Assembly: GCA_016208495.1 (NCBI GenBank)
Contig: JACQXX010000048.1
Coordinates: 1 to 64,000, forward strand
Reading direction: 5' to 3'
DNA from: Acidobacteriota bacterium
GTDB taxonomy: Bacteria > Acidobacteriota > Blastocatellia > Chloracidobacteriales > Chloracidobacteriaceae
Length of the DNA stretch: 64,000 bases
Position numbers and translations under genes: made by a program. The first letter of the stretch is position 1; every line of letters starts with the position of its first letter. The notes under the pieces are model-generated. The model saw only the letters and a list, made by a program, of their open reading frames with translations. It did not search any database and was not told where the DNA came from. This document shows positions 1 to 64,000 of this stretch, piece by piece.

Positions 1-25
1 ATCCTGGCGCTTATGGCCCCATCCC

Positions 26-3000
26 CTATTCTTTCCCAGCCAGACTTGACCATTCGCCGGAGACCACAAAACTGGCCCAGTAATACGGATGCCGAAACCG
101 CTGGCTCTTGAGCATTTCAAGCTGAACCTGACGAAGTGCTTCGGCCCGGCCTTCACCGGCTTTGAGTCGGGTGTAATAATCCACCATCAGTTTTCGGGTT
201 CCCAGATCCGACACTGGCCACAGACTCAGCACCTGCGTTTCACTCCCAGCCAGCACCATCGCCCGGCGCAGACCATACACCCCTTCACCGGTTCGGACTT
301 CGCCAACGCCGGTGTTGCAGGCCGAGAGCACCACCAGTTTGGTCCCGCGCAAATCCAGTTGGGCGGCTTCAAGGGCAGTGAGCGTGCCATCATCGGCGCC
401 GCTTTCGCCACGGTTGGCACCGGCCAGAAAAATTCCTGATTGGAAAAAGGTTTGATCACTGGCGGGACCGGATCCCTTGAGTTGAATGTCACGCTGTTCT
501 TCGCCGGCAACTGGATCAACTGATCCCACCACCTCAGCAGGTTTATCCAGAAAATACCCATGCGTGGCGATATGCAGGACCTGCGGCCCTTTCACCTGTT
601 TGAGTGCCTGTTCGGTTGCTTCAGCACGGACTTTTAATCGGGCATCGGGAAATACTTTAGCCACCTCGATGCCTTCCTGAGCCGTTTCAAACAAGCGTTT
701 AAGCTGAACCAGTTGGATACCGGCAATTTGGGGCCCGGTTCCGGCAGCGTAGTCCGGATCCGCCATTACCAGCGGCGGTTCCTGGCTGTGTGTCTTCACC
801 TGTCGCCGCAACAAATCCCGACCGCTGGTTAAATAATGGATCGGCTGGTTTTCAATCAGAAACTTCCCATTTTCGTCCATCAACGCCCCAAACGGTACCA
901 GGTTGAGTTCCCCTTCTGGAGCAAGAAACAGTGCGGTACCGGGCTTCACCGTTTTTAAAATTGGTTTGATGACTGCCTGGTGCAAACTCTGAGCCAGCAC
1001 TCTGAGTTGCTGATCTGGCAAAACCACCGATCCACTGTTCGATTTCTTGATATTTCGGGATTCAGCCTTGATCAACCGGCTCCGAGTGCCAGGAGAAAGT
1101 TGGAGCAGCGCCCGAAATGCTTTCGTGATGGCATCAATCTTTTCGACTTCCTCCAGGTCAACCCATTTCGGATCACCTTTCGGTTCAATGATATAGGCCA
1201 GATACCGTGGAGGTCCATTCAGTGAGCTTTCGGCATTTTGCACAGGCTGGTACCTGGTAAATTCAACCAGTGCTGTGTTTTCAGGAATGGCGGCCTGTAT
1301 ATTTTGCAGCGTCACGGGTTGGGTTTGAACCCGATATTCGGCGCTCCGCCGGCTGACTTCAGCCTCAAGTTCATCAACCTCGGCTTCCAATCCTTGAACC
1401 AGCATCTGAAACCGCTCAGGTTTGGTATTTCCAGGCCCTTTCACCGTCAGGTTTGACAGCCGGGTTTGGGCTTCAATCAGTTTTTCAAATACGGCCTGAT
1501 CTTGTGCCGTAGCCCGTGCCTGAATCAGCTTGAGTGTATCAGCCATTACATCCAGGGCTCTGCCTTTGCGTCTCAAGACTGAAGTCACTGCCGCGTTGAT
1601 GGCAACCTGATTGTGCGGGGCAAACTGAGCGTGCAGGACAAGCAGATGATTGGCACCCCATCTGGTCCGATTCAGATATAATACCTTCTGCCGCTCGGAA
1701 CCAAGACTGATGTTTTTGAGAAAATCTTGTTCGACCACTTCATTACTTTTCATTTCAAAGGCCAGCGCCTGCTCAATCTTGCCACCCATCTGGTAAATAT
1801 GTGACAGGTTACTGAAATACATTCCTGGTTCGGCAAATCGAACATTTGTATGTTTCTCCTGGATCGAAATAACTCGTAGCATGGCCGCTTCAGCTTCCCT
1901 GTATTTCCGCTGGGTCTGGTTGAGTTGTGCCAGTAAAGAGAGCGGAACCATCAATCGCGGGTGGGTGGGCCCAAATGCTTTTTCCATCAATGGCAGCACT
2001 TTCGTCAACGTGGCCTCAGCCTGGGATAGCTGACTGGTTTTGAGTTGGAACCCGGCCAGCCCGACCAGTCCGAACAAAGAATAGGGATGTGTTGGTCCCA
2101 GGACGCTCTCGGCGTTGGCGCTTGCCTTTCGGTAATACAAACCGGCTGCCTCATATTCGCCAGAGCGAAGAAGCATTTCCCCCACATTGATATGGAACAA
2201 AATGGTTTGGGGGTGTTTCTCACCAAAAGCTTTCTCCAGGATCGAAACGGCTTCTGTCTGGTAGCGAATGGCCTGTTTGAGATCTGACCGCAACGAATAC
2301 ATATCAGCCAAATTATTGAGAATAAACGCAATACTTGGATGGCCCGGCGCCAGATATTTCTTGCGGATGGCAATGCTCCGGGCATAGAACGGCTCGGCTT
2401 TCAGGAAATCGCCTTGCTGATGGAACAACAGCCCCAGGTTGTTCAATACTGGCGCACAGTTCAAACTGTCAGCCCCGTTTGCTTTTTCAAAGCCTGCCAG
2501 CGCTTTGAGGTACATGGCCTCTGCTTGTTGAACATTGCCTTTATGATCATTGACCAGGGCGACATTGTTATAGGTGGTCGCCCGAGTGGCTTCGGGAATC
2601 TGCGGATGGTGGTCAAGGATGTCCAATGCCCGTAATAAATAGGTTTCAGCCTTCGCATAATTCCCGGCTCCATCGGCCAGCAATCCCAAAAGATTTAAAG
2701 TCAGGACCAGATCTTCATGGGTTGGGCCAAGCGTCTTTTCAAAAATGGCTAAGGCTTTGAGCACAGCGGCTTCAGCTTCTTTGGGTTTGCCCATGATGCG
2801 GTGAAGGTTTCCAAGCTCCTGGTAGGCCAGAGCAATTAACTGATGATCAGGGGGTAAGGCAGCCTCGCCACGTTTGATGGCAGTTTCAGCCGTTTTCAGC
2901 GCATCCGGGATCCGATTGGAGGCAGAGAGCACCTGGATTTGACTTAATGACTGGTTGAGTTCGGCTTCAACCCGATCCGTGGCCGTTGCCGCCCGGAGCG

Positions 3001-3430
3001 TTTTCACCGTCAACTCAATCTGACCGGGAACAACATTTGGATCAGGTGATTCGACTTCGATCTGGTACGTGTCTGCCGTATCGCTCACAAACCAGAGTTC
3101 TTCTAATCCCTTGGTGCCATTTGGACTGTCAACTTCGATCAGTACTTTGCCATCAGGAGTTTTCAAGCGAACCACGACGTCAATTCCCTGCTGGTCAACC
3201 GTCAAATTCAGATACTGATTGGCTTGCAGTCGAAGGTAAAAAACTTTCTTTTCACCACCTGTGAACTCGGCTTTGACCACGCTTCCCTGGGTCAAATCAG
3301 TGGATGCGGCAACATTAGAAGTTTGGGAATCTCCCTGTGCAACGGGAAAATCCATCGAGGTGGCTATCAACCATGCCGTCAGTACAACACCACCTGTCAA
3401 CGCGAGGGGACGAAACAGATGCTTCTTCAT
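26..3430 (-). CDS. Secreted TPR-CHAT protein (intact His/Cys dyad)
   Basis: The product has 1134 residues from the chosen start. An N-terminal signal segment (MKKHLFRPLALTGG onward, hydrophobic to about residue 30) is followed by a PPC-like beta-sandwich (about 45-150), a long TPR array (about 170-590) and a C-terminal CHAT domain (about 800-1130). The CHAT catalytic pair is present: His957 in IATHGYF and Cys1038 in LSACNTGVG. CHAT domains are caspase/separase-fold cysteine peptidases, and bacterial ones include gasdermin- and Csx29-type proteases; the substrate here is unknown. The reading frame opens 29 codons earlier, but I chose the internal ATG at 3430 because the signal peptide begins there. 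It is divergent from the zinc-ribbon membrane protein at 3671, an arrangement repeated at 16842/17415. The domain call is firm; the role is unknown. Confidence 0.9.
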   Translation of the reverse strand: MKKHLFRPLALTGGVVLTAWLIATSMDFPVAQGDSQTSNVAASTDLTQGSVVKAEFTGGEKKVFYLRLQANQYLNLTVDQQGIDVVVRLKTPDGKVLIEVDSPNGTKGLEELWFVSDTADTYQIEVESPDPNVVPGQIELTVKTLRAATATDRVEAELNQSLSQIQVLSASNRIPDALKTAETAIKRGEAALPPDHQLIALAYQELGNLHRIMGKPKEAEAAVLKALAIFEKTLGPTHEDLVLTLNLLGLLADGAGNYAKAETYLLRALDILDHHPQIPEATRATTYNNVALVNDHKGNVQQAEAMYLKALAGFEKANGADSLNCAPVLNNLGLLFHQQGDFLKAEPFYARSIAIRKKYLAPGHPSIAFILNNLADMYSLRSDLKQAIRYQTEAVSILEKAFGEKHPQTILFHINVGEMLLRSGEYEAAGLYYRKASANAESVLGPTHPYSLFGLVGLAGFQLKTSQLSQAEATLTKVLPLMEKAFGPTHPRLMVPLSLLAQLNQTQRKYREAEAAMLRVISIQEKHTNVRFAEPGMYFSNLSHIYQMGGKIEQALAFEMKSNEVVEQDFLKNISLGSERQKVLYLNRTRWGANHLLVLHAQFAPHNQVAINAAVTSVLRRKGRALDVMADTLKLIQARATAQDQAVFEKLIEAQTRLSNLTVKGPGNTKPERFQMLVQGLEAEVDELEAEVSRRSAEYRVQTQPVTLQNIQAAIPENTALVEFTRYQPVQNAESSLNGPPRYLAYIIEPKGDPKWVDLEEVEKIDAITKAFRALLQLSPGTRSRLIKAESRNIKKSNSGSVVLPDQQLRVLAQSLHQAVIKPILKTVKPGTALFLAPEGELNLVPFGALMDENGKFLIENQPIHYLTSGRDLLRRQVKTHSQEPPLVMADPDYAAGTGPQIAGIQLVQLKRLFETAQEGIEVAKVFPDARLKVRAEATEQALKQVKGPQVLHIATHGYFLDKPAEVVGSVDPVAGEEQRDIQLKGSGPASDQTFFQSGIFLAGANRGESGADDGTLTALEAAQLDLRGTKLVVLSACNTGVGEVRTGEGVYGLRRAMVLAGSETQVLSLWPVSDLGTRKLMVDYYTRLKAGEGRAEALRQVQLEMLKSQRFRHPYYWASFVVSGEWSSLAGKE

Positions 3431-3670
3431 AAGATTTTGTGAACTGATGAACCAAAGAAATCGCGGGCAGGAAATCGTGACCTGTGCAGTATGCCGGAAT
3501 GGAGAATGAAGATTCAATTGCTGAAATTAGCCTGTTGCTCCTGGTAAGCCATTGATTTCTTTGGAACATCTCCCAGGTAATCGGAGTCTAAATTCTCATC
3601 ACGGAAGGGTGAGATTCCCATCTCTTTTCATAACAACCAGTTACATTATTCATAGTTCATTCCATGATGT

Positions 3671-4219
3671 ATGAAACTCACTATTCTCTCTGAATCCCAT
3701 CCAAAACGTTGCGAAGTCTGCCATCAAAGCGACTGTTTTGACCCGGCGGCTAATATTTGTGACCGATGCACCCCGGTTGAAATGCCGTTGAAGAATATTG
3801 TCACTTCAGTTTCAGTTCCTGTACCCCAGTTTTGCCTGCTTTCTGACATGACCCCGGATGAGATCGAAGACCTGCCCACAGTTGCACAAGTATCCGCTGT
3901 ATTGTCATTTCTGCATCTGCTTCTTTTTTATTTGAACTATTGCCTGATGGTATTGCCAATAACTTACAAACAATACCTGTTCCGGTCCTGGCTCTTTGGA
4001 GGCTTTGAATTTGCCCTGTTTTTGAGTTTTTTTGGCGCCTGGATTCTGGGCCTGATTTGTTTTCGGACAGCCTGGGACCTATACCCAAATTACAAAGAGT
4101 ATCGAATTTTTTTCTTTGCTGGGTTGGTCTGCTTTTGGCCAACCATTCACCTGGTAATCATCTTTGTCGAGGGCGGCGTTGGGCTTTTGGGTTCAGATGA
4201 CTTTGAATGCTTTTGTTGA
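3671..4219 (+). CDS. Small zinc-ribbon membrane protein, copy A
   Basis: The product has 182 residues. Its N-terminal 33 residues carry a treble-clef/zinc-ribbon-like pattern, Cys14-x2-Cys17 and Cys30-x2-Cys33, with one extra Cys22. Three hydrophobic segments follow, at about 75-98, 107-130 and 140-163, so it is probably an integral inner-membrane protein with a cytoplasmic metal-binding head. I do not recognise the family. A clear paralogue (same first 20 residues except two, same Cys spacing, same topology) is at 17415-17951. Both copies are divergent neighbours of an intact CHAT-TPR gene, which suggests a functional link or duplication of a two-gene locus. No good Shine-Dalgarno sequence precedes the ATG. 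Confidence 0.75.
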   Translation: MKLTILSESHPKRCEVCHQSDCFDPAANICDRCTPVEMPLKNIVTSVSVPVPQFCLLSDMTPDEIEDLPTVAQVSAVLSFLHLLLFYLNYCLMVLPITYKQYLFRSWLFGGFEFALFLSFFGAWILGLICFRTAWDLYPNYKEYRIFFFAGLVCFWPTIHLVIIFVEGGVGLLGSDDFECFC

Positions 4220-4358
4220 ATCTTATGCCCCTCAACTACACAAATTTCGGCCACATAAGAGGCATTGCACCTGATACCACCCAAATGAACTGATATTCGT
4301 TGAATTGAAAGAGAAAGGTGCTCAGATTGCAATCAGGAAGCCAGGGAGGTGGTCAGGG

Positions 4359-4536
4359 CATAAGTGCCAGGATAAGGAAACAGAGCCCGATCTGGACATG
4401 GGGACACAGGGACACGGGGACACGGAGAGAAAAACATTCTCCCGCTCCCAACGTCGGGAGGATGATCTCCTTGTCTCCTTGTTTCCCCAGCTCCTTGTCT
4501 CAAACAGGCTCACATTTCCTTATCCTGGCGCATATG
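4359..4536. repeat. 178-bp inverted-repeat element, family I copy 1
   Basis: The 19-bp ends CATAAGTGCCAGGATAAGG (4359-4377) and CCTTATCCTGGCGCATATG (4518-4536) are inverted copies matching at 17 of 19 positions. Between them lies purine-rich sequence with an 8-bp GGGACACG-like repetition (about 4396-4430). The same ends bracket 24700-24854, and a single end lies at 1-15 of the window. Short frames can be read across the element on both strands, but they look like repeat-derived noise. It accounts for most of the 4220-4630 spacer, where I see no gene. It is probably a non-autonomous (MITE-like) or palindromic repeat. Confidence 0.7.
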
Positions 4537-4630
4537 GGGGAACGGCTCAACCAATGTTTTCCCGGCGGAGTATCTGAAAGTCACCCTTCGGATTGAAGGC
4601 ACATCGCTTTCTCATAAACCTCCTGCGTGC

Positions 4631-5416
4631 CTATTCTGTAAAGCTAAATGTGTAGATTTTACCCAATGTGGAGGACGATGCTGCCGAGGAAAAGGCGCCT
4701 GGTGGGAGAAACCCGTATTCTCCAGGGGCAAGAGCCGTGAGGTTCACCGTAAAGGTGCGGGTGGCGACCTTCTTTCCTTCAAATGGAACTAAATCGCGGG
4801 TGGCACCGCCTTTGATGTGAAATACACCTCCAGTCACGGTCCGGAATTCCCGGTATTCTTTATTTTCCCGGAGCTTGAGCAGTTGATATTCGGTGATGGC
4901 CACACCTTCTGGAGCATAAATCAGGAATTCAAGTGGAGTTCCGACCCGATTTCGGCTTTTATTACCGGAAAGATTGCCGTTGATATCTCCTTTGACAATC
5001 CCAGCCGTCGCCAAATTTTTGAGTACACCTCCAGTTTTCCAGTTGACAATTTCGGGTTGGATTTCAACCCACTCATTCTCCTTTTTAATATACAAACCAA
5101 CTTCCATTGGATACTTATTCGAAGCACCACTCCCTTCAGACCCACCAGGTTTGCTCGGAGCCGGGGCAACTCCTTTATTGACCATGGCGTTGAGTATTTT
5201 TTCTGAAACACCTTGTTCTTTCAGACTGAGAATGTCATCCGGAGTCACCCGGTAATTTCCTGCTTGAGTGTTTATCATGTTGATGATGAGTTCTTCACCA
5301 AACTCACCTTTGACCAGTTTCACAATGGCCTCATTGGTCAACGCTTCCTGAGCAAAAACCAGGGTTGAAAACACCATGAGCCAGATAGTTACAATACAAA
5401 AAAGTACCTTTTTCAT
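4631..5416 (-). CDS. Secreted hypothetical protein
   Basis: The product has 261 residues. A clear signal peptide (MKKVLFCIVTIWLMVFSTLVFAQ, cut after about residue 23) precedes a helical segment (about 26-78, with TNEAIVKLVKGEFGEELIIN and DDILSLKEQGVSEKIL), which resembles a helical repeat often seen in secreted acidobacterial proteins. A Gly/Ser linker (about 82-95) and a beta-rich C-terminal domain follow. The start at 5416 was chosen over a longer frame because GAGGA lies 9 bases upstream and the signal peptide begins there. I do not recognise a named family. It is probably a monocistronic periplasmic or surface protein; its function is unknown. Confidence 0.7.
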   Translation of the reverse strand: MKKVLFCIVTIWLMVFSTLVFAQEALTNEAIVKLVKGEFGEELIINMINTQAGNYRVTPDDILSLKEQGVSEKILNAMVNKGVAPAPSKPGGSEGSGASNKYPMEVGLYIKKENEWVEIQPEIVNWKTGGVLKNLATAGIVKGDINGNLSGNKSRNRVGTPLEFLIYAPEGVAITEYQLLKLRENKEYREFRTVTGGVFHIKGGATRDLVPFEGKKVATRTFTVNLTALAPGEYGFLPPGAFSSAASSSTLGKIYTFSFTE

Positions 5417-5720
5417 AAGCTGAATCCTCGGTTGGTTGAAGCAATTTGACCTCACCAGATCATTCGGATCTGGAGACAGTTCTCTGGAATCTTCGGGGCA
5501 ATCAAACCAGATTTGTTTCAGTGGTCAGAATCATACTTTCAGAATGCCAGGCTGACCGTATCAGACTTCTGAGAAACCTTGTCGAAGGGTAAGGTTCATG
5601 AGAGTTGTTGCAACGAGAGATAACATAATTCATTGATTCCAAATGGTTGCTGTTACAAAGACAAGCTGATAAGGTGGGGAGAGAAAACTCAAAATCTCAT
5701 CTCAAAATGACCATTCTGAA
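5417..5720. other. Intergenic, nothing recognised
   Basis: About 300 bases between two genes on the minus strand. I see no tandem repeat, long palindrome or credible reading frame. It presumably contains the promoter of the gene ending at 4631 and the end of the lipoprotein gene's transcript. Confidence 0.4.
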
Positions 5721-6230
5721 TTAAGGTTTGAGCTCTACATTTAAGAAATGGCAGTTCACCGTACTCTGATCACCTTCAATTTCGCCTTCAATAAGATGAA
5801 ATCGCCTCATCGAGTCTTCTATTCTTTCGAAAGTGAGTGTGAAGTTAAGTGTTTCTTGCGGTCTGATGGTACTCCATTGTGGTCGTATCCCAACTCCATC
5901 AATATTGAGCAACTGAAATTTCTGCGAGTTATCGACTTTGATTAGATAGAATGCTTCTTTGTGCCCTGGTGGATAAACTCCAAAAAATTGCGGCTGCCTG
6001 TTCGTGTTTTCACATTTCAGGGTGATGATGGTTTCATTATCTTTGACTGCAACTTTAGTTATATTTATGTCCTTACAGGTATCACAAGTTTTATTGATCT
6101 TGTATTCCCTGTTTACTTTTGCCTCATTTACCTTATCGGTACTATTATTGTTTAGCTTGCCAGAACAGCCTGCCAAAACAATAGCTAGAATCCAGAGAAG
6201 AAGCTGACTTCCAAGCTTATCATCTTTCAT
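5721..6230 (-). CDS. Small lipoprotein of unknown function
   Basis: The product has 169 residues. The start at 6230 has AAGAGGA six bases upstream and opens a type II signal peptide with the lipobox LAGC (LLLWILAIVLAGCSG), so the mature protein should be lipid-anchored. After a polar Asn/Lys-rich linker comes a beta-rich domain of about 110 residues (from DINITKVAVKDNETIITLKC) with two Cys in TCDTC near its start. The longer frame back to 6329 lacks a ribosome-binding site and would bury the signal peptide. No family is recognised. Confidence 0.75.
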   Translation of the reverse strand: MKDDKLGSQLLLWILAIVLAGCSGKLNNNSTDKVNEAKVNREYKINKTCDTCKDINITKVAVKDNETIITLKCENTNRQPQFFGVYPPGHKEAFYLIKVDNSQKFQLLNIDGVGIRPQWSTIRPQETLNFTLTFERIEDSMRRFHLIEGEIEGDQSTVNCHFLNVELKP

Positions 6231-6325
6231 AGTTCCTCTTGATGTTACGCAGGTGAGTTGCTCACCTGCTAGGTTTTGTAGGTGCAGAAAGTCGTCTTCC
6301 CCCACAAAGAAAAGTTCGGTCGGGG

Positions 6326-6488
6326 TCATCGCAATGAGTTCTCCGGTGAAGAAAATTGAGGAATATCTGGATTGGGTCGGGTTTCAACATAATAGGTTTG
6401 CAGATCCTGTTGTCCGGTGATGTACCAGGACCCGTTGATTTTTGGTAGTGTTCTGATTGTGTTGAAAACGTCTTTTCCAATTTGTCAG
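6326..6488 (-). pseudogene. Possible gene remnant
   Basis: Between two stops on the minus strand one frame reads about 52 codons with protein-like composition, including INGSWYITGQQDLQTYYVE, but has no ATG/GTG start. The preceding codons in a neighbouring frame (VNTDKLEK) would join smoothly after a one-base shift. This suggests a decayed coding fragment. The rest of the 6231-6708 spacer shows nothing else I can name. Low confidence. Confidence 0.25.
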
Positions 6489-6708
6489 TGTTGACTGCAA
6501 GCGGTTGATTGTATTGCTATTCAGAAGAGTTACCCAACTGCGGCTTTTTAAATTTCAACGGTTTTAGAACACTACTCAAACTTGCAAATCAAGCTAAAAG
6601 CCAAAAGCTGCGGATTGTGCTTCACTTGTCTGTTGACAGGCAAGATTTATCCCAGGTTCTGGGAGGCCACTTCGCGGGCTTTTCAATTTCGTCAGGGCAA
6701 AGAATTTT

Positions 6709-9700
6709 TTATTTTCTTTCTTGAGAGAAGAAGAAATCTGGATTTCCTGTTGAAGGTTTTTGCAAGGATGGTAACCCTTCGATTTGAAGAAGTTCTTTTT
6801 GTGCCGGTTTTATCCCTTTTTTTACTTTCAGATCAGGAAATTCAACAATTCCCACTGGTTTGATTACCGTATCAACAAATTCATTTTCTAAAGAAGATAC
6901 AGTTTTTATTTCAAACTGGTTGCTCAGCAATGGCTTTTGTGTATATCCATTCGATAATGTCAGGGTATATGGGCCGGTTTGTCCACTTGTATAGGAAGTT
7001 GCCTGAATACGGTAAGTTCCACTGTACGGAAGGGTATAGGAAATCCTTGAGTTTGTCCCTCCCCCTGAATCGTCATCTTGAGCAAGAAGATAAAAGTTCG
7101 GATCGATCAAGAAAAGATACGCGTCAAAAACCGAGGAAGATAACGTGATTGTCACCTGTGTTCCAGCCGAAGCGTAAAATCGGTATTCATCGACATACCT
7201 GCCTGGTTCATCTATGTAGTAGCAACTTGTATCCAAACCCCGATTGACTGTTTGCCCAATAGCAATGGTGAAACCATTGTCCCCACAACCATCTTCTCCA
7301 GTACTTCCGGCGCTTTGCGATACCGTAAAAGTCCGTGCAGCAATCGTCAGTATTCCGGTTCGAGCGCTTCCGCTGTTGCTGCTGACCTGATACGTAACGG
7401 ATCCGTTCCCTAAACCACTGAACCCGGAAGTGACCGTGATCCAATTGACATTGGCGGATGCCGTCCAACTGCAGTTTGTACCAGCAGAAACAGTTACCGA
7501 GCCAGTTTCATTTCCTGAACCGTGTGACCGACTGGCAGGCGAAATCGAATATGAACACTCACCTCCACCTCCACTTGTCAACGTCAATGTATACTGTCCG
7601 GTCGCATATTCGTTGAGTGATGTTGCATCAATGTTGAATGTCCCGCTGTACGGCAACGTGTAGGTAATTTGTGAATTCGTCGTCCCATTGGCATCATCAT
7701 TGGATTGCAACGTGTTCCGACTTCCATCCAGCAGATACAGATAAGTATCAAAGGCTGATGAAGACATCGTGATTGTCACCGTTTGACCGCCTGAACCGGA
7801 AAATCGATATGTATCAATATTTTGATGCGTATTGGTGTAAACACAGTCGGAATTCAAGGTTGTGGTTACGGTCTGTTCGATGGAAATTGTCACAGGAACT
7901 TCACATCCGTTTTCGCCGGATGCCCCTGCCAATTGCGATAATGTAAATGTCCTCCCCGCAATGATCAGTGTTCCGGTACGACTACTGCTTGAATTATTGC
8001 TGACCGAATACGCCACGCTTCCATTTCCTGAACCGCTGAATCCGGACGTGATGGTGATCCAACTCACATTGCTTGATGCCGACCAACTGCATCCAGCACC
8101 GGTTGTTACTGAAAGGGTGCCAGTGCCGCCGCCTGCTCCAATGCTGGAACTTGTCGGTGAGATTGAGTAATTGCACCCTCCACCCCCACCTGAATTCGTC
8201 AAACTTAAAGTGTAATTTCCAAGTTGATTGGCACTATAAGAAGTTGCATAAATCACAAATGTGCCGGTTGACGACAACGTGTAGATGATGCGCGCTCCAC
8301 CCTCGCCTGCACTATCGTCGTCTTGTGCCAAAACCATTCCATTTACAGCGGGCAGCAAATATAAGTAAGCATCAAACGCACTCGAAGTAAGTGTGATAGT
8401 TATCTGTTGACCGACAGAACCACTAAAACTGTAGATATCAAGATACTGTGTAGTTCCGGAAAACACACAGTCAGTAGGGCTGAGTACCCCGTTCACAGTT
8501 TGCGACATATTCAGCGGGATTGGAGGGCATCCGCCGCCTTGAGATGAAACTCCCGTTCCAGACACTGGAATTTGCAGAGGTTGTGGTTGATTGGTTGCAT
8601 TGTGGGTAATGGCCAATGTTTGATTGAACGTGCCTGCAATGGTTGGCAGAAATCGAATGGAAATAGGGAAGCTGCCACCTGGACCAATGGCAAACGTGGT
8701 ATTGCAACAAACCTGGAATGGCGCTGAAAGGTTGCTGACAGTCCCGTTGAGATTTCCGGATGAAGTCGATGGATTGCTGATCGTAAGCGTGATTGTCTGT
8801 GCATCCCCAATGGAAACATTTGAGAAAACAACAGGGTTCGGGCTGACGGAGATTCCAACTGTCAAAGCTTGTCCGGTGCCGCTTATGGGAACATTTGTTG
8901 AACCGCCTGGCGCATTATGTGTCACAACTAAATTCCCACTAAAGTTTGCTGAAGAGGTTGGAGTAAAAGTTATGTTCACTGGCAGCGATTGCCCCGGCCC
9001 CAAGGTGTGTATACCGCTGTTGAGTCCGACTGCAAAGGGAGGTGAAAGCGTGCCGACAGTTACTGTCAACGTTCCAGTTGATGAAAGTGGATTTGTAATA
9101 AGAATTGATTCAGTTGGTGTGTTCCCTACTGGCACAGTGCCAAAATTGACCGATGTTCGATTGAATTCAATCCCGACTCCGCCGTTGCTGTTTCCATTTT
9201 GCTGCACAGTAAAAATCTGTCCAGCAATGGTTAATGTTCCAGTTCGGGCACTACTTGAATTACCACTGACCGAATACGTCACACTTCCATTTCCTGAGCC
9301 ACTGAACCCAGATGTTACGGTCATCCAACCGACATTGCTTGATGCCGTCCAGTTGCACCCAGTTCCGGCGGTCACCGAAATACTTCCGGTTCCACCGCCT
9401 GATCCAATACTGGAATTCGTCGGGGATAGAGAGTAATTGCATCCTCCACCGCTTCCTGAAGTGGAAATGCTCAACGTATATGAACCAGTGGTGGCTGAAT
9501 TATACGATGTTGCCTGGATCGTATATGTTCCGGTCAACGTCAGCCCCACTGTTATCCGCGAATTCAAGGTTTCATTGCTATCGTCATTGTAGGCAACTTC
9601 TGTCGCATTTGGTCCATTGAGAATGAGAAACGTGTCCCAACCTGCATTGAGCGAAATCGTCACTTGCTGTCCACTCACTCCATTGAATGAATATTGATCA

Positions 9701-11241
9701 TAATAACTTCCAGGCGCACGACCGCTGCTGAATGAACAATCACTTGAACTTAACGAACCTGGGATCGTCGTCGGCACGGTCAACGGAGTCACCAAACAAC
9801 CACCGTTACCAGTTCCTGTATTGATTTGAAAATAAAACTCTGAAGTTAAATTTCCCCAACCAGCAGTATTCCTTGACCTCATATCCCATCGATAACGCCT
9901 CCCGTCAACCAAAGCAAAACTACTCGGTAAAGAAAATATTGATCCACTGATTGGCCCCCAGTTAACTTCCGAATCAAATACTAAAGGTCCGAGTGACCCA
10001 TCTGAGTTTAGCTGGCGAATGTAAAGACCATAGTTTTGTGCACTCGGTACAGGTTGCCATTGAAATGTTGGGGTTGTAGTAGAAATAACCGGTCCAGGGG
10101 AGGAAGAAGTACCAGGAGAACTTAAAACCGGTGCAGAGGGGAGAGTAGCAGGTTGGATCGCTTCTAAGTCAAGCTTGATCTTATCAAATAAAATATTGTC
10201 TCCCTTACCAGCAACTATTTCACTATGGTTATACTCTGAGAAAAACCGCCAAACAACTCTCGGTTCACCATTTTGAGTATGAAATAATGCACTGCTAATA
10301 GGGACAATACCATCACTTTGTAAATTGAATACTCCACTCAAAATACTATTTCCCAAACAGTACTTATTGGTACAACAAGAAACACATGAAGGAGTTGGAA
10401 AACTGCCTGCATAAGCTATGATTTTATTGTCAAATGTGGAGTCGCTATTCAATTCGGTTGCAAGCCAGTCATTACGCTCATTTGGATAAATAGAATAATT
10501 CAGTAATCCATCATAGTTATCCCAATAAAGATTCGATCTGTTTAACTGATAATACTTTGGCCCAATTGGACTGTAGTAAGAGTTGTCAAATAAATTCAAA
10601 ATATTTCCCCAAGAAAACCCAGCTTTTTGATCTCGTGCCTCCCCATTTGACATTGGTGACCCATGATGAGGTGTTCCTAACGTAATAAGTTTGAGTACCC
10701 GTTCCCCACCTCGTTTACCACCAAAAATCCCTTGCTGCTGCCAATGTTGCTGTATAAACGATCTAGCGACTAGCCCTCCCATGCTATGACCAATAATTAC
10801 AATTGATTTATTACTAAAATTTGGATCCCGGGAATTCTGAATATCCAATACATCTCTCAATTTTCCCCCAAGATCAAAAATACTTACATCATTGCTGTAG
10901 TACTCAAACTTGTACAGTTTATATTTGCTTTTCAACGATGGACTAAGAAGGTTGAAATACGACCTAAAATTATCCCAACAAGTATAATCAGGCGGAGATG
11001 GAACACTTTCAGGATTTATTCCATGGATCAAAATTAAGGGGATTTTTTCATTTAATGGATCATTTGGATCCACTTCACTCAAGCAATCTAAGTATCCGGA
11101 AGCTGTAAAAACACATGGTAATTGTTGTGTTTTGGTAGCTGATTGTAGGTTTGGCGAAGTTCCCCAAATCATTCCTCCAAACATCCCAATTACAAGCAAC
11201 ATTCTCAATAATGCATTCCTGTTTGTTTTCAGCAGTGGCAT
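6709..11241 (-). CDS. Giant secreted lipase/esterase with BACON and PPC repeats
   Basis: The product has 1510 residues. GAGGAG lies five bases before the ATG at 11241. Signal peptide, then an alpha/beta-hydrolase (about 60-360) of the PGAP1/triacylglycerol-lipase type: oxyanion-loop LILIHGINPES, nucleophile Ser153 in IIGHSMGGLVARS, a TLGTPHHGSP motif, candidate acid in QSDGIVPIS and candidate His in YNHSEIV. An FnIII-like segment follows. The remainder alternates four PPC-like beta-sandwiches (YDQYSF/VDEYRF type, with DDDS or NDDS loops) with three BACON domains (CNYSLSP... to ...RTGTLTIAG), plus two choice-of-anchor-D/HYDIN-like domains (about 690-900). These extra domains usually mediate carbohydrate or surface adhesion. 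The BACON copies are similar at the DNA level, giving long internal repeats. Probably a secreted or surface-tethered lipid hydrolase. Confidence 0.88.
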   Translation of the reverse strand: MPLLKTNRNALLRMLLVIGMFGGMIWGTSPNLQSATKTQQLPCVFTASGYLDCLSEVDPNDPLNEKIPLILIHGINPESVPSPPDYTCWDNFRSYFNLLSPSLKSKYKLYKFEYYSNDVSIFDLGGKLRDVLDIQNSRDPNFSNKSIVIIGHSMGGLVARSFIQQHWQQQGIFGGKRGGERVLKLITLGTPHHGSPMSNGEARDQKAGFSWGNILNLFDNSYYSPIGPKYYQLNRSNLYWDNYDGLLNYSIYPNERNDWLATELNSDSTFDNKIIAYAGSFPTPSCVSCCTNKYCLGNSILSGVFNLQSDGIVPISSALFHTQNGEPRVVWRFFSEYNHSEIVAGKGDNILFDKIKLDLEAIQPATLPSAPVLSSPGTSSSPGPVISTTTPTFQWQPVPSAQNYGLYIRQLNSDGSLGPLVFDSEVNWGPISGSIFSLPSSFALVDGRRYRWDMRSRNTAGWGNLTSEFYFQINTGTGNGGCLVTPLTVPTTIPGSLSSSDCSFSSGRAPGSYYDQYSFNGVSGQQVTISLNAGWDTFLILNGPNATEVAYNDDSNETLNSRITVGLTLTGTYTIQATSYNSATTGSYTLSISTSGSGGGCNYSLSPTNSSIGSGGGTGSISVTAGTGCNWTASSNVGWMTVTSGFSGSGNGSVTYSVSGNSSSARTGTLTIAGQIFTVQQNGNSNGGVGIEFNRTSVNFGTVPVGNTPTESILITNPLSSTGTLTVTVGTLSPPFAVGLNSGIHTLGPGQSLPVNITFTPTSSANFSGNLVVTHNAPGGSTNVPISGTGQALTVGISVSPNPVVFSNVSIGDAQTITLTISNPSTSSGNLNGTVSNLSAPFQVCCNTTFAIGPGGSFPISIRFLPTIAGTFNQTLAITHNATNQPQPLQIPVSGTGVSSQGGGCPPIPLNMSQTVNGVLSPTDCVFSGTTQYLDIYSFSGSVGQQITITLTSSAFDAYLYLLPAVNGMVLAQDDDSAGEGGARIIYTLSSTGTFVIYATSYSANQLGNYTLSLTNSGGGGGCNYSISPTSSSIGAGGGTGTLSVTTGAGCSWSASSNVSWITITSGFSGSGNGSVAYSVSNNSSSSRTGTLIIAGRTFTLSQLAGASGENGCEVPVTISIEQTVTTTLNSDCVYTNTHQNIDTYRFSGSGGQTVTITMSSSAFDTYLYLLDGSRNTLQSNDDANGTTNSQITYTLPYSGTFNIDATSLNEYATGQYTLTLTSGGGGECSYSISPASRSHGSGNETGSVTVSAGTNCSWTASANVNWITVTSGFSGLGNGSVTYQVSSNSGSARTGILTIAARTFTVSQSAGSTGEDGCGDNGFTIAIGQTVNRGLDTSCYYIDEPGRYVDEYRFYASAGTQVTITLSSSVFDAYLFLIDPNFYLLAQDDDSGGGTNSRISYTLPYSGTYRIQATSYTSGQTGPYTLTLSNGYTQKPLLSNQFEIKTVSSLENEFVDTVIKPVGIVEFPDLKVKKGIKPAQKELLQIEGLPSLQKPSTGNPDFFFSQERK

Positions 11242-11436
11242 ATAATCTCCTCTTTCCAACTCTCGAATCTATTTTGAACACGCATCTCACCCATTTTCGA
11301 TTTGTAGGTGATTTCGGGGCGAGAGCATCATAGGACGCTTTCTTCCAGTTCAGCGTATCAGAGTTCCAGGAATGAACGTGCATTTCACAAAAATTGGAGT
11401 ACCTTGGGAGACATCCTGCCCTTCGGAGAACATCCC

Positions 11437-13350
11437 ATGTTACGGTCACTGCAAATTGAATTCTTTCGTCGCGGGTTGGATCTGGCTTACTGGATCTTGC
11501 CGCATCCAGAACTTGCCTGGGAAGTGGCGTCCCAGGCGTGGGAAACCTACGACACCCTCAATCAAACTCAGATCTATCGTTCTGACAAAGCCAATTTTCT
11601 ACAATCCCTGCTCAACCGCAGACCCCGGCATTACAAAATGAACCTCCAACCGGGGCAACTCTACCAGTTGAGCATTTTGGTCAAAGCCGAATCGGTTGAA
11701 CAGGAACGGGAAAAAACAGATCGTGACCTGACCCCTGCCGATGTTACGGTTCATTACCTCAAGACAGTGATTCTCCTGACCTTACTCCATAACCCTTTTC
11801 ACGTAGCCATTGGAATTGGGGAATTTGTCTTCGATTTCGGCAGTTCAATCAATCTGCTGAAGTTATATGACCTGGTTCATCCTTCCGATTGCAAAACCAA
11901 ACAGGAAGATCATTGCCGATTGAAAAAACAAAAGCTGTTCAAGGCGCTTCACCAGCGATTTGAGTCACTGGTGACGGTTTGTTCAGGTGAACGAGGAAAG
12001 CTCTTTTTCACGCGGGTCAAATCAACACCGCCGTTCGTCGAACTGGTTCGGCAATCACTTCGGTACTTTGCTCCGTGGGATGCCCGGTGTCAGTATTGCC
12101 ATGGATCGCTGAAACTCGAGTTCCTTGATGACCCTGGGTATTGTCATATTTTGATCAATCCGGATTGCTTTATGAAACTTACTCATTTGAACCACTTTGG
12201 CTCGCCGTGGGATCGGCTTTCGATTCCGGATTTCAAACTTGCCAGCAACCACGACCAGTCACCACCTTCTTCCCCTCCACACAGGGAACCGCCCCCGAGT
12301 TGGGATGAAGCCAGGTTGAACCAGATTCTGAATGACCTTGAACACAAAAAAGATCGGCGAAAACAACTCCACCCCGTTGCAGCGTCGGTGGTGGTGGATG
12401 GGGTTGTGGTGAGAACCCTCAATTTAAATGAATTTTCAACCGTTCGGTTTGCCGTCCCTGAATTTTCACGGTTGCTTGAAATCCGAGATACTGAAACCAA
12501 CCTGCTCCTGGTGTCTCAGTTCTTTGCCCGGTGGAGCCTTTCACCCAAACCGTCTGTGATTCTCCTTGGGACTGGAACCCGACTTGAACTCATGACGACC
12601 CTGGTTGAGGATGCAGAAACTGAAGAAGGTCGGTTTGAAATTGAGGTTCGACATCTTCCAGGCTGGAAATGGGAATGGAGTCACTGGTTGGATCAATTTC
12701 GATATCCTGGCTGGAATCCACTTGTACTGACAACCAGTTTGGGAGCCCTATGTGTGCTTCTGACGCTCGGCTGGATCTGGCTGGCTCAAGTCAAGCGTCC
12801 AGAGCCGGTTGCCCACCACATTCCGTCACAGCCTACAAGCCCGCTCCCTCCGGAACCACCTGTGACGCCACCGCCATCAAAGAATACGACTTCTGAAAAA
12901 GACCCCTCCAGGAATTCACCCAAACCTGTCACCTCACCCAGAAACACGCGGGAAAAACACCCTTCCCCTGAGGATTTCACCACCCGGTCATCAGGTCTGG
13001 AAGATCAGGACATAGACCTGAGTACATTTCAATCGGTCTACCTTAGTGTCGCAGGAACCTCTTTTGATCAAACAATTCAATCCAGGCTGATGAAATATTT
13101 GAATCAAAGCCCGTATGTGCTTCTGGTTCCAGAAAGTAACAAGGCTGATACCAGATATGAAGTTACAATCCGTTCATCCAAAAACAACCTGGTTATCAGC
13201 GCCCGATTGGTCAACGTTCAGGGGAAGATACTGTGGCGAGGGGAACAATCCTTGACTCAACCTGTTTCTGAAGAAATGGTTCTTGCCGCTTCTCAAAACC
13301 TGGCGGGAACTTTTGTGACTCAGGTTGAAAGGATGAAAAATCTGAGATAA
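11437..13350 (+). CDS. Single-pass membrane protein of unknown function
   Basis: The product has 637 residues. The start at 11437 has GGAGAA eight bases upstream; the longer frame from 11308 lacks support. The N-terminal half (about 1-260) is probably cytoplasmic and ends with a possible metal site (CQYCHGSL followed by HILINPDC). A hydrophobic segment (about 430-448, TTSLGALCVLLTLGWIWLAQ) is followed by a Pro-rich linker (about 455-520). The C-terminal domain of about 110 residues resembles CsgG/LpoB-type lipoprotein domains in style (VISARLVNVQGKILWRGEQ). The first 80 residues vaguely recall ECF sigma region 2, but this is only an impression. It converges on the CHAT gene at 13483, and a membrane-signalling partnership is conceivable. 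No firm family. Confidence 0.6.
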   Translation: MLRSLQIEFFRRGLDLAYWILPHPELAWEVASQAWETYDTLNQTQIYRSDKANFLQSLLNRRPRHYKMNLQPGQLYQLSILVKAESVEQEREKTDRDLTPADVTVHYLKTVILLTLLHNPFHVAIGIGEFVFDFGSSINLLKLYDLVHPSDCKTKQEDHCRLKKQKLFKALHQRFESLVTVCSGERGKLFFTRVKSTPPFVELVRQSLRYFAPWDARCQYCHGSLKLEFLDDPGYCHILINPDCFMKLTHLNHFGSPWDRLSIPDFKLASNHDQSPPSSPPHREPPPSWDEARLNQILNDLEHKKDRRKQLHPVAASVVVDGVVVRTLNLNEFSTVRFAVPEFSRLLEIRDTETNLLLVSQFFARWSLSPKPSVILLGTGTRLELMTTLVEDAETEEGRFEIEVRHLPGWKWEWSHWLDQFRYPGWNPLVLTTSLGALCVLLTLGWIWLAQVKRPEPVAHHIPSQPTSPLPPEPPVTPPPSKNTTSEKDPSRNSPKPVTSPRNTREKHPSPEDFTTRSSGLEDQDIDLSTFQSVYLSVAGTSFDQTIQSRLMKYLNQSPYVLLVPESNKADTRYEVTIRSSKNNLVISARLVNVQGKILWRGEQSLTQPVSEEMVLAASQNLAGTFVTQVERMKNLR

Positions 13351-13482
13351 GTACTTCACCAAAGATTCCAAGACATTTTAACCACGAAAAATACGAAAAA
13401 CACGAAAAGAATCAAACACTTACCAAATTTAATATCTCAGGAAACTTATGACAGAGTACTTACCAGTTTGGAGTCAATCGCA

Positions 13483-16400
13483 TTATTGATACTCCCCCTG
13501 TAACACAAACGCCGCCCAAAAATATGGAGCTTTCCAGCGTTGTTGCTTCATCATGGAAAGCTGGGCGGCACGCAAGGCGGCACCCGGTTTGAGATGATGA
13601 TTCCCAAACATTTCACGATAAAAGTGTTTCATCAGTTCAGCAGTAGCTTTGTCGTTTACTTCCCATAAACTGGCTACCACTCTCGGGGTGCCTGCATACA
13701 TAAACCCACGAGTTAACCCGATTAACCCTTCACCCTTGACCGATTTTCCCAAAGCCGTTTGGCAGGCACTGAGGACCACCAGGTCAGAAGGAAGCTTCAT
13801 CTTGTAAATGTCGTGAAGTCGCAAAAACCCATCTTGCGGTTGTCCATTCCGGTCCACAAGCGACAGGACGATACCGGACAACTCCGGGTGAACCGTATTG
13901 ACCAGGCTGTGGGTTGAGAAATGCACAATCCGGTACTGTTTCAGCTCGGAACTGAGCGCTGTGGCCCGACTGGCTTCAAAATCCAGCACCTGTTTTCCAT
14001 CAAAGCCGGCAATAGCCGCCATAATCGAGGCCGATTCCTGCCGGGAGGCAACCACTCGGGGGATTTTCAGCGGATCATCTCCTAATCTTACATCTCGAAT
14101 TGACTGTTCAAGGACAGAACCTGGCTGGCTGGTTGTCCTTTCAGGCTGAGTTCGGTCACTCTGACGATTTTTGTGGGTATGAGTTGGCTGAACACGAGAA
14201 TCAGTAACTTCGAAAACCGGGTCCGCCAGCACACACACTGCTTTGGGAGCAGATTTCCGACCAGACACCTCCTGCCGAATAGCATACAGGGTTGAAAGGG
14301 ATGGAAGCATAACGATCTCATGCTCAATGAGAATCGGCAGATAGACCGGATTACTCTTTGCCGGTTGCTTGTTCTCCCTGGATTTGGTTTGGTGGTTGGG
14401 CGTGGTTGTAGTTTGGTTGGAAAGGAAAAGAGGGGAATTCCCTGAGTTTTCCTTGCTTGAGATGGGTTGTGGTACCGGCAAAGCGGCAAAGGGCACGTAT
14501 TGCAAAGCACCTTCCGTCACGATCAGTAATCGCTTGTCTTTCACCTGAGAATAAACCGGTCCCAACAAAATCCGACTCAGTTGGGAAGCAACTTGAATAA
14601 ACTGGGTATCGGCCTTTGATATTGAGGGAGCTGATTTTTTTTGATTCGGTTGATTTCTCAATGTTAAAAGCTCGCAAACCTGCTGGGATAAGGCTTCGAT
14701 GGTTGCCTGGTCTGGTAGTTCATAGCCAGTAACTGTGGTTGGGGTCACGAGCCAGAGATAACTCCGCTTTTGGCCAAGAGCATATTCCAAAAGCACGGTT
14801 TCCCTATCCAGCACCGATTGCATCTCTGAAAGACCTGGAATCCGGTTTTGGGTCAAGGCTGCATATCGTGGATGGCTGGCTCTGATTTGGGCCTGCACTT
14901 GCCTCAGATTCTCGATGAAGGCTTGAATCTCTTTTTTCAGTTCAGCCAGTTGTTCTGGTTTATGGTGCTTGCTGACCAGTTGCGCCTGGAAGGCAAACTT
15001 ACTGGTCAACTGGGTTTCAAGCTCCTGTTCTTTGGCAATCAGTTGCGGATCGCCTCCGCTGCGCAGATCCACCTGGGATTCTTTCAGTAAATCAAAGAGA
15101 CTTCGGGCTCTGGCCTGTTCAGCCCGTTGGAAGGCTTGGGCCGCATACCCTCTTTCAGGGTGAAGCGCCTGGAGGTGCATCAGTACATCTATTGACAGTT
15201 CATAATAGTCTCTTGTATTTGCCAGATGCATGGCGCGTAACGTGGGTTCGGCAATGCTGGATCGAACCGACTCGCTGAGTTCAAGTGTCTCTTCAAGGAA
15301 CTGTTGAGCTTGACTCAGGTTTCCACGTTCAAGCTCCAGACGAGACAACCAGTATACAGTTTCGGCAATACCGCGAGATTCCCCAATCTGTCGGCGAAGG
15401 TGGAGCGCCTGGGTCAAGGTTTGATGTGCAGCCTCCGGTTGCTGAAGCAAGACACAGGTTTGACCAAGATGGTGCAAGGCGGTGGCCTCACTAAACAGGT
15501 TGTTGATGGCGTGAAACTGTTCGACCGCCCGCTGGAAGGCACCTTGAGCCTGGGTGAAATGCCCCAATCCCAGATAAGCAAGACCCTGATACAGTTTTAC
15601 TCGTGGTTCGCCTCTTGGATCAGCCGACTTTTCCCAAATCGGGAGTGACCGTTCCAACAAGGCCAACGCCTTTTCAAAATAAGCAGGGTTTCCAGTGAGC
15701 TTCCCCAGGCCAAGATAGGCTTTGGCCATATTAGTCAACGGGAAACGTTCTCCTTCGCGTTCGATCCCTTCACGATACTTGTCCAATGACCGTTCGCCAT
15801 ACCGTAATGATTGTTGATAATCCCCAAGCGCGAAATACACCTGCCCGATTTGATTCAAGGCCCAGCCTTCACCAGCTACTTCGTCGGTTTCCCCCCACAG
15901 AGAGTGGGCATGAAACAGACAATCGAGGGCTTTTTGATAGATTCCCTGATAGAGGTAAACCTCTCCCATGGAAGTCAGGACCTCAGCTTCTCTCCAACTC
16001 AGGTAGGAATCGCCTCGATTTAATGCCTGGGCTTGTGAAAATTTTTCCAACGCTTCGGTATACTTTCCCAGTGTGGAACAGGTATCACCCCAAAGATACA
16101 GAATGCGCTGGTGGAGATTTTCATTATTCCCAGCCGCTAACCAGGCTTTCTCAAAGTAGTCAAGGGTTTTTCCATATTCCCCATTGAAACCGTACATTCC
16201 AGCAATTCTCAATAAGGTTTCCGTCTCCCCATACCGATCATCTATCAAACACAACGTTGCCAGGGCTTCCTGTTTTTGGGCAATAGCTTCATGCCATTTC
16301 CCTTCGACCGAGAACAACCGTTCGGCGTCCTGAGACAAAAACTCAGCCATGGAGAAATTTTTAAACCAGGATATTTCCTCTGGGGTTGCACCCCGCATTT

Positions 16401-16842
16401 CCGGCAGTTTTAGTTCATAGCTATCCGAATTCGACGATTTCCGACGGTTCCCAGACAGAAGCACTTGATGGATCCCTGGTGTCTCGGTGACAAAAACGGC
16501 GGTTTCTTCACCATTTATGGTTCGGTTCATGATCAGGATGCGTTTGCCTTCCGGGGTAAAGAGCGTGATTTGGGCATCGACTCCCTTCTGGTCAACGACC
16601 ACCTTGACAAACTGCCCGGCCAGACAATCCATTCCGTACACCTGTGGTTTGCCTCCTGTGAGAATACCGGTTACAGGCATTCCAGGGGTAAGCATATGGA
16701 TTGGCAATTCATCGTGTTGTTGAAAGGAAACTGGTTGGCTGGAACCTATTATCGTGAGAGGGAAAACCAGGAGTATTCCAAACAGTACCAGGGGCAAAAT
16801 CGCCGGCGTTAACACCTTCCGAAGCAAGTATGTGATGCTCAT
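13483..16842 (-). CDS. Secreted TPR-CHAT protein (intact His/Cys dyad)
   Basis: The product has 1119 residues with the same layout as the first CHAT gene: signal segment (1-35), PPC-like domain (about 48-150), TPR array (about 180-560), coiled-coil-like linker (about 590-680) and CHAT domain (about 800-1119). Catalytic His978 lies in HFSTHSLVN and Cys1027 in LSACQTALG, so it should be an active caspase-fold peptidase. GGAGG seven bases before the ATG supports the start. A Gln/Ser/Thr/Asn-rich stretch (about 790-830) and a second polar stretch near residue 890 interrupt the CHAT region. A zinc-ribbon membrane protein and a sigma-factor remnant lie divergently upstream. The substrate is unknown. 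Confidence 0.9.
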   Translation of the reverse strand: MSITYLLRKVLTPAILPLVLFGILLVFPLTIIGSSQPVSFQQHDELPIHMLTPGMPVTGILTGGKPQVYGMDCLAGQFVKVVVDQKGVDAQITLFTPEGKRILIMNRTINGEETAVFVTETPGIHQVLLSGNRRKSSNSDSYELKLPEMRGATPEEISWFKNFSMAEFLSQDAERLFSVEGKWHEAIAQKQEALATLCLIDDRYGETETLLRIAGMYGFNGEYGKTLDYFEKAWLAAGNNENLHQRILYLWGDTCSTLGKYTEALEKFSQAQALNRGDSYLSWREAEVLTSMGEVYLYQGIYQKALDCLFHAHSLWGETDEVAGEGWALNQIGQVYFALGDYQQSLRYGERSLDKYREGIEREGERFPLTNMAKAYLGLGKLTGNPAYFEKALALLERSLPIWEKSADPRGEPRVKLYQGLAYLGLGHFTQAQGAFQRAVEQFHAINNLFSEATALHHLGQTCVLLQQPEAAHQTLTQALHLRRQIGESRGIAETVYWLSRLELERGNLSQAQQFLEETLELSESVRSSIAEPTLRAMHLANTRDYYELSIDVLMHLQALHPERGYAAQAFQRAEQARARSLFDLLKESQVDLRSGGDPQLIAKEQELETQLTSKFAFQAQLVSKHHKPEQLAELKKEIQAFIENLRQVQAQIRASHPRYAALTQNRIPGLSEMQSVLDRETVLLEYALGQKRSYLWLVTPTTVTGYELPDQATIEALSQQVCELLTLRNQPNQKKSAPSISKADTQFIQVASQLSRILLGPVYSQVKDKRLLIVTEGALQYVPFAALPVPQPISSKENSGNSPLFLSNQTTTTPNHQTKSRENKQPAKSNPVYLPILIEHEIVMLPSLSTLYAIRQEVSGRKSAPKAVCVLADPVFEVTDSRVQPTHTHKNRQSDRTQPERTTSQPGSVLEQSIRDVRLGDDPLKIPRVVASRQESASIMAAIAGFDGKQVLDFEASRATALSSELKQYRIVHFSTHSLVNTVHPELSGIVLSLVDRNGQPQDGFLRLHDIYKMKLPSDLVVLSACQTALGKSVKGEGLIGLTRGFMYAGTPRVVASLWEVNDKATAELMKHFYREMFGNHHLKPGAALRAAQLSMMKQQRWKAPYFWAAFVLQGEYQ

Positions 16843-17004
16843 AACACTGCCTCCAAAAGAGCTGGGTCAGTCTGTATAAAAAACATACTGCTGATCCGGA
16901 TAATTTGCAATAATGAAAAATAATACTATTCAGGGTTCAGGAATGTTGGTGTAATGTAGGGATTTGACCATTTCTCTTGTCCACCATCCGTCAACTACGG
17001 AAAA

Positions 17005-17271
17005 ATGCTGACAAAGCTGCAGCAAGTTGCAGCACTCCAAAGAAATATTTATCTGAGTAGGAAGAATGTTGATTTGCTGGTGCTGGATAATGCCCTGCAG
17101 CGGTTGGAGACGTTTGATCCACGGCAGGTTCAGCTTGTAGAACTCCAGTACTTTGCGGGGCTAAAAACTGATGAAACCGCTGAGGTTCTTGGAATTTCCC
17201 TGGCTACTGTAGGGAGAGAATGGAGTATGGCCAAAGCCTGATTATATCGTGAATTATCTTCCGGGAACTAA
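17005..17271 (+). pseudogene. ECF sigma factor (TIGR02999-like) C-terminal remnant
   Basis: Codons from about 17068 encode sigma region 4 of the planctomycete/acidobacterial ECF family TIGR02999 (LDNALQRLETFDPRQVQLVE, then YFAGLKTDETAEVLGIS and VGREWSMAKA). Full members are about 190 residues, and region 2 is absent. The first 20 codons (17005-17067) come from a palindromic repeat also found at 26460-26500, not from a sigma factor. The stop TGA at 17239-17241 falls where family members have Trp. In the same frame the sequence continues LYRELSSGN to TAA at 17271, matching the usual WLYREL tail. It is therefore a truncated gene with a nonsense change, lying just upstream of the second CHAT operon. 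Confidence 0.75.
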
Positions 17272-17414
17272 AAAACTCTCAGGTTTTTTCTCACTAACAA
17301 ATTCACCATTAAGAAAATGTGCGGAACCAGTTTTCTCTATCTGGGGTCTATCAACTATCACCATTTTTTGAGTTGAACACCAGGCAAACGTTTTTTCTCC
17401 CCAATGAGTCCCTG

Positions 17415-17951
17415 ATGCACCTGATTATTCTCTCTGAATCCCACCCCAAACGTTGTGAAGTCTGCCATCAAAGCGACCGTTTTGACCCGGAGACAAATTC
17501 CTGCCAGCGATGCGTCGGCTCCAGCTTTTCGCTTACCCTATCTGAAACAAAACCTGTTCTATGGGTTCCACAGTTCCACCTGCTTGCGAACATTCGCCAT
17601 GAAGACCTCACTGGCTTTTCAGGTATCCAAAAATGGACGGTGTTGTCTTCACTACCCCATATTGTTCTGTTCTATTTTGTCCATTTTTATCTGCATTCGC
17701 ATTACAGCCTGTTTGAGATGTGGATCACAGAGTTGTTCTTTATGGGACTGCTGGCCAGTTTTCCCATAAGCTGGTTTATTGGAATAACCTCGTTTCGACT
17801 TGCCAATGCGCTTTTCCCAGAGAACACAGTATACTGCCTGCTTTTCCTCGGCACTTGTTTGCATTTCTTCCCAACGGTTTGTCTGATCTACATTTACTTT
17901 GCTGGTGGGAGAGGACTTTTTGGATATCCTGGTTACTGTGCAACGAGTTGA
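17415..17951 (+). CDS. Small zinc-ribbon membrane protein, copy B
   Basis: The product has 178 residues and is a paralogue of 3671-4219. Cys14/Cys17 and Cys30/Cys33 form the N-terminal metal site (SESHPKRCEVCHQSD is shared). Three hydrophobic segments follow, at about 75-97, 107-128 and 138-160. A longer frame opens at 17319, but the conserved N-terminus starts at the ATG at 17415. As with copy A, the nearest gene upstream on the other strand is an intact TPR-CHAT gene. Function unknown; it may be a membrane regulator or target of the CHAT protease (inference from context only). Confidence 0.75.
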   Translation: MHLIILSESHPKRCEVCHQSDRFDPETNSCQRCVGSSFSLTLSETKPVLWVPQFHLLANIRHEDLTGFSGIQKWTVLSSLPHIVLFYFVHFYLHSHYSLFEMWITELFFMGLLASFPISWFIGITSFRLANALFPENTVYCLLFLGTCLHFFPTVCLIYIYFAGGRGLFGYPGYCATS

Positions 17952-17969
17952 ATCTGGTTATTGGGACGT

Positions 17970-18345
17970 TCACCCATAGGATTTTGGTTTTGCACCGCGA
18001 AGCCCGGGCTCCTAAGCCACCCCCTCTTTTTTCCACGCATCGCCCGCGCCCCTGCGGGGCGCGGGCGATGCGTGGAGGATTGGGGGAACAACCGTTTCCC
18101 GGTGGTAGCTCGCAAAGCCTCGCAACCGACCGGCTATCCGAACTGCAGCCCTTCGGGATGCTCAATCCAAATCTGCGGGGCGCGGGCGATGCGTGGAGGA
18201 TTGGGGGAGCAACCGTTTCCCGGTGGTAGCTCCCAAAACCTCGCAACACACCGGCTATCCGAACTGCAGCCCTTCGGGATGCTCAATCCAAATCTCAATC
18301 TGTCCGGCCCCGCCGGAAGAAAATCAAAAAGCCCACATGTAAAAG
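17970..18345. repeat. Palindromic element, family II, with internal 122-bp duplication
   Basis: This element shares ends and arms with 25784-26094 and 54811-55060. It has inverted arms containing GGCTATCCGAACTGCAGCCC and CGGTGGTAGCTC, and a central perfect palindrome around 18033-18079 (CCACGCATCGCCCGCGCCCC, TGC, then its complement). The segment from the palindrome's right half to CTCAATCCAAATC is present twice in tandem (about 18051-18172 and 18173-18294). The ends resemble a terminal inverted repeat (CAAAAAGCCCACATG on the right). It fills the spacer between 17951 and 18360 and encodes no credible protein. Confidence 0.7.
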
Positions 18346-18359
18346 AACCCCGAAACCCG

Positions 18360-21260
18360 TCATTTGGCGGCAATTGCAAAATCTGGCACCGATTGCGGTT
18401 GCGCCGCCGTTGGGGTTTGTTTCCCGTTGGTCAGTTCCTGCACCCGCCCGATGATGTAGCTCGTCAACGAACTCACCGTAATCGTTCCGTTTCGGTTCAC
18501 ATTGGCTTTGCCGTTTAAGCCTTCGACCAGCGCTTTGACAAAGACACTTGACGTACCTGATTCTTCAGTCGTTTGCATTGCCGAAGTAATCATCACGCCC
18601 CCGCTGTCGGCACCCGCCATTTCGGTGGCGACTCCGGCCAGATCAGCCATTCCACGTTTGATTTTCGTCCCAAGCGCCGCATCGTTATGGCTGGTATCAA
18701 CCAGAAACAGGACTTTGCACGGCAGCACTTCGATCACATTTTTCACATCAGAAAACTGCACTCCGGTTGTCGCCAGCTTGTCAAGCCGGGCGTCAAACGG
18801 CAGAAAGAAATACCGTTGAAGCGGATCATTTAAACTATGACCAGCCAGAAAAACCACGGCGATGTCTCCGGTGACGGCGTTTTGTTTGAGCCATTGCAAT
18901 CCCTGACGAATGGTCTCGCCGGTTGCGGCTTCGTTGGTCAAAACTCTGGTGTGGACTTCGCGATAATATCCGCCTTCCTGACGTGCCAGCGTTTCGGCAA
19001 AGGCGCCGGCATCTTTGGCGGCGTTGGCCAGTTTCCAGTTCTTGCTTGGATACTCGCTCACCCCGACAGAAAGCATCCACAAACGTGGCTTGACTACTTC
19101 GGTCGTCACAGGTGCGGCCAAACCGTTCCCTTTCCAGTTCACCTGGATGGAGACCGGCTGGCTCGGAGCAAACCGGTTTTCAGCAATCAACGACACTTCG
19201 CAATCGCGGGCTGGAACCGGAATCTGGATTTCCCGATTGATGGTTACCGATCCTGGTGGAAGGTCTGAAACCGGTTCAATCACCACCGGACGCCCATCCA
19301 CCAGGGCTTTGACCTGGGTGACCGGCTCGCCGGACGGCATCCGGAGGCTATAGCGCAGCCCAACCGTGGCGGAAGTTGCTGGAATTGAATCATTTCCAGC
19401 CAGAAGTTCAACCACTGGCGGACGAAACTTCAACGGGTCAACCGAGCGCGCCATCTGCCCGCCGTCTGAAAAGACTTCTTTGACGGCGGCGACTTCGTCG
19501 AGCGTGCGAACAATTGCATTCACCACATCAGGCCGATAATAGACCGTTCGGAATTGTCCGATTGGATAAAATTCGCCTTCGACATCACATCCGGAACTGA
19601 CCTGCCAGCCAAGCAGGGTGTCACTCCCCGGAGTCGCGTCATAAAATCCTGACGGCGTCCAGGCAATCCAGCGCGAACGGTCAGTGTGTGGATAAAATGC
19701 CAGCAATTCCTGTCCGTCGCTGGCTCGATACCAGCGGATGGTGCCATCACTGAGCGCCGTGAGCACCAGTTTCCCATTTCCGCTGACATTGACCGCCCAC
19801 ACAACACCCGGTGTTGGGGTTTGCCACTCCACTTTACCCTCTCGTGAATAACAGGTCAGCGCCCATTCGCTGCCAAGCAAAAACTGATTACCATTGGGAG
19901 TAATTGCCAGCGACCGTGACCGGTCATTGGGTTTGAGTTCGAGCGGAACACCATTTAATTTCGGCGTTGTCGTGTCTTTCCAATCGGTGACCGGCAGTCC
20001 AGCCGCTGTCGTTCGCGGTCCAGCCAGTTTGGAGATCGAGATTCCAGGTGTCAGTTCCCGGCTCGTCAGATCATAGACGGCTGGAAGTTGTCCTCGCTGC
20101 CCAAAACTGAATTGCACCACGGTTCCAGTCGCATTCGTCTGGAAACCTTCCCAGTTGCTGCGAAAATCAGCCGTTTCGCCAGTGACTCGCCGGACACATT
20201 CTCCCTGGCCTGAAATAACGCCCCAGGCCGGGTCAAAGGCGCCGAACGCCACGCTGTTTTGGCCAAGTGGCGCCAGATCCAGAATCGTATTCCCGCACGC
20301 CGCGACATCCACCCAGCTTCCGCGTCCGCGTTCGGACCAGCATCGAAGCCAGAACTTACCGCCTTTGTTCCACTTCCCTCCGGCAAACAACTGTAACCCG
20401 TCGTTGGACCACGCCACCCGGCCCAGATTTCCATTGGTGACGCCACTGGTATCTGGGTTATAGAGCAGTGCCAAATCGCTTGCCGCCAGCACATCCACCC
20501 TGGTCGAATCGGTATACCCAACCGCCAGCCGTTTGCAATCGGGTGAAAATTTGACGCTGAAAGGCCGTTTTCCTCCAGGCGCTTCCGCTTTGGTGACGAG
20601 CTTCAGTTTGTCGTCATAGAGCCGGATAAAGCCATCATCGCAACTGGTTGCCAGCCAGCCGCTTCGGTCAAATTCGACACAGTTGCCGCTTCCGCCATAC
20701 TCCATATCCCGGAGTAACCGGGTGCCATCGCTCATTCGATAAACACGCAACCCGCTGCCGCTCCCCATCAAGACTGCCAGCCGGTCGCCATTGTGCGAAA
20801 ATGCAAGGTGATGCACGACATCCGGCAACCCGGTCACCCGCGTGACGAGTTTTCCAGTTGTTCGCTCAAACAAATACACCGAATGGCGGGCCTCCCAGGA
20901 AAAACCGGTCCAGCCGCCGACGGCAATCAGTTCGCCATCTGGAGACATCGCAACGGCATAGACCCGACCTTCGTTTTCCGCGCCAATCGGTACCTGAAGC
21001 ACTCGCAGGAGACGCCCCGTCGCCAGTTCCCAGACACGCGCGGTCTTGTCGTCCGAACCCGTCACCAGGTAGCGCTGTTGGGCATCCACGCCAATCCTTC
21101 GAATGGCCGCCGTGTGCATCCCGGTTTCAAGTCGAAGCACCGGTTCGGGTTGAACTGGCTGTGTTTGTGCCCAGCCGAAATCACCAGTTCCAGTCAACAT
21201 GAGAACGGCAACGCACGCCAGTCGTGCGACCCGCAAAATATGCCAGGAACGAAGCGTCAT
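18360..21260 (-). CDS. WD40-caspase-like protein with Cys-to-Ser active site
   Basis: The product has 966 residues. AGGAGG six bases before the ATG at 21260 fixes the start and reveals a signal peptide ending near GWAQ (about residue 32). A WD40/YVTN-type beta-propeller occupies about 40-560 (GSDDKTARVWELATG, LTALSDGTIRWYRASDG). A linker with a beta domain (about 600-720) precedes a C-terminal peptidase C14 (caspase) domain (about 730-960). The catalytic His is present (His808, FLAGHSLND), but the Cys motif, normally DACHSG, reads DTSHND, placing Ser857 at the nucleophile position. It is probably a pseudo-caspase or an unusual Ser variant. It is probably periplasmic. The propeller likely acts as a sensor or scaffold. 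Confidence 0.85.
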   Translation of the reverse strand: MTLRSWHILRVARLACVAVLMLTGTGDFGWAQTQPVQPEPVLRLETGMHTAAIRRIGVDAQQRYLVTGSDDKTARVWELATGRLLRVLQVPIGAENEGRVYAVAMSPDGELIAVGGWTGFSWEARHSVYLFERTTGKLVTRVTGLPDVVHHLAFSHNGDRLAVLMGSGSGLRVYRMSDGTRLLRDMEYGGSGNCVEFDRSGWLATSCDDGFIRLYDDKLKLVTKAEAPGGKRPFSVKFSPDCKRLAVGYTDSTRVDVLAASDLALLYNPDTSGVTNGNLGRVAWSNDGLQLFAGGKWNKGGKFWLRCWSERGRGSWVDVAACGNTILDLAPLGQNSVAFGAFDPAWGVISGQGECVRRVTGETADFRSNWEGFQTNATGTVVQFSFGQRGQLPAVYDLTSRELTPGISISKLAGPRTTAAGLPVTDWKDTTTPKLNGVPLELKPNDRSRSLAITPNGNQFLLGSEWALTCYSREGKVEWQTPTPGVVWAVNVSGNGKLVLTALSDGTIRWYRASDGQELLAFYPHTDRSRWIAWTPSGFYDATPGSDTLLGWQVSSGCDVEGEFYPIGQFRTVYYRPDVVNAIVRTLDEVAAVKEVFSDGGQMARSVDPLKFRPPVVELLAGNDSIPATSATVGLRYSLRMPSGEPVTQVKALVDGRPVVIEPVSDLPPGSVTINREIQIPVPARDCEVSLIAENRFAPSQPVSIQVNWKGNGLAAPVTTEVVKPRLWMLSVGVSEYPSKNWKLANAAKDAGAFAETLARQEGGYYREVHTRVLTNEAATGETIRQGLQWLKQNAVTGDIAVVFLAGHSLNDPLQRYFFLPFDARLDKLATTGVQFSDVKNVIEVLPCKVLFLVDTSHNDAALGTKIKRGMADLAGVATEMAGADSGGVMITSAMQTTEESGTSSVFVKALVEGLNGKANVNRNGTITVSSLTSYIIGRVQELTNGKQTPTAAQPQSVPDFAIAAK

Positions 21261-21594
21261 AAGCTGCCTCCTGTGTGTCGTGATGCATTCGCCTCGGTCA
21301 TCAAGCGCGAATGTCAAAAGCCTGGTCCAGGAGCCAACGGCAAGCGCTTTGGAATGAAGCATTCCAAAGATGGCTCAAAACAAATTGTGTGAACAAACTC
21401 AGTGAAAGTGGTTGCGATTGGCGGGAGGGAGGCAATCAGAGGTGATGTTCCCTCACACCGTTTTGATGGCAGGGAGTGGGTGAGCGAAAATCATACTCCA
21501 AAAAAATCGAGGAAATTGTAAAAATTTTCAATTGATTGAATTTACATATAAGCGAAATAGTCAAATAGCGAAGTAGAAAAAACTCCATTGCGGA

Positions 21595-21840
21595 AAGATC
21601 GCCTGGGCTTGACAGCTCCCGCCCGGAGGGCGCCGGAAAGTAGCCGGTGGTTTGCCGCTTTGGGCACACCACCGGATCTCGGTTCGATTCTTTTCGCGCC
21701 CGGATGGGCGCTGGAAGATTGGTTTGACAACGTGCCTCGGCCTGGATTCCGGTGGGTGCGCCTCAAAGCAGACTTCCACACCGGCTATTATCCGGCGCCT
21801 ATCCAGGCGAAAACCAATCTTTCCACACCGGAGATTCACT
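21595..21840. repeat. Palindromic element, diverged family II relative
   Basis: It contains nested inverted arms: AGCCGGTGGTTTGCCGCTTTG and CCACCGG near 21640-21680, CGCGCCCGGATGGGCGC near 21695-21712, and GAAGATTGGTTT (about 21713) paired with AAACCAATCTTTCC (about 21812). Pieces match the copies at 25750-26090 and 41060-41110. It fills most of the spacer upstream of the WD40-caspase gene. The remaining bases (21261-21594) hold an AT-rich stretch, probably promoter-bearing, with no gene. Confidence 0.55.
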
Positions 21841-21846
21841 ATTTCG

Positions 21847-24660
21847 CTATTTTGCTCTTTCGCGACTTTGCTTCCTTCGGTTTGAAATCAAAATCGGAAC
21901 GAAAAGCGTCAGCCAGCACAGGCTGGATGCCAGCACGACAAACCATCCAGCCGCATTGGTTTCACCTAGAAAATCCAAACCAGTCGGGTAACACACCACC
22001 AGCATCAGAAGAAAATTCAGGGCAAGAATCGCAATCACTCCGCGGGGTTCAATCTGAGTGGCTTTCAGGCCGACAACCGGTGCTATTTGTGGACATTCAA
22101 GATCAGGGAACAATTCTGAGCTTTGTGTGGCAGATGCAGGTAACTGATGCCATTGCGTGAGTTGTGCAATAAAATGAGCTAACGCTTGATTTACTTCAAT
22201 ATAGGAGCTGGCATTGAGTGTGGTTACTGAAAACGTCCCTCCCTGATCCAGCTCCGGATCGTGCCAGGTGATATAAACCGGATCGGAGGAATGCCAGGGA
22301 AATTGGGACGGATGGAATTTGATTTCCAAGATTTGATCACGTCTGAGAGCAAACCGTGTTCGTTCTCCCGCATAAATCAACCGGTCTTCGGTCAAAAAGA
22401 CAAAGCCGATGTCCCACGAATAGTCCCCATCATAGATCTGCCGGTCCGCCGAAGGAGAAAGTCCAACAAATGTTCCCTTGTATGTGTGCCACTCATTGTT
22501 TTCCTGGTTGAATCGTTGAGCCAGCAACCGAGCCATGTGTGGATACCCGATCAAGGCCAGTCGGTTGAGCGCAACTCCGAAACAAAGCGGAATCACCACC
22601 AAACTGATCAGATACATTGGGAAAACCGACGTCCAGGCCAGATCCCGATAGGTCACAATGCCCCCTATCAACATCGGCAATCCCCAAATCATCCCCAGTT
22701 GAATCCATAAAACCCGGCGTGATTTTTGCCTGCGCAGGCTTGATGAAAAAATCAGGTTGGCCGGTTCATTCGTGTCGGCATGAAAGACTTCTGGCAATTC
22801 ATACCGGTTTTCTGGCTCTCGATTGGATTCAGCCAGCAATTCCTGCAAGTGTTCGCGCGGGATGCCGCCTTTCCAGGCAATCGCTTCAGCACGTTTGCGG
22901 GTCGAAGGATGCGTCAGGAGCTTTTCTCCGAATTGATTCCAATCCAGCGGCATCAGATTATGACGGGTGATTTCCTTGAGCGCGGTAATCATGGCCTGAG
23001 GATCTTTGGTCAATTCGACCGCTTCAGCATCAGCCGTAAATTCAAATCGCCGTGAGAGATAAAAATACCCCATCAAACAAACAAGCAATACGGCTGGCCT
23101 GACAACCCCTTGCGCGCCGGCCAGCGGGCCCGAAAGTTTGATAAAACTCCCGATGAAGACCGAAGCCACCACCGCCAGCATCAGCCCGGCAACCAGATAG
23201 TTGGGATGTTTATGTTTCAAGTGTCCAAGTTCATGGGCGACAATGGCATCAACTTCGCGGCGGCTGAGTCGGGAAACCAGATCTTCGCTCAATAAAACGT
23301 TCCCGCCGGCAACAGCAAACGCGTTGATGAGCGGCTCTTTGGGCGAACTCAAGATGAAAATTTCTTTCACCTTCACTCCGGCCTGCGTCGCCAGTTCAAA
23401 AACCCGGTTGCGCAAATCTCCAGGGGTGAGAATGACCTGTTTGAGTCGCTTCAAACTATTGAGGACCAGTTGACCGATGAACCAAAACACCAGTGTCCCG
23501 CTGACGGCCATCAACGCCCAGAGGAATTTCCGTGCTATCAATGAACTTATGGTTATGCCAAGTCCGGCCCACGTTACAAAGGAGAAGACGCTTTTTACAA
23601 TGGCCAAAGTAACGACTTCACGCCGACTCGCCTGGAGCTGTCGCATTCGGCTCACAACTGGAATAGTCAGGAGCTTGCAACCGAGTTCCACTAGCAAGGG
23701 CGGACCAACCAGAGTGATGATGACCATCAATGTGTCATTGCGGGGTCTTCCGGTCAGAAAGGAAATCAGATTTCGGTCAATAACGGAATCCATCACTGAC
23801 AGCCAGATCAACCAGTACCCGGCCATTGTCCATTCGACGAGGCGTTGGAGTTCAGCTCCGGCACGCGGCAGATTCTCCGTCACACGTTTTGCTTTCCGAA
23901 GTGACCAGATCACAAACCCAATGGGCAGCAAGATCAGCAACACCAGTGGTATCAATACTTTCAGAATATCCCATTTCTGGTATCCATACCGGAGCTGAAT
24001 CGGTGGAATGAATACGGATGGAGCTTCCAGATTGAACTCCTTCTGGTAGGCCGTGAGATACGGGCTGACTTGCCGTAAGTCGAGGCCCTTCGCCTCGGAA
24101 AAGCTGATTGGCTTGTGGCTCAGGTAGACATTCAGGGTTTTTAATTTGATCGCCCGGCAGGCAGTCACCAGCGGATTGAGGTCGAGTTGATACTGATTGG
24201 TCAACCCCGAACGCTGAAGGAGCGCATCGCCTCTGGCTGAAAGGTGAATTGAGTATTTTTGAACTCGTTCGTGGACCTTCCCGATTTTCCCGCCAAACAC
24301 CTGTTGAAACGGTTCAACCAGCGACGGTGCCTTTTCCGGAGGAAAACTCACATAGAGCGAAACATAGGTTTGACGTCCGCCAAAAGATTGATAGACGGTC
24401 AACGTCGCGGATGGAATCCGCTCGTTTTCCGGGATGTCTTCTTCATATTCCTCATCGCCTTCATAGGCTGATTCAGGGTCACTGGTATAGGCTGAGTCTT
24501 CCCATTCCTGATCCTGAAGTTCTTCCAAATCAGGGAGTTCCGGCTGCTGACGTGTCGGAGCGCATCCAGTCAAGCTAAAGCTGCCCCCAAGGAGCAACAC
24601 CAAAATCAATAAAGTCGGCACTATCGGCCAGTTGGACCGGTTGAAAGCGGATTTCAGCAT
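21847..24660 (-). CDS. M48-family metallopeptidase lipoprotein
   Basis: The product has 937 residues. It opens with a lipoprotein signal (LLILVLLLGGSFSLTGC), an acidic linker (about 40-70) and an extracytoplasmic domain (about 75-225). Several membrane segments follow (about 233-255, 280-300, 315-335, 360-405). The M48 peptidase core has the zinc motif His476-Glu477-x2-His480 (VAHELGHLKHKHPN), with a candidate third ligand in EFTADAEAVELT. Two more hydrophobic segments, a PH-like beta domain (about 760-860) and two C-terminal TM segments complete it. Typical HtpX/Ste24 proteins are 290-450 residues, so this is a large fusion. The ATG at 24660 is preferred over an upstream TTG; neither has a Shine-Dalgarno. 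Probably membrane-protein quality control. Confidence 0.85.
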   Translation of the reverse strand: MLKSAFNRSNWPIVPTLLILVLLLGGSFSLTGCAPTRQQPELPDLEELQDQEWEDSAYTSDPESAYEGDEEYEEDIPENERIPSATLTVYQSFGGRQTYVSLYVSFPPEKAPSLVEPFQQVFGGKIGKVHERVQKYSIHLSARGDALLQRSGLTNQYQLDLNPLVTACRAIKLKTLNVYLSHKPISFSEAKGLDLRQVSPYLTAYQKEFNLEAPSVFIPPIQLRYGYQKWDILKVLIPLVLLILLPIGFVIWSLRKAKRVTENLPRAGAELQRLVEWTMAGYWLIWLSVMDSVIDRNLISFLTGRPRNDTLMVIITLVGPPLLVELGCKLLTIPVVSRMRQLQASRREVVTLAIVKSVFSFVTWAGLGITISSLIARKFLWALMAVSGTLVFWFIGQLVLNSLKRLKQVILTPGDLRNRVFELATQAGVKVKEIFILSSPKEPLINAFAVAGGNVLLSEDLVSRLSRREVDAIVAHELGHLKHKHPNYLVAGLMLAVVASVFIGSFIKLSGPLAGAQGVVRPAVLLVCLMGYFYLSRRFEFTADAEAVELTKDPQAMITALKEITRHNLMPLDWNQFGEKLLTHPSTRKRAEAIAWKGGIPREHLQELLAESNREPENRYELPEVFHADTNEPANLIFSSSLRRQKSRRVLWIQLGMIWGLPMLIGGIVTYRDLAWTSVFPMYLISLVVIPLCFGVALNRLALIGYPHMARLLAQRFNQENNEWHTYKGTFVGLSPSADRQIYDGDYSWDIGFVFLTEDRLIYAGERTRFALRRDQILEIKFHPSQFPWHSSDPVYITWHDPELDQGGTFSVTTLNASSYIEVNQALAHFIAQLTQWHQLPASATQSSELFPDLECPQIAPVVGLKATQIEPRGVIAILALNFLLMLVVCYPTGLDFLGETNAAGWFVVLASSLCWLTLFVPILISNRRKQSRERAK

Positions 24661-24675
24661 AGATAATACCAATCA

Positions 24676-24696
24676 GGGTTCAGGGTTCAGGGTTCA
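24676..24696. repeat. GGGTTCA heptamer array, 3 copies
   Basis: Three perfect tandem GGGTTCA units lie immediately upstream of the M48 gene start and abut the left end of the family I element at 24700. The same heptamer is arrayed at 30257-30284 and 32450-32561. Confidence 0.9.
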
Positions 24697-24699
24697 GGG

Positions 24700-24854
24700 T
24701 ATATGCGCCAGGATAAGGGAAAAATAAACTGTTTGTCATTTTTTTATGCCCCCTTGCCGGACTTGAACCTCGATCTGGCCGAGACCGTGGGCTTCGCACC
24801 ACGGCTATTAAACGACGACCCTTCGGGCCTAAAATCCTTATCCTGGCGTTTATG
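24700..24854. repeat. 155-bp inverted-repeat element, family I copy 2
   Basis: The ends TATATGCGCCAGGATAAGG (24700-24718) and CCTTATCCTGGCGTTTATG (24836-24854) are inverted copies, the same ends as at 4359-4536. The interior (about 24763-24832) contains GGCTTCGCACCACGGCTATT and GACGACCCTTCGGGCC, which recur in part at 32568-32600 beside a heptamer array. I considered a tRNA here but found no cloverleaf. The rest of the spacer to 24967 holds degenerate ACTAACC units. Confidence 0.7.
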
Positions 24855-24967
24855 GGATAGGGGATGGAATGAAGAAATTGATTGGTACCTGGTACTTAGT
24901 GCTTTGGAACCAATACCTTCGAAGAACCCAGAACTAACCACTAATCACTAACCACTAAAAGGGTTCT

Positions 24968-25528
24968 TCATTCTTCCCGGCGCATTGATTCAAATTCGGC
25001 CATGGCTTGAAAGGCACGGCGGCGCATTGAGTACTGCATTTTTTCTTCGGGAGACATTTCACCAAAAGTGCGGGTTTCTCCGTCGGGAATAAAAATCACA
25101 TCCCAGCCAAATCCTTGATCACCTTTGGGATGGAGCGCAATTTGACCGTCAACCCGCCCGACAAATAGACTTAATTGCCCATCATACACAGCGACAATCG
25201 TTTTGGCCCAGGCTTTGCGCGTCGGAAATGGGTCAAGCATCCGGCACATGCCCTCAACCTCAGCCCGTTTTAAGAACCATTTGACGAGCGCGCCCGGAAG
25301 TCCATTGAACGCTTCGAAATACAGCCCGGTGTCTTCAATCAGGACAGGTTTGCGGCCAATGGCTTGATAGGCATGGAGCGCCTTATGAACCACAACATCT
25401 TCGACATCCACCGCCTGGAGTTCCGGCAAGTCCAGATCACACCGCTGGAGCGAACGGCGCAGAATCAGTTCAGCTTCGCGGAGTTTGTTGTCGGATTGGG
25501 TGACAAAGGTATAGTTGATAGATGTCAT
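24968..25528 (-). CDS. HAM1/RdgB-type non-canonical purine NTP pyrophosphatase
   Basis: The product has 186 residues. Family hallmarks run in order: an N-terminal strand (FVTQSDNKLREAELIL, in place of TxNxxKxxE), KALHAYQAIGRKPVLIEDTGL (the conserved D-[ST]-G-L), GLPGALVKWFL, and the C-terminal ETRTFGEMSPEEKMQYSMR. The family hydrolyses dITP, XTP and dUTP-like nucleotides to the monophosphate, cleaning the nucleotide pool in the cytoplasm. Length and motif order are close to the archaeal/eukaryotic branch, with Met-rich substitutions in the usual K-x2-S-H-R-x3-A tail. The ATG at 25528 has no strong Shine-Dalgarno. Upstream are two GGGTTCA units. Confidence 0.82.
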   Translation of the reverse strand: MTSINYTFVTQSDNKLREAELILRRSLQRCDLDLPELQAVDVEDVVVHKALHAYQAIGRKPVLIEDTGLYFEAFNGLPGALVKWFLKRAEVEGMCRMLDPFPTRKAWAKTIVAVYDGQLSLFVGRVDGQIALHPKGDQGFGWDVIFIPDGETRTFGEMSPEEKMQYSMRRRAFQAMAEFESMRREE

Positions 25529-25630
25529 ATAATACCGTTTAGGGTTCAGGGTTCAGGGAAATACAGTTTTTTCAATGGTTTAGCCTTCGCATACGGCGAG
25601 GGTTTTGTTTTTGCGATTCCAGCCACTGAT

Positions 25631-25760
25631 TTAAGGCTGAACGATCTTTGAGATCAAGCAAAGCATTTCCTCATTCCTTGGTGCAAGCCCGATTGGTGTC
25701 AGGAAGTGATAATAAAAGATTTCAGCAAGGACTTTGTCCTTTACTTCGTTCCAGGAAGGT
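25631..25760 (-). pseudogene. Possible C-terminal gene fragment cut by a repeat
   Basis: On the minus strand the 3' part of a frame reads protein-like sequence (WNEVKDKVLAEIFYYHFLTP, then IGLAPRNEEMLCLISKIVQP) to a stop, but its 5' side runs directly into the family II element. It may be the tail of a gene truncated by that insertion. No family recognised. Confidence 0.25.
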
Positions 25761-25783
25761 TGGTTTTCGCCCGGATGGGCCCC

Positions 25784-26094
25784 TTTCACGTGCAGGTTTT
25801 TGATTGTCTCGGGAGTGGGACGAGGTCGGTTAAGATTTGGATTGAGCATCCTGAAAGGCTGCCGTTCGGATAGCCGGTCGGTTGCTCGGTTGCAGGGAGC
25901 TACCACCGGAAAAAGCGTTCGGTTCCCTCACCCTTCGGCGCTGCTTGCCCGCGCCCCGCAGGGCGCGGGCAAGCAACGCCGAAGGAAGATATGGGAACGG
26001 CATTCGTGACCGGTGGTAGGCCCAAAGCGGCCAACCGACCGGCTATCCGAACGGCAACGCTTCGCGGTGCAAAACTAAAAACCTACACGTGAAA
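25784..26094. mobile_element. 311-bp terminal-inverted-repeat element, family II (best copy)
   Basis: The outer ends TTTCACGTGCAGGTTTTT (25784-25801) and AAAAACCTACACGTGAAA (26077-26094) are inverted repeats. Inside are inverted arms (GCCGTTCGGATAGCCGGTCG on the left, its complement near 26030-26055), a second arm pair (AGCTACCACCGG / CCGGTGGTAGGCC), and a central palindrome around 25928-25985 built on CCCGCGCCCCGCAGGGCGCGGG. No transposase is encoded, so it is a candidate MITE or a very large palindromic repeat. Other copies lie at 17970-18345 and 54811-55060. The rest of the 25529-26356 spacer shows no gene. Confidence 0.7.
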
Positions 26095-26356
26095 CAGTAA
26101 CCCAGCCCCCACCAACCCAAGCCGCCAATCGGCGAAAGAAGAAACCAATAGCAGATTTTGGTTTTACCATCAGAGCTTCCCACAGCACAATGGTTTGAAC
26201 TACCAGTCCAGATGGTTTTGAAAAACTGACACCTGGATTTGTTTCCGGCCACTGGAAAAATTTACTTGATCAAAATGGTTCTTCAAGGTTAATACTAACC
26301 CCAGCCTATTTCCCATAAAACAGTCAACCAATCTATAAGTCTTTTAGAAAAAGAAT

Positions 26357-26500
26357 TCTTTGGAGTGCGGTGACTTGTCACCGCTTTCTCACGCCACGAC
26401 TTGTCGTGGTCAACTAAGTCTCTGTCTCGCTAAAGGTTCCAGCGACAAGTCGCTGAGTAACAAAGCTGCAACAAGTTGCAGCACTCACAAAAATATTCAT
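26357..26500. repeat. REP-like hairpin cluster
   Basis: It contains consecutive small hairpins: GCGGTGACTTGTCACCGC, CACGACTTGTCGTG, CAGCGACAAGTCGCTG and GCTGCAACAAGTTGCAGC. The last, with its flank AGTTGCAGCACTC, recurs at 17015-17050. The first recurs in variant form at 45010-45070. Read as protein, the cluster gives the MECGDLSPLS start that falsely lengthens the downstream metalloprotein frame. Confidence 0.75.
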
Positions 26501-26539
26501 CTAAGAAACTATAGCTTTGGAAAGGTCAAACTAAACTAC

Positions 26540-27091
26540 ATGCTCGTTCAAAATTTAAGCTCCCGGCATATTTCAAGAGGTGTTTGGACATCGCTGGCCA
26601 CCTCCCTTCGATTAAACGGGATTTTGCCTGGTGGGTTGATTGATGAAATTGGAATGTACCGTAACCATCAACAGCTTTTTGTCAAAGTTTATAAAGAAGT
26701 CCATCACCCGCCAGGTGTCACAGTCACAAATGGGACATATAGTTACGGAGAGATTACACTTCATCCTTGCTTTCATTGCACGTTTGGATTCCTGACCTTT
26801 ACCTTACTTCATGAACTCATTCATGCCTGGGTTCATCAATTCCATCCACACTTGTATGATGGGTGGGATTCCTGCCAGATTGGCGATGAGTTTGCAGAAG
26901 AAGGCTACAAACAGTTAGGTGGTATTTACCCTTCAAAAGAAATTTGTACTCGTTACAACCTGAGCATAAGTAAAGCACGCGTCCATCTGAAACATTTTGA
27001 TGAATGGGTTCAACGGGTAACCTCAAATGGAATTCAAAGTACAAAGACAGCCAGCAACAAAAGAGTCCTGACGTGGAACTCTTTGAAATAA
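26540..27091 (+). CDS. SprT-like zinc metalloprotein
   Basis: The product has 183 residues from ATG 26540. The zinc motif is His91-Glu92-Leu-Ile-His95 (LLHELIHAWVHQF), and the following GDEFAEEGYK may supply the third ligand. Arrangement and size resemble the SprT-like family, whose members include DNA-protein crosslink proteases, but the usual C-terminal zinc ribbon is missing (only Cys at CxxC-poor positions), so the function is not assured. The frame extends upstream to 26360, but those 60 codons are read from a REP hairpin cluster with non-coding character. The first Met after it (MLVQNLSSRHIS) is the likely start, although no Shine-Dalgarno is evident. Confidence 0.65.
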   Translation: MLVQNLSSRHISRGVWTSLATSLRLNGILPGGLIDEIGMYRNHQQLFVKVYKEVHHPPGVTVTNGTYSYGEITLHPCFHCTFGFLTFTLLHELIHAWVHQFHPHLYDGWDSCQIGDEFAEEGYKQLGGIYPSKEICTRYNLSISKARVHLKHFDEWVQRVTSNGIQSTKTASNKRVLTWNSLK

Positions 27092-27172
27092 AAGAGATTG
27101 TCCGAATCAATGGAATATGAATTGACTTTCTGAAATATCACTTTGATTTGAATTCTAAACCTCTTCTTCACT

Positions 27173-30094
27173 CTACCGAAAATCTCCGCACATTCCAAAA
27201 GCCGCCCAGTAGTACGGCGAGGCCCATTTTTTTTCCTTCATCACCTGCAATTGGGCAGCACGCAGCGCCGCCGCCGGACGCTGTTTCTCAACCAGAAGAT
27301 TTCGATAAAAGGCGGTCCAGAATGTTGTCGCCGCACGATCTGTCACCGGCCACATTCCGACCAGCAACCGGGGCGCTCCGGCGTAGCCCAGCGCCCGGTG
27401 CAATCCGTGGATGCCTCCTGACTGCGGCTGGGCGTTCAGGTTCGTGCGCATATTCCCAAACACCACCAGATCCGAATTCAACTTGAGATTGAAGAAATCC
27501 GGCCCGAGCACAAACCCGTTCTGCGCCTGTCCCACCGGATTGACCATCGAAAGCACCACGCCCGAAGTTGTCGGCTGTTCGGTGCTCACCATCCCTTGCG
27601 TGGCAAAGTGGAGCACCCGAAATGGCGAAAGATCGGCGTTTAACAGCGTGTCACGGCTGGCTTGCAGGTCAGACCAGCCAATTCGCGAACCATCGGGCGC
27701 AACGTTGAGGATGGTTTTGGCTTCGTTCTTGGCGGTTTGGAGCCGCGGCACCGCCAGTTGCGGCCCACTCAAGCCAACTTCGCGCAATGCCTGAACTGCC
27801 CGGTAAAAACTGACGCTCCGAAACTGCCCGTTGGCGGCTGGCTGGGCAGGTGGGGTGCCCTTCACTTTTCCAGCCCGTGAATCGGCCCGGTCATAGACAG
27901 GATCGGCCAAAACGGCCAGGGCTTTGGTGGCCGCCGGACGATTGGCCGATATCTGTTGCAACCAGGCCAGCGCCGAAGCTGATGGCAACTGGACGATTTC
28001 GTGAACGGCAATCAACGGCGCGGTTGAACCTGGTTTGGGAAGCGCGCTCCAGGGAAGGTATTCCAGGCATTCGTCCGCCACAACAGCGAGGATAGGCGGG
28101 GTCAACTTCTCCCCCAGCGACCCAAACACCGCTCGCGAAAGAGACTCACCGGTTTGCCCAAACTGTGGCGTTTGCGAAGCCGCTGGATTGCTCGCCTGCT
28201 CGAAAAATTGCCGGGCCAGCCCGGTGATTTCCGACCGGGACGGAAGCTGCACGGTATCAACCGAAGTCGCCGTTACCAGCCAGCCATAGGACCGTTCGCG
28301 CCCCAATGCAATTTCAAGCAGCGCCGCAGTGGTTCCGCCAAGCTGTTGCTGAATGTCCTTGAGTGTTCCGACTCCTGATTGGCTGATGGCCGCGAATCGA
28401 GGTGATTTTTGCCGAAGCTGGCTTTCCACTTCGCGGAGTTCGGCTTCAAGCTGCGTGATTTCATTCGCCACTTTGATGGCTGGCTCCTGGTTTGAATACC
28501 CAAGCGCCAGCCGTTGCTGATAGTGGAGTTTGTCGCGCAATTTCCGACGTCCGGCTTTGAGTTTATCAACCAGTGCCAGGTCAAGTCCTTGCCGGACTTC
28601 GGTCTGGCTGCGGTCGAGCCACTCCAGCCAGTTGCGCTGGATGCGGCGCTCGTTGGCTTCAAATGCCTGACTGGCCAGGCCAACCGTCGGACGCGCTTTG
28701 TGAAGCTGCATCGTGACGTCAATGTAGAGTTCAAAAACATCCTGAGCCGTCGGTGCATACACGCTTTGAAATACGGGTTTGGCAAAATCAACCGGCAGCC
28801 GTTCATACATTCCAAGCGCCTGTTCCAAAAGCGGTTTGGCGGCTTCGATCTGGTTTTGCTTGATTTTGACCTGCGCCAGCCAGAAAAGCGTGCTGGCTTC
28901 CGTCACGCGGTCCGCCGTTTCCTTGACCACGGTTTGACTTTGTTCCAGCGCCTGCGCCGCCGCTGGAAGTTCACCCAGATTCGAACAGGTTATCCCAAGC
29001 AAACTCAGCGCCTGGGCCTGAAGGTCGCGGCGTTTCTGCTTCTCAGCCGTTCGGGCGACGTTGGTAAAATCGGCTGAAGCTTCGCGAAAGTTTCCGTTGG
29101 CACCTTTCACCGTTCCGATCAACAACTGGACGGGTAATTCGTCACCACTTTCTTTCGCCAGTGTGAAGGCTTCCTGTAAATAGCTCAGACTTTTCGCTCG
29201 ATCCCGATTTTCAAAGGCCAGCACCGCCAGTTTGGTCAGCGCGTCAATCGTTCCGGGGCGATCACTGGCGGCTTTGCGAGCAACAAGCGCTTGAGTGAGC
29301 AGTTCCCCGGCACGGTTTTGTTCGCCCAGGTCACGATAAAGCCAGCTCAAGCTGGTCAATACCTGGGCTTCTCCGGCTTTATCGCCAATGCTTCGAAAAA
29401 TTGACAGGGCGTCGGTGTATTGTTCGAGTGTTTTGGGAACGTCATCCAGCGCGTGCGAAACTCCCGCCAGATAGCTCAACGTTCGGGCTTCGCCTTGACG
29501 GTTTTGTTGTGCCCGCCAGCTTGTCAGCGCCAGGGTAAAAAAATCGAGCGCGGTTTTCGGCTGATCCACCCGGGCATAGAGTAATCCAATGCTGGTCAGT
29601 GAAGTGGCCTCGCCAAACTGGTTTTGCTGCTCGCGCCAGAGTTTGAGCGCGGCAGCCTGCGCTTCAATCGCCTTTTGTTTCTCGCCAATGTCGTCACAGG
29701 CATCGCTGAGCGCGATCAGGTTGCGGGCTTCACCGGGTTTATCTTTGAGTGTTCGACACAGTTCCAACGCCTGGGTATAGGCATCAATGGCCTGCTGACT
29801 GGCCCCAAGGCGGGCAAAAACCAGACCAATCGTTGAAATGGAAAGGGCCTCGCCACGCTGGTCTTTGAGCTTGCGGTAGGCAGAAAGGGCCTCCTGATAC
29901 GGCTCAATAGATTTGATCAGGGATTCCTGAGTCCCTTTTCGGCGCTCGGCTTCACCATCGGCAAAGGCACGCTGGGCCTGTCCGCGAAGGTCAGTTTGGG
30001 CAGCAACCAGGACTTCCCCTGGATCAATACTCAGAAAAGTGGATCCCCCCAGGACACCAAGGGCCACCAGAACAAGCAAGCAACGATAAGCCAT
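27173..30094 (-). CDS. Secreted TPR-CHAT protein with destroyed catalytic dyad
   Basis: The product has 973 residues. A signal peptide (about 1-32) is followed directly by TPRs (about 35-430, many with LxSIGLLYARxD-like helices), a helical linker (about 470-570) and a CHAT domain (about 640-973). It lacks the PPC-like domain of the other two CHAT proteins. At the catalytic His position the sequence is HFATQGM (Gln833), and at the Cys position VVFGNMRTNL (Met882 where SACxT is expected). The rest of the fold is well kept (SASALAWL, ALGYAGAPRLLVGMWPVTD, AAQLQVMKEKKWASPYYWAAF), so this looks like a maintained pseudo-protease rather than a decaying gene. The ATG at 30094 is favoured over TTG 30103. 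Confidence 0.87.
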   Translation of the reverse strand: MAYRCLLVLVALGVLGGSTFLSIDPGEVLVAAQTDLRGQAQRAFADGEAERRKGTQESLIKSIEPYQEALSAYRKLKDQRGEALSISTIGLVFARLGASQQAIDAYTQALELCRTLKDKPGEARNLIALSDACDDIGEKQKAIEAQAAALKLWREQQNQFGEATSLTSIGLLYARVDQPKTALDFFTLALTSWRAQQNRQGEARTLSYLAGVSHALDDVPKTLEQYTDALSIFRSIGDKAGEAQVLTSLSWLYRDLGEQNRAGELLTQALVARKAASDRPGTIDALTKLAVLAFENRDRAKSLSYLQEAFTLAKESGDELPVQLLIGTVKGANGNFREASADFTNVARTAEKQKRRDLQAQALSLLGITCSNLGELPAAAQALEQSQTVVKETADRVTEASTLFWLAQVKIKQNQIEAAKPLLEQALGMYERLPVDFAKPVFQSVYAPTAQDVFELYIDVTMQLHKARPTVGLASQAFEANERRIQRNWLEWLDRSQTEVRQGLDLALVDKLKAGRRKLRDKLHYQQRLALGYSNQEPAIKVANEITQLEAELREVESQLRQKSPRFAAISQSGVGTLKDIQQQLGGTTAALLEIALGRERSYGWLVTATSVDTVQLPSRSEITGLARQFFEQASNPAASQTPQFGQTGESLSRAVFGSLGEKLTPPILAVVADECLEYLPWSALPKPGSTAPLIAVHEIVQLPSASALAWLQQISANRPAATKALAVLADPVYDRADSRAGKVKGTPPAQPAANGQFRSVSFYRAVQALREVGLSGPQLAVPRLQTAKNEAKTILNVAPDGSRIGWSDLQASRDTLLNADLSPFRVLHFATQGMVSTEQPTTSGVVLSMVNPVGQAQNGFVLGPDFFNLKLNSDLVVFGNMRTNLNAQPQSGGIHGLHRALGYAGAPRLLVGMWPVTDRAATTFWTAFYRNLLVEKQRPAAALRAAQLQVMKEKKWASPYYWAAFGMCGDFR

Positions 30095-30256
30095 GATTTT
30101 CAAAAAAAGTCGGAATGAAATGTGATCGGAATACAGCGTTGGATGGTTCGGAGGTTGGATGAAACAGGCCCAGTGTAGCGAGGATGCCTCTGGTTTCTCA
30201 AATCGAATTCGGAGTTCAGGGGTTTTAGGGAGTCGGATGGAAATATCATACCACCA

Positions 30257-30284
30257 GGGTTCAGGGTTCAGGGTTCAGGGTTCA
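30257..30284. repeat. GGGTTCA heptamer array, 4 copies
   Basis: Four perfect GGGTTCA units lie in the 30095-30473 spacer between the CHAT and DUF4126 genes. The remainder of that spacer contains CTTTTCC/CCTGTCACC-like low-complexity sequence and no gene that I can support. Confidence 0.9.
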
Positions 30285-30473
30285 GGGTAGGCTAATCCAA
30301 CTTGAGCCGTAACCGCCGGTTTCCTGGTACTCATCTTGAGCGGAACCCGTTGCTTCATCGCCTATGAAGAATGAGAGATGAAAAAATCACCTTTTCCTTT
30401 TGCTCTCCCTGTCCCTTTGCCAACCTGTCACCTTTTCAGGGTTCGAGGGTTAGAATTCTTTGAAACTGGCATC

Positions 30474-30974
30474 CTAAAATGCCAGCATGGCTATTGGAAT
30501 CAGAACCGCCAGAATCGAAATCACAGTTGAGACAACCCATTCCACCGTGGCCAGTGCCGGGTTTCCCAACCCCGCCGTGGTTGCCGTCGAAGCGCCCCGC
30601 AGCACAACCGTTGTTCCCTGAACGGCACCCGCCGCGCCGCCGCCAGCGATAATCGCCACCGACCATTTGAAGAACGGTGTGGCATCAACCATTAACGATG
30701 CACTCGCCAAAATCCCGGCAATAACCGCCACGGGAGTCATAATCCAGTCCAACATATTGTCTACCCAGGGGATGTAGTACCCGGCAATTTCAAGTCCAGT
30801 TGCAACGGCAAATGCCGTCAAGGCATACCAGGTCCCAATCCATTGAAACTCTGGATTTAACCCTAACTGACCGCTTTTGGCGGCGATGCTCATCACCAGC
30901 ATCGGAACAAATACCCGAAAACCACAGGCGGCACTCAGCGCAACCCCAACACAAATGCTAAAAAGAATGTTCAT
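30474..30974 (-). CDS. DUF4126-family membrane protein
   Basis: The product has 166 residues and is highly hydrophobic with about five membrane segments. The family signature is clear at the N-terminus (GVALSAACGFRVFVPMLVMS), followed by WIGTWYALTAFAVATGLEI and Gly/Ala-rich helices (GGGAAGAVQGTTVVLRGAST) with a final hydrophobic helix. DUF4126 proteins are inner-membrane proteins of unknown function, and length is normal. The start at 30974 lacks a clear Shine-Dalgarno, but the conserved N-terminus begins there. Confidence 0.85.
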   Translation of the reverse strand: MNILFSICVGVALSAACGFRVFVPMLVMSIAAKSGQLGLNPEFQWIGTWYALTAFAVATGLEIAGYYIPWVDNMLDWIMTPVAVIAGILASASLMVDATPFFKWSVAIIAGGGAAGAVQGTTVVLRGASTATTAGLGNPALATVEWVVSTVISILAVLIPIAMLAF

Positions 30975-31026
30975 AGGAAGAATGGAAAACCGGATGAAGA
31001 GTGTGGTTGGTGGTTAGTGGTTAGTG

Positions 31027-31283
31027 ATGCCAATTAAGGGTTGAATTGGTTTTGGTTCTCAGCCCACGAAGTGGGCGCCGGCTCGTAGCCCAGGGCGAGT
31101 CTTCGAGCCCTGGGAATTCGGGTCATTTCCCACCTTTTCCCCGCCCGGCCAGCCGCCGTAGGCGGCGGCTGGCCGGGCGGGGTGAGGAGGCAACGTTTTC
31201 CCAGGGTTGCACCCTGGGCTACGAGCCTGCCACCCGCTTCGCGGGTTCAAATCCGCTCATTTTTTCAACTCTTCACTGGTATC
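31027..31283. mobile_element. 257-bp terminal-inverted-repeat element, family III copy 1
   Basis: The ends ATGCCAATTAAGGGTTGAA (31027-31045) and TTCAACTCTTCACTGGTAT (31264-31282) are imperfect inverted repeats. Internal hairpins include CCCACGAAGTGGG, CCCAGGGCGAGTCTTCGAGC with CCCTGGG, a long palindrome CCCCGCCCGGCCAGCCGCC / GGCGGCTGGCCGGGCGGGG near 31140-31182, and ACCCGCTTCGCGGGT. The element is almost identical to 60052-60309. GTGGTTA heptamers (31004-31024) on the left and ACTAACCACC on the right flank it, also inverted. No transposase. Confidence 0.75.
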
Positions 31284-31308
31284 ACTAACCACCAACCACA
31301 TTCTTCAT

Positions 31309-31818
31309 TCAAAAATAGAGGTACTTGCGCCAGGCTTCGTCAGTGCTGCCCAGGTAGCGGATAATCTGGCGATTGACGTGCAGGTTGAACGACTGTGGTT
31401 TTTTCAGAAGCTTCATTGAGGCTTCCTCCGGTGTGCGGCTTCCCTTGCGATTATTGCACCTTCGGCAGCAGGCGACGAGATTATCCCAGGTGCTGCCGCC
31501 GCCTCGGGAACGAGGCACTACGTGATCGAGGGTCAATTCAATGGGCGGGAAGATATGGCCACAATACTGGCAGCGGTTGTGGTCGCGGAGCAAAATATTG
31601 CGGCGGGACAGGCTTTTTCGCTCAAATGGAATGTGAATGTATTCCAGCAGACGGATCACCGATGGCGCCTTCACCGCAGCCGTCGGCGAGTGCAGGTACT
31701 GTTCAGCGTGTTCCTCAACTCGAGCTACTCCTTTGAGAATTAAGACCACGGCTCTTCGAACCGTGCAAATATTAATCGGCTCGAAAGATGCGTTCAGAAC
31801 CAGGACACGAGTGTTCAT
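31309..31818 (-). CDS. HNH endonuclease
   Basis: The product has 169 residues. An N-terminal beta-strand region typical of this group ([20 protein letters not shown]) precedes the HNH domain (about 80-130): CQYCGHIF, then [19 protein letters not shown] and CCRRCNNRK. These give the catalytic His of DHV, the Asn of WDNL and two zinc CxxC knuckles. GGAGG just before ATG 31818 supports this start over the upstream in-frame ATG, which would itself contain the Shine-Dalgarno. Members of this McrA-like group are widespread single-gene nucleases of uncertain role (restriction, repair or mobile-element remnants). It stands alone here. Confidence 0.88.
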
Positions 31819-31948
31819 GCCACCTCCGTTCAAGAGTGTTGTTCTTTTGACACCTGATCAGAACTGAATCATTCAAGTGATGAATCGTCTTATGGTCTGA
31901 AAAATCAGCCGGCACTCAATTCTTCATTCTTCCTTCTTCATTCTTTAT

Positions 31949-32416
31949 TCAGGTTTCGGTTGAGACGGGGCCTGTGCGTTGGGCTTCTAATTGGTGTATT
32001 ACCTGTTGCAATTCTTCAGGGAGTGCGACGGCTTTTCCGGTGGTGATGTCAATCCAGACCACGGCGGTGGTGCCGTCGGCAACGACCTCAAACTGTTTGC
32101 CGACCTGTTGCAAGACCACATATTCAAGCACAAAGCTGCGCGTACGGATGTCAGATGTTCGAACACCTACCTGCAAGGTCGCCGGGAACCGAACCTGACG
32201 GCGGAAATTGCAGGTCGCGCTGGCCACAACCGGTCCAAACTCGTGGTTTCGGCAATGACGGTCAAGGTCAATTTTGATGAAATACTGCATCCGTGCGGTT
32301 TCCAGATAAGTGAAGTAGGTAGCATGGTTGATATGGCCAAAGGCGTCCATATCTCCCCAGCGAACAGGTGTTGTTTCCCAGGTGCTGTAAAAATGTGAGT
32401 CAGTCACGTCAGGCAC
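31949..32416 (-). CDS. Hot-dog fold acyl-CoA thioesterase (4HBT family)
   Basis: The product has 155 residues, using a GTG start at 32416 preceded by AAAGGA. The family motif VRWGDMDAFGHINHATYFTY (residues 18-37) includes the catalytic Asp24 equivalent and the HxN pair, followed by ETARMQYF and a beta-rich C-terminus (VRTSDIRTRSFVLEYVV). These cytoplasmic YbgC/FcbC-like enzymes hydrolyse short- to long-chain acyl-CoA thioesters; specificity cannot be read from sequence. Its promoter side faces the long GGGTTCA array. Confidence 0.88.
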   Translation of the reverse strand: MPDVTDSHFYSTWETTPVRWGDMDAFGHINHATYFTYLETARMQYFIKIDLDRHCRNHEFGPVVASATCNFRRQVRFPATLQVGVRTSDIRTRSFVLEYVVLQQVGKQFEVVADGTTAVVWIDITTGKAVALPEELQQVIHQLEAQRTGPVSTET

Positions 32417-32449
32417 GGATTCCTTTCTTTCAAGAGAGTGGAGACTATA

Positions 32450-32561
32450 GGGTTCAGGGTTCAGGGTTCAGGGTTCAGGGTTCAGGGTTCAGGGTTCAGG
32501 GTTCAGGGTTCAGGGTTCAGGGTTCAGGGTTCAGGGTTCAGGGTTCAGGGTTCAGGGTTCA
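32450..32561. repeat. GGGTTCA heptamer array, 16 perfect copies
   Basis: Exactly 112 bases form 16 uninterrupted GGGTTCA units, with a 17th degenerate GGGTTTA following. About 100 bases downstream, at 32664-32684, three copies of the reverse complement (TGAACCC) form an inverted partner. The bracketed segment contains CCACGGCTACCTGACAACGA, related to the interior of the 24700-24854 element. The array lies between the thioesterase and cytidine deaminase genes, so it is not coding, although a frame can be read through it. Confidence 0.95.
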
Positions 32562-32699
32562 GGGTTTACCACGGCTACCTGACAACGATCCTTCGGGCTT
32601 GAAAACTCTACTTGTCACCGCATGCTTTATAATTTCAAAATTGCCTTTTTTCTTTGAAAACCCTGAACCCTGAACCCTGAACCCTGTTTTTTTCATTCT

Positions 32700-33134
32700 T
32701 CATTCATTTGTGTTGCACTGATCGGCAATGAGCGATTTGTCAAATGGGACCGGCAACAGGGCACTCATTTGAAAATACAGGCGATCACCATTCAGGTTAG
32801 CCAGAATCACCGGGATGTCACCACAAAACTCCCACAGGTGCTGGCGACAGGTGCCGCACGGAGGCGTTAAGCGGTTGGTATCGGCGACAATGGCAATACA
32901 GGTATATTCACTTTCGCCTTCGGAAATGGCTTTCAACAACGCAACCCGTTCGGCGCAAGTGGAGGTGAACGTTACCGTCTCGATGTTACATCCGGTATAA
33001 ATCTTCCCAGATTGTCCCAGCAAAGCTGAACCAACCTTAAAACAGGAATGATCGGCCCGGGCAAAAGTGCGTGCCAGTTTGGCGGCTTCAATCAAGTCGG
33101 CGTACCGTTCGTCGGTTTGTTGCAAAGTAGTCAC
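32700..33134 (-). CDS. cdd: Cytidine deaminase
   Basis: The product has 144 residues. Zinc ligands Cys60 (in TSTCAERVAL), Cys93 and Cys96 (in PPCGTCRQHL) and catalytic Glu62 are all present, as in homotetrameric Cys-Cys-Cys cytidine deaminases. The substrate-binding GCNIETVTF corresponds to the usual GxNVENASY. It converts cytidine and deoxycytidine to uridine forms in pyrimidine salvage. The start is GTG at 33134, with a weak GGAGAA upstream. Length is normal for the family. A TTGGTTC heptamer triplet lies upstream (33158-33181). Confidence 0.9.
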   Translation of the reverse strand: MTTLQQTDERYADLIEAAKLARTFARADHSCFKVGSALLGQSGKIYTGCNIETVTFTSTCAERVALLKAISEGESEYTCIAIVADTNRLTPPCGTCRQHLWEFCGDIPVILANLNGDRLYFQMSALLPVPFDKSLIADQCNTNE

Positions 33135-33286
33135 TGAGTTTCAATTCTCCAGTCGGTGCTTGGTTCTTGGTTCTTGGTTCTTAGGACCTGGTGGGCACGG
33201 CAATCCAAACCATTTTAACGCGCTTACACCATCATCTTGTCACCTTGTCATCTTGTCACCTTGTCAGATGTCACCCTGTCACCCTG

Positions 33287-33952
33287 TCATTCTGCGGCTG
33301 GTTCCAAAACCACATCCCGTGGGCGGCGTTGCGGGTCAAGCCGGGTGCTGATTTTAGAGCGGACAAGGTGAGCGGCCTCATACGATTTCACCTTTACTTC
33401 TTTGGGTGGCGCCGTAAAGACCTGTGGCTCGTGAAAGTAAACCCGGAGCTTGCCCGGTCGAGGCAATGTCCGGTTGATCGGCCAGACTTCGTGGGCACCG
33501 CTGAGCGTTACCGGGACAACCGGCACCTTCATTCGAATCGCCAGCCGAAACGCGCCGGATTTGAATTCGTCAATGGTGCCTGAAACGCAGCGTCCCCCTT
33601 CGGGAAAGATCATGAGGGCTTCACCGGCGGCAAGGAGTTGCTGCGCCCGCCGAAAAGCTGATTTATCAACCGGCGTGTCCTGGTCCACTGGAAAACAGTT
33701 AAAAAACCAGAGCATCGGGCGCAGATACGGGTACCGAAAGACCTCGCTCCAGGTCATGTAGTGGAGCACTCGCGGCACGCCGCATCCAATCCAGAAGGGA
33801 TCCAGGTAGGCCACGTGATTTGGCGTCAAAATCACCGGTCCTGTTTTGGGGATATTTTCAATGCCATAAAATTCAATTTGGAAAAACGGGTGAAACATCG
33901 CCCGGAAAGCAGGTCGGAGACAATGCTGGATGAGAAGCGAGCGGACTCTCAC
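33287..33952 (-). CDS. plsC: 1-acyl-sn-glycerol-3-phosphate acyltransferase family
   Basis: The product has 221 residues from a GTG start at 33952 preceded by AGGAGA ten bases upstream. The frame back to 34111 has no good start and would add an atypical extension. PlsC motif I is N-His46-x4-Asp51 (TPNHVAYLD), motif III is FPEGGRCVSG, and the motif IV region reads PVVPVTLSG. It should transfer acyl groups to lysophosphatidic acid at the inner membrane in phospholipid synthesis, though the family also includes other glycerolipid acyltransferases. A hydrophobic N-terminal stretch may anchor it. Confidence 0.85.
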   Translation of the reverse strand: MRVRSLLIQHCLRPAFRAMFHPFFQIEFYGIENIPKTGPVILTPNHVAYLDPFWIGCGVPRVLHYMTWSEVFRYPYLRPMLWFFNCFPVDQDTPVDKSAFRRAQQLLAAGEALMIFPEGGRCVSGTIDEFKSGAFRLAIRMKVPVVPVTLSGAHEVWPINRTLPRPGKLRVYFHEPQVFTAPPKEVKVKSYEAAHLVRSKISTRLDPQRRPRDVVLEPAAE

Positions 33953-34181
33953 GATGGCGAATTCTCCTGCGGTTTTCAAAATTGAGTTGGAATTGAACGC
34001 GGCGATGAAAGAAACGAGGCGGAATTGTAGCGAAATGTTGCCAGGGCAACAACTCCCCCTTGCTCCAATCAAGGTTGACCGCCTCCTGGAGAAAAAAACT
34101 TGTTCTCTCAATGAAGATGAACCACCATAGTGGCTTCAAATGACCCAGGATTCATTTCAGCTTTTGCGGAACAGGCAAGAT

Positions 34182-35573
34182 ATGATCACCAAAATTGAAC
34201 TTAATGGATTTAAAACCTTTTCCAACTTCCAGATGGAGTTTACTCCGCTGACAGTTATCGCCGGAACGAATGCGTCTGGGAAAAGTAATCTGTTTGATGC
34301 GTTTCAACTCTTGTCACGCCTGGCAGAATTCGACCTGAAAACTGCCTTCAGCAATCAGCGGGGTGAAGCAATCGAACTCTTTACCCAATACAGTGACGGC
34401 ACGTATGCCAATGAAATCACGCTCACCGTTGAAATGCTGGTAGACAAAGAGGTTCGGGATAACTGGGGTGGTGCAGCAACACTCAAGTTTACCCGACTCC
34501 GATATAAATTGATTCTCCAGCGGGTAGAGAATGAAAAAGGGTTGGAAAATTTGCTTGTCAAATATGAGCACTTAGAACCAATCAAACGCGCCAGTGATGA
34601 ATGGGTAAAAAGGTATCTTCCAGCAGATACAACGCATAACTGGCAACCCATTGTGAAAGCAGGAAGATCCAAGCCATTCATTTATACCCAAGACGAAAAT
34701 GGCATTCCCACGATCAAGCTTCCGCAGGATGGAAGGCGCGGTGGAAAAGAAACTCCAGCGAATGCGGTTGCTCAGACAGTGCTCAGCGGTATCAATTCGG
34801 TAGACTTTCCCCATGCATTTGCAGTGAAAGAAGAAATGCGAAGCTGGCGTTTTCTCCAACTTAGCCCGGAAGCGTTGCGCAAACCAAGCCCGTATCTGGC
34901 CAGGGATGTGATTACACCAGAGGGTGCGAATCTGGCGGCAGCCCTTCACCGGATCAAAACTCAGGACCCAGGGTCGCTTCAATTTATTTCGCGAAAATTA
35001 TCAAATCTCCTTCCTCACTTCATTACAGTGGATGTTTATGATGATAAACCTGGTCAACAATATATTCTGACCATGCGCAGTGAGGATGGCCGAGAGTTCA
35101 CCTCGCGGGTCCTTTCCGAAGGAACACTCCGCCTGCTGACGCTGTGTATTCTGGAATATGACGACCTGTTTCGCGGAGTGATTTGTTTTGAAGAACCTGA
35201 GAATGGAATCCACCCCTATCGAATGAAAGCGATGGTCAATCTCCTCAAAGATTTGACCACTGATTTCCAGGAACCAGACCTGCCATTGCGACAAATTATT
35301 GCGAACACGCATTCTCCAATCATTTTTGATGAAGTCTTTAAACTTGAGAGTCCTTTTGCTTCCTGCTGGTTTTCGCAACTTGTCACCCGCATAGATGAGA
35401 TTGGTGGGAGAAGACAAAAATTGAATATCACCTATGTTTTGCCTGTGGCCAAAGTACACCAACCGAATTTGTTTCACTCACCGGCTGAAGAAAAACTGTC
35501 ATTGAGCCAGGCCATTGACTATCTCAAATCCGCGAATTTTGAAAAAACACTTCATCACCTTGGTGCCATATGA
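34182..35573 (+). CDS. AAA/ABC-type ATPase of a two-gene module
   Basis: The product has 463 residues. Walker A is at residues 28-35 (GTNASGKS) after a typical RecF/SMC-like N-terminus (MITKIELNGFKTFSNFQMEF). Walker B reads GVICFEEPENGIHP, with the D-loop and a switch His in ANTHSPIIFDEV near the C-terminus. The insert between them (about 60-330) has no recognised domain. This is the AAA_15/AAA_21 organisation found in OLD-like and PARIS AriA-like defence ATPases. The stop overlaps the next ATG by four bases (ATGA), implying translational coupling with the TOPRIM-like partner. The start at 34182 is chosen over 34140 because homology begins there. Confidence 0.85.
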   Translation: MITKIELNGFKTFSNFQMEFTPLTVIAGTNASGKSNLFDAFQLLSRLAEFDLKTAFSNQRGEAIELFTQYSDGTYANEITLTVEMLVDKEVRDNWGGAATLKFTRLRYKLILQRVENEKGLENLLVKYEHLEPIKRASDEWVKRYLPADTTHNWQPIVKAGRSKPFIYTQDENGIPTIKLPQDGRRGGKETPANAVAQTVLSGINSVDFPHAFAVKEEMRSWRFLQLSPEALRKPSPYLARDVITPEGANLAAALHRIKTQDPGSLQFISRKLSNLLPHFITVDVYDDKPGQQYILTMRSEDGREFTSRVLSEGTLRLLTLCILEYDDLFRGVICFEEPENGIHPYRMKAMVNLLKDLTTDFQEPDLPLRQIIANTHSPIIFDEVFKLESPFASCWFSQLVTRIDEIGGRRQKLNITYVLPVAKVHQPNLFHSPAEEKLSLSQAIDYLKSANFEKTLHHLGAI

Positions 35574-36241
35574 GTCCACTGATCAAGATTGGTATTTTTG
35601 CCGAAGGGCCAACCGACAACCGGTTTCTCCCGCCAGTTGTCAAACGCACCTTTGAGGAAGTGGCCTGGACGTGCCGCCAGCAAATTGACATTCTCGAACC
35701 CGAGGTGATTGATGATCTTCACGTTCCTCACACTTTCGCTGAAAAAGTCCTTGCGGCTGCCCGTCAGGCTCAGCAACGTGGAGTAACTGTTTTGTGCGTC
35801 CACACGGATGCTGATGCCGAAAATGACCACCGCGCTTTTCAATCTAAGATCCAGCCAGCTTTTGAACGAATTCACCAATCAACTGAGGAAGCGTGTAAAC
35901 TCCCAGTCGCAATCGTTCCCGTTCAAATGACTGAAGCCTGGATGCTTGCCGATACAGAACTCTTCAAAAAAGAACTCAACACGACCAAAACTGATTTCGA
36001 GCTTGGAATTCACAAACCACCAGAGTCAATCGCTGACCCCAAAGATGTTATTGCGCAGGCAATTCGAATTGCAACTGACCACGTCGGACGCAGGCAAAGA
36101 CGCTATCAGGTTCATATCTCTGACCTGTATCAACCTGTAGGTCAACGAATCAGCCTGGAAAAACTCTCTCAGCTATCGTCATTTCAAAAGTTTAGGGATG
36201 CCATTCGAGAGGTATTTCAGCAACTCAATTACATGTGGTAA
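35570..36241 (+). CDS. TOPRIM-like (DUF4276-type) partner of the AAA ATPase
   Basis: The product has 223 residues. It starts with an acidic TOPRIM-like motif, Glu12-Gly-x2-Asp16 (IFAEGPTDNRFLPPVVKR), and carries Asp80-x-Asp82 in VLCVHTDADAEND, followed by PVQMTEAWMLAD. That order fits DUF4276/OLD-like TOPRIM nuclease domains supplied in trans. The C-terminal part is helical. The gene is coupled to the ATPase by an ATGA overlap. The two together resemble ATPase-plus-TOPRIM anti-phage modules such as PARIS, but this assignment is by motif only. Confidence 0.75.
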   Translation: MSPLIKIGIFAEGPTDNRFLPPVVKRTFEEVAWTCRQQIDILEPEVIDDLHVPHTFAEKVLAAARQAQQRGVTVLCVHTDADAENDHRAFQSKIQPAFERIHQSTEEACKLPVAIVPVQMTEAWMLADTELFKKELNTTKTDFELGIHKPPESIADPKDVIAQAIRIATDHVGRRQRRYQVHISDLYQPVGQRISLEKLSQLSSFQKFRDAIREVFQQLNYMW

Positions 36242-36334
36242 CTCCACTCAAAACTTATTGAAATATGACTTGTGCATAGGTTTTGCTCTCCAGTCTGTTA
36301 TTGAATTGAATTTAAATAAAGGCTGAGAAGAATT

Positions 36335-36769
36335 ATGAATCGTCCACCATCACCAGGGTTAATGACCTTTTTAGAATTAGGCGCTTACGGAGAACAACTA
36401 GCGACCAGCCACCTCAAACAGCATGGTTACCAGATTATCGCCCGCAACGTCACGCTTCCACTAGGTCGGACACCAGAGGGAAAACCCATCACCGGTGAAC
36501 TCGACATCGTTGCCCTCGATGGTCAGACCCTGGTGTTTGTCGAAGTCAAAACCCGCTCGTCAGACGAACTTGCGCTCCCGGAAGCCGCCGTCACTCCTGC
36601 CAAACAACGCAAACTGGCCCGAACCGCCAGACGCTATCGCCGGCTGATCGGGCCAGTTGACATGCCGTATCGCTTTGATGTCGTCAGTATCGTGGCTTCA
36701 GGTCAAAATGAACCCCAAATTCGACTGCTCAAAGACTTCTTTCAAGATTCGGTTAAAAATCAAACTTGA
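36335..36769 (+). CDS. yraN: YraN/UPF0102 family nuclease-like protein
   Basis: The product has 144 residues. The family pattern is clear: LGAYGEQLATSHLKQHGYQI, IARNV, GELDIVALDGQTLVFVEVKT (the restriction-endonuclease-like D-x(n)-E-x-K core), and TPAKQRKLARTARRY. YraN proteins are Holliday-junction-resolvase-like and their role is not settled. A SD-like AGAAG precedes the ATG. The 3' end overlaps the convergent TonB-receptor gene by 17 bases. Confidence 0.9.
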   Translation: MNRPPSPGLMTFLELGAYGEQLATSHLKQHGYQIIARNVTLPLGRTPEGKPITGELDIVALDGQTLVFVEVKTRSSDELALPEAAVTPAKQRKLARTARRYRRLIGPVDMPYRFDVVSIVASGQNEPQIRLLKDFFQDSVKNQT

Positions 36770-39452
36770 CGCCAAACGTTCCCCAGAATGAATAGTACTC
36801 TTCCTGAACCGGTCGCACGTTGATGCCCTCAAACCGACGGAAGGGTGAATTGGTCAGGTTGATTAACTGGCCAAACACGCGAATTTTCGGCGTAATCGCC
36901 TGACTGACTGATAAATCAAGCTGCAACCGGTCATCGAGGAAAATATCCCGATTGGGTTCGGCGCCGACTTCGTTCAGGTATTTCCCCTGGTAGTTCCACG
37001 AAAGACTTCCGGAAAAACCTTTCTTTTCATAATTGATCGAGGCGTTCCCGGTGTGCTTGTTCTGTCCGGGCAGGGTGATCACTCGACCATCCTGGAGTTT
37101 GGCGCTGGAATTGGTGTAGGTGTAATTGAAGTACAGCCCAAATCCATCCAATGGTCCGGGCAGAAATCGCAATTTATTTTGAAAGGCAAACTCCAGCCCG
37201 TACAGATCGGCACTCTTTCCATTCTGGGGTTGGGTGACATCAAAGGAATCACCGTTGCGCTGCTCGCGAAACTGGAATGGGAAGATGAAATCATCAATTT
37301 TCTTGTAGAAAAACCCGCCTGACACCACACCGACTGTGTTGAAATAGTGTTCGGCCAGCACATCCACATTCCAGGAGCGGGTCAATTCCAGATTGGGGTT
37401 TCCACGGGTGATTTCTTCGTCCTCTTCAATGATGAGCTGGGTTGGCACCAAATCAACATAGTTGGGACGGGCGAGCGAACGCGTAAAGGCCGCTCTCACA
37501 TTGGTGTTTTCTCCGAGCCGATATTTGGCATGAAGCGCCGGCAGAAAGATTCCGGTTGAACTCTTTCCGGTGACGGGTGTGGTCGAAACATAGTCCCCAT
37601 CAGGGTTGAAAAGAACATCAAACCCTTTGTAATCATATGAAGTATGCTCATAGCGGAAACCCGGCAGCAGACTGAAGCGCTGGCCAAAGTAAAATGTCGC
37701 CATGGCATAGCCGGCCCCAATCCGCTCAGTCGCCAGGAAATCAGCCGCGTCGGCTTCGAAATCAGTTTCTCGTTCCAAATTCAGTGAGGTAAGAAAGGCT
37801 CGGGCGGCGGCGGCATTCACATGCTGACCAATCACATAGCGGCCATCAATGATGCTTTTCTGGGCAAAAAACTGCCGGTCCAGATTGTCCTTTAAGAAGA
37901 CATCATCTTCCGGTTTGAAAATGGTGGTTTCGTTGTTGCGAAACTTGCGTTTGCGCCAGAATTTTCCTCCGGCTTTGAATGACCCGCTGATGCCATCGCT
38001 CACCAGAAACGCATGCGCGATGTTGCCCCAAAACGACACATCACGATCCGAGGTGAAATTGAAATCATTGGAAATTTCATCAAGCACAAACTTGCTCACA
38101 TCTTCATTGAGCACATTGACCCGAATATTGTCCGGGTCAATCGAAGTCGGCGTCACATTTGGCCTGAATTCAATATCTTCCTGTAAGAAAACCGTATTGA
38201 GCGCGTTGGGTTCATCTTCTTCGGCATAGCCATAGCTAAACCGATAGTCCACCTGCCAGTTGTGAGGGAGAAAATGTTTCCCGCCGATTGAAAACTGAGC
38301 AATCCGCTGGACTTCGAACCGGTCCTTGAGTTCGCGCTCGATTTCATTGTCCTGGACCTTGTTGGTAACCCGGCGACGATATTCCTGGTCGCTGTAGTAA
38401 TTGTAAATGCCATTGAAAAAGAAGGTATGGTTGGCGTTGGGCTTATAATCCAGCGCCAGATTGGTGGCGTTGCGTTTGCGATTGATCGAATAATCCCGCA
38501 ACTCAAAATCCTCGATTTCACCGTCATCATATGAAGTTTCAAAATTCTGCGAGCCCCGGTTCGTGTTAAAGAAACTGCCGGATGCCACCAGCCCCAGCTT
38601 GTTCTCAAAAAACCGCTGGCCAAAAGTCACGTTTCCGTTTTGAATGGCCCCCTGAACGATGTTGTTCAATCCGGCACCATAAGTAATTGAAAAGATTCGG
38701 CGTTCCGGTGCCTGTTTGGTGACCAGATTGACGGACCCGCCAATCGAATCGGCATCCATATCCGGGGTCAGGGCTTTGGTCACTTCGATGGTTTCAAGCA
38801 AATCAGCCGGAATGACATCCAGCGCCACCTGACGGATATCGCCCTCCGGAGATGGAACCCGCTGGCCGTTGATCATCATGGCATTGAGCCGGGCTTCCGT
38901 CCCACGCACCAGCACATAGCGCCCTTCACCCTGGTCGCGCTGGATCGTGATACCGGGAATGCGTTGCGTCGCCTCAGCCGCATTGGGATCGGGAAACCGG
39001 CCAATCTGGTCCGCCGAAACGACATTTTGGATGGTCTCAGCGTTTTTCTGCTGGTTGAGCGCCCTCGCCTGCCCCTGCAAGATGGGTTCACCATAGACGG
39101 TAATCACTTCCTGCACGCTTTGTTTCAACGAGATTTCGAGCACCAGCGAATTGCCTTCCGGTACGGTCACTTCCCGGTTCAACAGGTCATACCCAAGATA
39201 GGAAAACTCCAGTGTTTGGGTGCCCGCTGGCACTCGCTCAATTCGAAAAGCACCTGTTCGGTCGGTTACGCCGCCGATTGAGGTGCCAGAAACCACCACT
39301 TTGGTGTTGGGTAACGGGTTCAAGGTCGTTTCGTCAATGACCTTCCCGGTAATCACACCGGTTTGCCCAGACTGAGCCTGGGTATACAAACTGAATAAAA
39401 TGACGATGAGTGCAACCTGTACCAGCCGCCACACCCCACGTTGAGAAAACAT
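36753..39452 (-). CDS. TonB-dependent outer-membrane receptor
   Basis: The product has 899 residues from ATG 39452 with GGGGGA upstream. Signal peptide (to about 30), carboxypeptidase-regulatory-like beta-sandwich (about 32-110, TGVITGKVIDETTLNPLPNT), plug domain (about 130-260, with IDADSIGGSVNLVTKQAP-like sequence) and a 22-strand-type barrel ending in the aromatic-terminated FGVKFDF, as expected for BAM-dependent insertion. The layout matches the Caulobacter-type TBDR group. It lies just downstream of a beta-propeller phytase on the same strand (132-bp gap), so uptake of a phytate-derived or other phosphate/inositol compound is plausible. That is inference from neighbourhood, not from the barrel. 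Confidence 0.9.
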   Translation of the reverse strand: MFSQRGVWRLVQVALIVILFSLYTQAQSGQTGVITGKVIDETTLNPLPNTKVVVSGTSIGGVTDRTGAFRIERVPAGTQTLEFSYLGYDLLNREVTVPEGNSLVLEISLKQSVQEVITVYGEPILQGQARALNQQKNAETIQNVVSADQIGRFPDPNAAEATQRIPGITIQRDQGEGRYVLVRGTEARLNAMMINGQRVPSPEGDIRQVALDVIPADLLETIEVTKALTPDMDADSIGGSVNLVTKQAPERRIFSITYGAGLNNIVQGAIQNGNVTFGQRFFENKLGLVASGSFFNTNRGSQNFETSYDDGEIEDFELRDYSINRKRNATNLALDYKPNANHTFFFNGIYNYYSDQEYRRRVTNKVQDNEIERELKDRFEVQRIAQFSIGGKHFLPHNWQVDYRFSYGYAEEDEPNALNTVFLQEDIEFRPNVTPTSIDPDNIRVNVLNEDVSKFVLDEISNDFNFTSDRDVSFWGNIAHAFLVSDGISGSFKAGGKFWRKRKFRNNETTIFKPEDDVFLKDNLDRQFFAQKSIIDGRYVIGQHVNAAAARAFLTSLNLERETDFEADAADFLATERIGAGYAMATFYFGQRFSLLPGFRYEHTSYDYKGFDVLFNPDGDYVSTTPVTGKSSTGIFLPALHAKYRLGENTNVRAAFTRSLARPNYVDLVPTQLIIEEDEEITRGNPNLELTRSWNVDVLAEHYFNTVGVVSGGFFYKKIDDFIFPFQFREQRNGDSFDVTQPQNGKSADLYGLEFAFQNKLRFLPGPLDGFGLYFNYTYTNSSAKLQDGRVITLPGQNKHTGNASINYEKKGFSGSLSWNYQGKYLNEVGAEPNRDIFLDDRLQLDLSVSQAITPKIRVFGQLINLTNSPFRRFEGINVRPVQEEYYSFWGTFGVKFDF

Positions 39453-39584
39453 AAGTCCCCCAAATGAATGAAGAATGCAGAATGAAGAATGAAGAATTGC
39501 GATGCTCAACCTGAAGCGCCCTCATCAGCCCTGGAACAGATTGCGGCGAGGTGTTTTTCAAATCGCAATTCCGGAATCCGGAAC

Positions 39585-40676
39585 CTATTTCCGATCAATC
39601 AGGTGCCACGGCACAAACTTGAAGTTCTGATTCCCCTGATCGTTGGTTCCATCCTGGGCAACAAACAAACCATTGGGAAACTGGGGTCCCAAATTGGCGG
39701 TTGAAACATCGATTCCATCGGTTTCCGAGGTCTCATCAATGCCGTTTCCAGCCACAATTCGAAATGTCTTGACGTAGGCGTTTTGGCCGTCACGCCGATA
39801 CATTACATAGGTATTGTTGCCTTGACTTGAGGCGATCAAATACCCGCTGCCATCCGGACCACAGGCGAGTGTCACCCCTTCGACGTCAGCCATCAGGTGA
39901 CCACTGCCATCTGATTTATCAACCAGTATCCGGTCAATACCAGCATTGGGTTCGGCACCATACTTCCAGATGCCGACATTTTCTTCAGAAATATAGAGAT
40001 TCCCGAGTTCATCGTCGGCCACGCAGCCTTCGGCAACCGTACCCACGTCAAACCGGCGAACCAGTCTGGCGTCTACTTTTCCTTTGCCGGTATCGAGCAG
40101 TTCATATTGCTCAACCAGGCCGTCTTTGCAGGTTAAGATATAGTAAAACTTACCGGTTCTGGCACTGCGATACATACAGGAGCCGTATACGGTATGGGTC
40201 TGGATCTTTCGGGCGGCAACCGATTTCAGCCGTCGGGTGGCGGAGTCAATCACATAGATGGCAATTGAATCGTTTGAGCGATTTCCGGCGGTCACCAGCG
40301 CTACGGTTTCAGTCCCAAGCTTGAACCCGGACCGGACATCAACATTGTTCATCCGCCCATCTTTGAGGTACTGCAACTCTTTGCCGGACAGGTCATACAC
40401 CACCAGTCCGCCTTTTTTATTGGTGCCGATCACTAAACTTTGGGCAGCATCGTGAGGGTTGACCCAAATCGCCGGATCGTCAGCCGAATCCCCAGCCTTC
40501 TGAATTGGTGCGGTCTCGACCGTGGCTAAAACCTCGTGGATCGGGTCTTTGGGTAGGTTCACACCGGGTGAAGATGCAGCATTCTGGGCCCAGATCGGCC
40601 CACCGAACATCAGCATTCCAACCACGGCCCACATTCCCGTGCGCGGGAATCTGGGCCAGTTTACAGAACGAAACAT
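39585..40676 (-). CDS. Beta-propeller phytase (3-phytase family)
   Basis: The product has 363 residues. AGGAG seven bases before the ATG and a signal peptide ending near PIWAQ (about 31). The propeller carries family motifs [59 protein letters not shown] and [21 protein letters not shown], whose acidic residues bind the catalytic calcium ions. It should hydrolyse phytate to lower inositol phosphates in the periplasm or outside the cell. Length is normal. The neighbouring TonB receptor is a pairing known in other Gram-negative bacteria. Confidence 0.92.
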
Positions 40677-41164
40677 TATTATACTCCTATAACATTCCAG
40701 CCCAATTTTACTGTCCTTGAAGGTAAAATCAGTCTATTACTGCAATCAGATCAGGTATTTCCAAGGAGGAGAAAATGAGCAGGATCAAAAAGTAATACCA
40801 GTTTGTAGTCAGTAGATCGTAGTCAGTAGTTCACTAACTTCAATTGATTGAATTACTTGACTGTTCTCTAATACGATCACTTCATTCCAAAATGGTATAA
40901 TGAGGTTAATGGGGGAGCATCATTCCATTACAAAGTTACAGGAGAGTTACAAGAAAGTAACAAGTCATGCCAGTTTGTAGTCAGTAGTGAGTAGTCAGTA
41001 GTCAAGAATGCGAATGAAGGGTTGGAGTGGTTGTTGGTCCTCATCCCCGTTGGGATGGAGCCAGGTTAGCCGGTGGTCAGCGTCGCTTTGGACGCGCCAC
41101 CACCGGATGCGGGTCATTCCCCACCTTTTCCCCGCCTGGCCAGCCGCCCAGTTCTGGGCTCACA
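40677..41164. other. Repeat-filled spacer with partial family III element
   Basis: It contains two copies of CAGTTTGTAGTCAGTAG (about 40800 and 40980) with additional AGTAGTC units, and from about 41028 a chimeric block. That block has AGCCGGTGGTCAGCGTCGCTTTG and CCACCACCGG arms of family II, followed by CCCCACCTTTTCCCCGCC of family III. No right terminal repeat is present, so the element appears truncated next to the ptsI 3' end. No gene is supported here. Confidence 0.6.
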
Positions 41165-42943
41165 TCAGTGGGAATTCGGGAAAAAATGCGGCACCGATTT
41201 TGAAAGCTCCCCTTCCAGAAAGAGTTCGATGGCCCGCGGGGTATCGAGTTCCATCACCCGAGTGACCAGTCGTTCGACCTCTGAAATTCGAACGCTGCGT
41301 ACCAGCCGCTTGATATTCGGAATCGCTGACGGCGACATGCTGAAATTGCGCAACCCCAGGCCCAGCAACACCACGGCACAGGTCGGGTTAGCAGCCATTT
41401 CACCGCAGATTTGCACCAGCGTTCCGGCAACTTTTCCAGCGTCAACCACCTGTTTCAGGCTGCGAATGACCGCCGGGTGGAGTGGTTCATAGAGGTGGGC
41501 GACTTGTGGATTGGCACGATCAACCGCCAGCGTATGTTGAATCAGGTCATTGCTGCCGATACTGAGAAAATCGGCTTCCCGAGCCAGCAGGTCAATAATC
41601 ATGACCGCCGAGGGAATTTCAACCATCACGCCAACCGGGAGGTGCGCCGCGTGGGGGATTCGCGCCTGTTCCAGTTCGGCTTTCACCTGGGCAATCAACT
41701 GGCGCGCAGCCCGAACTTCACTCACACAGGAAACCTTCGGCAACATCACACTCAACCGACCAAAGGCCCCGGCACGGTAAATGGCCCGCAACTGATCGCG
41801 AAAAATATCCTGGGATTTCAGTGTAAACCGAATGCCCTGCAGCCCCAACGCCGGATTGCGTTCGTCTCCAAACAAATCACTGGCTTTGATTTTGTCGCTC
41901 CCCAGGTCAATGGTTCGAATGACAACCCCTTCGGGTCCAGTTGATTCAACCAGTTGGCGGTAAACCTGAAACTGTTCCTCTTCGGAAATCAACCGGGGAA
42001 GTTCATTCAAAAAGATAAACTCGGATCGAAATAACCCGATGCCATGCGCGCCAGACTTTTGCAGCGAAGGTAACTCTGAGACCAGTTCCAGGTTAGCCCG
42101 TAACACACAGGTTTCACTATCAAGCGTCACCGCCGGCAAGCCGGCATGTTCGAGCGCATCCCGTTTTTGTCGCTCATCCTGATCCAATCGGTTTTGATAA
42201 TGGCGGTGCGTGGCATCTGTCGGATTCAAAATAACGCAATCGTGGGTGCCATCCACAATGATCGGGTCGCCAGTGTGTACCTGGGCGGCAAAACTCCCCA
42301 ATCCAAGCACTGACGGAACGCCGAGGCTGCGGGCAATGATCGCCGTGTGTGACGTCCAGCCTCCGGCATCGGTCGCAATCCCCAGCACATTGGTCAAATC
42401 AAGTTCGGCAAGCACAGTCGGCAGCAAATCTTCGGCCACCACCACCGACGGCTGAGTCAGGTGCAGGTTGCTGGTGCGACGACCAGAGAGGACATCAATC
42501 AGCCGATTGGCGACGTCTTCGATATCGCTGGTACGCTCGCGCAGGTATTCATCCTGGATTGACTCATAGGCCGAAAGCCACTTTGAGACCGCCAGTTTGA
42601 CGCCCCACTCGGCGTTGACCTGATTTTCGTTGATTTGTTCCTCGATGCTTTTGACCAGGAGTGGATCTTCAAGCATGAGAATATGCGGGTCGAGGATGTA
42701 GCCGTGACTGACGCCAAACTCACGCTGCATGCGCTGTTTGATCCGTTCCAGATGATGGCGGGCTACCTGGACGGCGCGATGCAACCGCTTGATTTCGTGA
42801 GGGATCCGATTGGGAAGAATTCGGACAAAGAGCGCCTGCCGCCCATGGGCATCCATCCGCACGGCTGTCCCAATCGCGATGCCAACCGAAACACCCAGTC
42901 CCTGAACACGCTGTTCGATTTGCTCCGGGCGGCTAGTAGACAT
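41165..42943 (-). CDS. ptsI: Phosphoenolpyruvate-protein phosphotransferase (enzyme I)
   Basis: The product has 592 residues from ATG 42943 with GGAGAAG upstream. The N-terminal HPr-binding and phosphohistidine domain carries His199 in TDAGGWTSHTAIIARSLGVP. The PEP-binding barrel has GIGLFRSEFIF, GLQGIRFTL, VMVEIPSAVMI, SIGSNDLIQ and the catalytic Cys in ICGEMAANP. It transfers phosphate from PEP to HPr in the cytoplasm. The gene start overlaps the HPr gene end by 11 bases, and EIIA lies 260 bp further upstream. No EIIB, EIIC or EIID gene is present, so this set is more likely regulatory than a sugar importer. Confidence 0.95.
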   Translation of the reverse strand: MSTSRPEQIEQRVQGLGVSVGIAIGTAVRMDAHGRQALFVRILPNRIPHEIKRLHRAVQVARHHLERIKQRMQREFGVSHGYILDPHILMLEDPLLVKSIEEQINENQVNAEWGVKLAVSKWLSAYESIQDEYLRERTSDIEDVANRLIDVLSGRRTSNLHLTQPSVVVAEDLLPTVLAELDLTNVLGIATDAGGWTSHTAIIARSLGVPSVLGLGSFAAQVHTGDPIIVDGTHDCVILNPTDATHRHYQNRLDQDERQKRDALEHAGLPAVTLDSETCVLRANLELVSELPSLQKSGAHGIGLFRSEFIFLNELPRLISEEEQFQVYRQLVESTGPEGVVIRTIDLGSDKIKASDLFGDERNPALGLQGIRFTLKSQDIFRDQLRAIYRAGAFGRLSVMLPKVSCVSEVRAARQLIAQVKAELEQARIPHAAHLPVGVMVEIPSAVMIIDLLAREADFLSIGSNDLIQHTLAVDRANPQVAHLYEPLHPAVIRSLKQVVDAGKVAGTLVQICGEMAANPTCAVVLLGLGLRNFSMSPSAIPNIKRLVRSVRISEVERLVTRVMELDTPRAIELFLEGELSKSVPHFFPNSH

Positions 42944-43220
42944 CGGTTTCTTCTCCAAACTTATCCCACACGAGTTTGGCCAGAGCATGCACCGCCACGG
43001 CTTCATCTTCGCCTGACGCCGTGATTGACAGCTCAGTTCCCATGGGAGCCGCTAAGAAAATGACGCTCAGGATACTTTTACCGTCGGCACTATTTCCGGT
43101 ATCGGTCCGGGTCACGGTAATTGCACTCTTGAACTGGTTGGCGAGGTTGACAAGTCGGGCAGCCGCGCGGGCGTGCAGCCCAAGTCGATTGACAATGAGC
43201 ACTCGAAGTTCTTTTGACAC
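42933..43220 (-). CDS. ptsH: Phosphocarrier protein HPr
   Basis: The product has 95 residues from a GTG start. The phosphorylated His16 is in NRLGLHARAAARLV and the regulatory Ser49 in DGKSILSVIFLAAPMG, the site used by HPr kinase in bacteria that have one. The protein shuttles phosphate from enzyme I to EIIA. Its last 11 bases overlap the start of ptsI, implying coupled translation. No HPr kinase gene lies in the window. Confidence 0.95.
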   Translation of the reverse strand: MSKELRVLIVNRLGLHARAAARLVNLANQFKSAITVTRTDTGNSADGKSILSVIFLAAPMGTELSITASGEDEAVAVHALAKLVWDKFGEETDVY

Positions 43221-43480
43221 GGTTTCTTTAGCCAGCCGGCACCAAAGCTACAAAAAGTTTTCGCTCCAGCACATCCGGGTGGTTCCCCTTGAGACAACCG
43301 CCGATGGGAATGATGGATGATGAATGATCCGACCAGATGCCATTTCATTTGTTCTCAAATGGCTTCAGGTCATACTGCTTCATGCTTCAGTCATGATTCC
43401 GCTCGGACATTGGTTAATATTTCAAAGAAAGTCATCTGGACGCCGCCACCACTTAATGGCGACAAAAGGATGAAGGGTGA

Positions 43481-43906
43481 CTATTTTTCTTTTTCAGCCG
43501 TCTTTTTTCCCATCAGTTCACTGGCCAGGTAGATGTTTTTTTGCCCCTGGTCACGCACTTTGCGGGCGATATCAACCAGGGACTCGTCCCCTTCTTGCGC
43601 CGCCAGCTTGATAACCATCGGCAAATTCACGCCGGTAATGATTTCGATGGGGGTTGACCCGCTGTAAGTCATCACCAAATTGGTTGGCGTTCCGCCAAAC
43701 ATATCGGTTAAAACTACAACGCCAGCCCCACGATTGGTGTCATCAACAGCCTTCGCAATCGTGCTTCGGGCCTGTTCCACATCGTCATGCCAGCCAATTG
43801 AGACCGCCTGAATATGGTTGATTTCCCCAACCACCATTTCAGCCGCACTCAGCAATTCATTGGCCAACTGACCGTGCGTCACAACAACACCTCCAACATG
43901 TGGCAT
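43481..43906 (-). CDS. Mannose-family PTS EIIA component
   Basis: The product has 141 residues. The active His11 lies in GGVVVTHGQLANELLSA, and GVVVLTDMFGGTPTNLVM is the family's conserved central motif; EIITGVNLPMVIKL follows. I take ATG 43906 (GGGAG about ten bases upstream) rather than the longer frame to 43951, since the fold's first strand starts there. In the absence of EIIB/C/D it probably serves as a phosphate-responsive regulatory protein, as in other orphan Man-type EIIA sets. It precedes HPr on the same strand, with a 260-bp spacer (43221-43480) in which I see no gene. Confidence 0.9.
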   Translation of the reverse strand: MPHVGGVVVTHGQLANELLSAAEMVVGEINHIQAVSIGWHDDVEQARSTIAKAVDDTNRGAGVVVLTDMFGGTPTNLVMTYSGSTPIEIITGVNLPMVIKLAAQEGDESLVDIARKVRDQGQKNIYLASELMGKKTAEKEK

Positions 43907-44202
43907 AGTGGCATAGCTCCCTTTTCTAATATGTAAATCGTGTGTGATCAAACTGAACCAATATCATAACTTCGCCGAAGAATGCTAGCCGCCCTTTCTG
44001 GGCATCAACCGTTTTCGCCATGATTTTTTCGCCACCTCTGGACCAATCGTTTCTCTGGCTGAATTTTTCTTTTTCAATTCAGCAAATTCATTCTAAATAT
44101 AGAACAACCAACGCCTTCTTCAGAATTTTGATCTTATCGCCGCCATCAGGACTCTCGGTCCACGCCGCATATATTCACCATCACAAAGGAATTTCCCACT
44201 TT

Positions 44203-45006
44203 ATGCGCTTCCCCACTTTTTGCTGTCTCTGCGGAGTGTTTTTGCTGATGATGTTCGGATTGGATTCACTCAGTTTCGGACACCACTCCATTCAAAAAAA
44301 GAAGCCGGATCCGTTCAAACCTCTCCACGACACAACGTGTTGTGTCGCCATTGAACCTGGCACTTCGCTGTGTGCCATCAACACCAATGAGGGCGCCTAC
44401 TGGTTTTTGACTGGGGGTTCATACCTCAACTCGAAAGCTATCACGGCTTCCGAAGTGCATCCATCTTCTTCAGTTGACGCGCTTGATATTTCACCCGATG
44501 GGAAATACCTGGCGGTCACCCATCACGGCGAAGGCCACCTCTGGCTCTATGTGCTGGATTTGCAAGCACTCCTGGCAGATGAGTCCAAATATGTCGTGGT
44601 GCAGGAAATCAACCCCTATCCCGGTGGAGTCTATGTCACGTCGCTCGATCAGTCATTCCTGTATTTTGAAAGCGATTGGGCCATGCATCGGCGGGTTCAA
44701 GGAGAACATGCACTGATAGCGCCCTCGGAACTTGCCTTGTTGAAGCTGAAAAAGTTCCGGATGGACTTAAAAACCGGCCAGGTTACGCCGCTTGACCCAA
44801 AACTGAACGACCTGGGCAGCTATTACGGAGCCGCGCTGGTCAATCCAAAAACGGGAGCTTCTGACAGAAGATACACGGTATTGCCGGCGCTTGCCTTCCT
44901 GAAAGAAAAATCCAGCCTTCCCTTTTTGAACCAGGCGCTCAAGCAGAAATCAAACGAGCCACTCCGGGCAGAGATTGAAGCCTTGATCGAAGCTCTTTCA
45001 AGATAG
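44203..45006 (+). CDS. Secreted hypothetical protein with propeller-like segment
   Basis: The product has 267 residues from ATG 44203 (AAGGA about 12 bases upstream); the frame opens at 44020 but the signal peptide (MRFPTFCCLCGVFLLMMFGL) starts here. A TolB/WD-like blade pattern appears at about 85-130 (SSSVDALDISPDGKYLAVTH and HLWLYVLDLQALL). A C-terminal helical segment has LPALAFLKEKSSLPFLNQAL and a HEAT-like look. No family recognised. Confidence 0.6.
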   Translation: MRFPTFCCLCGVFLLMMFGLDSLSFGHHSIQKKKPDPFKPLHDTTCCVAIEPGTSLCAINTNEGAYWFLTGGSYLNSKAITASEVHPSSSVDALDISPDGKYLAVTHHGEGHLWLYVLDLQALLADESKYVVVQEINPYPGGVYVTSLDQSFLYFESDWAMHRRVQGEHALIAPSELALLKLKKFRMDLKTGQVTPLDPKLNDLGSYYGAALVNPKTGASDRRYTVLPALAFLKEKSSLPFLNQALKQKSNEPLRAEIEALIEALSR

Positions 45007-45075
45007 TGTGGAGTGCGGTGGCTTGACACCGCTTTTCGGTATGAAAGCGGCGTCAAGTGGGCCGCACTCCGAAAG
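45007..45075. repeat. REP-like inverted repeat
   Basis: GTGGAGTGCGGTGGCTTGAC and its imperfect complement GTCAAGTGGGCCGCACTCC lie about 25 bases apart, with a nested GCGGTGGCTTGACACCGC hairpin. Related to the cluster at 26357-26400. It immediately follows a stop codon and could also act in transcript termination or stabilisation, though no T-run follows. Confidence 0.65.
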
Positions 45076-45172
45076 AGGATTTGGTTCAATCTGGATACCG
45101 TGATCCAGGTGAAGTACAATTCCGCCTCAAAGCTACAAATTGACCGATCACTGCTTGAAGGAGTTCCCCTGG

Positions 45173-46015
45173 ATGATCAACTGGCATCGGCTCTTCGGCA
45201 TTGCCTTGACGGAATTCTTCAACGGTTCGCCCTTTGTGGTCGAACTGGAAAAAGACCTGTCCCAGAAAAAGCAGTTGCTCGATATCGTCATCATTCGCCG
45301 GACTGAGGGTCAGTGGGATCATCCGTTACCGGATGGATTTGACAACCTGGCGGATCATAACCTGATTAGCTACAAGTCGTTGCGGGAACCATTCGATGAT
45401 TGGACACTCAAGGAATTGACCGGGCACTACGTCAACTACCGCAAGCAGGTCAGTCCATCACTCAATGACCTGTTGCCAGAGGACCAATTTCGGCTCTACG
45501 GCATCTGTACCCGGTTTCCCAGCCATCTCACCGGTCAGGTTGATATGTATCGGGTGCTGGGTGGCGTTTATGACATTTATCGGGGATCGGACCGGATTCG
45601 GCTGATTGTGTTGAGCGAGATTCAGGATGCCAGGCAAAATCGAATCTGGGAGTTGTTCAGCACCAGGCCGGACCACATCCAGGTCGCCGCCCAGGAATTT
45701 CAAGCCAGATATGGCGAAGCCAGCACAATTCTCAACCAGTTGTTCCGGTATTACCAAATGGAGGGATTACCCATGCCGTACACGATGGAGGATTTCAAAC
45801 GCGATGCGAAAGAAGAATTTCTCAAGAGTCTGACACCTGAAGAACGCCTCAAAGGCTTACCGGCTGAAGAACGCCTCAAAGGGTTGCCACCTGAAGAACG
45901 GCTCAAAGGCTTACCATCAGATGAACTCTTGAAGCGATTGTCGGTTGGGGACATTCAAGCCTATTTGAAGAAGTTGCTCGACCATTCAGATTCAGGTTCA
46001 TCAGAAAAGTCCTAA
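45173..46015 (+). CDS. Rpn/PD-(D/E)XK transposase-like protein with LKGLP repeats
   Basis: The product has 280 residues. AAGGAG nine bases upstream supports ATG 45173. The N-terminal nuclease-like half has FVVELEKDLSQKKQLLDIVI, HNLISYKSLREPFDDWTLKE and HYVNYRKQVSP. This corresponds to the D-x(n)-E-x-K arrangement of PD-(D/E)XK 'Rpn'-type proteins, here with YKS rather than EVK, so catalysis is uncertain. The C-terminus carries four near-identical nine-residue units (EERLKGLPP), a hallmark of this family. These proteins are scattered in bacteria and often vary in copy number. Length is normal. Confidence 0.75.
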   Translation: MINWHRLFGIALTEFFNGSPFVVELEKDLSQKKQLLDIVIIRRTEGQWDHPLPDGFDNLADHNLISYKSLREPFDDWTLKELTGHYVNYRKQVSPSLNDLLPEDQFRLYGICTRFPSHLTGQVDMYRVLGGVYDIYRGSDRIRLIVLSEIQDARQNRIWELFSTRPDHIQVAAQEFQARYGEASTILNQLFRYYQMEGLPMPYTMEDFKRDAKEEFLKSLTPEERLKGLPAEERLKGLPPEERLKGLPSDELLKRLSVGDIQAYLKKLLDHSDSGSSEKS

Positions 46016-46124
46016 AAAAACAAGCCAGCTTGAGACCAGTTCTTTTTCAAGTGAGCGGTTAACTTTTGGAACGATTGGGGTTTCCTGAACTCAGCAGGGC
46101 GGTTTATTTCCCAATCACGCTATT

Positions 46125-46702
46125 TTAAGGCTTTTCTGGTGTCCATTTTTCTTCAATCGGCTTTAAAATCGCATCTATTCTTGGATTTCCTCTCTCTTTT
46201 ACATATTGGAAAATGGATTTTCCTTCATTTGAAAGAATTGCGGGGTCAGCACCTGCCTGGAGGAGCAACTTAACACTTTCACCGCGCCCCTGCCGAACGG
46301 CTGTAATTAAAGCCGTATCACCTACCCAATCAACAGATGGCCTTGTTCTTTTTAGGTTTGGATTTGCTCTAGCGGCCAGCAAGATTTTAACAATCTCAGG
46401 TTTACCGAAAGCAGCATGATTTAAAACAGAAGCTCCATCATCACACTGGGTATTCCTGCTTCTACCGGATTTTGTGTTGGAGACGAGTCAACCGAAACCA
46501 CTGAGTCAGTACCACCCGCGTCAGTGGGTGGGCCGGCTTGCTTCCATCCCCACCCGCTCACGCAGGTGGTACTGACAAGTCCTTTATTTCCAACACCAGC
46601 CTGGCCCAACACAAAATCCGGTAGAAGCAGAAATATTCCAAATGCAAAGATGATAGTTACTACCAAGATTTTCACTTGATTTAATAGTGATATTGATTTC
46701 AT
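46125..46702 (-). pseudogene. Ankyrin-repeat protein gene broken by an element
   Basis: The 5' part (from ATG 46702) gives a signal peptide (MKSISLLNQVKILVVTIIFA...). The 3' part gives ankyrin repeats in a different frame (DDGASVLNHAAFGKPEIVKI then LLAARANPNLK, and DTALITAVRQGRGESVKLLL). Between them sits a 175-bp inverted-repeat element (46456-46630) whose translation contributes LLLPDFVLGQAG and a run of non-homologous residues, ending in a frameshift relative to the ankyrin part. The original product was probably a short secreted or periplasmic ankyrin protein of about 130-140 residues. Downstream reading ends normally at 46125. Confidence 0.75.
46456..46630. mobile_element. 175-bp MITE-like element, family IV (complete copy)
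   Basis: Terminal inverted repeats of 25 bp are perfect: 46456-46480 begins CTGCTTCTACCGGATTTTGT, and its exact complement is 46606-46630. The interior has a second inverted pair, GTCAGTACCACC... against ...GGTGGTACTGAC (about 46503-46577). TATTC occurs on both flanks but offset by three bases, so a target-site duplication is not certain. It interrupts an ankyrin gene. Partial copies at 58369-58392 and 62520-62634. Confidence 0.8.
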
Positions 46703-46809
46703 TTCTTTCTTCAGTTTTAAAACTCAAAATTACGATGGAAAATGCCACACATCAGCAGGCTCAATCCCAATTTCAATCATTGAAGTCCTGTTTTTGAGAC
46801 CCGGCGACC

Positions 46810-47508
46810 TCATCTTTTCCGTTTTGGTTTCAACTCCTTGTAGTCCGAGGGAACTTCAAAAAGGCGATCAGAAACATCCAGTGAAACCAGTTGTAGGGAA
46901 TAGACCGCCGTACTTTTTGGCGATTTCCGTTCAACCCGAATAAGTAACCCATTGAGATCATTTGCAAAATAAAAAGTAAACGGAGTGTGGGTTCTTTTAT
47001 TGAGCGCAGTGATCACGGTACAGTTGTGATTCTCAAAGAATCTGTCCTCTGTTCTGGTTTCGATGAAATCCATCTCCCTATACGGCGCTTCCCACGTGGG
47101 AAAGGCCGTCTTTCTTTGATTCGTATGTTTCAAAAATTCTTTTGATTCTGGCCAAAGCTCAATCAATGGTTCAGTTGGAAGGCGGATTTCTACACGTTCC
47201 GGAGACGGGAGATTTTCAAGCTTGCAGTCAGGTTGAATGGCACACTTGATTCGCCCGACTCTTGATTTCTCACCTTTCCGCGCCCATTCATAAACCAGTA
47301 AAAACGCTACGCCCTCATCAATCACCAAACACCCATGGAAATCAGGTTGAGCTGAAAGTAGTTCTTTTAGATTCGGTTTTGAGTCTGCAGACTCACTTTT
47401 TATTTCCTGGGCTGCTGTTCGTGTGGCGAATTTGAGCATCAGGAAGGTTGGATTCAACATCACAAAAGCAAGCCAGGAAGCATACACCAGCCATACCATT
47501 TTAAGCAT
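46810..47508 (-). CDS. Secreted hypothetical protein
   Basis: The product has 232 residues. AGGAAG five bases before ATG 47508. Signal segment (about 1-35, ending TRTAAQ), then a beta-rich domain ending in SLQLVSLDVSDRLFEVPSDY, a closing pattern common to LolA-like/DUF4412-type periplasmic proteins (weak resemblance). The tail is basic (KPKRKR). A promoter may lie in the 47509-47717 spacer; no repeats were seen there. Confidence 0.6.
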   Translation of the reverse strand: MLKMVWLVYASWLAFVMLNPTFLMLKFATRTAAQEIKSESADSKPNLKELLSAQPDFHGCLVIDEGVAFLLVYEWARKGEKSRVGRIKCAIQPDCKLENLPSPERVEIRLPTEPLIELWPESKEFLKHTNQRKTAFPTWEAPYREMDFIETRTEDRFFENHNCTVITALNKRTHTPFTFYFANDLNGLLIRVERKSPKSTAVYSLQLVSLDVSDRLFEVPSDYKELKPKRKR

Positions 47509-47717
47509 AACTTCTTCCTTTGATTCAGGTTCAGGTAGCCAGACTATCTGTTCCTCATTCCAATATTGATTTGTTGATGAAACCGGTTGAACAATTGTGC
47601 TGATTCTTTTTAGCCGGTTCTCATAGCTGTTGACAATATCGTTCCAGGATCCAGCTTCAAATTCTTATGGATCTGTCAATCAAACTCTTTATTTCCAAAT
47701 TCTTAACTACCCAAACC

Positions 47718-50700
47718 TCAGATTGTGTGATTTTGATTCATCTTGAACTCAACCACCGTTCCTCCCGGCTCTTTTTGCGTCCAGGCAACCTGGGCTGAAA
47801 TCAAACTGGCGCGGGAACGGATATTGGCCAGGCCGCGTCCGGTTTGGTGACGGGCTGGCTCCGGGTCAAACCCGAGGCCATCATCTTCCAGCCGAATCAC
47901 AAGCTGCTGATGGCCTGGCGCCAGTTCAACCGTCAGGGCTACATTTTTGGCCTGGGCATGGCGGCAGATGTTATTCAGCCCTTCCTGAACAATCCGGTAA
48001 ATCTGAATCTGAACATTTGCATCCAGGTGCAGATGATCTTCCAAATCTTCTGGGCAGTGAAACTCATATCGAAAGCGTGCATTTTCCGGGAGTTGGGCCG
48101 CTGCGTTTCCCAACGCCCACTCCAGTGCGGCAGCCAGCCCGACATTGCTCAACACCGACGGGCTCAAATCTTCGCAAATCCGGCGGATTTCCATTGAAAT
48201 GGATTCGATCTCGTGGCGGAACATCCGTGGAACCACCTGTTCATCACCAGTTTCCTGGGCGGGTACCGGCAATTTATCAGTCATCAACTGCAGCCGGCGC
48301 AAATCAGCCAGGGTTTGGTCGTGCAAATCACGCGCAATCCGGCGGCGTTCGGCTTCGGTTTCGGTCACAAGCTGCAGCCGGGTTTCCGCCAGTTGCTGGT
48401 TGGCATTGGCCACGGCCTGGTTGGTTTGGACCAGTTGCCGGTTTTGGCGATAACCCCACCAGAGCGCTCCAATCGAGAGCAATAACAAAATGCCAAGCGA
48501 AACCGTCACCAGCGGAAACGGCGCTTTCATCACTTCAAATGCCAGCGGGAACGGCCCCGACGCCACCCGGTCATTGCCAATGGCCACCACGTCGAGGGAA
48601 TATTTTCCTGGGGTCAGATTGACCAGCGAGAGTTGCCCATCTGAAGACTGGCCGGTTTGAATCACCCGCCCGGCGGCATCACGGGCGACAAATTCATACT
48701 GAAACTGCTCAGGAAACGTCCGGCTGCTTGAAGCTCCAACCTCAATTAACAGACTGTTTTGCGGGTATTCCAGCTTGATTCCGGCCAGGACTTCGCTCGC
48801 CGTGTAGGTTTTCGCTCCCAATGCCCTGACGACCCGCAGCACCGGTGACTGGTCAAGCGGCGTATAGCGTGCCAGCCCCCGGTTGGTTCCGACCCAGATC
48901 AGTTGGGTTCCATCCGGTTGCCGGGCCAAATGCAGTGCAAATACGTTGTCTGAAGGCAGGCCGCGTTCACGATCCAGCGGAGAGTAAACCACCTCTCCTG
49001 CGGTCTTCTTTTTCCAGTACAACACGCCGCTCCCGACCGTGGCACACCACAGACCCAACCCGGCTGGATCCGCAATCATGCTGCGAACGTCAATTTCCGC
49101 TCCGACCCGGAGAAATTCGGAATCCCCAGCCACAAACAGCCCTTTTTCGGTTGCCGCCCATAAGATTCCCCGCCGGTCCCGTATCAGTTCCCAGATTGCT
49201 TTTCCCAGCAAAGATTTCGCATTGGTCAGGGGTTTGACAGCAGTGCCGTCATATTCAAACATCCCGGATTCAGCCGTTCCAATCAGGAGTCGCTCCTCGC
49301 TATCAACCAGCAGGCTGGTCACTTTTCGAAAGGCTTCGGAGTCGCCTGGCCTGGGCCAAATGAGTCTTCGATGAGTGTCTTCGATGAGTTCCACACCTCG
49401 ACCATACATCGCAAGGTACAGCTTTCCACGAAATCGGCCCATGGCACGGCAACTTTCAGTTCCCGGAACGGCAGGCAATTCGTCACGAACGGCTTCAACC
49501 GGAATCAATGCCAGCGACTGGGCATCAAACTGAAACAACCCTGACGATGTCCCGACCAGTATCACCCTGGGCGAGTCTTGTGACAGGGCATGAATGGCCC
49601 GATTTCGGCAGGCTTCAACCGATTGCCAGGTGGTCTGATCCGGACGGCGCACAAACAGGCCGCGATTGGTGCCGCACCAGACCCGGCCATCCGTAGCCTG
49701 CAAAACGACGCGAATAAAGTTGCTTTCCGGGTCGCTTGAAATCGCCTCAACCGCCGGGCTAAACCGATCATAGCGGCAAATGCCACGGTCAGTTCCAAAC
49801 CAGGCCACGCCTTCACGGTCAATAAACACCGCATTGACACGATTGGACCGCAGTCCCCCGGCGGTGTTTTCAAAGGTGAGGTGTTCGATCAGGTCGCGGC
49901 CTCTCAGGTGAAAGACTCCCTGAGTTTCCGTTCCAACCCAGGTTTCCCCGGTCGCTCCAAAAGCCAGTGAGGTCACGGGCCCGGTTTGGAGCGGAACCCG
50001 TTGCGCCTGTTTAAAATCCGGTCCTTCCAGCAGCCCGCTGTCCCGTGCCGGCGACTCGCCGCCAAACCAGCAAACCCCAGATAAATCCTGACCAACCGCG
50101 TTGACAAAATACGCCCGCGGCTGATTGGTCAGCGGTTGCAATTGCGTTCCTGACACCAGCAGTACCCCTCGCCCACCAGTGCCGATGACCAGCTTTCCCT
50201 CCACTTCGCCAAGTGAAGTCAACGGCAATGGGGAATGTGGATCGCGTTCCCGATGCAGGAGCGGATGGGTCGTGGCCGAAAATGAGGTCACTTCAAATTC
50301 GGAATTCCCTCGCTTGCCAATCTGCAGGAGCGTGCCCTGCTCACAGGCCACCGCCACCTGACCGTTTTTCAGCAGACGAATCGCACGAATCGTCAAACCA
50401 GCCGATCTGGCCACCAGTTCGCAGCGGTCTTCCTGAAACCAATACACCCCGGATTCACTGCCAATCCACAGGCTCCCGTCCGGATCTGGTTGCAAACAGG
50501 ACACGCGTGACGTAGGAACGCCCGAAGCCGTAATTTTCTGGGTTCGCCGTCCATCAAACCGGGCCAGTCCGTTGTCGGTCCCAAACCACAACACGCCTTC
50601 CTGATCCTGGGCAATCGCCCGCACCTGATCGGAAGGCAACCCGTGAAAGAGTGCCACCGCTCCCCACTGATGCTGGTTGAGTGACGAGATAGACAGCGGT

Positions 50701-50789
50701 TCAGGCGGAGACTGAGCCTGCACGGGTCTGCCGGCCATCAAAATATTCCCAACCAGACTACAACAGATCATCAGAAAAAATATGCGCAT
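47718..50789 (-). CDS. Beta-propeller sensor histidine kinase (HisKA_3)
   Basis: The product has 1023 residues if ATG 50789 is used, where a signal peptide begins (MRIFFLMICCSLVGNILMAG); in-frame ATGs at 50831 and 50873 are alternatives and none has a good Shine-Dalgarno. The periplasmic part has two-component propeller repeats (IAQDQEGVLWFGTDNGLARFD and similar, about 40-620) and a Y_Y_Y-like Ig domain (about 640-720). One TM helix (LVTVSLGILLLLSIGALWWG) leads to a HisKA_3 dimerisation helix with phospho-acceptor His823 (RRRIARDLHDQTLADLRRL) and a HATPase domain (DDGLGFDPEP, GRGLANIRSRA). NarL-type kinases like this usually pair with a LuxR-family regulator; none is adjacent. Confidence 0.9.
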   Translation of the reverse strand: MRIFFLMICCSLVGNILMAGRPVQAQSPPEPLSISSLNQHQWGAVALFHGLPSDQVRAIAQDQEGVLWFGTDNGLARFDGRRTQKITASGVPTSRVSCLQPDPDGSLWIGSESGVYWFQEDRCELVARSAGLTIRAIRLLKNGQVAVACEQGTLLQIGKRGNSEFEVTSFSATTHPLLHRERDPHSPLPLTSLGEVEGKLVIGTGGRGVLLVSGTQLQPLTNQPRAYFVNAVGQDLSGVCWFGGESPARDSGLLEGPDFKQAQRVPLQTGPVTSLAFGATGETWVGTETQGVFHLRGRDLIEHLTFENTAGGLRSNRVNAVFIDREGVAWFGTDRGICRYDRFSPAVEAISSDPESNFIRVVLQATDGRVWCGTNRGLFVRRPDQTTWQSVEACRNRAIHALSQDSPRVILVGTSSGLFQFDAQSLALIPVEAVRDELPAVPGTESCRAMGRFRGKLYLAMYGRGVELIEDTHRRLIWPRPGDSEAFRKVTSLLVDSEERLLIGTAESGMFEYDGTAVKPLTNAKSLLGKAIWELIRDRRGILWAATEKGLFVAGDSEFLRVGAEIDVRSMIADPAGLGLWCATVGSGVLYWKKKTAGEVVYSPLDRERGLPSDNVFALHLARQPDGTQLIWVGTNRGLARYTPLDQSPVLRVVRALGAKTYTASEVLAGIKLEYPQNSLLIEVGASSSRTFPEQFQYEFVARDAAGRVIQTGQSSDGQLSLVNLTPGKYSLDVVAIGNDRVASGPFPLAFEVMKAPFPLVTVSLGILLLLSIGALWWGYRQNRQLVQTNQAVANANQQLAETRLQLVTETEAERRRIARDLHDQTLADLRRLQLMTDKLPVPAQETGDEQVVPRMFRHEIESISMEIRRICEDLSPSVLSNVGLAAALEWALGNAAAQLPENARFRYEFHCPEDLEDHLHLDANVQIQIYRIVQEGLNNICRHAQAKNVALTVELAPGHQQLVIRLEDDGLGFDPEPARHQTGRGLANIRSRASLISAQVAWTQKEPGGTVVEFKMNQNHTI

Positions 50790-51105
50790 CGGAAAACCAG
50801 GGAATACCAATGAAAAATGAGTTAAATCCATTAGTTTCAGATATTTAATAATTTCTTTACACGAGGGATTCATTGTAAAATGGTATCAGCCCTAAAGGGA
50901 AGAATGAGAGAAAACGGATGAAAAATCAGCCAATCAGCTCAATGTGGCATTGGAAGACAGAACCAGTTCACCCGTCAATGTGATTTGCCTCAGAATGACT
51001 CCAGATGGAAAAAGGAAATGACGTTCTGTGTTTTTGACCGATTTCCGATAAAATGCGTCAGCGTCACGCCAATCTGAACTTTCCTCTTTCTTCACCGACA
51101 TCTGC

Positions 51106-54100
51106 ATGGCACATATACCGCATCCTTCATCCGCTCCTTCGATTTTGATTGTCGAAGACGATAATTTAATTCGGTTTATGCTCAAGTCCTTTCTGAAACG
51201 TGAGGGCTATGGCGTACTCGAAGCGCGGCATGGCCAGGAAGCACTCGAAATATTTGAAGCACACCGGCCTGATATGGTGCTGTTAGATCTGATGATGCCA
51301 GTGCTTGATGGGTTTCAGACCTGTTCGAGACTGCGACAAATGCCCGGTGGCGAGCAAATTCCCGTCTTAATTATAACAACGATGAATGACCAGCAGGCAA
51401 TTGATGACGCCTTTGCCGTCGGCGCCACTGATTTTATTACAAAACCATTTAATTATACGGTTTTGCAAAAACGGATCCGCTATTTGCTCCAGGCCAGCCA
51501 GGTTGAAAATGCTCTGAACACAACTGAAGCCCGGATGGAATCGCTCGTTCGATATGCCCTGGATGCGATCATTACATTTGACCAGCATAAAAACATTGAC
51601 GGGTTTAACCCGGCGGCAGAACGTATTTTCGGTTATTCGGCAGCCGACATTATCGGCCAGTCAATTGACGTGATTATGCCGATTGGCGCCTTTCTCGATG
51701 AAGGTATCAAACTCCTCCAGGGAGAAACCAGCGGCGCTCGAAAAAACGGCGAGACCTTTCCGGTGGAATTTTCCCTGAGTGAATTTGTCGCCAACCATCA
51801 GCCAGGCTTTACGGTCATTGTGCGGGACATCACCAAACGCAAACGAGCCGAAGAAGAAAGCCACCTCCTCCAATCTGTCACCCGTGTCGCCCTCGAAGTC
51901 CAGGACCTCAATTCATTGATGGGTGAGACGCTGTGTTTAATTTGTGTCGTTACTGGCTGGGCGCTCGGGGAGGCATGGATACCAGACCACAATCGAGGAA
52001 CACTCACCTGTAGCCCAGCCTGGTATGGAAGTGAATCCAGCCTCGAACCGCTCCGCCAAAAATGTCAGAACCGCCAGTTTCTCCCCGGTGAAGGTCTGCC
52101 GGGGCAGATTTGGGCGACGAAACAACCCGTCTGGTTCGAGGATATTTCACAAGACGCTCACTTTTCGGGTTGTTTTGGGCCGGAGGATCCAGGATTGAAA
52201 GCTGGCTTTGGAGTCCCAATCCTGGTTGATCAGGATGTCGTGGCTATTTTTCTCTTTTTTGCCTTTGAACCCCGCGAACAAGACCGACGATTGATTGAAC
52301 TGATTTCCAGCATTGCCGCCCAGCTTGGAACGATCATCCAGCGCAAACAGGCGGAAGACGCCTTGCGTGAAACTCACCAAAACCTGATGGCGCTGATACA
52401 GGCTTCCCCACTGGCCATCATCGCCCTCGATCTGGAAGACAAAGTGAAACTGTGGAATCGCTCGGCAAAGTACATGTTTGGCTGGGGCGAAGAAGAGGTT
52501 TTAGGGTCTCCCAATCCAATCATTCCCCACAATCAACCGCTCAAACGAGAAATCAAACAAGGGCAACCGCTGCTGGCCCAGTCGCTCCGGGGTGTGGAAT
52601 CCCTTGGACAACGAAAGGACGGATCCTCGATTGATTTGAGCATTTCCGTCGCCGCGCTCCATAATGCCGGAGGCGAGATGAACGGCACGGTTATCATTGC
52701 GACGGATATCACCCAGCGAAAACGAGCTGATACCTTTCTGGCTGGTGAAAAGCTGGTGTTGGAATTGATTGCCAAAGGCACCCAGCTTTCCAAAATCCTT
52801 GATACCATTACTCAGATTGTTGAAACCCAGGTTGATGGTGCCATTGGTACGATTCAGTTTCTGGAAAAAGGCAACCGGTTATGCTTTGCAGGAACTCCCC
52901 GGCTACCGCAGGACTATATGGTCTCTGGGGATAACATCCGTATCGGGCCCAATGCGCAATCGTGCGGCACCGCTGCATTTCATAAAAAGACGGTCATCGT
53001 GTCAGATATTTCTCGCAGCCCACTGTGGGAGGATTTTTCCGAACTGGCATTTCGCAATGAGATTAAAGCCTGCTGGTCGGTTCCCGTACTTTCCTCGACC
53101 CAGGAGGTACTCGGTACGGTGACGCTGTACTTTCACGAGCACCGCAGCCCTGGCACCTATGAGTTACACCTGCTGGAAGTGGCATCGTATTTGATCGGCA
53201 TTGCGGTCGAACGCAAGCGGACAGACGATATCCTCCGCCACAACGAACAGCACTTCCGATCATTGATTGAAAATGCGCTGGATGTGATTACGGTTCTGAG
53301 CCCTGATGGAACGATTGTGTATGAAAGCCCGGCGGTTGAACGGGTTTTGGGCTTTAAACCTCAGGACTTGCTCGGTAAAAAGATCAGCCAGGTGTTTCAC
53401 CCCGATGATGCTGAAGAAGTTTTCTACCTGCTCTTTTACGATGAACCGGCCCAGGACACCGGAGAGACGACCCCGGTGACCTTCCACTATCGCCATCAAC
53501 ACCAGGACGGGTCCTGGCGGACACTGGAAGCCATCTCCAATCGAAAGCTGGATGATATGGCCATGCCTGGGGTCATTATCAATTCGCGTGATATTACCGA
53601 GCGCGAACGGATTGCCGAAGCCCAACGCCGCCTCCAAACCACGGTCAATCAGGTCGCGCAACAATGGCAACTGACGTTTAATACCATTGAGTTTCCAATT
53701 GTCATTCTGGATATGGAAGGCCGCGTCACCCGTTTGAACCAGGCAGCCCAGGTTCTTTTGGAAATCAGCGTTGAAGCCGCTCTCGGGTCCGTTCTCGAAC
53801 AGATTGCGACCGGTCAGCTCTGGAAAAAAGCAGTTTCCCTGGTCAAAACTGCTGCCCAGACCACTTCCCCGACCGCATCTCAGGTCCACACTGAACAAAC
53901 TGGCCAAACCTGGGATCTGACCGTTAACCCCGTCACAACCTCGCCTGGAAATGAAGAGTTTCATCCAATGGTGATTCTGATTCTCCGTAATATCACGCAT
54001 CTGGTTGAGTTACAGGAATCGCTCCGCCGAAGTGAGATCATGTCAAAAATGGGGGCGGTTGTTGGCGGCGTCGCTCACGAAGTGCGGAACCCGCTCTTTA

Positions 54101-54708
54101 GCATCACAGCCGTCCTCGACGCCTTCGAAGCTCGATTTGGCGTGCGCGAAGAATACCAGCGCTATATCCAATCGCTGCGCAAAGAACTCACCCGCATGAT
54201 CAATTTGATGGAAGAACTGCTTGAATTTGGCCGGCCAACCAACCTCACGTTTGCCGAATGTGCGATTCAGGATGTCCTGACCCAGGCCATCCAGTCCTGC
54301 AAACCGACGGCTGAAACGTTGAAAATCGAACTTCAAGTTACTGTAGACGCTGATTTTCCGGCCTTTCGATTGGACCGCAGACGACTGGCCCAGGTCTTTC
54401 ATAACCTGATCGAAAACGCCATCCAGCACGCTCCCGCCGGGAGTGTCGTCCTGGTCGAAGCAAAAAAAATCCACCTCAACGATCTTCCCTGGCTCGAATG
54501 TGTCATCAAGGACCGGGGACCGGGGTTTCGTTCTGAAGACCTGCCGAAACTCTTTGATCCTTTTTTTACTCGCCGGCGGGGTGGAACCGGACTTGGGCTT
54601 TCCATTGTGCAGCGGATCGTTGAAGATCATGGCGGAAAAGTTCTGGCCAGCAACCGTGTTCACGGCGGCGGCGCCATGAAAGTCAGAATTCCGCTCTTGA
54701 AGAATTGA
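51106..54708 (+). CDS. Hybrid sensor kinase: REC-PAS-GAF-PAS-GAF-PAS-PAS-HisKA-HATPase
   Basis: The product has 1200 residues and no membrane segment, so it is probably cytoplasmic. An N-terminal receiver has Asp61 (MVLLDLMMPVLDG). It is followed by PAS (about 145-245), GAF (about 250-415), PAS (about 425-540), GAF (about 550-700), PAS (about 720-840) and PAS (about 860-970) modules. The kinase core has His991 in GGVAHEVRNPLFSI, N-box FHNLIENAIQHA, and G boxes DRGPGF and GGTGLGLSIVQRI. The N-terminal REC placed before the kinase suggests it receives phosphate from another kinase. The next gene on the same strand is an NtrC-type activator, its likely output. The start ATG lacks a Shine-Dalgarno. 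Confidence 0.92.
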   Translation: MAHIPHPSSAPSILIVEDDNLIRFMLKSFLKREGYGVLEARHGQEALEIFEAHRPDMVLLDLMMPVLDGFQTCSRLRQMPGGEQIPVLIITTMNDQQAIDDAFAVGATDFITKPFNYTVLQKRIRYLLQASQVENALNTTEARMESLVRYALDAIITFDQHKNIDGFNPAAERIFGYSAADIIGQSIDVIMPIGAFLDEGIKLLQGETSGARKNGETFPVEFSLSEFVANHQPGFTVIVRDITKRKRAEEESHLLQSVTRVALEVQDLNSLMGETLCLICVVTGWALGEAWIPDHNRGTLTCSPAWYGSESSLEPLRQKCQNRQFLPGEGLPGQIWATKQPVWFEDISQDAHFSGCFGPEDPGLKAGFGVPILVDQDVVAIFLFFAFEPREQDRRLIELISSIAAQLGTIIQRKQAEDALRETHQNLMALIQASPLAIIALDLEDKVKLWNRSAKYMFGWGEEEVLGSPNPIIPHNQPLKREIKQGQPLLAQSLRGVESLGQRKDGSSIDLSISVAALHNAGGEMNGTVIIATDITQRKRADTFLAGEKLVLELIAKGTQLSKILDTITQIVETQVDGAIGTIQFLEKGNRLCFAGTPRLPQDYMVSGDNIRIGPNAQSCGTAAFHKKTVIVSDISRSPLWEDFSELAFRNEIKACWSVPVLSSTQEVLGTVTLYFHEHRSPGTYELHLLEVASYLIGIAVERKRTDDILRHNEQHFRSLIENALDVITVLSPDGTIVYESPAVERVLGFKPQDLLGKKISQVFHPDDAEEVFYLLFYDEPAQDTGETTPVTFHYRHQHQDGSWRTLEAISNRKLDDMAMPGVIINSRDITERERIAEAQRRLQTTVNQVAQQWQLTFNTIEFPIVILDMEGRVTRLNQAAQVLLEISVEAALGSVLEQIATGQLWKKAVSLVKTAAQTTSPTASQVHTEQTGQTWDLTVNPVTTSPGNEEFHPMVILILRNITHLVELQESLRRSEIMSKMGAVVGGVAHEVRNPLFSITAVLDAFEARFGVREEYQRYIQSLRKELTRMINLMEELLEFGRPTNLTFAECAIQDVLTQAIQSCKPTAETLKIELQVTVDADFPAFRLDRRRLAQVFHNLIENAIQHAPAGSVVLVEAKKIHLNDLPWLECVIKDRGPGFRSEDLPKLFDPFFTRRRGGTGLGLSIVQRIVEDHGGKVLASNRVHGGGAMKVRIPLLKN

Positions 54709-54726
54709 GAATGAAGAGTGAAGAAA

Positions 54727-55185
54727 GTGGTTAGTGGTTAGTGGTTAGTGGTTAGTGGTTAGTGGTTAGTGGTTAGGGAGCGTTAAAAAATAAGTTCCTG
54801 GGGCACGTTCTGCCACGTGCAGGTTTTGGTTTTGCACCGCGAAGCGTTGCCGTTCGGATAGCCGGTCGGTTGGCCGCTTTGGGCCTACCACCGGATCCAA
54901 AGACCACCCCTTGTTGCTCTCCCGCTTCGCCCGCGCCCCTGCGGGGCGCGGGCGAAGCGGGAGAGCACTGGAGATGACGAACCTGTTCCCGGTGGTAGCT
55001 CACAAAGCCTCGCAACCACCGGCTATCCGAACGGCAGCCTTTCAGGATGCTCAATCCAAATGCCTGATTCCCAAACGAAAACGGGAAGTTGATTTTTTAC
55101 AGTCCCTTAGTGGTTCTACTTCGAAAGTATTGATTTCTAACCACTAACCACTAACCACTAACCACTAACCACTAACCACTAACCA
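54727..55185. repeat. Composite repeat: GTGGTTA array, family II element, TAACCAC array
   Basis: Seven perfect GTGGTTA units (54727-54775) on the left and six perfect TAACCAC units (55138-55179, plus a partial seventh) on the right are reverse complements of each other. Between them (about 54811-55060) lies a family II palindromic element with CACGTGCAGGTTTTG at its left end and a central palindrome around 54918-54965 (CTCTCCCGCTTCGCCCGCG). This fills the spacer between the hybrid kinase and the NtrC regulator and is not coding. Confidence 0.85.
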
Positions 55186-55243
55186 AGCACCAAACCCCAG
55201 GCGCCTTGACGTCCTTTTTATCCTTTCTATCGAGAGATAAAAA

Positions 55244-56590
55244 ATGAAAAGCAAAGTATTGATTGTTGATGATGAACCAGAGATTCGATTTGGAATTCGC
55301 GATTTCCTGGAACTTAACCGCTTCCAGGTCGAAGAAGCCGATAGTTGTCAGGCAGCCCAGGAGATCTTTCAGGCAATTCGGCCAGATGTGGTTATTCTCG
55401 ATTATTTACTTCCTGATGGCGATGCGCTTGAGCTTCTGCCGCGCTTGAAGGAAATTGACCCCTCAGTGCCGATTTTGATTCTTACGGCCCATGGTTCGAT
55501 TGCATCGGCGGTTCGAGCCATCAAAGAAGGGGCGGAACAGTTTTTAACCAAGCCGATTGAGCTTCCAGCCTTACTCATTATCATTCAACGCCTGCTGGAT
55601 GATCTGCGGTTACGGCGCAAACAGGCGGCGGGCAAATCCCGCCAGGCACGGGATGCGGTCAACCCATTTTTGGGTGACAGTCCAGCGATTCAAAACCTGG
55701 CCGATCAGGCTCACAGGGTTTTAGTCACGGATAGCCCGGTTCTGATCCAGGGTGAAACCGGTGTTGGAAAAGGAGTTCTGGCCAAATGGTTGCACCAGAA
55801 CGGCCCTCGCTCCGAGGAAGCTTTCGTGGATTTGAATTGTGCTGGCCTTTCGAAAGACCTGCTTGAATCCGAACTGTTTGGACATCAAAAAGGCGCCTTT
55901 ACCGGCGCCATCGCCAACAAAACTGGCCTCTTTGAAATAGCGCATCAGGGCACGGTCTTTTTGGATGAAATGGGTGATTTGGACCTGCAAATCCAGCCTA
56001 AATTGCTCAAAGTACTCGAAGAAAAGCGGTTCCGGCGGCTGGGCGACGTACGCGACCGCCAGATTGATATTCGACTGATCGCCGCAACCCACCAGAACCT
56101 GGCTGTTTCCGTCCGGGAAAAACAGTTTCGGAGCGACCTTTTCTTTCGCATCAGCACCATTGTTCTGACCGTACCGCCGCTACACGAACGGGTCGAGGAT
56201 ATTCCATTGCTGGTTCAGTATCTGCTTGAAAAAATTGTCGGGGATCTTGGCCGGCGACCAGTTGAATTAACACCAGACGCCATGAAGGCCCTCAAGGAAT
56301 ATCGTTGGCCTGGGAATGTGCGCGAGTTGCGCAATGTGCTGGAACGGGCGGTCCTGCTCAGTACCAGTTCAACCCTTGATCGAAAAGATTTGCATTTCAC
56401 CATGTCGCTCGTTGATGACGAGGACCCATCACCTTTCTTTCTGGATACCCATCTGACCCTGCACGAACTGGAGCAACGCTACATTGAGAAGATTCTCCAG
56501 CTTGAAAATAACCGGATTGACTCAGCCGCCAAACGGCTTGGCATTTCCAAGAGCACCCTCTATGAAAAGATTAAGAAATATCAAAACTGA
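55244..56590 (+). CDS. NtrC-family sigma-54-dependent response regulator
   Basis: The product has 448 residues. The receiver domain (1-120) has Asp53 (VVILDYLLPDGD). The AAA+ domain (about 140-375) has Walker A GETGVGKG, the sigma-54-contacting GAFTGA motif, Walker B TVFLDEMGDL and the arginine finger region. The C-terminal Fis-type helix-turn-helix (RIDSAAKRLGISKSTLYEKI) is complete. It should activate sigma-54 promoters. A sigma-54-like site lies 450 bp downstream (57040-57054), before the receiver/EAL/M16 genes. GAGAG precedes the ATG weakly. The likely partner is the hybrid kinase upstream. Confidence 0.95.
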   Translation: MKSKVLIVDDEPEIRFGIRDFLELNRFQVEEADSCQAAQEIFQAIRPDVVILDYLLPDGDALELLPRLKEIDPSVPILILTAHGSIASAVRAIKEGAEQFLTKPIELPALLIIIQRLLDDLRLRRKQAAGKSRQARDAVNPFLGDSPAIQNLADQAHRVLVTDSPVLIQGETGVGKGVLAKWLHQNGPRSEEAFVDLNCAGLSKDLLESELFGHQKGAFTGAIANKTGLFEIAHQGTVFLDEMGDLDLQIQPKLLKVLEEKRFRRLGDVRDRQIDIRLIAATHQNLAVSVREKQFRSDLFFRISTIVLTVPPLHERVEDIPLLVQYLLEKIVGDLGRRPVELTPDAMKALKEYRWPGNVRELRNVLERAVLLSTSSTLDRKDLHFTMSLVDDEDPSPFFLDTHLTLHELEQRYIEKILQLENNRIDSAAKRLGISKSTLYEKIKKYQN

Positions 56591-56597
56591 AGACGTT

Positions 56598-56763
56598 GGG
56601 CTGAAGATATCGGGCTGAAGATATCGGGCTGAAGATATCGGGCTGAAGACTCGCAAGCTCGGGGCTGAAGACATCGGGCTGAAGAAATTCGACCAATTCG
56701 AAAGTGTTGATTTCTAACCACTAACCACTAACCACTAACCACTAACCACTAACCACTAACCAC
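56598..56763. repeat. 14-mer array and TAACCAC heptamer array
   Basis: Three perfect 14-base units GGGCTGAAGATATC (56598-56639; 14 is twice 7) are followed by degenerate copies to about 56685. Then TTCGAAAGTGTTGATTTC, also found before the 55138 array, leads into seven perfect TAACCAC units (56715-56763). The remaining spacer to 57040 contains CTACTGACCACTGACTACTG near 56960 but no gene. Confidence 0.88.
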
Positions 56764-57039
56764 TAATCACTAAATGGTTTCTTCATTCTTCCTGGTCCTT
56801 CTCCGGAAATCGAACTCGGCTCTCCGGAAATCGGAAATACGGCCTGAGCATCAAGGATGATCTCAACGGATCCAACCCCGACAAATCCTTATACTATTTT
56901 GCAAGGAACACCTTGTGTTAGGAAACAATCAAGTAACTCAATCAAATGAGCTTAGCGAACTACTGACCACTGACTACTGACTCCAAACTGGTAGTATATT
57001 TAAAGATCTTAAGACTCAAAGCGGCCAGTCTGGTCATTG

Positions 57040-57054
57040 TGGCACACAGCTTGC
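57040..57054 (+). promoter_or_regulatory. Sigma-54 (-24/-12) promoter
   Basis: The sequence TGGCACACAGCTTGC matches TGGCAC-N5-TTGC exactly, with the GG and GC spaced as in RpoN promoters. It lies 91 bases upstream of the receiver-gene ATG on the same strand. An NtrC-type activator gene is immediately upstream. Expected transcription start is near 57066. No RpoN gene is in the window. Judged by consensus match only. Confidence 0.6.
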
Positions 57055-57144
57055 CTTTGAGAAAGTCACGACGAAACGGCACTCCTGAAGATCATCCCTT
57101 TCGATACCCACTTTTGAGACCTGTTCTCGTTCCAGAATAAACTC

Positions 57145-57543
57145 ATGGGTTCAAATAAAATCCTTGTTGTGGACGATGAAGAAACCATCCTGTTTGCTGT
57201 GAGTAACTACTTTGAAACCTGCGGGATTCAGGTGGATTACGCTCAGGAACTGGAAGAAGCCGAAGCCCTGTTGATCACAGGCTCTTATTCGGTTCTGGTG
57301 ACTGATTTATGCCTGACTGGGGCCCAGGGGCTGGAAGGTCTGGAACTCATCCGGTTCACCCGCGAAAACTGCCCCTGGATGCGGATTCTCGTGATGACCG
57401 GGTATGGGTCGCCAGAACTTGAACTGGAAGCGCTCAAACGTGGCGTCAACCTCTTTTTGCACAAACCCAAACCACTGGCCGAGATTTTACAGTCTGTGAT
57501 CGCACTCCTTGGAGATACCAATGGGAACCCCGTCACTCTTTGA
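57145..57543 (+). CDS. Stand-alone receiver-domain protein
   Basis: The product has 132 residues and consists of one REC domain: acidic pocket DDEE (10-13), phospho-acceptor Asp54 (LVTDLCLTGAQG), Thr/Ser and Lys109-like FLHKPKP. No output domain. Its end overlaps the EAL-like gene by 23 bases, so the two are likely co-translated and may form a receiver-EAL signalling pair. First gene behind the sigma-54-like promoter. Confidence 0.88.
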   Translation: MGSNKILVVDDEETILFAVSNYFETCGIQVDYAQELEEAEALLITGSYSVLVTDLCLTGAQGLEGLELIRFTRENCPWMRILVMTGYGSPELELEALKRGVNLFLHKPKPLAEILQSVIALLGDTNGNPVTL

Positions 57544-58345
57544 CTCAATTCTATGTCCCGGCGGGCTTTCGCTCGCGGTTGATGGGATCTTTGAGGTTCA
57601 ACTAGAGACCAAGCTTCCACAGATCCACTCACTTGAGTGCTTCAGTTATGGTCCCCCGGGTACCAATCTGGAGCGTCCTGAGGTGTTACGGGCCTATGTT
57701 CAACGCAAACGCAAGGAATGTGAAATTGACCGTGCCTGTACTGAACTGGCGGTGCACAGTATCAGCCAGTTGGACTGGTCACCAGTGTGGTCGATCAATG
57801 TTCACGCCGCCACGCTTGGCAAGGATTTGAATTTTCTGGATTTTCTGCGCACCACCATTGAGCACTGGTCACTGACTCCATCCCGGCTGATTGTCAAAAT
57901 TATTGAACCCGGCTGTCAGTGGAACTGCGCCGCCTTTCTCGATGCCCTTGAGGGGTTGCGAAGGATGGGAGCCCGGATTGCGCTCGATGACATTGGCTCG
58001 GGACGATCCAATTTTCGAATGATGCTCGACTGCCAGCCTGATTTTTTCAGAATTGATGGCCATTTTGTGAAAGGTGTTTGTTGGGACACGTACCGGCAAG
58101 CCATTTTGGAGTCAATCTCCTATCTGGCTCAAAAAACTGGAGTTCAACTCATTGCTCAGGGAGTGGAAGACGCCGCCGACTTACACACGCTCCTGAACTC
58201 TGGCATCACTCTGGTTCAAGGATCACTTTTTTCCAAACCGCTGCCATTTTCGGAACTGTTACAGACACACCATTACCCATTTTCACCGGTCAATTTCGAA
58301 TCAGCACCAACGCTGTCCTTTGAAAACCAGAGAGATGGCGTATGA
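57521..58345 (+). CDS. Degenerate EAL-domain protein
   Basis: The product has 274 residues. The start is ATG 57521 with GGAG six bases upstream; the frame can open at a TTG at 57509. The fold is that of an EAL c-di-GMP phosphodiesterase, but key motifs are altered: ECF replaces EAL, KIIEPG replaces EITE, RID replaces KID, and AQGVED replaces AEGVE. DDIGSGRSN keeps the paired aspartates and NVHAA keeps the Asn. Loss of several metal and catalytic ligands suggests a c-di-GMP-binding or protein-interaction role rather than hydrolysis. Co-expressed with the receiver upstream. Confidence 0.8.
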   Translation: MGTPSLFDSILCPGGLSLAVDGIFEVQLETKLPQIHSLECFSYGPPGTNLERPEVLRAYVQRKRKECEIDRACTELAVHSISQLDWSPVWSINVHAATLGKDLNFLDFLRTTIEHWSLTPSRLIVKIIEPGCQWNCAAFLDALEGLRRMGARIALDDIGSGRSNFRMMLDCQPDFFRIDGHFVKGVCWDTYRQAILESISYLAQKTGVQLIAQGVEDAADLHTLLNSGITLVQGSLFSKPLPFSELLQTHHYPFSPVNFESAPTLSFENQRDGV

Positions 58346-58368
58346 CCTCAGCCAAAACCCAGGGAGTT

Positions 58369-58392
58369 GTCAGTACCACCTGCGTGAGCGGG
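58369..58392. repeat. Half of a family IV palindrome
   Basis: The 24 bases beginning GTCAGTACCACCTGCGTGAG are identical to the left arm at 62520-62543, whose inverted partner is missing here. It sits in the 105-bp gap between the EAL-like and M16 genes. Confidence 0.75.
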
Positions 58393-58450
58393 TGGGCACA
58401 ATTTTTCCAACCCACCTGCAACCAGATCTGAACTGGAGAAACCAACCGCC

Positions 58451-59758
58451 ATGTATCGGAAAACGACGCTCGAAAATGGGGTTCGCATTATCACCGAAAT
58501 GATCCCTGAGGTTCGGTCAACCTCAATTGGAGTTGTACTCAATGCCGGTCCAAGAACAGAAACTTCCAGCCAATGCGGACTGGCGCACCTGACCGAGCAT
58601 CTGATGTTTCAAGGAACAAGCAGCCGGAGTGCGCTCCAAATTGCGCGGTTGATGGACAGTGCGGGTGGCTATATGGGCGGGTTTACCACTCAGGATTACA
58701 CCTATTATTCCGCCACCGTGCTGGCCGAATACAGCACTTATGCGCTCGATCTCTTTGGCGATATTTTACTCAATTCGATCTTTCCCCAGGACAGCGTTGA
58801 AAAAGAAAAAGAAGCTGTGATCTGTGAAATCGAAGCCGCCCGTGACAATCCTGATCAACGCGTCCGCCAGTTGCTCAAAACAACGGCCTGGCCCAATCAT
58901 CCGCTGGGACGTCCAGTGGCCGGATACACGGAAACCGTCAAAACACTGACGCGCGAAGATGTGATTTATTTTGCGCATCAACATTACCTGCCTACCAATC
59001 TGATTGTGGCGGCAGCGGGTCAGCTTGATCACGACGATTTTGTTGCTCAGGTTCGCGATGCCTTCTGGCGGATGCTCGGAGACGGCTTGACGCCTGCGGT
59101 CACTCCGCCCGCCCCGAAAATGAGCGTTGTCACTGAAAACTCACCGGTTTCCCAGGCTTATTTCTGTATCGGGTTACGGACGTTTCCTTATACTCATCCG
59201 GATCGCTATGCCCTGCACGTGCTCGACAAAGTGCTTGGCGGCGGCATCAGCTCCCGCCTGTTTCGGCGCATTCGCGAAGAACTGGGCCTGGTGTACTACC
59301 TTGGCTCCGAATATCTGGCCTTTCTCGAAGATAGCATGTTCGTCATCGAAGGCAGTACCTCGCCTGAATATTTACAGATGGTGCTGGAACTGACTCTGGC
59401 AGAGTTAACCAAACTCTTCACCTGGGAAACACCCGTCACCGACGAAGAACTCCTGATTGCCCAGACCCATTTGCGTGGCCAGCACCTGATTTCGGGGGAA
59501 AATACTGATACCCGCATGAGCCGGTTAGCCACCCAGGAATTGTACTTTGGGCGCCACATTCCAACCGATGAAATCGCCGCTCACCTGTTGGCGGTTGATC
59601 TTCCGGCGCTGCAACGGCTTGGGCAAACGGTACTGATGGATGCCCTGCGTCAGGCAACCATTGCCGTTGTCGGCCCCAATGTATCAGAAAGTTGTAACGT
59701 GGAACGTCTCGAAAAACAGCTTTCCCTTTTTGATTCAACGATTTTGCAGCGAGTTTGA
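58451..59758 (+). CDS. M16-family zinc peptidase
   Basis: The product has 435 residues. The inverted zinc motif is His46-x2-Glu49-His50 (GLAHLTEHLMFQGT), with the downstream glutamate in EKEKEAVICEIEAARDNPDQ. The C-terminal half has the family RxxY-like segment (GGGISSRLFRRIREELGLVY). Single-chain enzymes of this size are processing-peptidase/YmxG-like and act on peptides or signal sequences. GGAGAA about ten bases before the ATG. It follows the EAL-like gene on the same strand across a 105-bp gap and could share its transcript. Confidence 0.92.
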   Translation: MYRKTTLENGVRIITEMIPEVRSTSIGVVLNAGPRTETSSQCGLAHLTEHLMFQGTSSRSALQIARLMDSAGGYMGGFTTQDYTYYSATVLAEYSTYALDLFGDILLNSIFPQDSVEKEKEAVICEIEAARDNPDQRVRQLLKTTAWPNHPLGRPVAGYTETVKTLTREDVIYFAHQHYLPTNLIVAAAGQLDHDDFVAQVRDAFWRMLGDGLTPAVTPPAPKMSVVTENSPVSQAYFCIGLRTFPYTHPDRYALHVLDKVLGGGISSRLFRRIREELGLVYYLGSEYLAFLEDSMFVIEGSTSPEYLQMVLELTLAELTKLFTWETPVTDEELLIAQTHLRGQHLISGENTDTRMSRLATQELYFGRHIPTDEIAAHLLAVDLPALQRLGQTVLMDALRQATIAVVGPNVSESCNVERLEKQLSLFDSTILQRV

Positions 59759-59832
59759 GCCAATTGGGGCTCGACCCGGTACAGCGGAACTGTACAAGCT
59801 TATTTTATTTTTTCATGGAGGATCTTCACCGT

Positions 59833-59991
59833 ATGTCTTTGAATCCATTAGTGAAAAAAAATTGGATTGAAATTCAGAAAAAACACGATGTTCCGGTTAA
59901 TGCCATTGGCGTCAAAATTGACCCAAAGGATCAGGCAACCCTGAAAGTCTGGAAAGAAGAAGGCATTGATCAGTTCCAGAAGAAGAAATAA
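59833..59991 (+). CDS. Small hypothetical protein
   Basis: A 52-residue product is read from ATG 59833, with GGAGGA 10-12 bases upstream; a longer in-frame start at 59815 is possible. It is lysine-rich (PLVKKNWIEIQKKHDVP, ending in QFQKKK). The sequence looks like a real short protein rather than a shadow frame: balanced hydrophobic spacing and no competing gene. No family recognised. It lies 75 bp after the M16 gene on the same strand. Confidence 0.5.
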   Translation: MSLNPLVKKNWIEIQKKHDVPVNAIGVKIDPKDQATLKVWKEEGIDQFQKKK

Positions 59992-60051
59992 CGCCAGTTT
60001 GTAATCAGTAGTCAATGGTCAGTGGTCAGTAGTCAGTAGTCAGTAGTCAAT

Positions 60052-60309
60052 AATGCCAGTTAAGTGTTGAAGCCGTTTTGGTTCTTAGCCCACGAAGTGG
60101 GCGCCGGCTCGTAGCCCAGGGCGAGTCTTCGAGCCCTGGGAATTCGGGTCACTCCCCACCTTTTCCCCGCCCGGCCAGCCGCCGTAGGCGGCGGCTGGCC
60201 GGGCGGGGTGAAGAGGCAATGTTTTCCCAGGGCTGCACCCTGGGCTACGAGCCTTTCACCCGCTTCGCGGGTTCAAATCCGCTCATTTTTTCAACTCTTA
60301 ACTGGCATT
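60052..60309. mobile_element. 258-bp terminal-inverted-repeat element, family III copy 2
   Basis: The ends AATGCCAGTTAAGTGTTGAA (60052-60071) and TTCAACTCTTAACTGGCATT (60290-60309) are inverted with 19 of 20 matching. The interior is nearly identical to 31027-31283, including the CCCCGCCCGGCCAGCCGCC palindrome. Outside, GTAGTCA heptamers (60008-60050) on the left and CTGACTACTGAC on the right form a further inverted pair. No transposase. Best-preserved copy of this family. Confidence 0.8.
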
Positions 60310-60407
60310 ACTGACTACTGACGGCAACCCGGTATAAGTTCAATGCTCAGATTTTACAAACCATCAACTCATACCTCGTACCGCCTTATTTTCGGGGAGA
60401 TTTTCAA

Positions 60408-61430
60408 ATGGGTAACACATTAGAACAAGCCGCACTCTCAATGGCAGACGCAACCGATTTGTTGCGCAGAGGTATTGCCGCCGCCAAAGCTGGAAATAAA
60501 CAAGCTGCTCGCGCCCTCCTCCTTGAAGCCTCCAAACTTGACCCACGCAGTGAGTTGGCCTGGGTCTGGTTGGCCTGGGTGGCTGAAAATCCCCAAGACG
60601 CAGTGCTGTACCTGGAAAAAGTCCTCGAAATCAATCCAGCCAACAAACAAGCCGTCCAATGGCTGTCGAAAATTCGCGAGCGCCCAGTCACTGAAAACAT
60701 CTCCTGGCACTGTCCATTGTGTGGCGTCGGAAGCAAAACCAAAGTCGTGAAATGTGCCCAGTGCCGGGCGGTGCTCGACCTGGCCGACCTTGACAGCGTG
60801 CTCAATAACCCTGATGCGGATAAAAACCTGGTTCAGGAGGCAATTGAACGCCTGGAAACAGCAGTTCAAAGCAAACCGGATCACCAGACGTTTCTACACC
60901 TGGGCCTGGCACTTCTCAACCTGAATCAGCTTCCAGAAGGAATTGCCTATTTGCGGGGTGCCAGCAAAAGTTATCCGGAAGACCACATTTTGCACGCCCG
61001 GATTCAGGTTCTTGAACGCCGGGCTCAGACATTACGAGAGTTTCCCCGAGAGTATCAACGCAAAAAGATGGTGTTCGTCATTGATGACAGTTCGACTGTT
61101 CGCAAAATCGTGGCCGTTACGCTGGAACGGCATGGATATGCCGTGGCAACAGCGCCGGATGGCGTGCAGGCGCTTTCAAAACTTGAAGAAACACTTCCAG
61201 ATTTGATCTTGCTTGACATCACGATGCCCTATATGGACGGGTACCAGGTATGTAAGGTCCTGAAAAATAATAAAACCCTCCAAAACATCCCGATTTTAAT
61301 GCTCTCCGGAAAAGATGGCTTTTTTGACAAAGTTCGAGGCCGAATGGCCGGAGCGGCTGGGCATATTTCGAAACCGGTGGAACCCAGCACGCTGTTGGGC
61401 GAAGTTCAACGACATCTGAAGGCAAAATAG
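60408..61430 (+). CDS. TPR / zinc-ribbon / receiver protein, PilG-like
   Basis: The product has 340 residues. TPR-like helices (about 12-92: LLRRGIAAAKAGNKQAARAL) precede a zinc ribbon (WHCPLCGVG and VKCAQCRAVLD, about 100-123), a second TPR stretch (about 133-205) and a C-terminal REC domain (about 222-338) with phospho-acceptor Asp in LILLDITMPYMDG. GGGGAGA seven bases upstream. Such fusions occur in type IV pilus (Pil-Chp) chemosensory clusters, and the following DUF4388 and receiver genes fit that setting. The TAG stop codon is also the first three bases of the adjacent heptamer array. Confidence 0.85.
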   Translation: MGNTLEQAALSMADATDLLRRGIAAAKAGNKQAARALLLEASKLDPRSELAWVWLAWVAENPQDAVLYLEKVLEINPANKQAVQWLSKIRERPVTENISWHCPLCGVGSKTKVVKCAQCRAVLDLADLDSVLNNPDADKNLVQEAIERLETAVQSKPDHQTFLHLGLALLNLNQLPEGIAYLRGASKSYPEDHILHARIQVLERRAQTLREFPREYQRKKMVFVIDDSSTVRKIVAVTLERHGYAVATAPDGVQALSKLEETLPDLILLDITMPYMDGYQVCKVLKNNKTLQNIPILMLSGKDGFFDKVRGRMAGAAGHISKPVEPSTLLGEVQRHLKAK

Positions 61431-61591
61431 TCAGTAGTCAGTAGTCAGTAGTCAGTAGTCAGTAGTCAGTAGTCAGTAGTCAGTAGTCAGTAGTCAGTAG
61501 TCAGTTAGGAACAATCCTTTTCAAAAATTCCATGGATTCAACGATCCGGGTTTTGTCTACTGACTACTGACTACTGACTACTGACTACTGA
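61428..61591. repeat. Inverted TAGTCAG heptamer arrays
   Basis: Eleven perfect TAGTCAG units run from 61428 to 61504, the first beginning within the stop codon of the preceding gene. After 52 bases, five perfect CTACTGA units (61557-61591), the reverse-complement heptamer, form the inverted partner. The arrangement could fold into one very long hairpin. No protein is encoded in it. Confidence 0.92.
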
Positions 61592-61631
61592 CTTATCAAC
61601 TACTGACTAAATTCAAATAAGGTGCGCGATT

Positions 61632-62489
61632 ATGGCAATTGAAGGCAATCTGAGCGATATGACATTGACCGGCGTGGTGCAGTTTATCTGCCTTGAACGC
61701 CGAACGGCTGAACTCATCTTGATCCGTCGGGGTGAAGAAGGCAGCATCTTTTTTGAAAAGGGTGAAATCGTTCATGCCCGCATCGGACCACTCAGCGGCG
61801 AAGATGCCATTTTTCATTTACTCACCTGGTCTGATGGCACATTTCGGATCACCGACAATATTTCAGCCATTACAAAAACGATTTCCGTCAACTGGAATCA
61901 CTTGTTGATGGAAGGCATGCGCCGGATTGACGAACGTCAGCGTGATTTTGACCTTCCCCCAGTGACCGAACTTCGTCCACCATTGTCCTCCGCCGATATT
62001 GACCGTGACACCTCGCTTGGCGACGACCTGTTAATGTTGACCGCCAAACTGGAGCAATGTTTGGCTCAGTTTCCAGACAAGAAAATTCAGAAACGGCCTG
62101 CCCTGGCGCTTGAGTTGCTTGCCGAAATGATCAACCAGGTGATTGAACGGGCGGAAACTGTCTCGCAAGGAAACTTTAACGCCACCTCACTCAAAAACGT
62201 GATTGTCAAAATTAACGAGAAATACCCGCAAGCTCAGGTGCTGTACCTCGATAAAAACCGTCTGTCAGTCCAAACCGCAGTCAATTTGTATACCAGTTGG
62301 GCCAGTAATCCGACTGACCGTAAACATATGTTTCGGCTTATCACTCAGGCCATGATGGATATTCTGGGGTATTACTTTTCCTATCTGGTCAGTTGTTTGA
62401 TCGTTCCCAATATCCACGCCGAAATCGAAGAAACCTTTGATGTCTTCACGGTTGATCTCCGCCGGGCACTCGACGGGGTCCCCTTCTAA
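61632..62489 (+). CDS. DUF4388-domain protein
   Basis: The product has 285 residues. N-terminal DUF4388 (PATAN-like) domain (1-100: GNLSDMTLTGVVQFICLERR, GSIFFEKGEIVHARIGPLSG, FHLLTWSDGTFRI). The remaining helical region (about 130-285) contains a conserved-looking stretch NLYTSWASNPTDRKHMFRLI. DUF4388 proteins are associated with surface motility signalling (PatA-like and Pil-Chp systems). It sits between a PilG-like and a PilH-like receiver gene on one strand, so it is probably a cluster member. The 61431-61631 spacer is repeat sequence. Confidence 0.87.
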   Translation: MAIEGNLSDMTLTGVVQFICLERRTAELILIRRGEEGSIFFEKGEIVHARIGPLSGEDAIFHLLTWSDGTFRITDNISAITKTISVNWNHLLMEGMRRIDERQRDFDLPPVTELRPPLSSADIDRDTSLGDDLLMLTAKLEQCLAQFPDKKIQKRPALALELLAEMINQVIERAETVSQGNFNATSLKNVIVKINEKYPQAQVLYLDKNRLSVQTAVNLYTSWASNPTDRKHMFRLITQAMMDILGYYFSYLVSCLIVPNIHAEIEETFDVFTVDLRRALDGVPF

Positions 62490-62519
62490 AGCGAGTAGCG
62501 AGTAGCGAGATAGCGAGTA

Positions 62520-62634
62520 GTCAGTACCACCTGCGTGAGCGGGCGGGCCTGCTTGCGTCCAACCCACCCGCTCACGCAGGTGGTACTGACGTTCCAACAC
62601 CAGCCTGGCCTGACACAAAATCCGGTAGAAGCAG
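62520..62634. repeat. Family IV element, right-hand part
   Basis: Perfect 24-bp inverted arms (GTCAGTACCACCTGCGTGAG... at 62520-62543 and its complement at 62567-62590) are followed by the right end TGACACAAAATCCGGTAGAA GCAG (62611-62634) matching the element at 46606-46630. The left terminal repeat is absent. GCGAGTA heptamer-like repeats (62491-62520) precede it and TCATCCC units (62707-62727) follow. No gene lies in 62490-62794. Confidence 0.75.
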
Positions 62635-62794
62635 GGGCATACCTTTCGAAAACCCTAAACCCGGACAAGATGACAAGATGACAAAGTGACAGGGTGATTT
62701 ATTTCATCCCTCATCCCTCATCCCTTCCGAAAACCCTGAACCCTAAACCCTAAATGATACTTATCACCTTCAATTCATCAGAAAGGGCAACATT

Positions 62795-63157
62795 ATGGCA
62801 AAGACAATTCTTGTGGTGGATGACAGTCCAACCCAAATGAAACTTATGACAACTGCACTTCAAGGCAAGGGATACAAGATCATTACCGCCGTTGATGGCG
62901 AGGAGGCGCTTGAAAAGGCAAACAAAGAACAGCCTGACTTAATGCTCCTGGACGTCATTCTGCCCAAGAAAAATGGGTTTCAAGTCTGCCGTCAACTCAA
63001 AACTGCGCCCGACACCAAAGCCATCAAAGTCATTCTGGTCACCACGAAAAGCCAGGATACCGACCGGTTCTGGGGATTGAAGCAAGGGGCGGATGAATAC
63101 ATTACAAAGCCGTTTGAAGATGCAGAGTTACAGCGGATGGTGGCCAAACTTCTTTAA
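62795..63157 (+). CDS. Receiver-domain protein, PilH/CheY-like
   Basis: The product has 120 residues, a single REC domain: Asp9-Asp10, phospho-acceptor Asp53 (LMLLDVILPKKNGFQVC), Thr in VILVTTKSQD and Lys in YITKPFED. GAAAGG is found about eleven bases upstream. With the PilG-like and DUF4388 genes before it and a further gene after it, it fits a type IV pilus or gliding chemosensory set. No output domain. Confidence 0.92.
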   Translation: MAKTILVVDDSPTQMKLMTTALQGKGYKIITAVDGEEALEKANKEQPDLMLLDVILPKKNGFQVCRQLKTAPDTKAIKVILVTTKSQDTDRFWGLKQGADEYITKPFEDAELQRMVAKLL

Positions 63158-63305
63158 TACCATTTTCGGATGAAGTCCTCGCATTATGGGGAGGCTGAAA
63201 TATTGAAAATGTTGTATTTCCCTCAGCCCTTAGCCCGACACCCTCAGCCCAAATTGGTATAAGACACTCTGAACCCTGAACCCTGAACCCTCAATGGTTT
63301 TCCCT

Positions 63306-63506
63306 ATGAACCCAATGACTGATTCTGACCTGGCAGGTAAAAGTTTGAGCCGGTGTAAACAGAATCCACAGCTTATGCCCCGGTGTTATGAGATTTTTAT
63401 AACGAGCAGCCCTCGAATGGCACCGTACTTTGCGAAAACTGATATGGCCAAACAACAGATTTTGCTCAAAGAAGGAGTCGAACTCCTGATTATGTTTGGC
63501 GACTGA
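63306..63506 (+). pseudogene. Truncated globin-like N-terminal fragment
   Basis: The frame encodes about 65 residues, including a globin-like opening CYEIFITSSPRMAPYFAKTD followed by MAKQQILLKEGVELLIMF, then stops at 63506. In single-domain and truncated-type bacterial globins this segment corresponds to helices B-D; the heme-ligand region would follow. About 17 bases after the stop an inverted-repeat element begins. The gene appears truncated, and no remaining half was seen in the spacer. Confidence 0.6.
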
Positions 63507-63522
63507 TACCAATTGATGAATT

Positions 63523-63708
63523 GGGAGCGCGGGCATCCTGCCCGCAGATGATTAAAATATCTGGCTTTTCAGATAAATATTTCCTGAGTCCTTGTTTGGG
63601 AAAGTCTCAGAAACCATTGAAAGATTTGGATTTATTTTCTGTGTATTCCCTGGTTTCTTTATCTGAAACTCCATAGAAACAATTGCAGGCAAGATGCCCG
63701 CGCTCCCA
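63523..63708. mobile_element. 186-bp inverted-repeat element, family V
   Basis: The ends TGGGAGCGCGGGCATCCTGC (63523-63546 in full) and GCAGGCAAGATGCCCGCGCTCCCA, split here as GCAGGCAAGATG / CCCGCGCTCCCA (63685-63708), are inverted repeats; each contains a GCGGGCAxxxTGCCCGC hairpin. The interior is AT-rich and non-coding. It lies between the globin fragment and the final gene. The 63158-63293 part of the spacer also holds TGAACCC units (63273-63293). Confidence 0.7.
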
Positions 63709-63730
63709 GATGAAAAAGGAACCCTGAGCC

Positions 63731-64000
63731 ATGCCTGAAGAAAATGATTCGACAACCAATGTGAATGATCTGGCATTGCCGGACCTGCCCATACCCGGCG
63801 AAGGATCTGACGACCTGGAAATGCCGCTGGATTTACCGGATGCGGCACCTGCCTGGATGGCCGCGCTTGACCCTTCCCTGGACGAGCCGGAAGCCGATGT
63901 CCCACTCCCGGATGCCCCCGCTGATCGGCCAGGCGATGTGGTCGAACCAGCACCCGCGACCATTTCGTCACCCCGATTCGATGCTCTGAAAGAGCAGATT
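63731..64000 (+). CDS. Start of a chemosensory-cluster protein (runs off window)
   Basis: Only the first 90 residues are visible. The N-terminus is acidic and Pro/Asp-rich (LALPDLPIPGEGSDDLEMPL, then WMAALDPSLDEPEADVPLPD), typical of a flexible linker ahead of a domain, with RFDALKEQI starting a helical region at the edge. AAGGA about ten bases before the ATG. Position after PilG/PilH-like receivers suggests a CheW, methyl-accepting or ChpA-like protein. That is inference only. Confidence 0.55.
   Translation, partial: MPEENDSTTNVNDLALPDLPIPGEGSDDLEMPLDLPDAAPAWMAALDPSLDEPEADVPLPDAPADRPGDVVEPAPATISSPRFDALKEQI

Follow-up and report, generated by a model that had tools for sequence, protein, structure and literature searches.

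The window, a 64,000-nucleotide stretch of an Acidobacteriota contig, carries an ATPase gene that overlaps the gene of a small partner protein, and the two constitute a HEC-01-type module whose mode of action is probably that of a split OLD or PARIS system and which is a candidate for anti-phage defense. The pair is a real and catalogued candidate defense module; its defense activity is a candidate function predicted from sequence. HEC-01 (Hma-embedded candidate 01 of PADLOC-DB 2.0.0) is catalogued but apparently uncharacterized, and it now gains a concrete proposed active site (E12, D16, D80, D82, E122, and K158 of the partner). Should the partner prove to be a TOPRIM nuclease, ATPase-gated TOPRIM effectors would extend beyond OLD, Gabija, retron, and PARIS systems. 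In the literature that we searched, we found HEC-01 as a defense system in one gene list only, no experiment on a HEC-01 pair, and no paper using the word DUF4276 (the family of the partner). Several HECs, including HEC-06, were active in a study that does not name HEC-01 (PMC12988326).

An overlapping gene pair that matches HEC-01

Both genes lie on the forward (+) strand. The first (34182-35573; 463 amino acids [aa]) encodes an ABC/SMC-like ATPase of the HEC-01A type on the evidence of PADLOC, Pfam (AAA_21/AAA_15), AF2, and Foldseek. Its reading frame is open from 34140, but translation likely begins at 34182, given that >90% of 77 homologues keep M1. The second (35570-36241; 223 aa) encodes the HEC-01B-type partner, a DUF4276 protein and a probable TOPRIM nuclease (PADLOC, Pfam, and AF2). 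An ATGA stop/start overlap (35570-35573, +) probably couples their translation; in related loci, the genes usually overlap by 4 bases or sit a few bases apart, with a spacing of -4 being the commonest.

When compared with PADLOC-DB 2.0.0, the ATPase had its best match in the HEC-01A model PDLC04184 (E value, 1.2e-134; residues 1 to 452 of 463), and the partner in the HEC-01B model PDLC04212 (E value, 2.5e-55; residues 3 to 222 of 223). The gene order is also that of HEC-01 (i.e., the ATPase and then the DUF4276 partner, adjacent and on one strand). A sequence-only reading of this DNA had proposed a possibly uncatalogued split system; that the system is uncatalogued is not supported, because PADLOC-DB models both genes over their full length and the pair is therefore already catalogued as candidate HEC-01. 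The same reading correctly described an ATPase (Pfam AAA_21; E value, 2.9e-26) with a partner resembling DUF4276 (E value, 4e-9) rather than DUF4435, for which Pfam gave no match.

We searched for relatives with the partner only, taking one genome per species; of the 187 relatives found, 80 were kept. An ATPase gene was directly upstream of the partner in 78 of these loci, which come from many phyla. The two unlinked cases were L064, which had no ATPase, and L049 (Candidatus Marithrix; 3322-5454), a deletion-scarred remnant. We rejected the latter as a one-chain fusion, given that it is decayed and that internal deletions join its ATPase and partner fragments. The HEC-01A model PDLC04184 was matched by 77/77 ATPases, and HEC-01B models were matched by 79/79 partners. 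Pairwise identities of the ATPases and of the partners were correlated across 75 loci (Spearman rho, 0.85, versus at most 0.12 in permutations; rho was 0.75 in the close clade). The ATPase and partner are inherited and transferred together, although physical contact between them does not follow from that alone.

Motifs and relatives of the ATPase

The ATPase has the complete ABC/SMC-type set of motifs, all of which are invariant or nearly so among 77 homologues. These are the Walker A motif GTNASGKS (residues 28 to 35; 34263-34286, +; G33, K34, S35, and the adjoining N36 invariant), the ABC signature-like sequence LSEGTLR (residues 311 to 317; 35112-35132, +; S312, G314, T315, L316, and R317 invariant), the Walker B and D-loop region GVICFEEPENG with the catalytic Glu (residues 332 to 342; 35175-35207, +; E337, E338, E340, and N341 invariant, with EEPENG at residues 337 to 342), and the H-loop NTHS (residues 375 to 378; 35304-35315, +; T376 and H377 invariant). 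The two genes lie at the coordinates given by the sequence-only reading. The motifs that it named (Walker A, Walker B, the ATGA overlap, and the partner's EGPTD and HTDAD) were all present and were among the most conserved positions, while its list had omitted LSEGT (residues 311 to 315), the NTHS H-loop, E122 and K158 of the partner, and the HEC-01 entry. Because the key residues are invariant or highly conserved across 77 ATPases and 79 partners, the motifs of both proteins are not due to chance.

The AF2 model of the ATPase (pLDDT, 94) had as its top Foldseek matches the retron IA ATPase, SMC heads, PtuA, the retron Ec78/Ec83 ATPases, Rad50, and TsOLD. A profile search matched TsOLD (6e-12), the Retron-Eco8 OLD nuclease (1.8e-8), and AriA (4.9e-6). 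These matches support a relationship of the ATPase with the OLD, AriA, and PtuA ATPases, as had been suggested earlier for the OLD and PARIS ATPases.

Predicted active site of the partner

In an alignment of 79 partners, P117, E122, W124, and K158 were invariant, and G13, D16, H78, D80, and D128 were at least 90% conserved. Four conserved segments probably form a TOPRIM-type catalytic center: motif 1, E12-G-x-x-D16 (EGPTD, residues 12 to 16; 35603-35617, +), with E or D at position 12; the DxD motif, H78-x-D80-x-D82 (HTDAD, residues 78 to 82; 35801-35815, +), with D80 in 77/79 partners and D or E at position 82; T121-E122-A-W124 (35930-35941, +; T121 in 73/79), the probable second-metal site; and P157-K158 (36038-36043, +; K158 in 79/79), with the probable catalytic lysine. 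In the AF2 model (pLDDT, 95.3), E12 follows strand 7-11 and precedes helix 16-32, D80/D82 follow strand 74-78, T121/E122 are at the start of a helix after strand 112-115, and K158 is within helix 157-168. The predicted order (strand-E..D-helix-strand-helix-strand-DxD-helix-strand-TE-helix-K) fits a TOPRIM domain.

In the TOPRIM domain of Class 2 OLD proteins, metal A is associated with E400, D455, and D457 and metal B with E404, T506, and E508, together with K562 (Schiltz et al., PMC6755086). The corresponding residues of the partner (E12/D80/D82, D16/T121/E122, and K158) occur in the same order as this BpOLD set. The second-metal spacing differs (T-E in the partner versus T-x-E in BpOLD), with T121, E122, and K158 being conserved and matching in order. 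The acidic residues had already been read as TOPRIM-like, and this proved right with regard to their order and predicted topology.

Residues 12 and 82 vary in a coupled manner. Exactly one Glu and one Asp occupied these positions in 75 of the 76 readable partners (53 E/D, 22 D/E, 1 E/E, and 0 D/D). Both residues changed together, about eight times on the ATPase tree and about six times on a partner tree from which these columns had been left out. Because only three independent swaps fall on branches with good support, significance is out of reach for a sign test. We infer that residues 12 and 82 are two ligands of one metal site. Overall, conservation and the structure model indicate that the partner likely has a TOPRIM-type two-metal site.

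Direct comparisons limit the TOPRIM reading. Foldseek found no match for the partner model at an E value of ≤0.001 in either the PDB or BFVD and no TOPRIM among the 50 PDB matches listed, and PDB sequences searched with a profile gave chance matches only. The predicted topology fits the earlier TOPRIM proposal, but Foldseek gave no significant structural match in the PDB; the TOPRIM fold is therefore one that we infer. In hhalign comparisons, the partner aligned with OLD and DUF4435 alignments at 5 to 7% probability, in register at EGxxD, and with DUF3226 at a weak probability. Five partner homologues weakly matched DUF3226 (best E value, 0.0027) and two weakly matched OLD-like_TOPRIM (0.042), a Pfam family that the window partner itself did not match. 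The partner profile scored single OLD, DUF4435, and DUF3226 sequences as a group above a null of 400 unrelated proteins (KS P = 1e-5, which is optimistic because these sequences are mutually related). Krishnan et al. (2020), writing on ABC ATPases, may already have assigned DUF4276.

A different reading of these data is that the partner has a Rossmann-like alpha/beta fold other than TOPRIM, with acidic motifs that imitate those of TOPRIM, and would act as a metal-dependent hydrolase or nucleotide enzyme instead of a nuclease. The best, insignificant Foldseek matches (PurE and small GTPases) and the weak hhalign scores for TOPRIM families are in line with such a protein. The E..D, DxD, TE, and K elements of the partner, however, match the OLD active site in order and topology, the coupled E/D swap links motif 1 with the DxD motif, and some homologues do weakly match DUF3226 and OLD-like_TOPRIM; we regard a non-TOPRIM fold as very unlikely.

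Comparison with known ATPase-nuclease systems

Like the window pair, the OLD family (Classes 1 to 3; e.g., BpOLD, TsOLD, GajA, and Retron-Eco8) has an ABC ATPase, and the putative two-metal residues of the partner, with the additional Glu and Lys, follow the order of those in OLD TOPRIM domains. In OLD proteins, however, both activities reside in one polypeptide, whereas here they are in two genes, and no intact one-chain fusion was present among the 80 loci. PARIS is similar in having adjacent genes for a split ATPase and a TOPRIM-type effector, with AriA being a related AAA_21 protein. The window partner matched neither the AriB nor the DUF4435 models, and we therefore rejected membership in PARIS. 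Septu and the PtuAB-carrying retrons have a related ATPase fold. The PtuB partner of Septu is an HNH nuclease; the window partner belongs to DUF4276 and had no HNH match, and Septu was rejected as well. The PDC-M38/AbiL-like pair is also a split ATPase with a small EGxxD protein (DUF3226), but both of its genes belong to other model families. The phylum yielded no RloB loci to compare.

The window's own genome has two further split pairs. One (G000:C49; L150:40-2295) is PARIS-like, with an ATPase gene followed by a DUF4435 gene (PADLOC AriA, 3.9e-27; AriB, 1.3e-23). The other (G000:C78; L140:1483-3509) combines an ATPase with a DUF3226 protein (PADLOC PDC-M38A, 2.5e-99; PDC-M38B, 1.3e-57). The presence of three split pairs of different types in a single genome suggests that this architecture recurs.

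PARIS depends on the release of the AriB dimer, a two-metal TOPRIM tRNase, by its ATPase sensor AriA (PMC12409363); OLD and GajA cut DNA (PMC10568477). By analogy, the HEC-01 ATPase would dimerize or oligomerize and serve both as a sensor and as a scaffold to which the partner is bound. As a TOPRIM two-metal phosphodiesterase, the partner would use E12, D80, and D82 for metal A, D16, T121, and E122 for metal B, and K158 for the transition state. Upon infection or the entry of foreign DNA, the ATPase would release or activate the partner, which would then cleave DNA or RNA (phage DNA or, as with AriB, host tRNA), such that phage growth is blocked or the infected cell is aborted. A more specific proposal, which we put forward tentatively and hold to be somewhat less probable than its converse, is that the HEC-01 pairs form a class of their own among split OLD-like immune nucleases, with DUF4276 being a divergent TOPRIM two-metal enzyme. 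Its metal A carboxylates would have been repeatedly swapped (E12/D82 to D12/E82), which would point to a metal site of conserved volume, and the enzyme may be an RNase (tRNase) released by the ATPase as in PARIS.

Distribution and genomic context

Within the phylum, a partner was detectable in only 8 of 396 genomes, and the ATPase tree intermixed Acidobacteriota, Bacteroidota, Chloroflexota, Calditrichota, and Pseudomonadota. The taxonomically closest relative (G001/L013, from the same family) grouped with Spirosoma (support, 96) and not with the window. In G001, the HNH, thioesterase, cytidine deaminase, plsC, and yraN genes are in the same order as in the window, with about 200 bp and no cassette between plsC and yraN; its own HEC-01 is on another contig and in a different branch of the tree. 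The plsC-yraN interval of G001 is thus an empty site, with which an insertion in the window and a loss in G001 are both compatible. In the window, the cassette is alone between plsC and yraN with no recognized defense system adjoining, and the GC3 of the module is 45%, versus 50 to 62% in eight neighboring genes. The phylum-mixed tree, the empty site in a relative, and the low GC3 make it clear that the HEC-01 cassette is horizontally mobile. We saw no direct repeats flanking the cassette from which an insertion mechanism could be named. In another genome (G002), the plsC-yraN interval contains a response-regulator/DUF4388 protein in place of HEC-01 (L121:1520-2902). The cultured species Spirosoma telluris has HEC-01 twice, as diverged cassettes on separate contigs (L015 and L018).

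The 113 neighbor proteins around 27 close homologues comprised 124 Pfam families, mostly housekeeping, each of which was found in at most 4 proteins. A shared metabolic neighbor was rejected, given that the most frequent neighbor cluster occurred in only 11 of approximately 80 loci. The module is a lone islet without the stable metabolic context that would have counted against the earlier proposal, and the earlier description of an islet among housekeeping genes held true, both in the empty site of the relative and in the variable neighbors. PADLOC matches among the near neighbors of close homologues were sporadic, as they were among distant neighbors, with no clear excess of defense genes near the module.

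These distributions bear on the possibility that the pair serves in cellular DNA repair or chromosome maintenance, as an ATPase-nuclease pair similar to Rad50/Mre11 or to the archaeal OLD ATPase Cran1, and not in defense. Housekeeping neighborhoods and the fold matches to SMC heads and Rad50 are compatible with such a function, and one OLD-family ATPase does act in the cell cycle (PMC12796447). On the other hand, the patchy, phylum-mixed spread of the pair (8/396 genomes) fits accessory genes, unlike conserved repair genes, and the copy in the same-family relative belongs to another branch and lies at another locus. A repair role therefore appears rather improbable.

Another explanation is that the module is a toxin-antitoxin pair or maintains mobile DNA. 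The ATPase would restrain the partner, a nuclease toxin, and the selected role would be to stabilize mobile DNA, not to defend against phages. The overlapping two-gene operon in a mobile single islet would suit this role, Pfam AAA_21 annotates the ATPase family as putative AbiEii type, and AriA was deposited in the PDB as "AriA antitoxin." However, no relative was found in 72,556 plasmid records, and the loci seen were among chromosomal genes. We consider a maintenance role unlikely as the selected function, while noting that it overlaps mechanistically with a split OLD- or PARIS-like defense module because PARIS itself is antitoxin-like.

Scans of viral contigs found no relative. Phage origin of the module was rejected: the sole match in phage collections, MT836135.1 ("Bacteriophage sp."; L011), looks like a mislabeled bacterial contig, because its HEC-01 adjoins ruvB and a gene for DNA alkylation repair.

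Separately, the window contains a short tandem repeat array with a unit of about 7 bp (32497-32693) in the interval that separates the thioesterase gene from the cytidine deaminase gene, and this repeat recurs at two places in G001 (L120:1-175 and 5240-5440).
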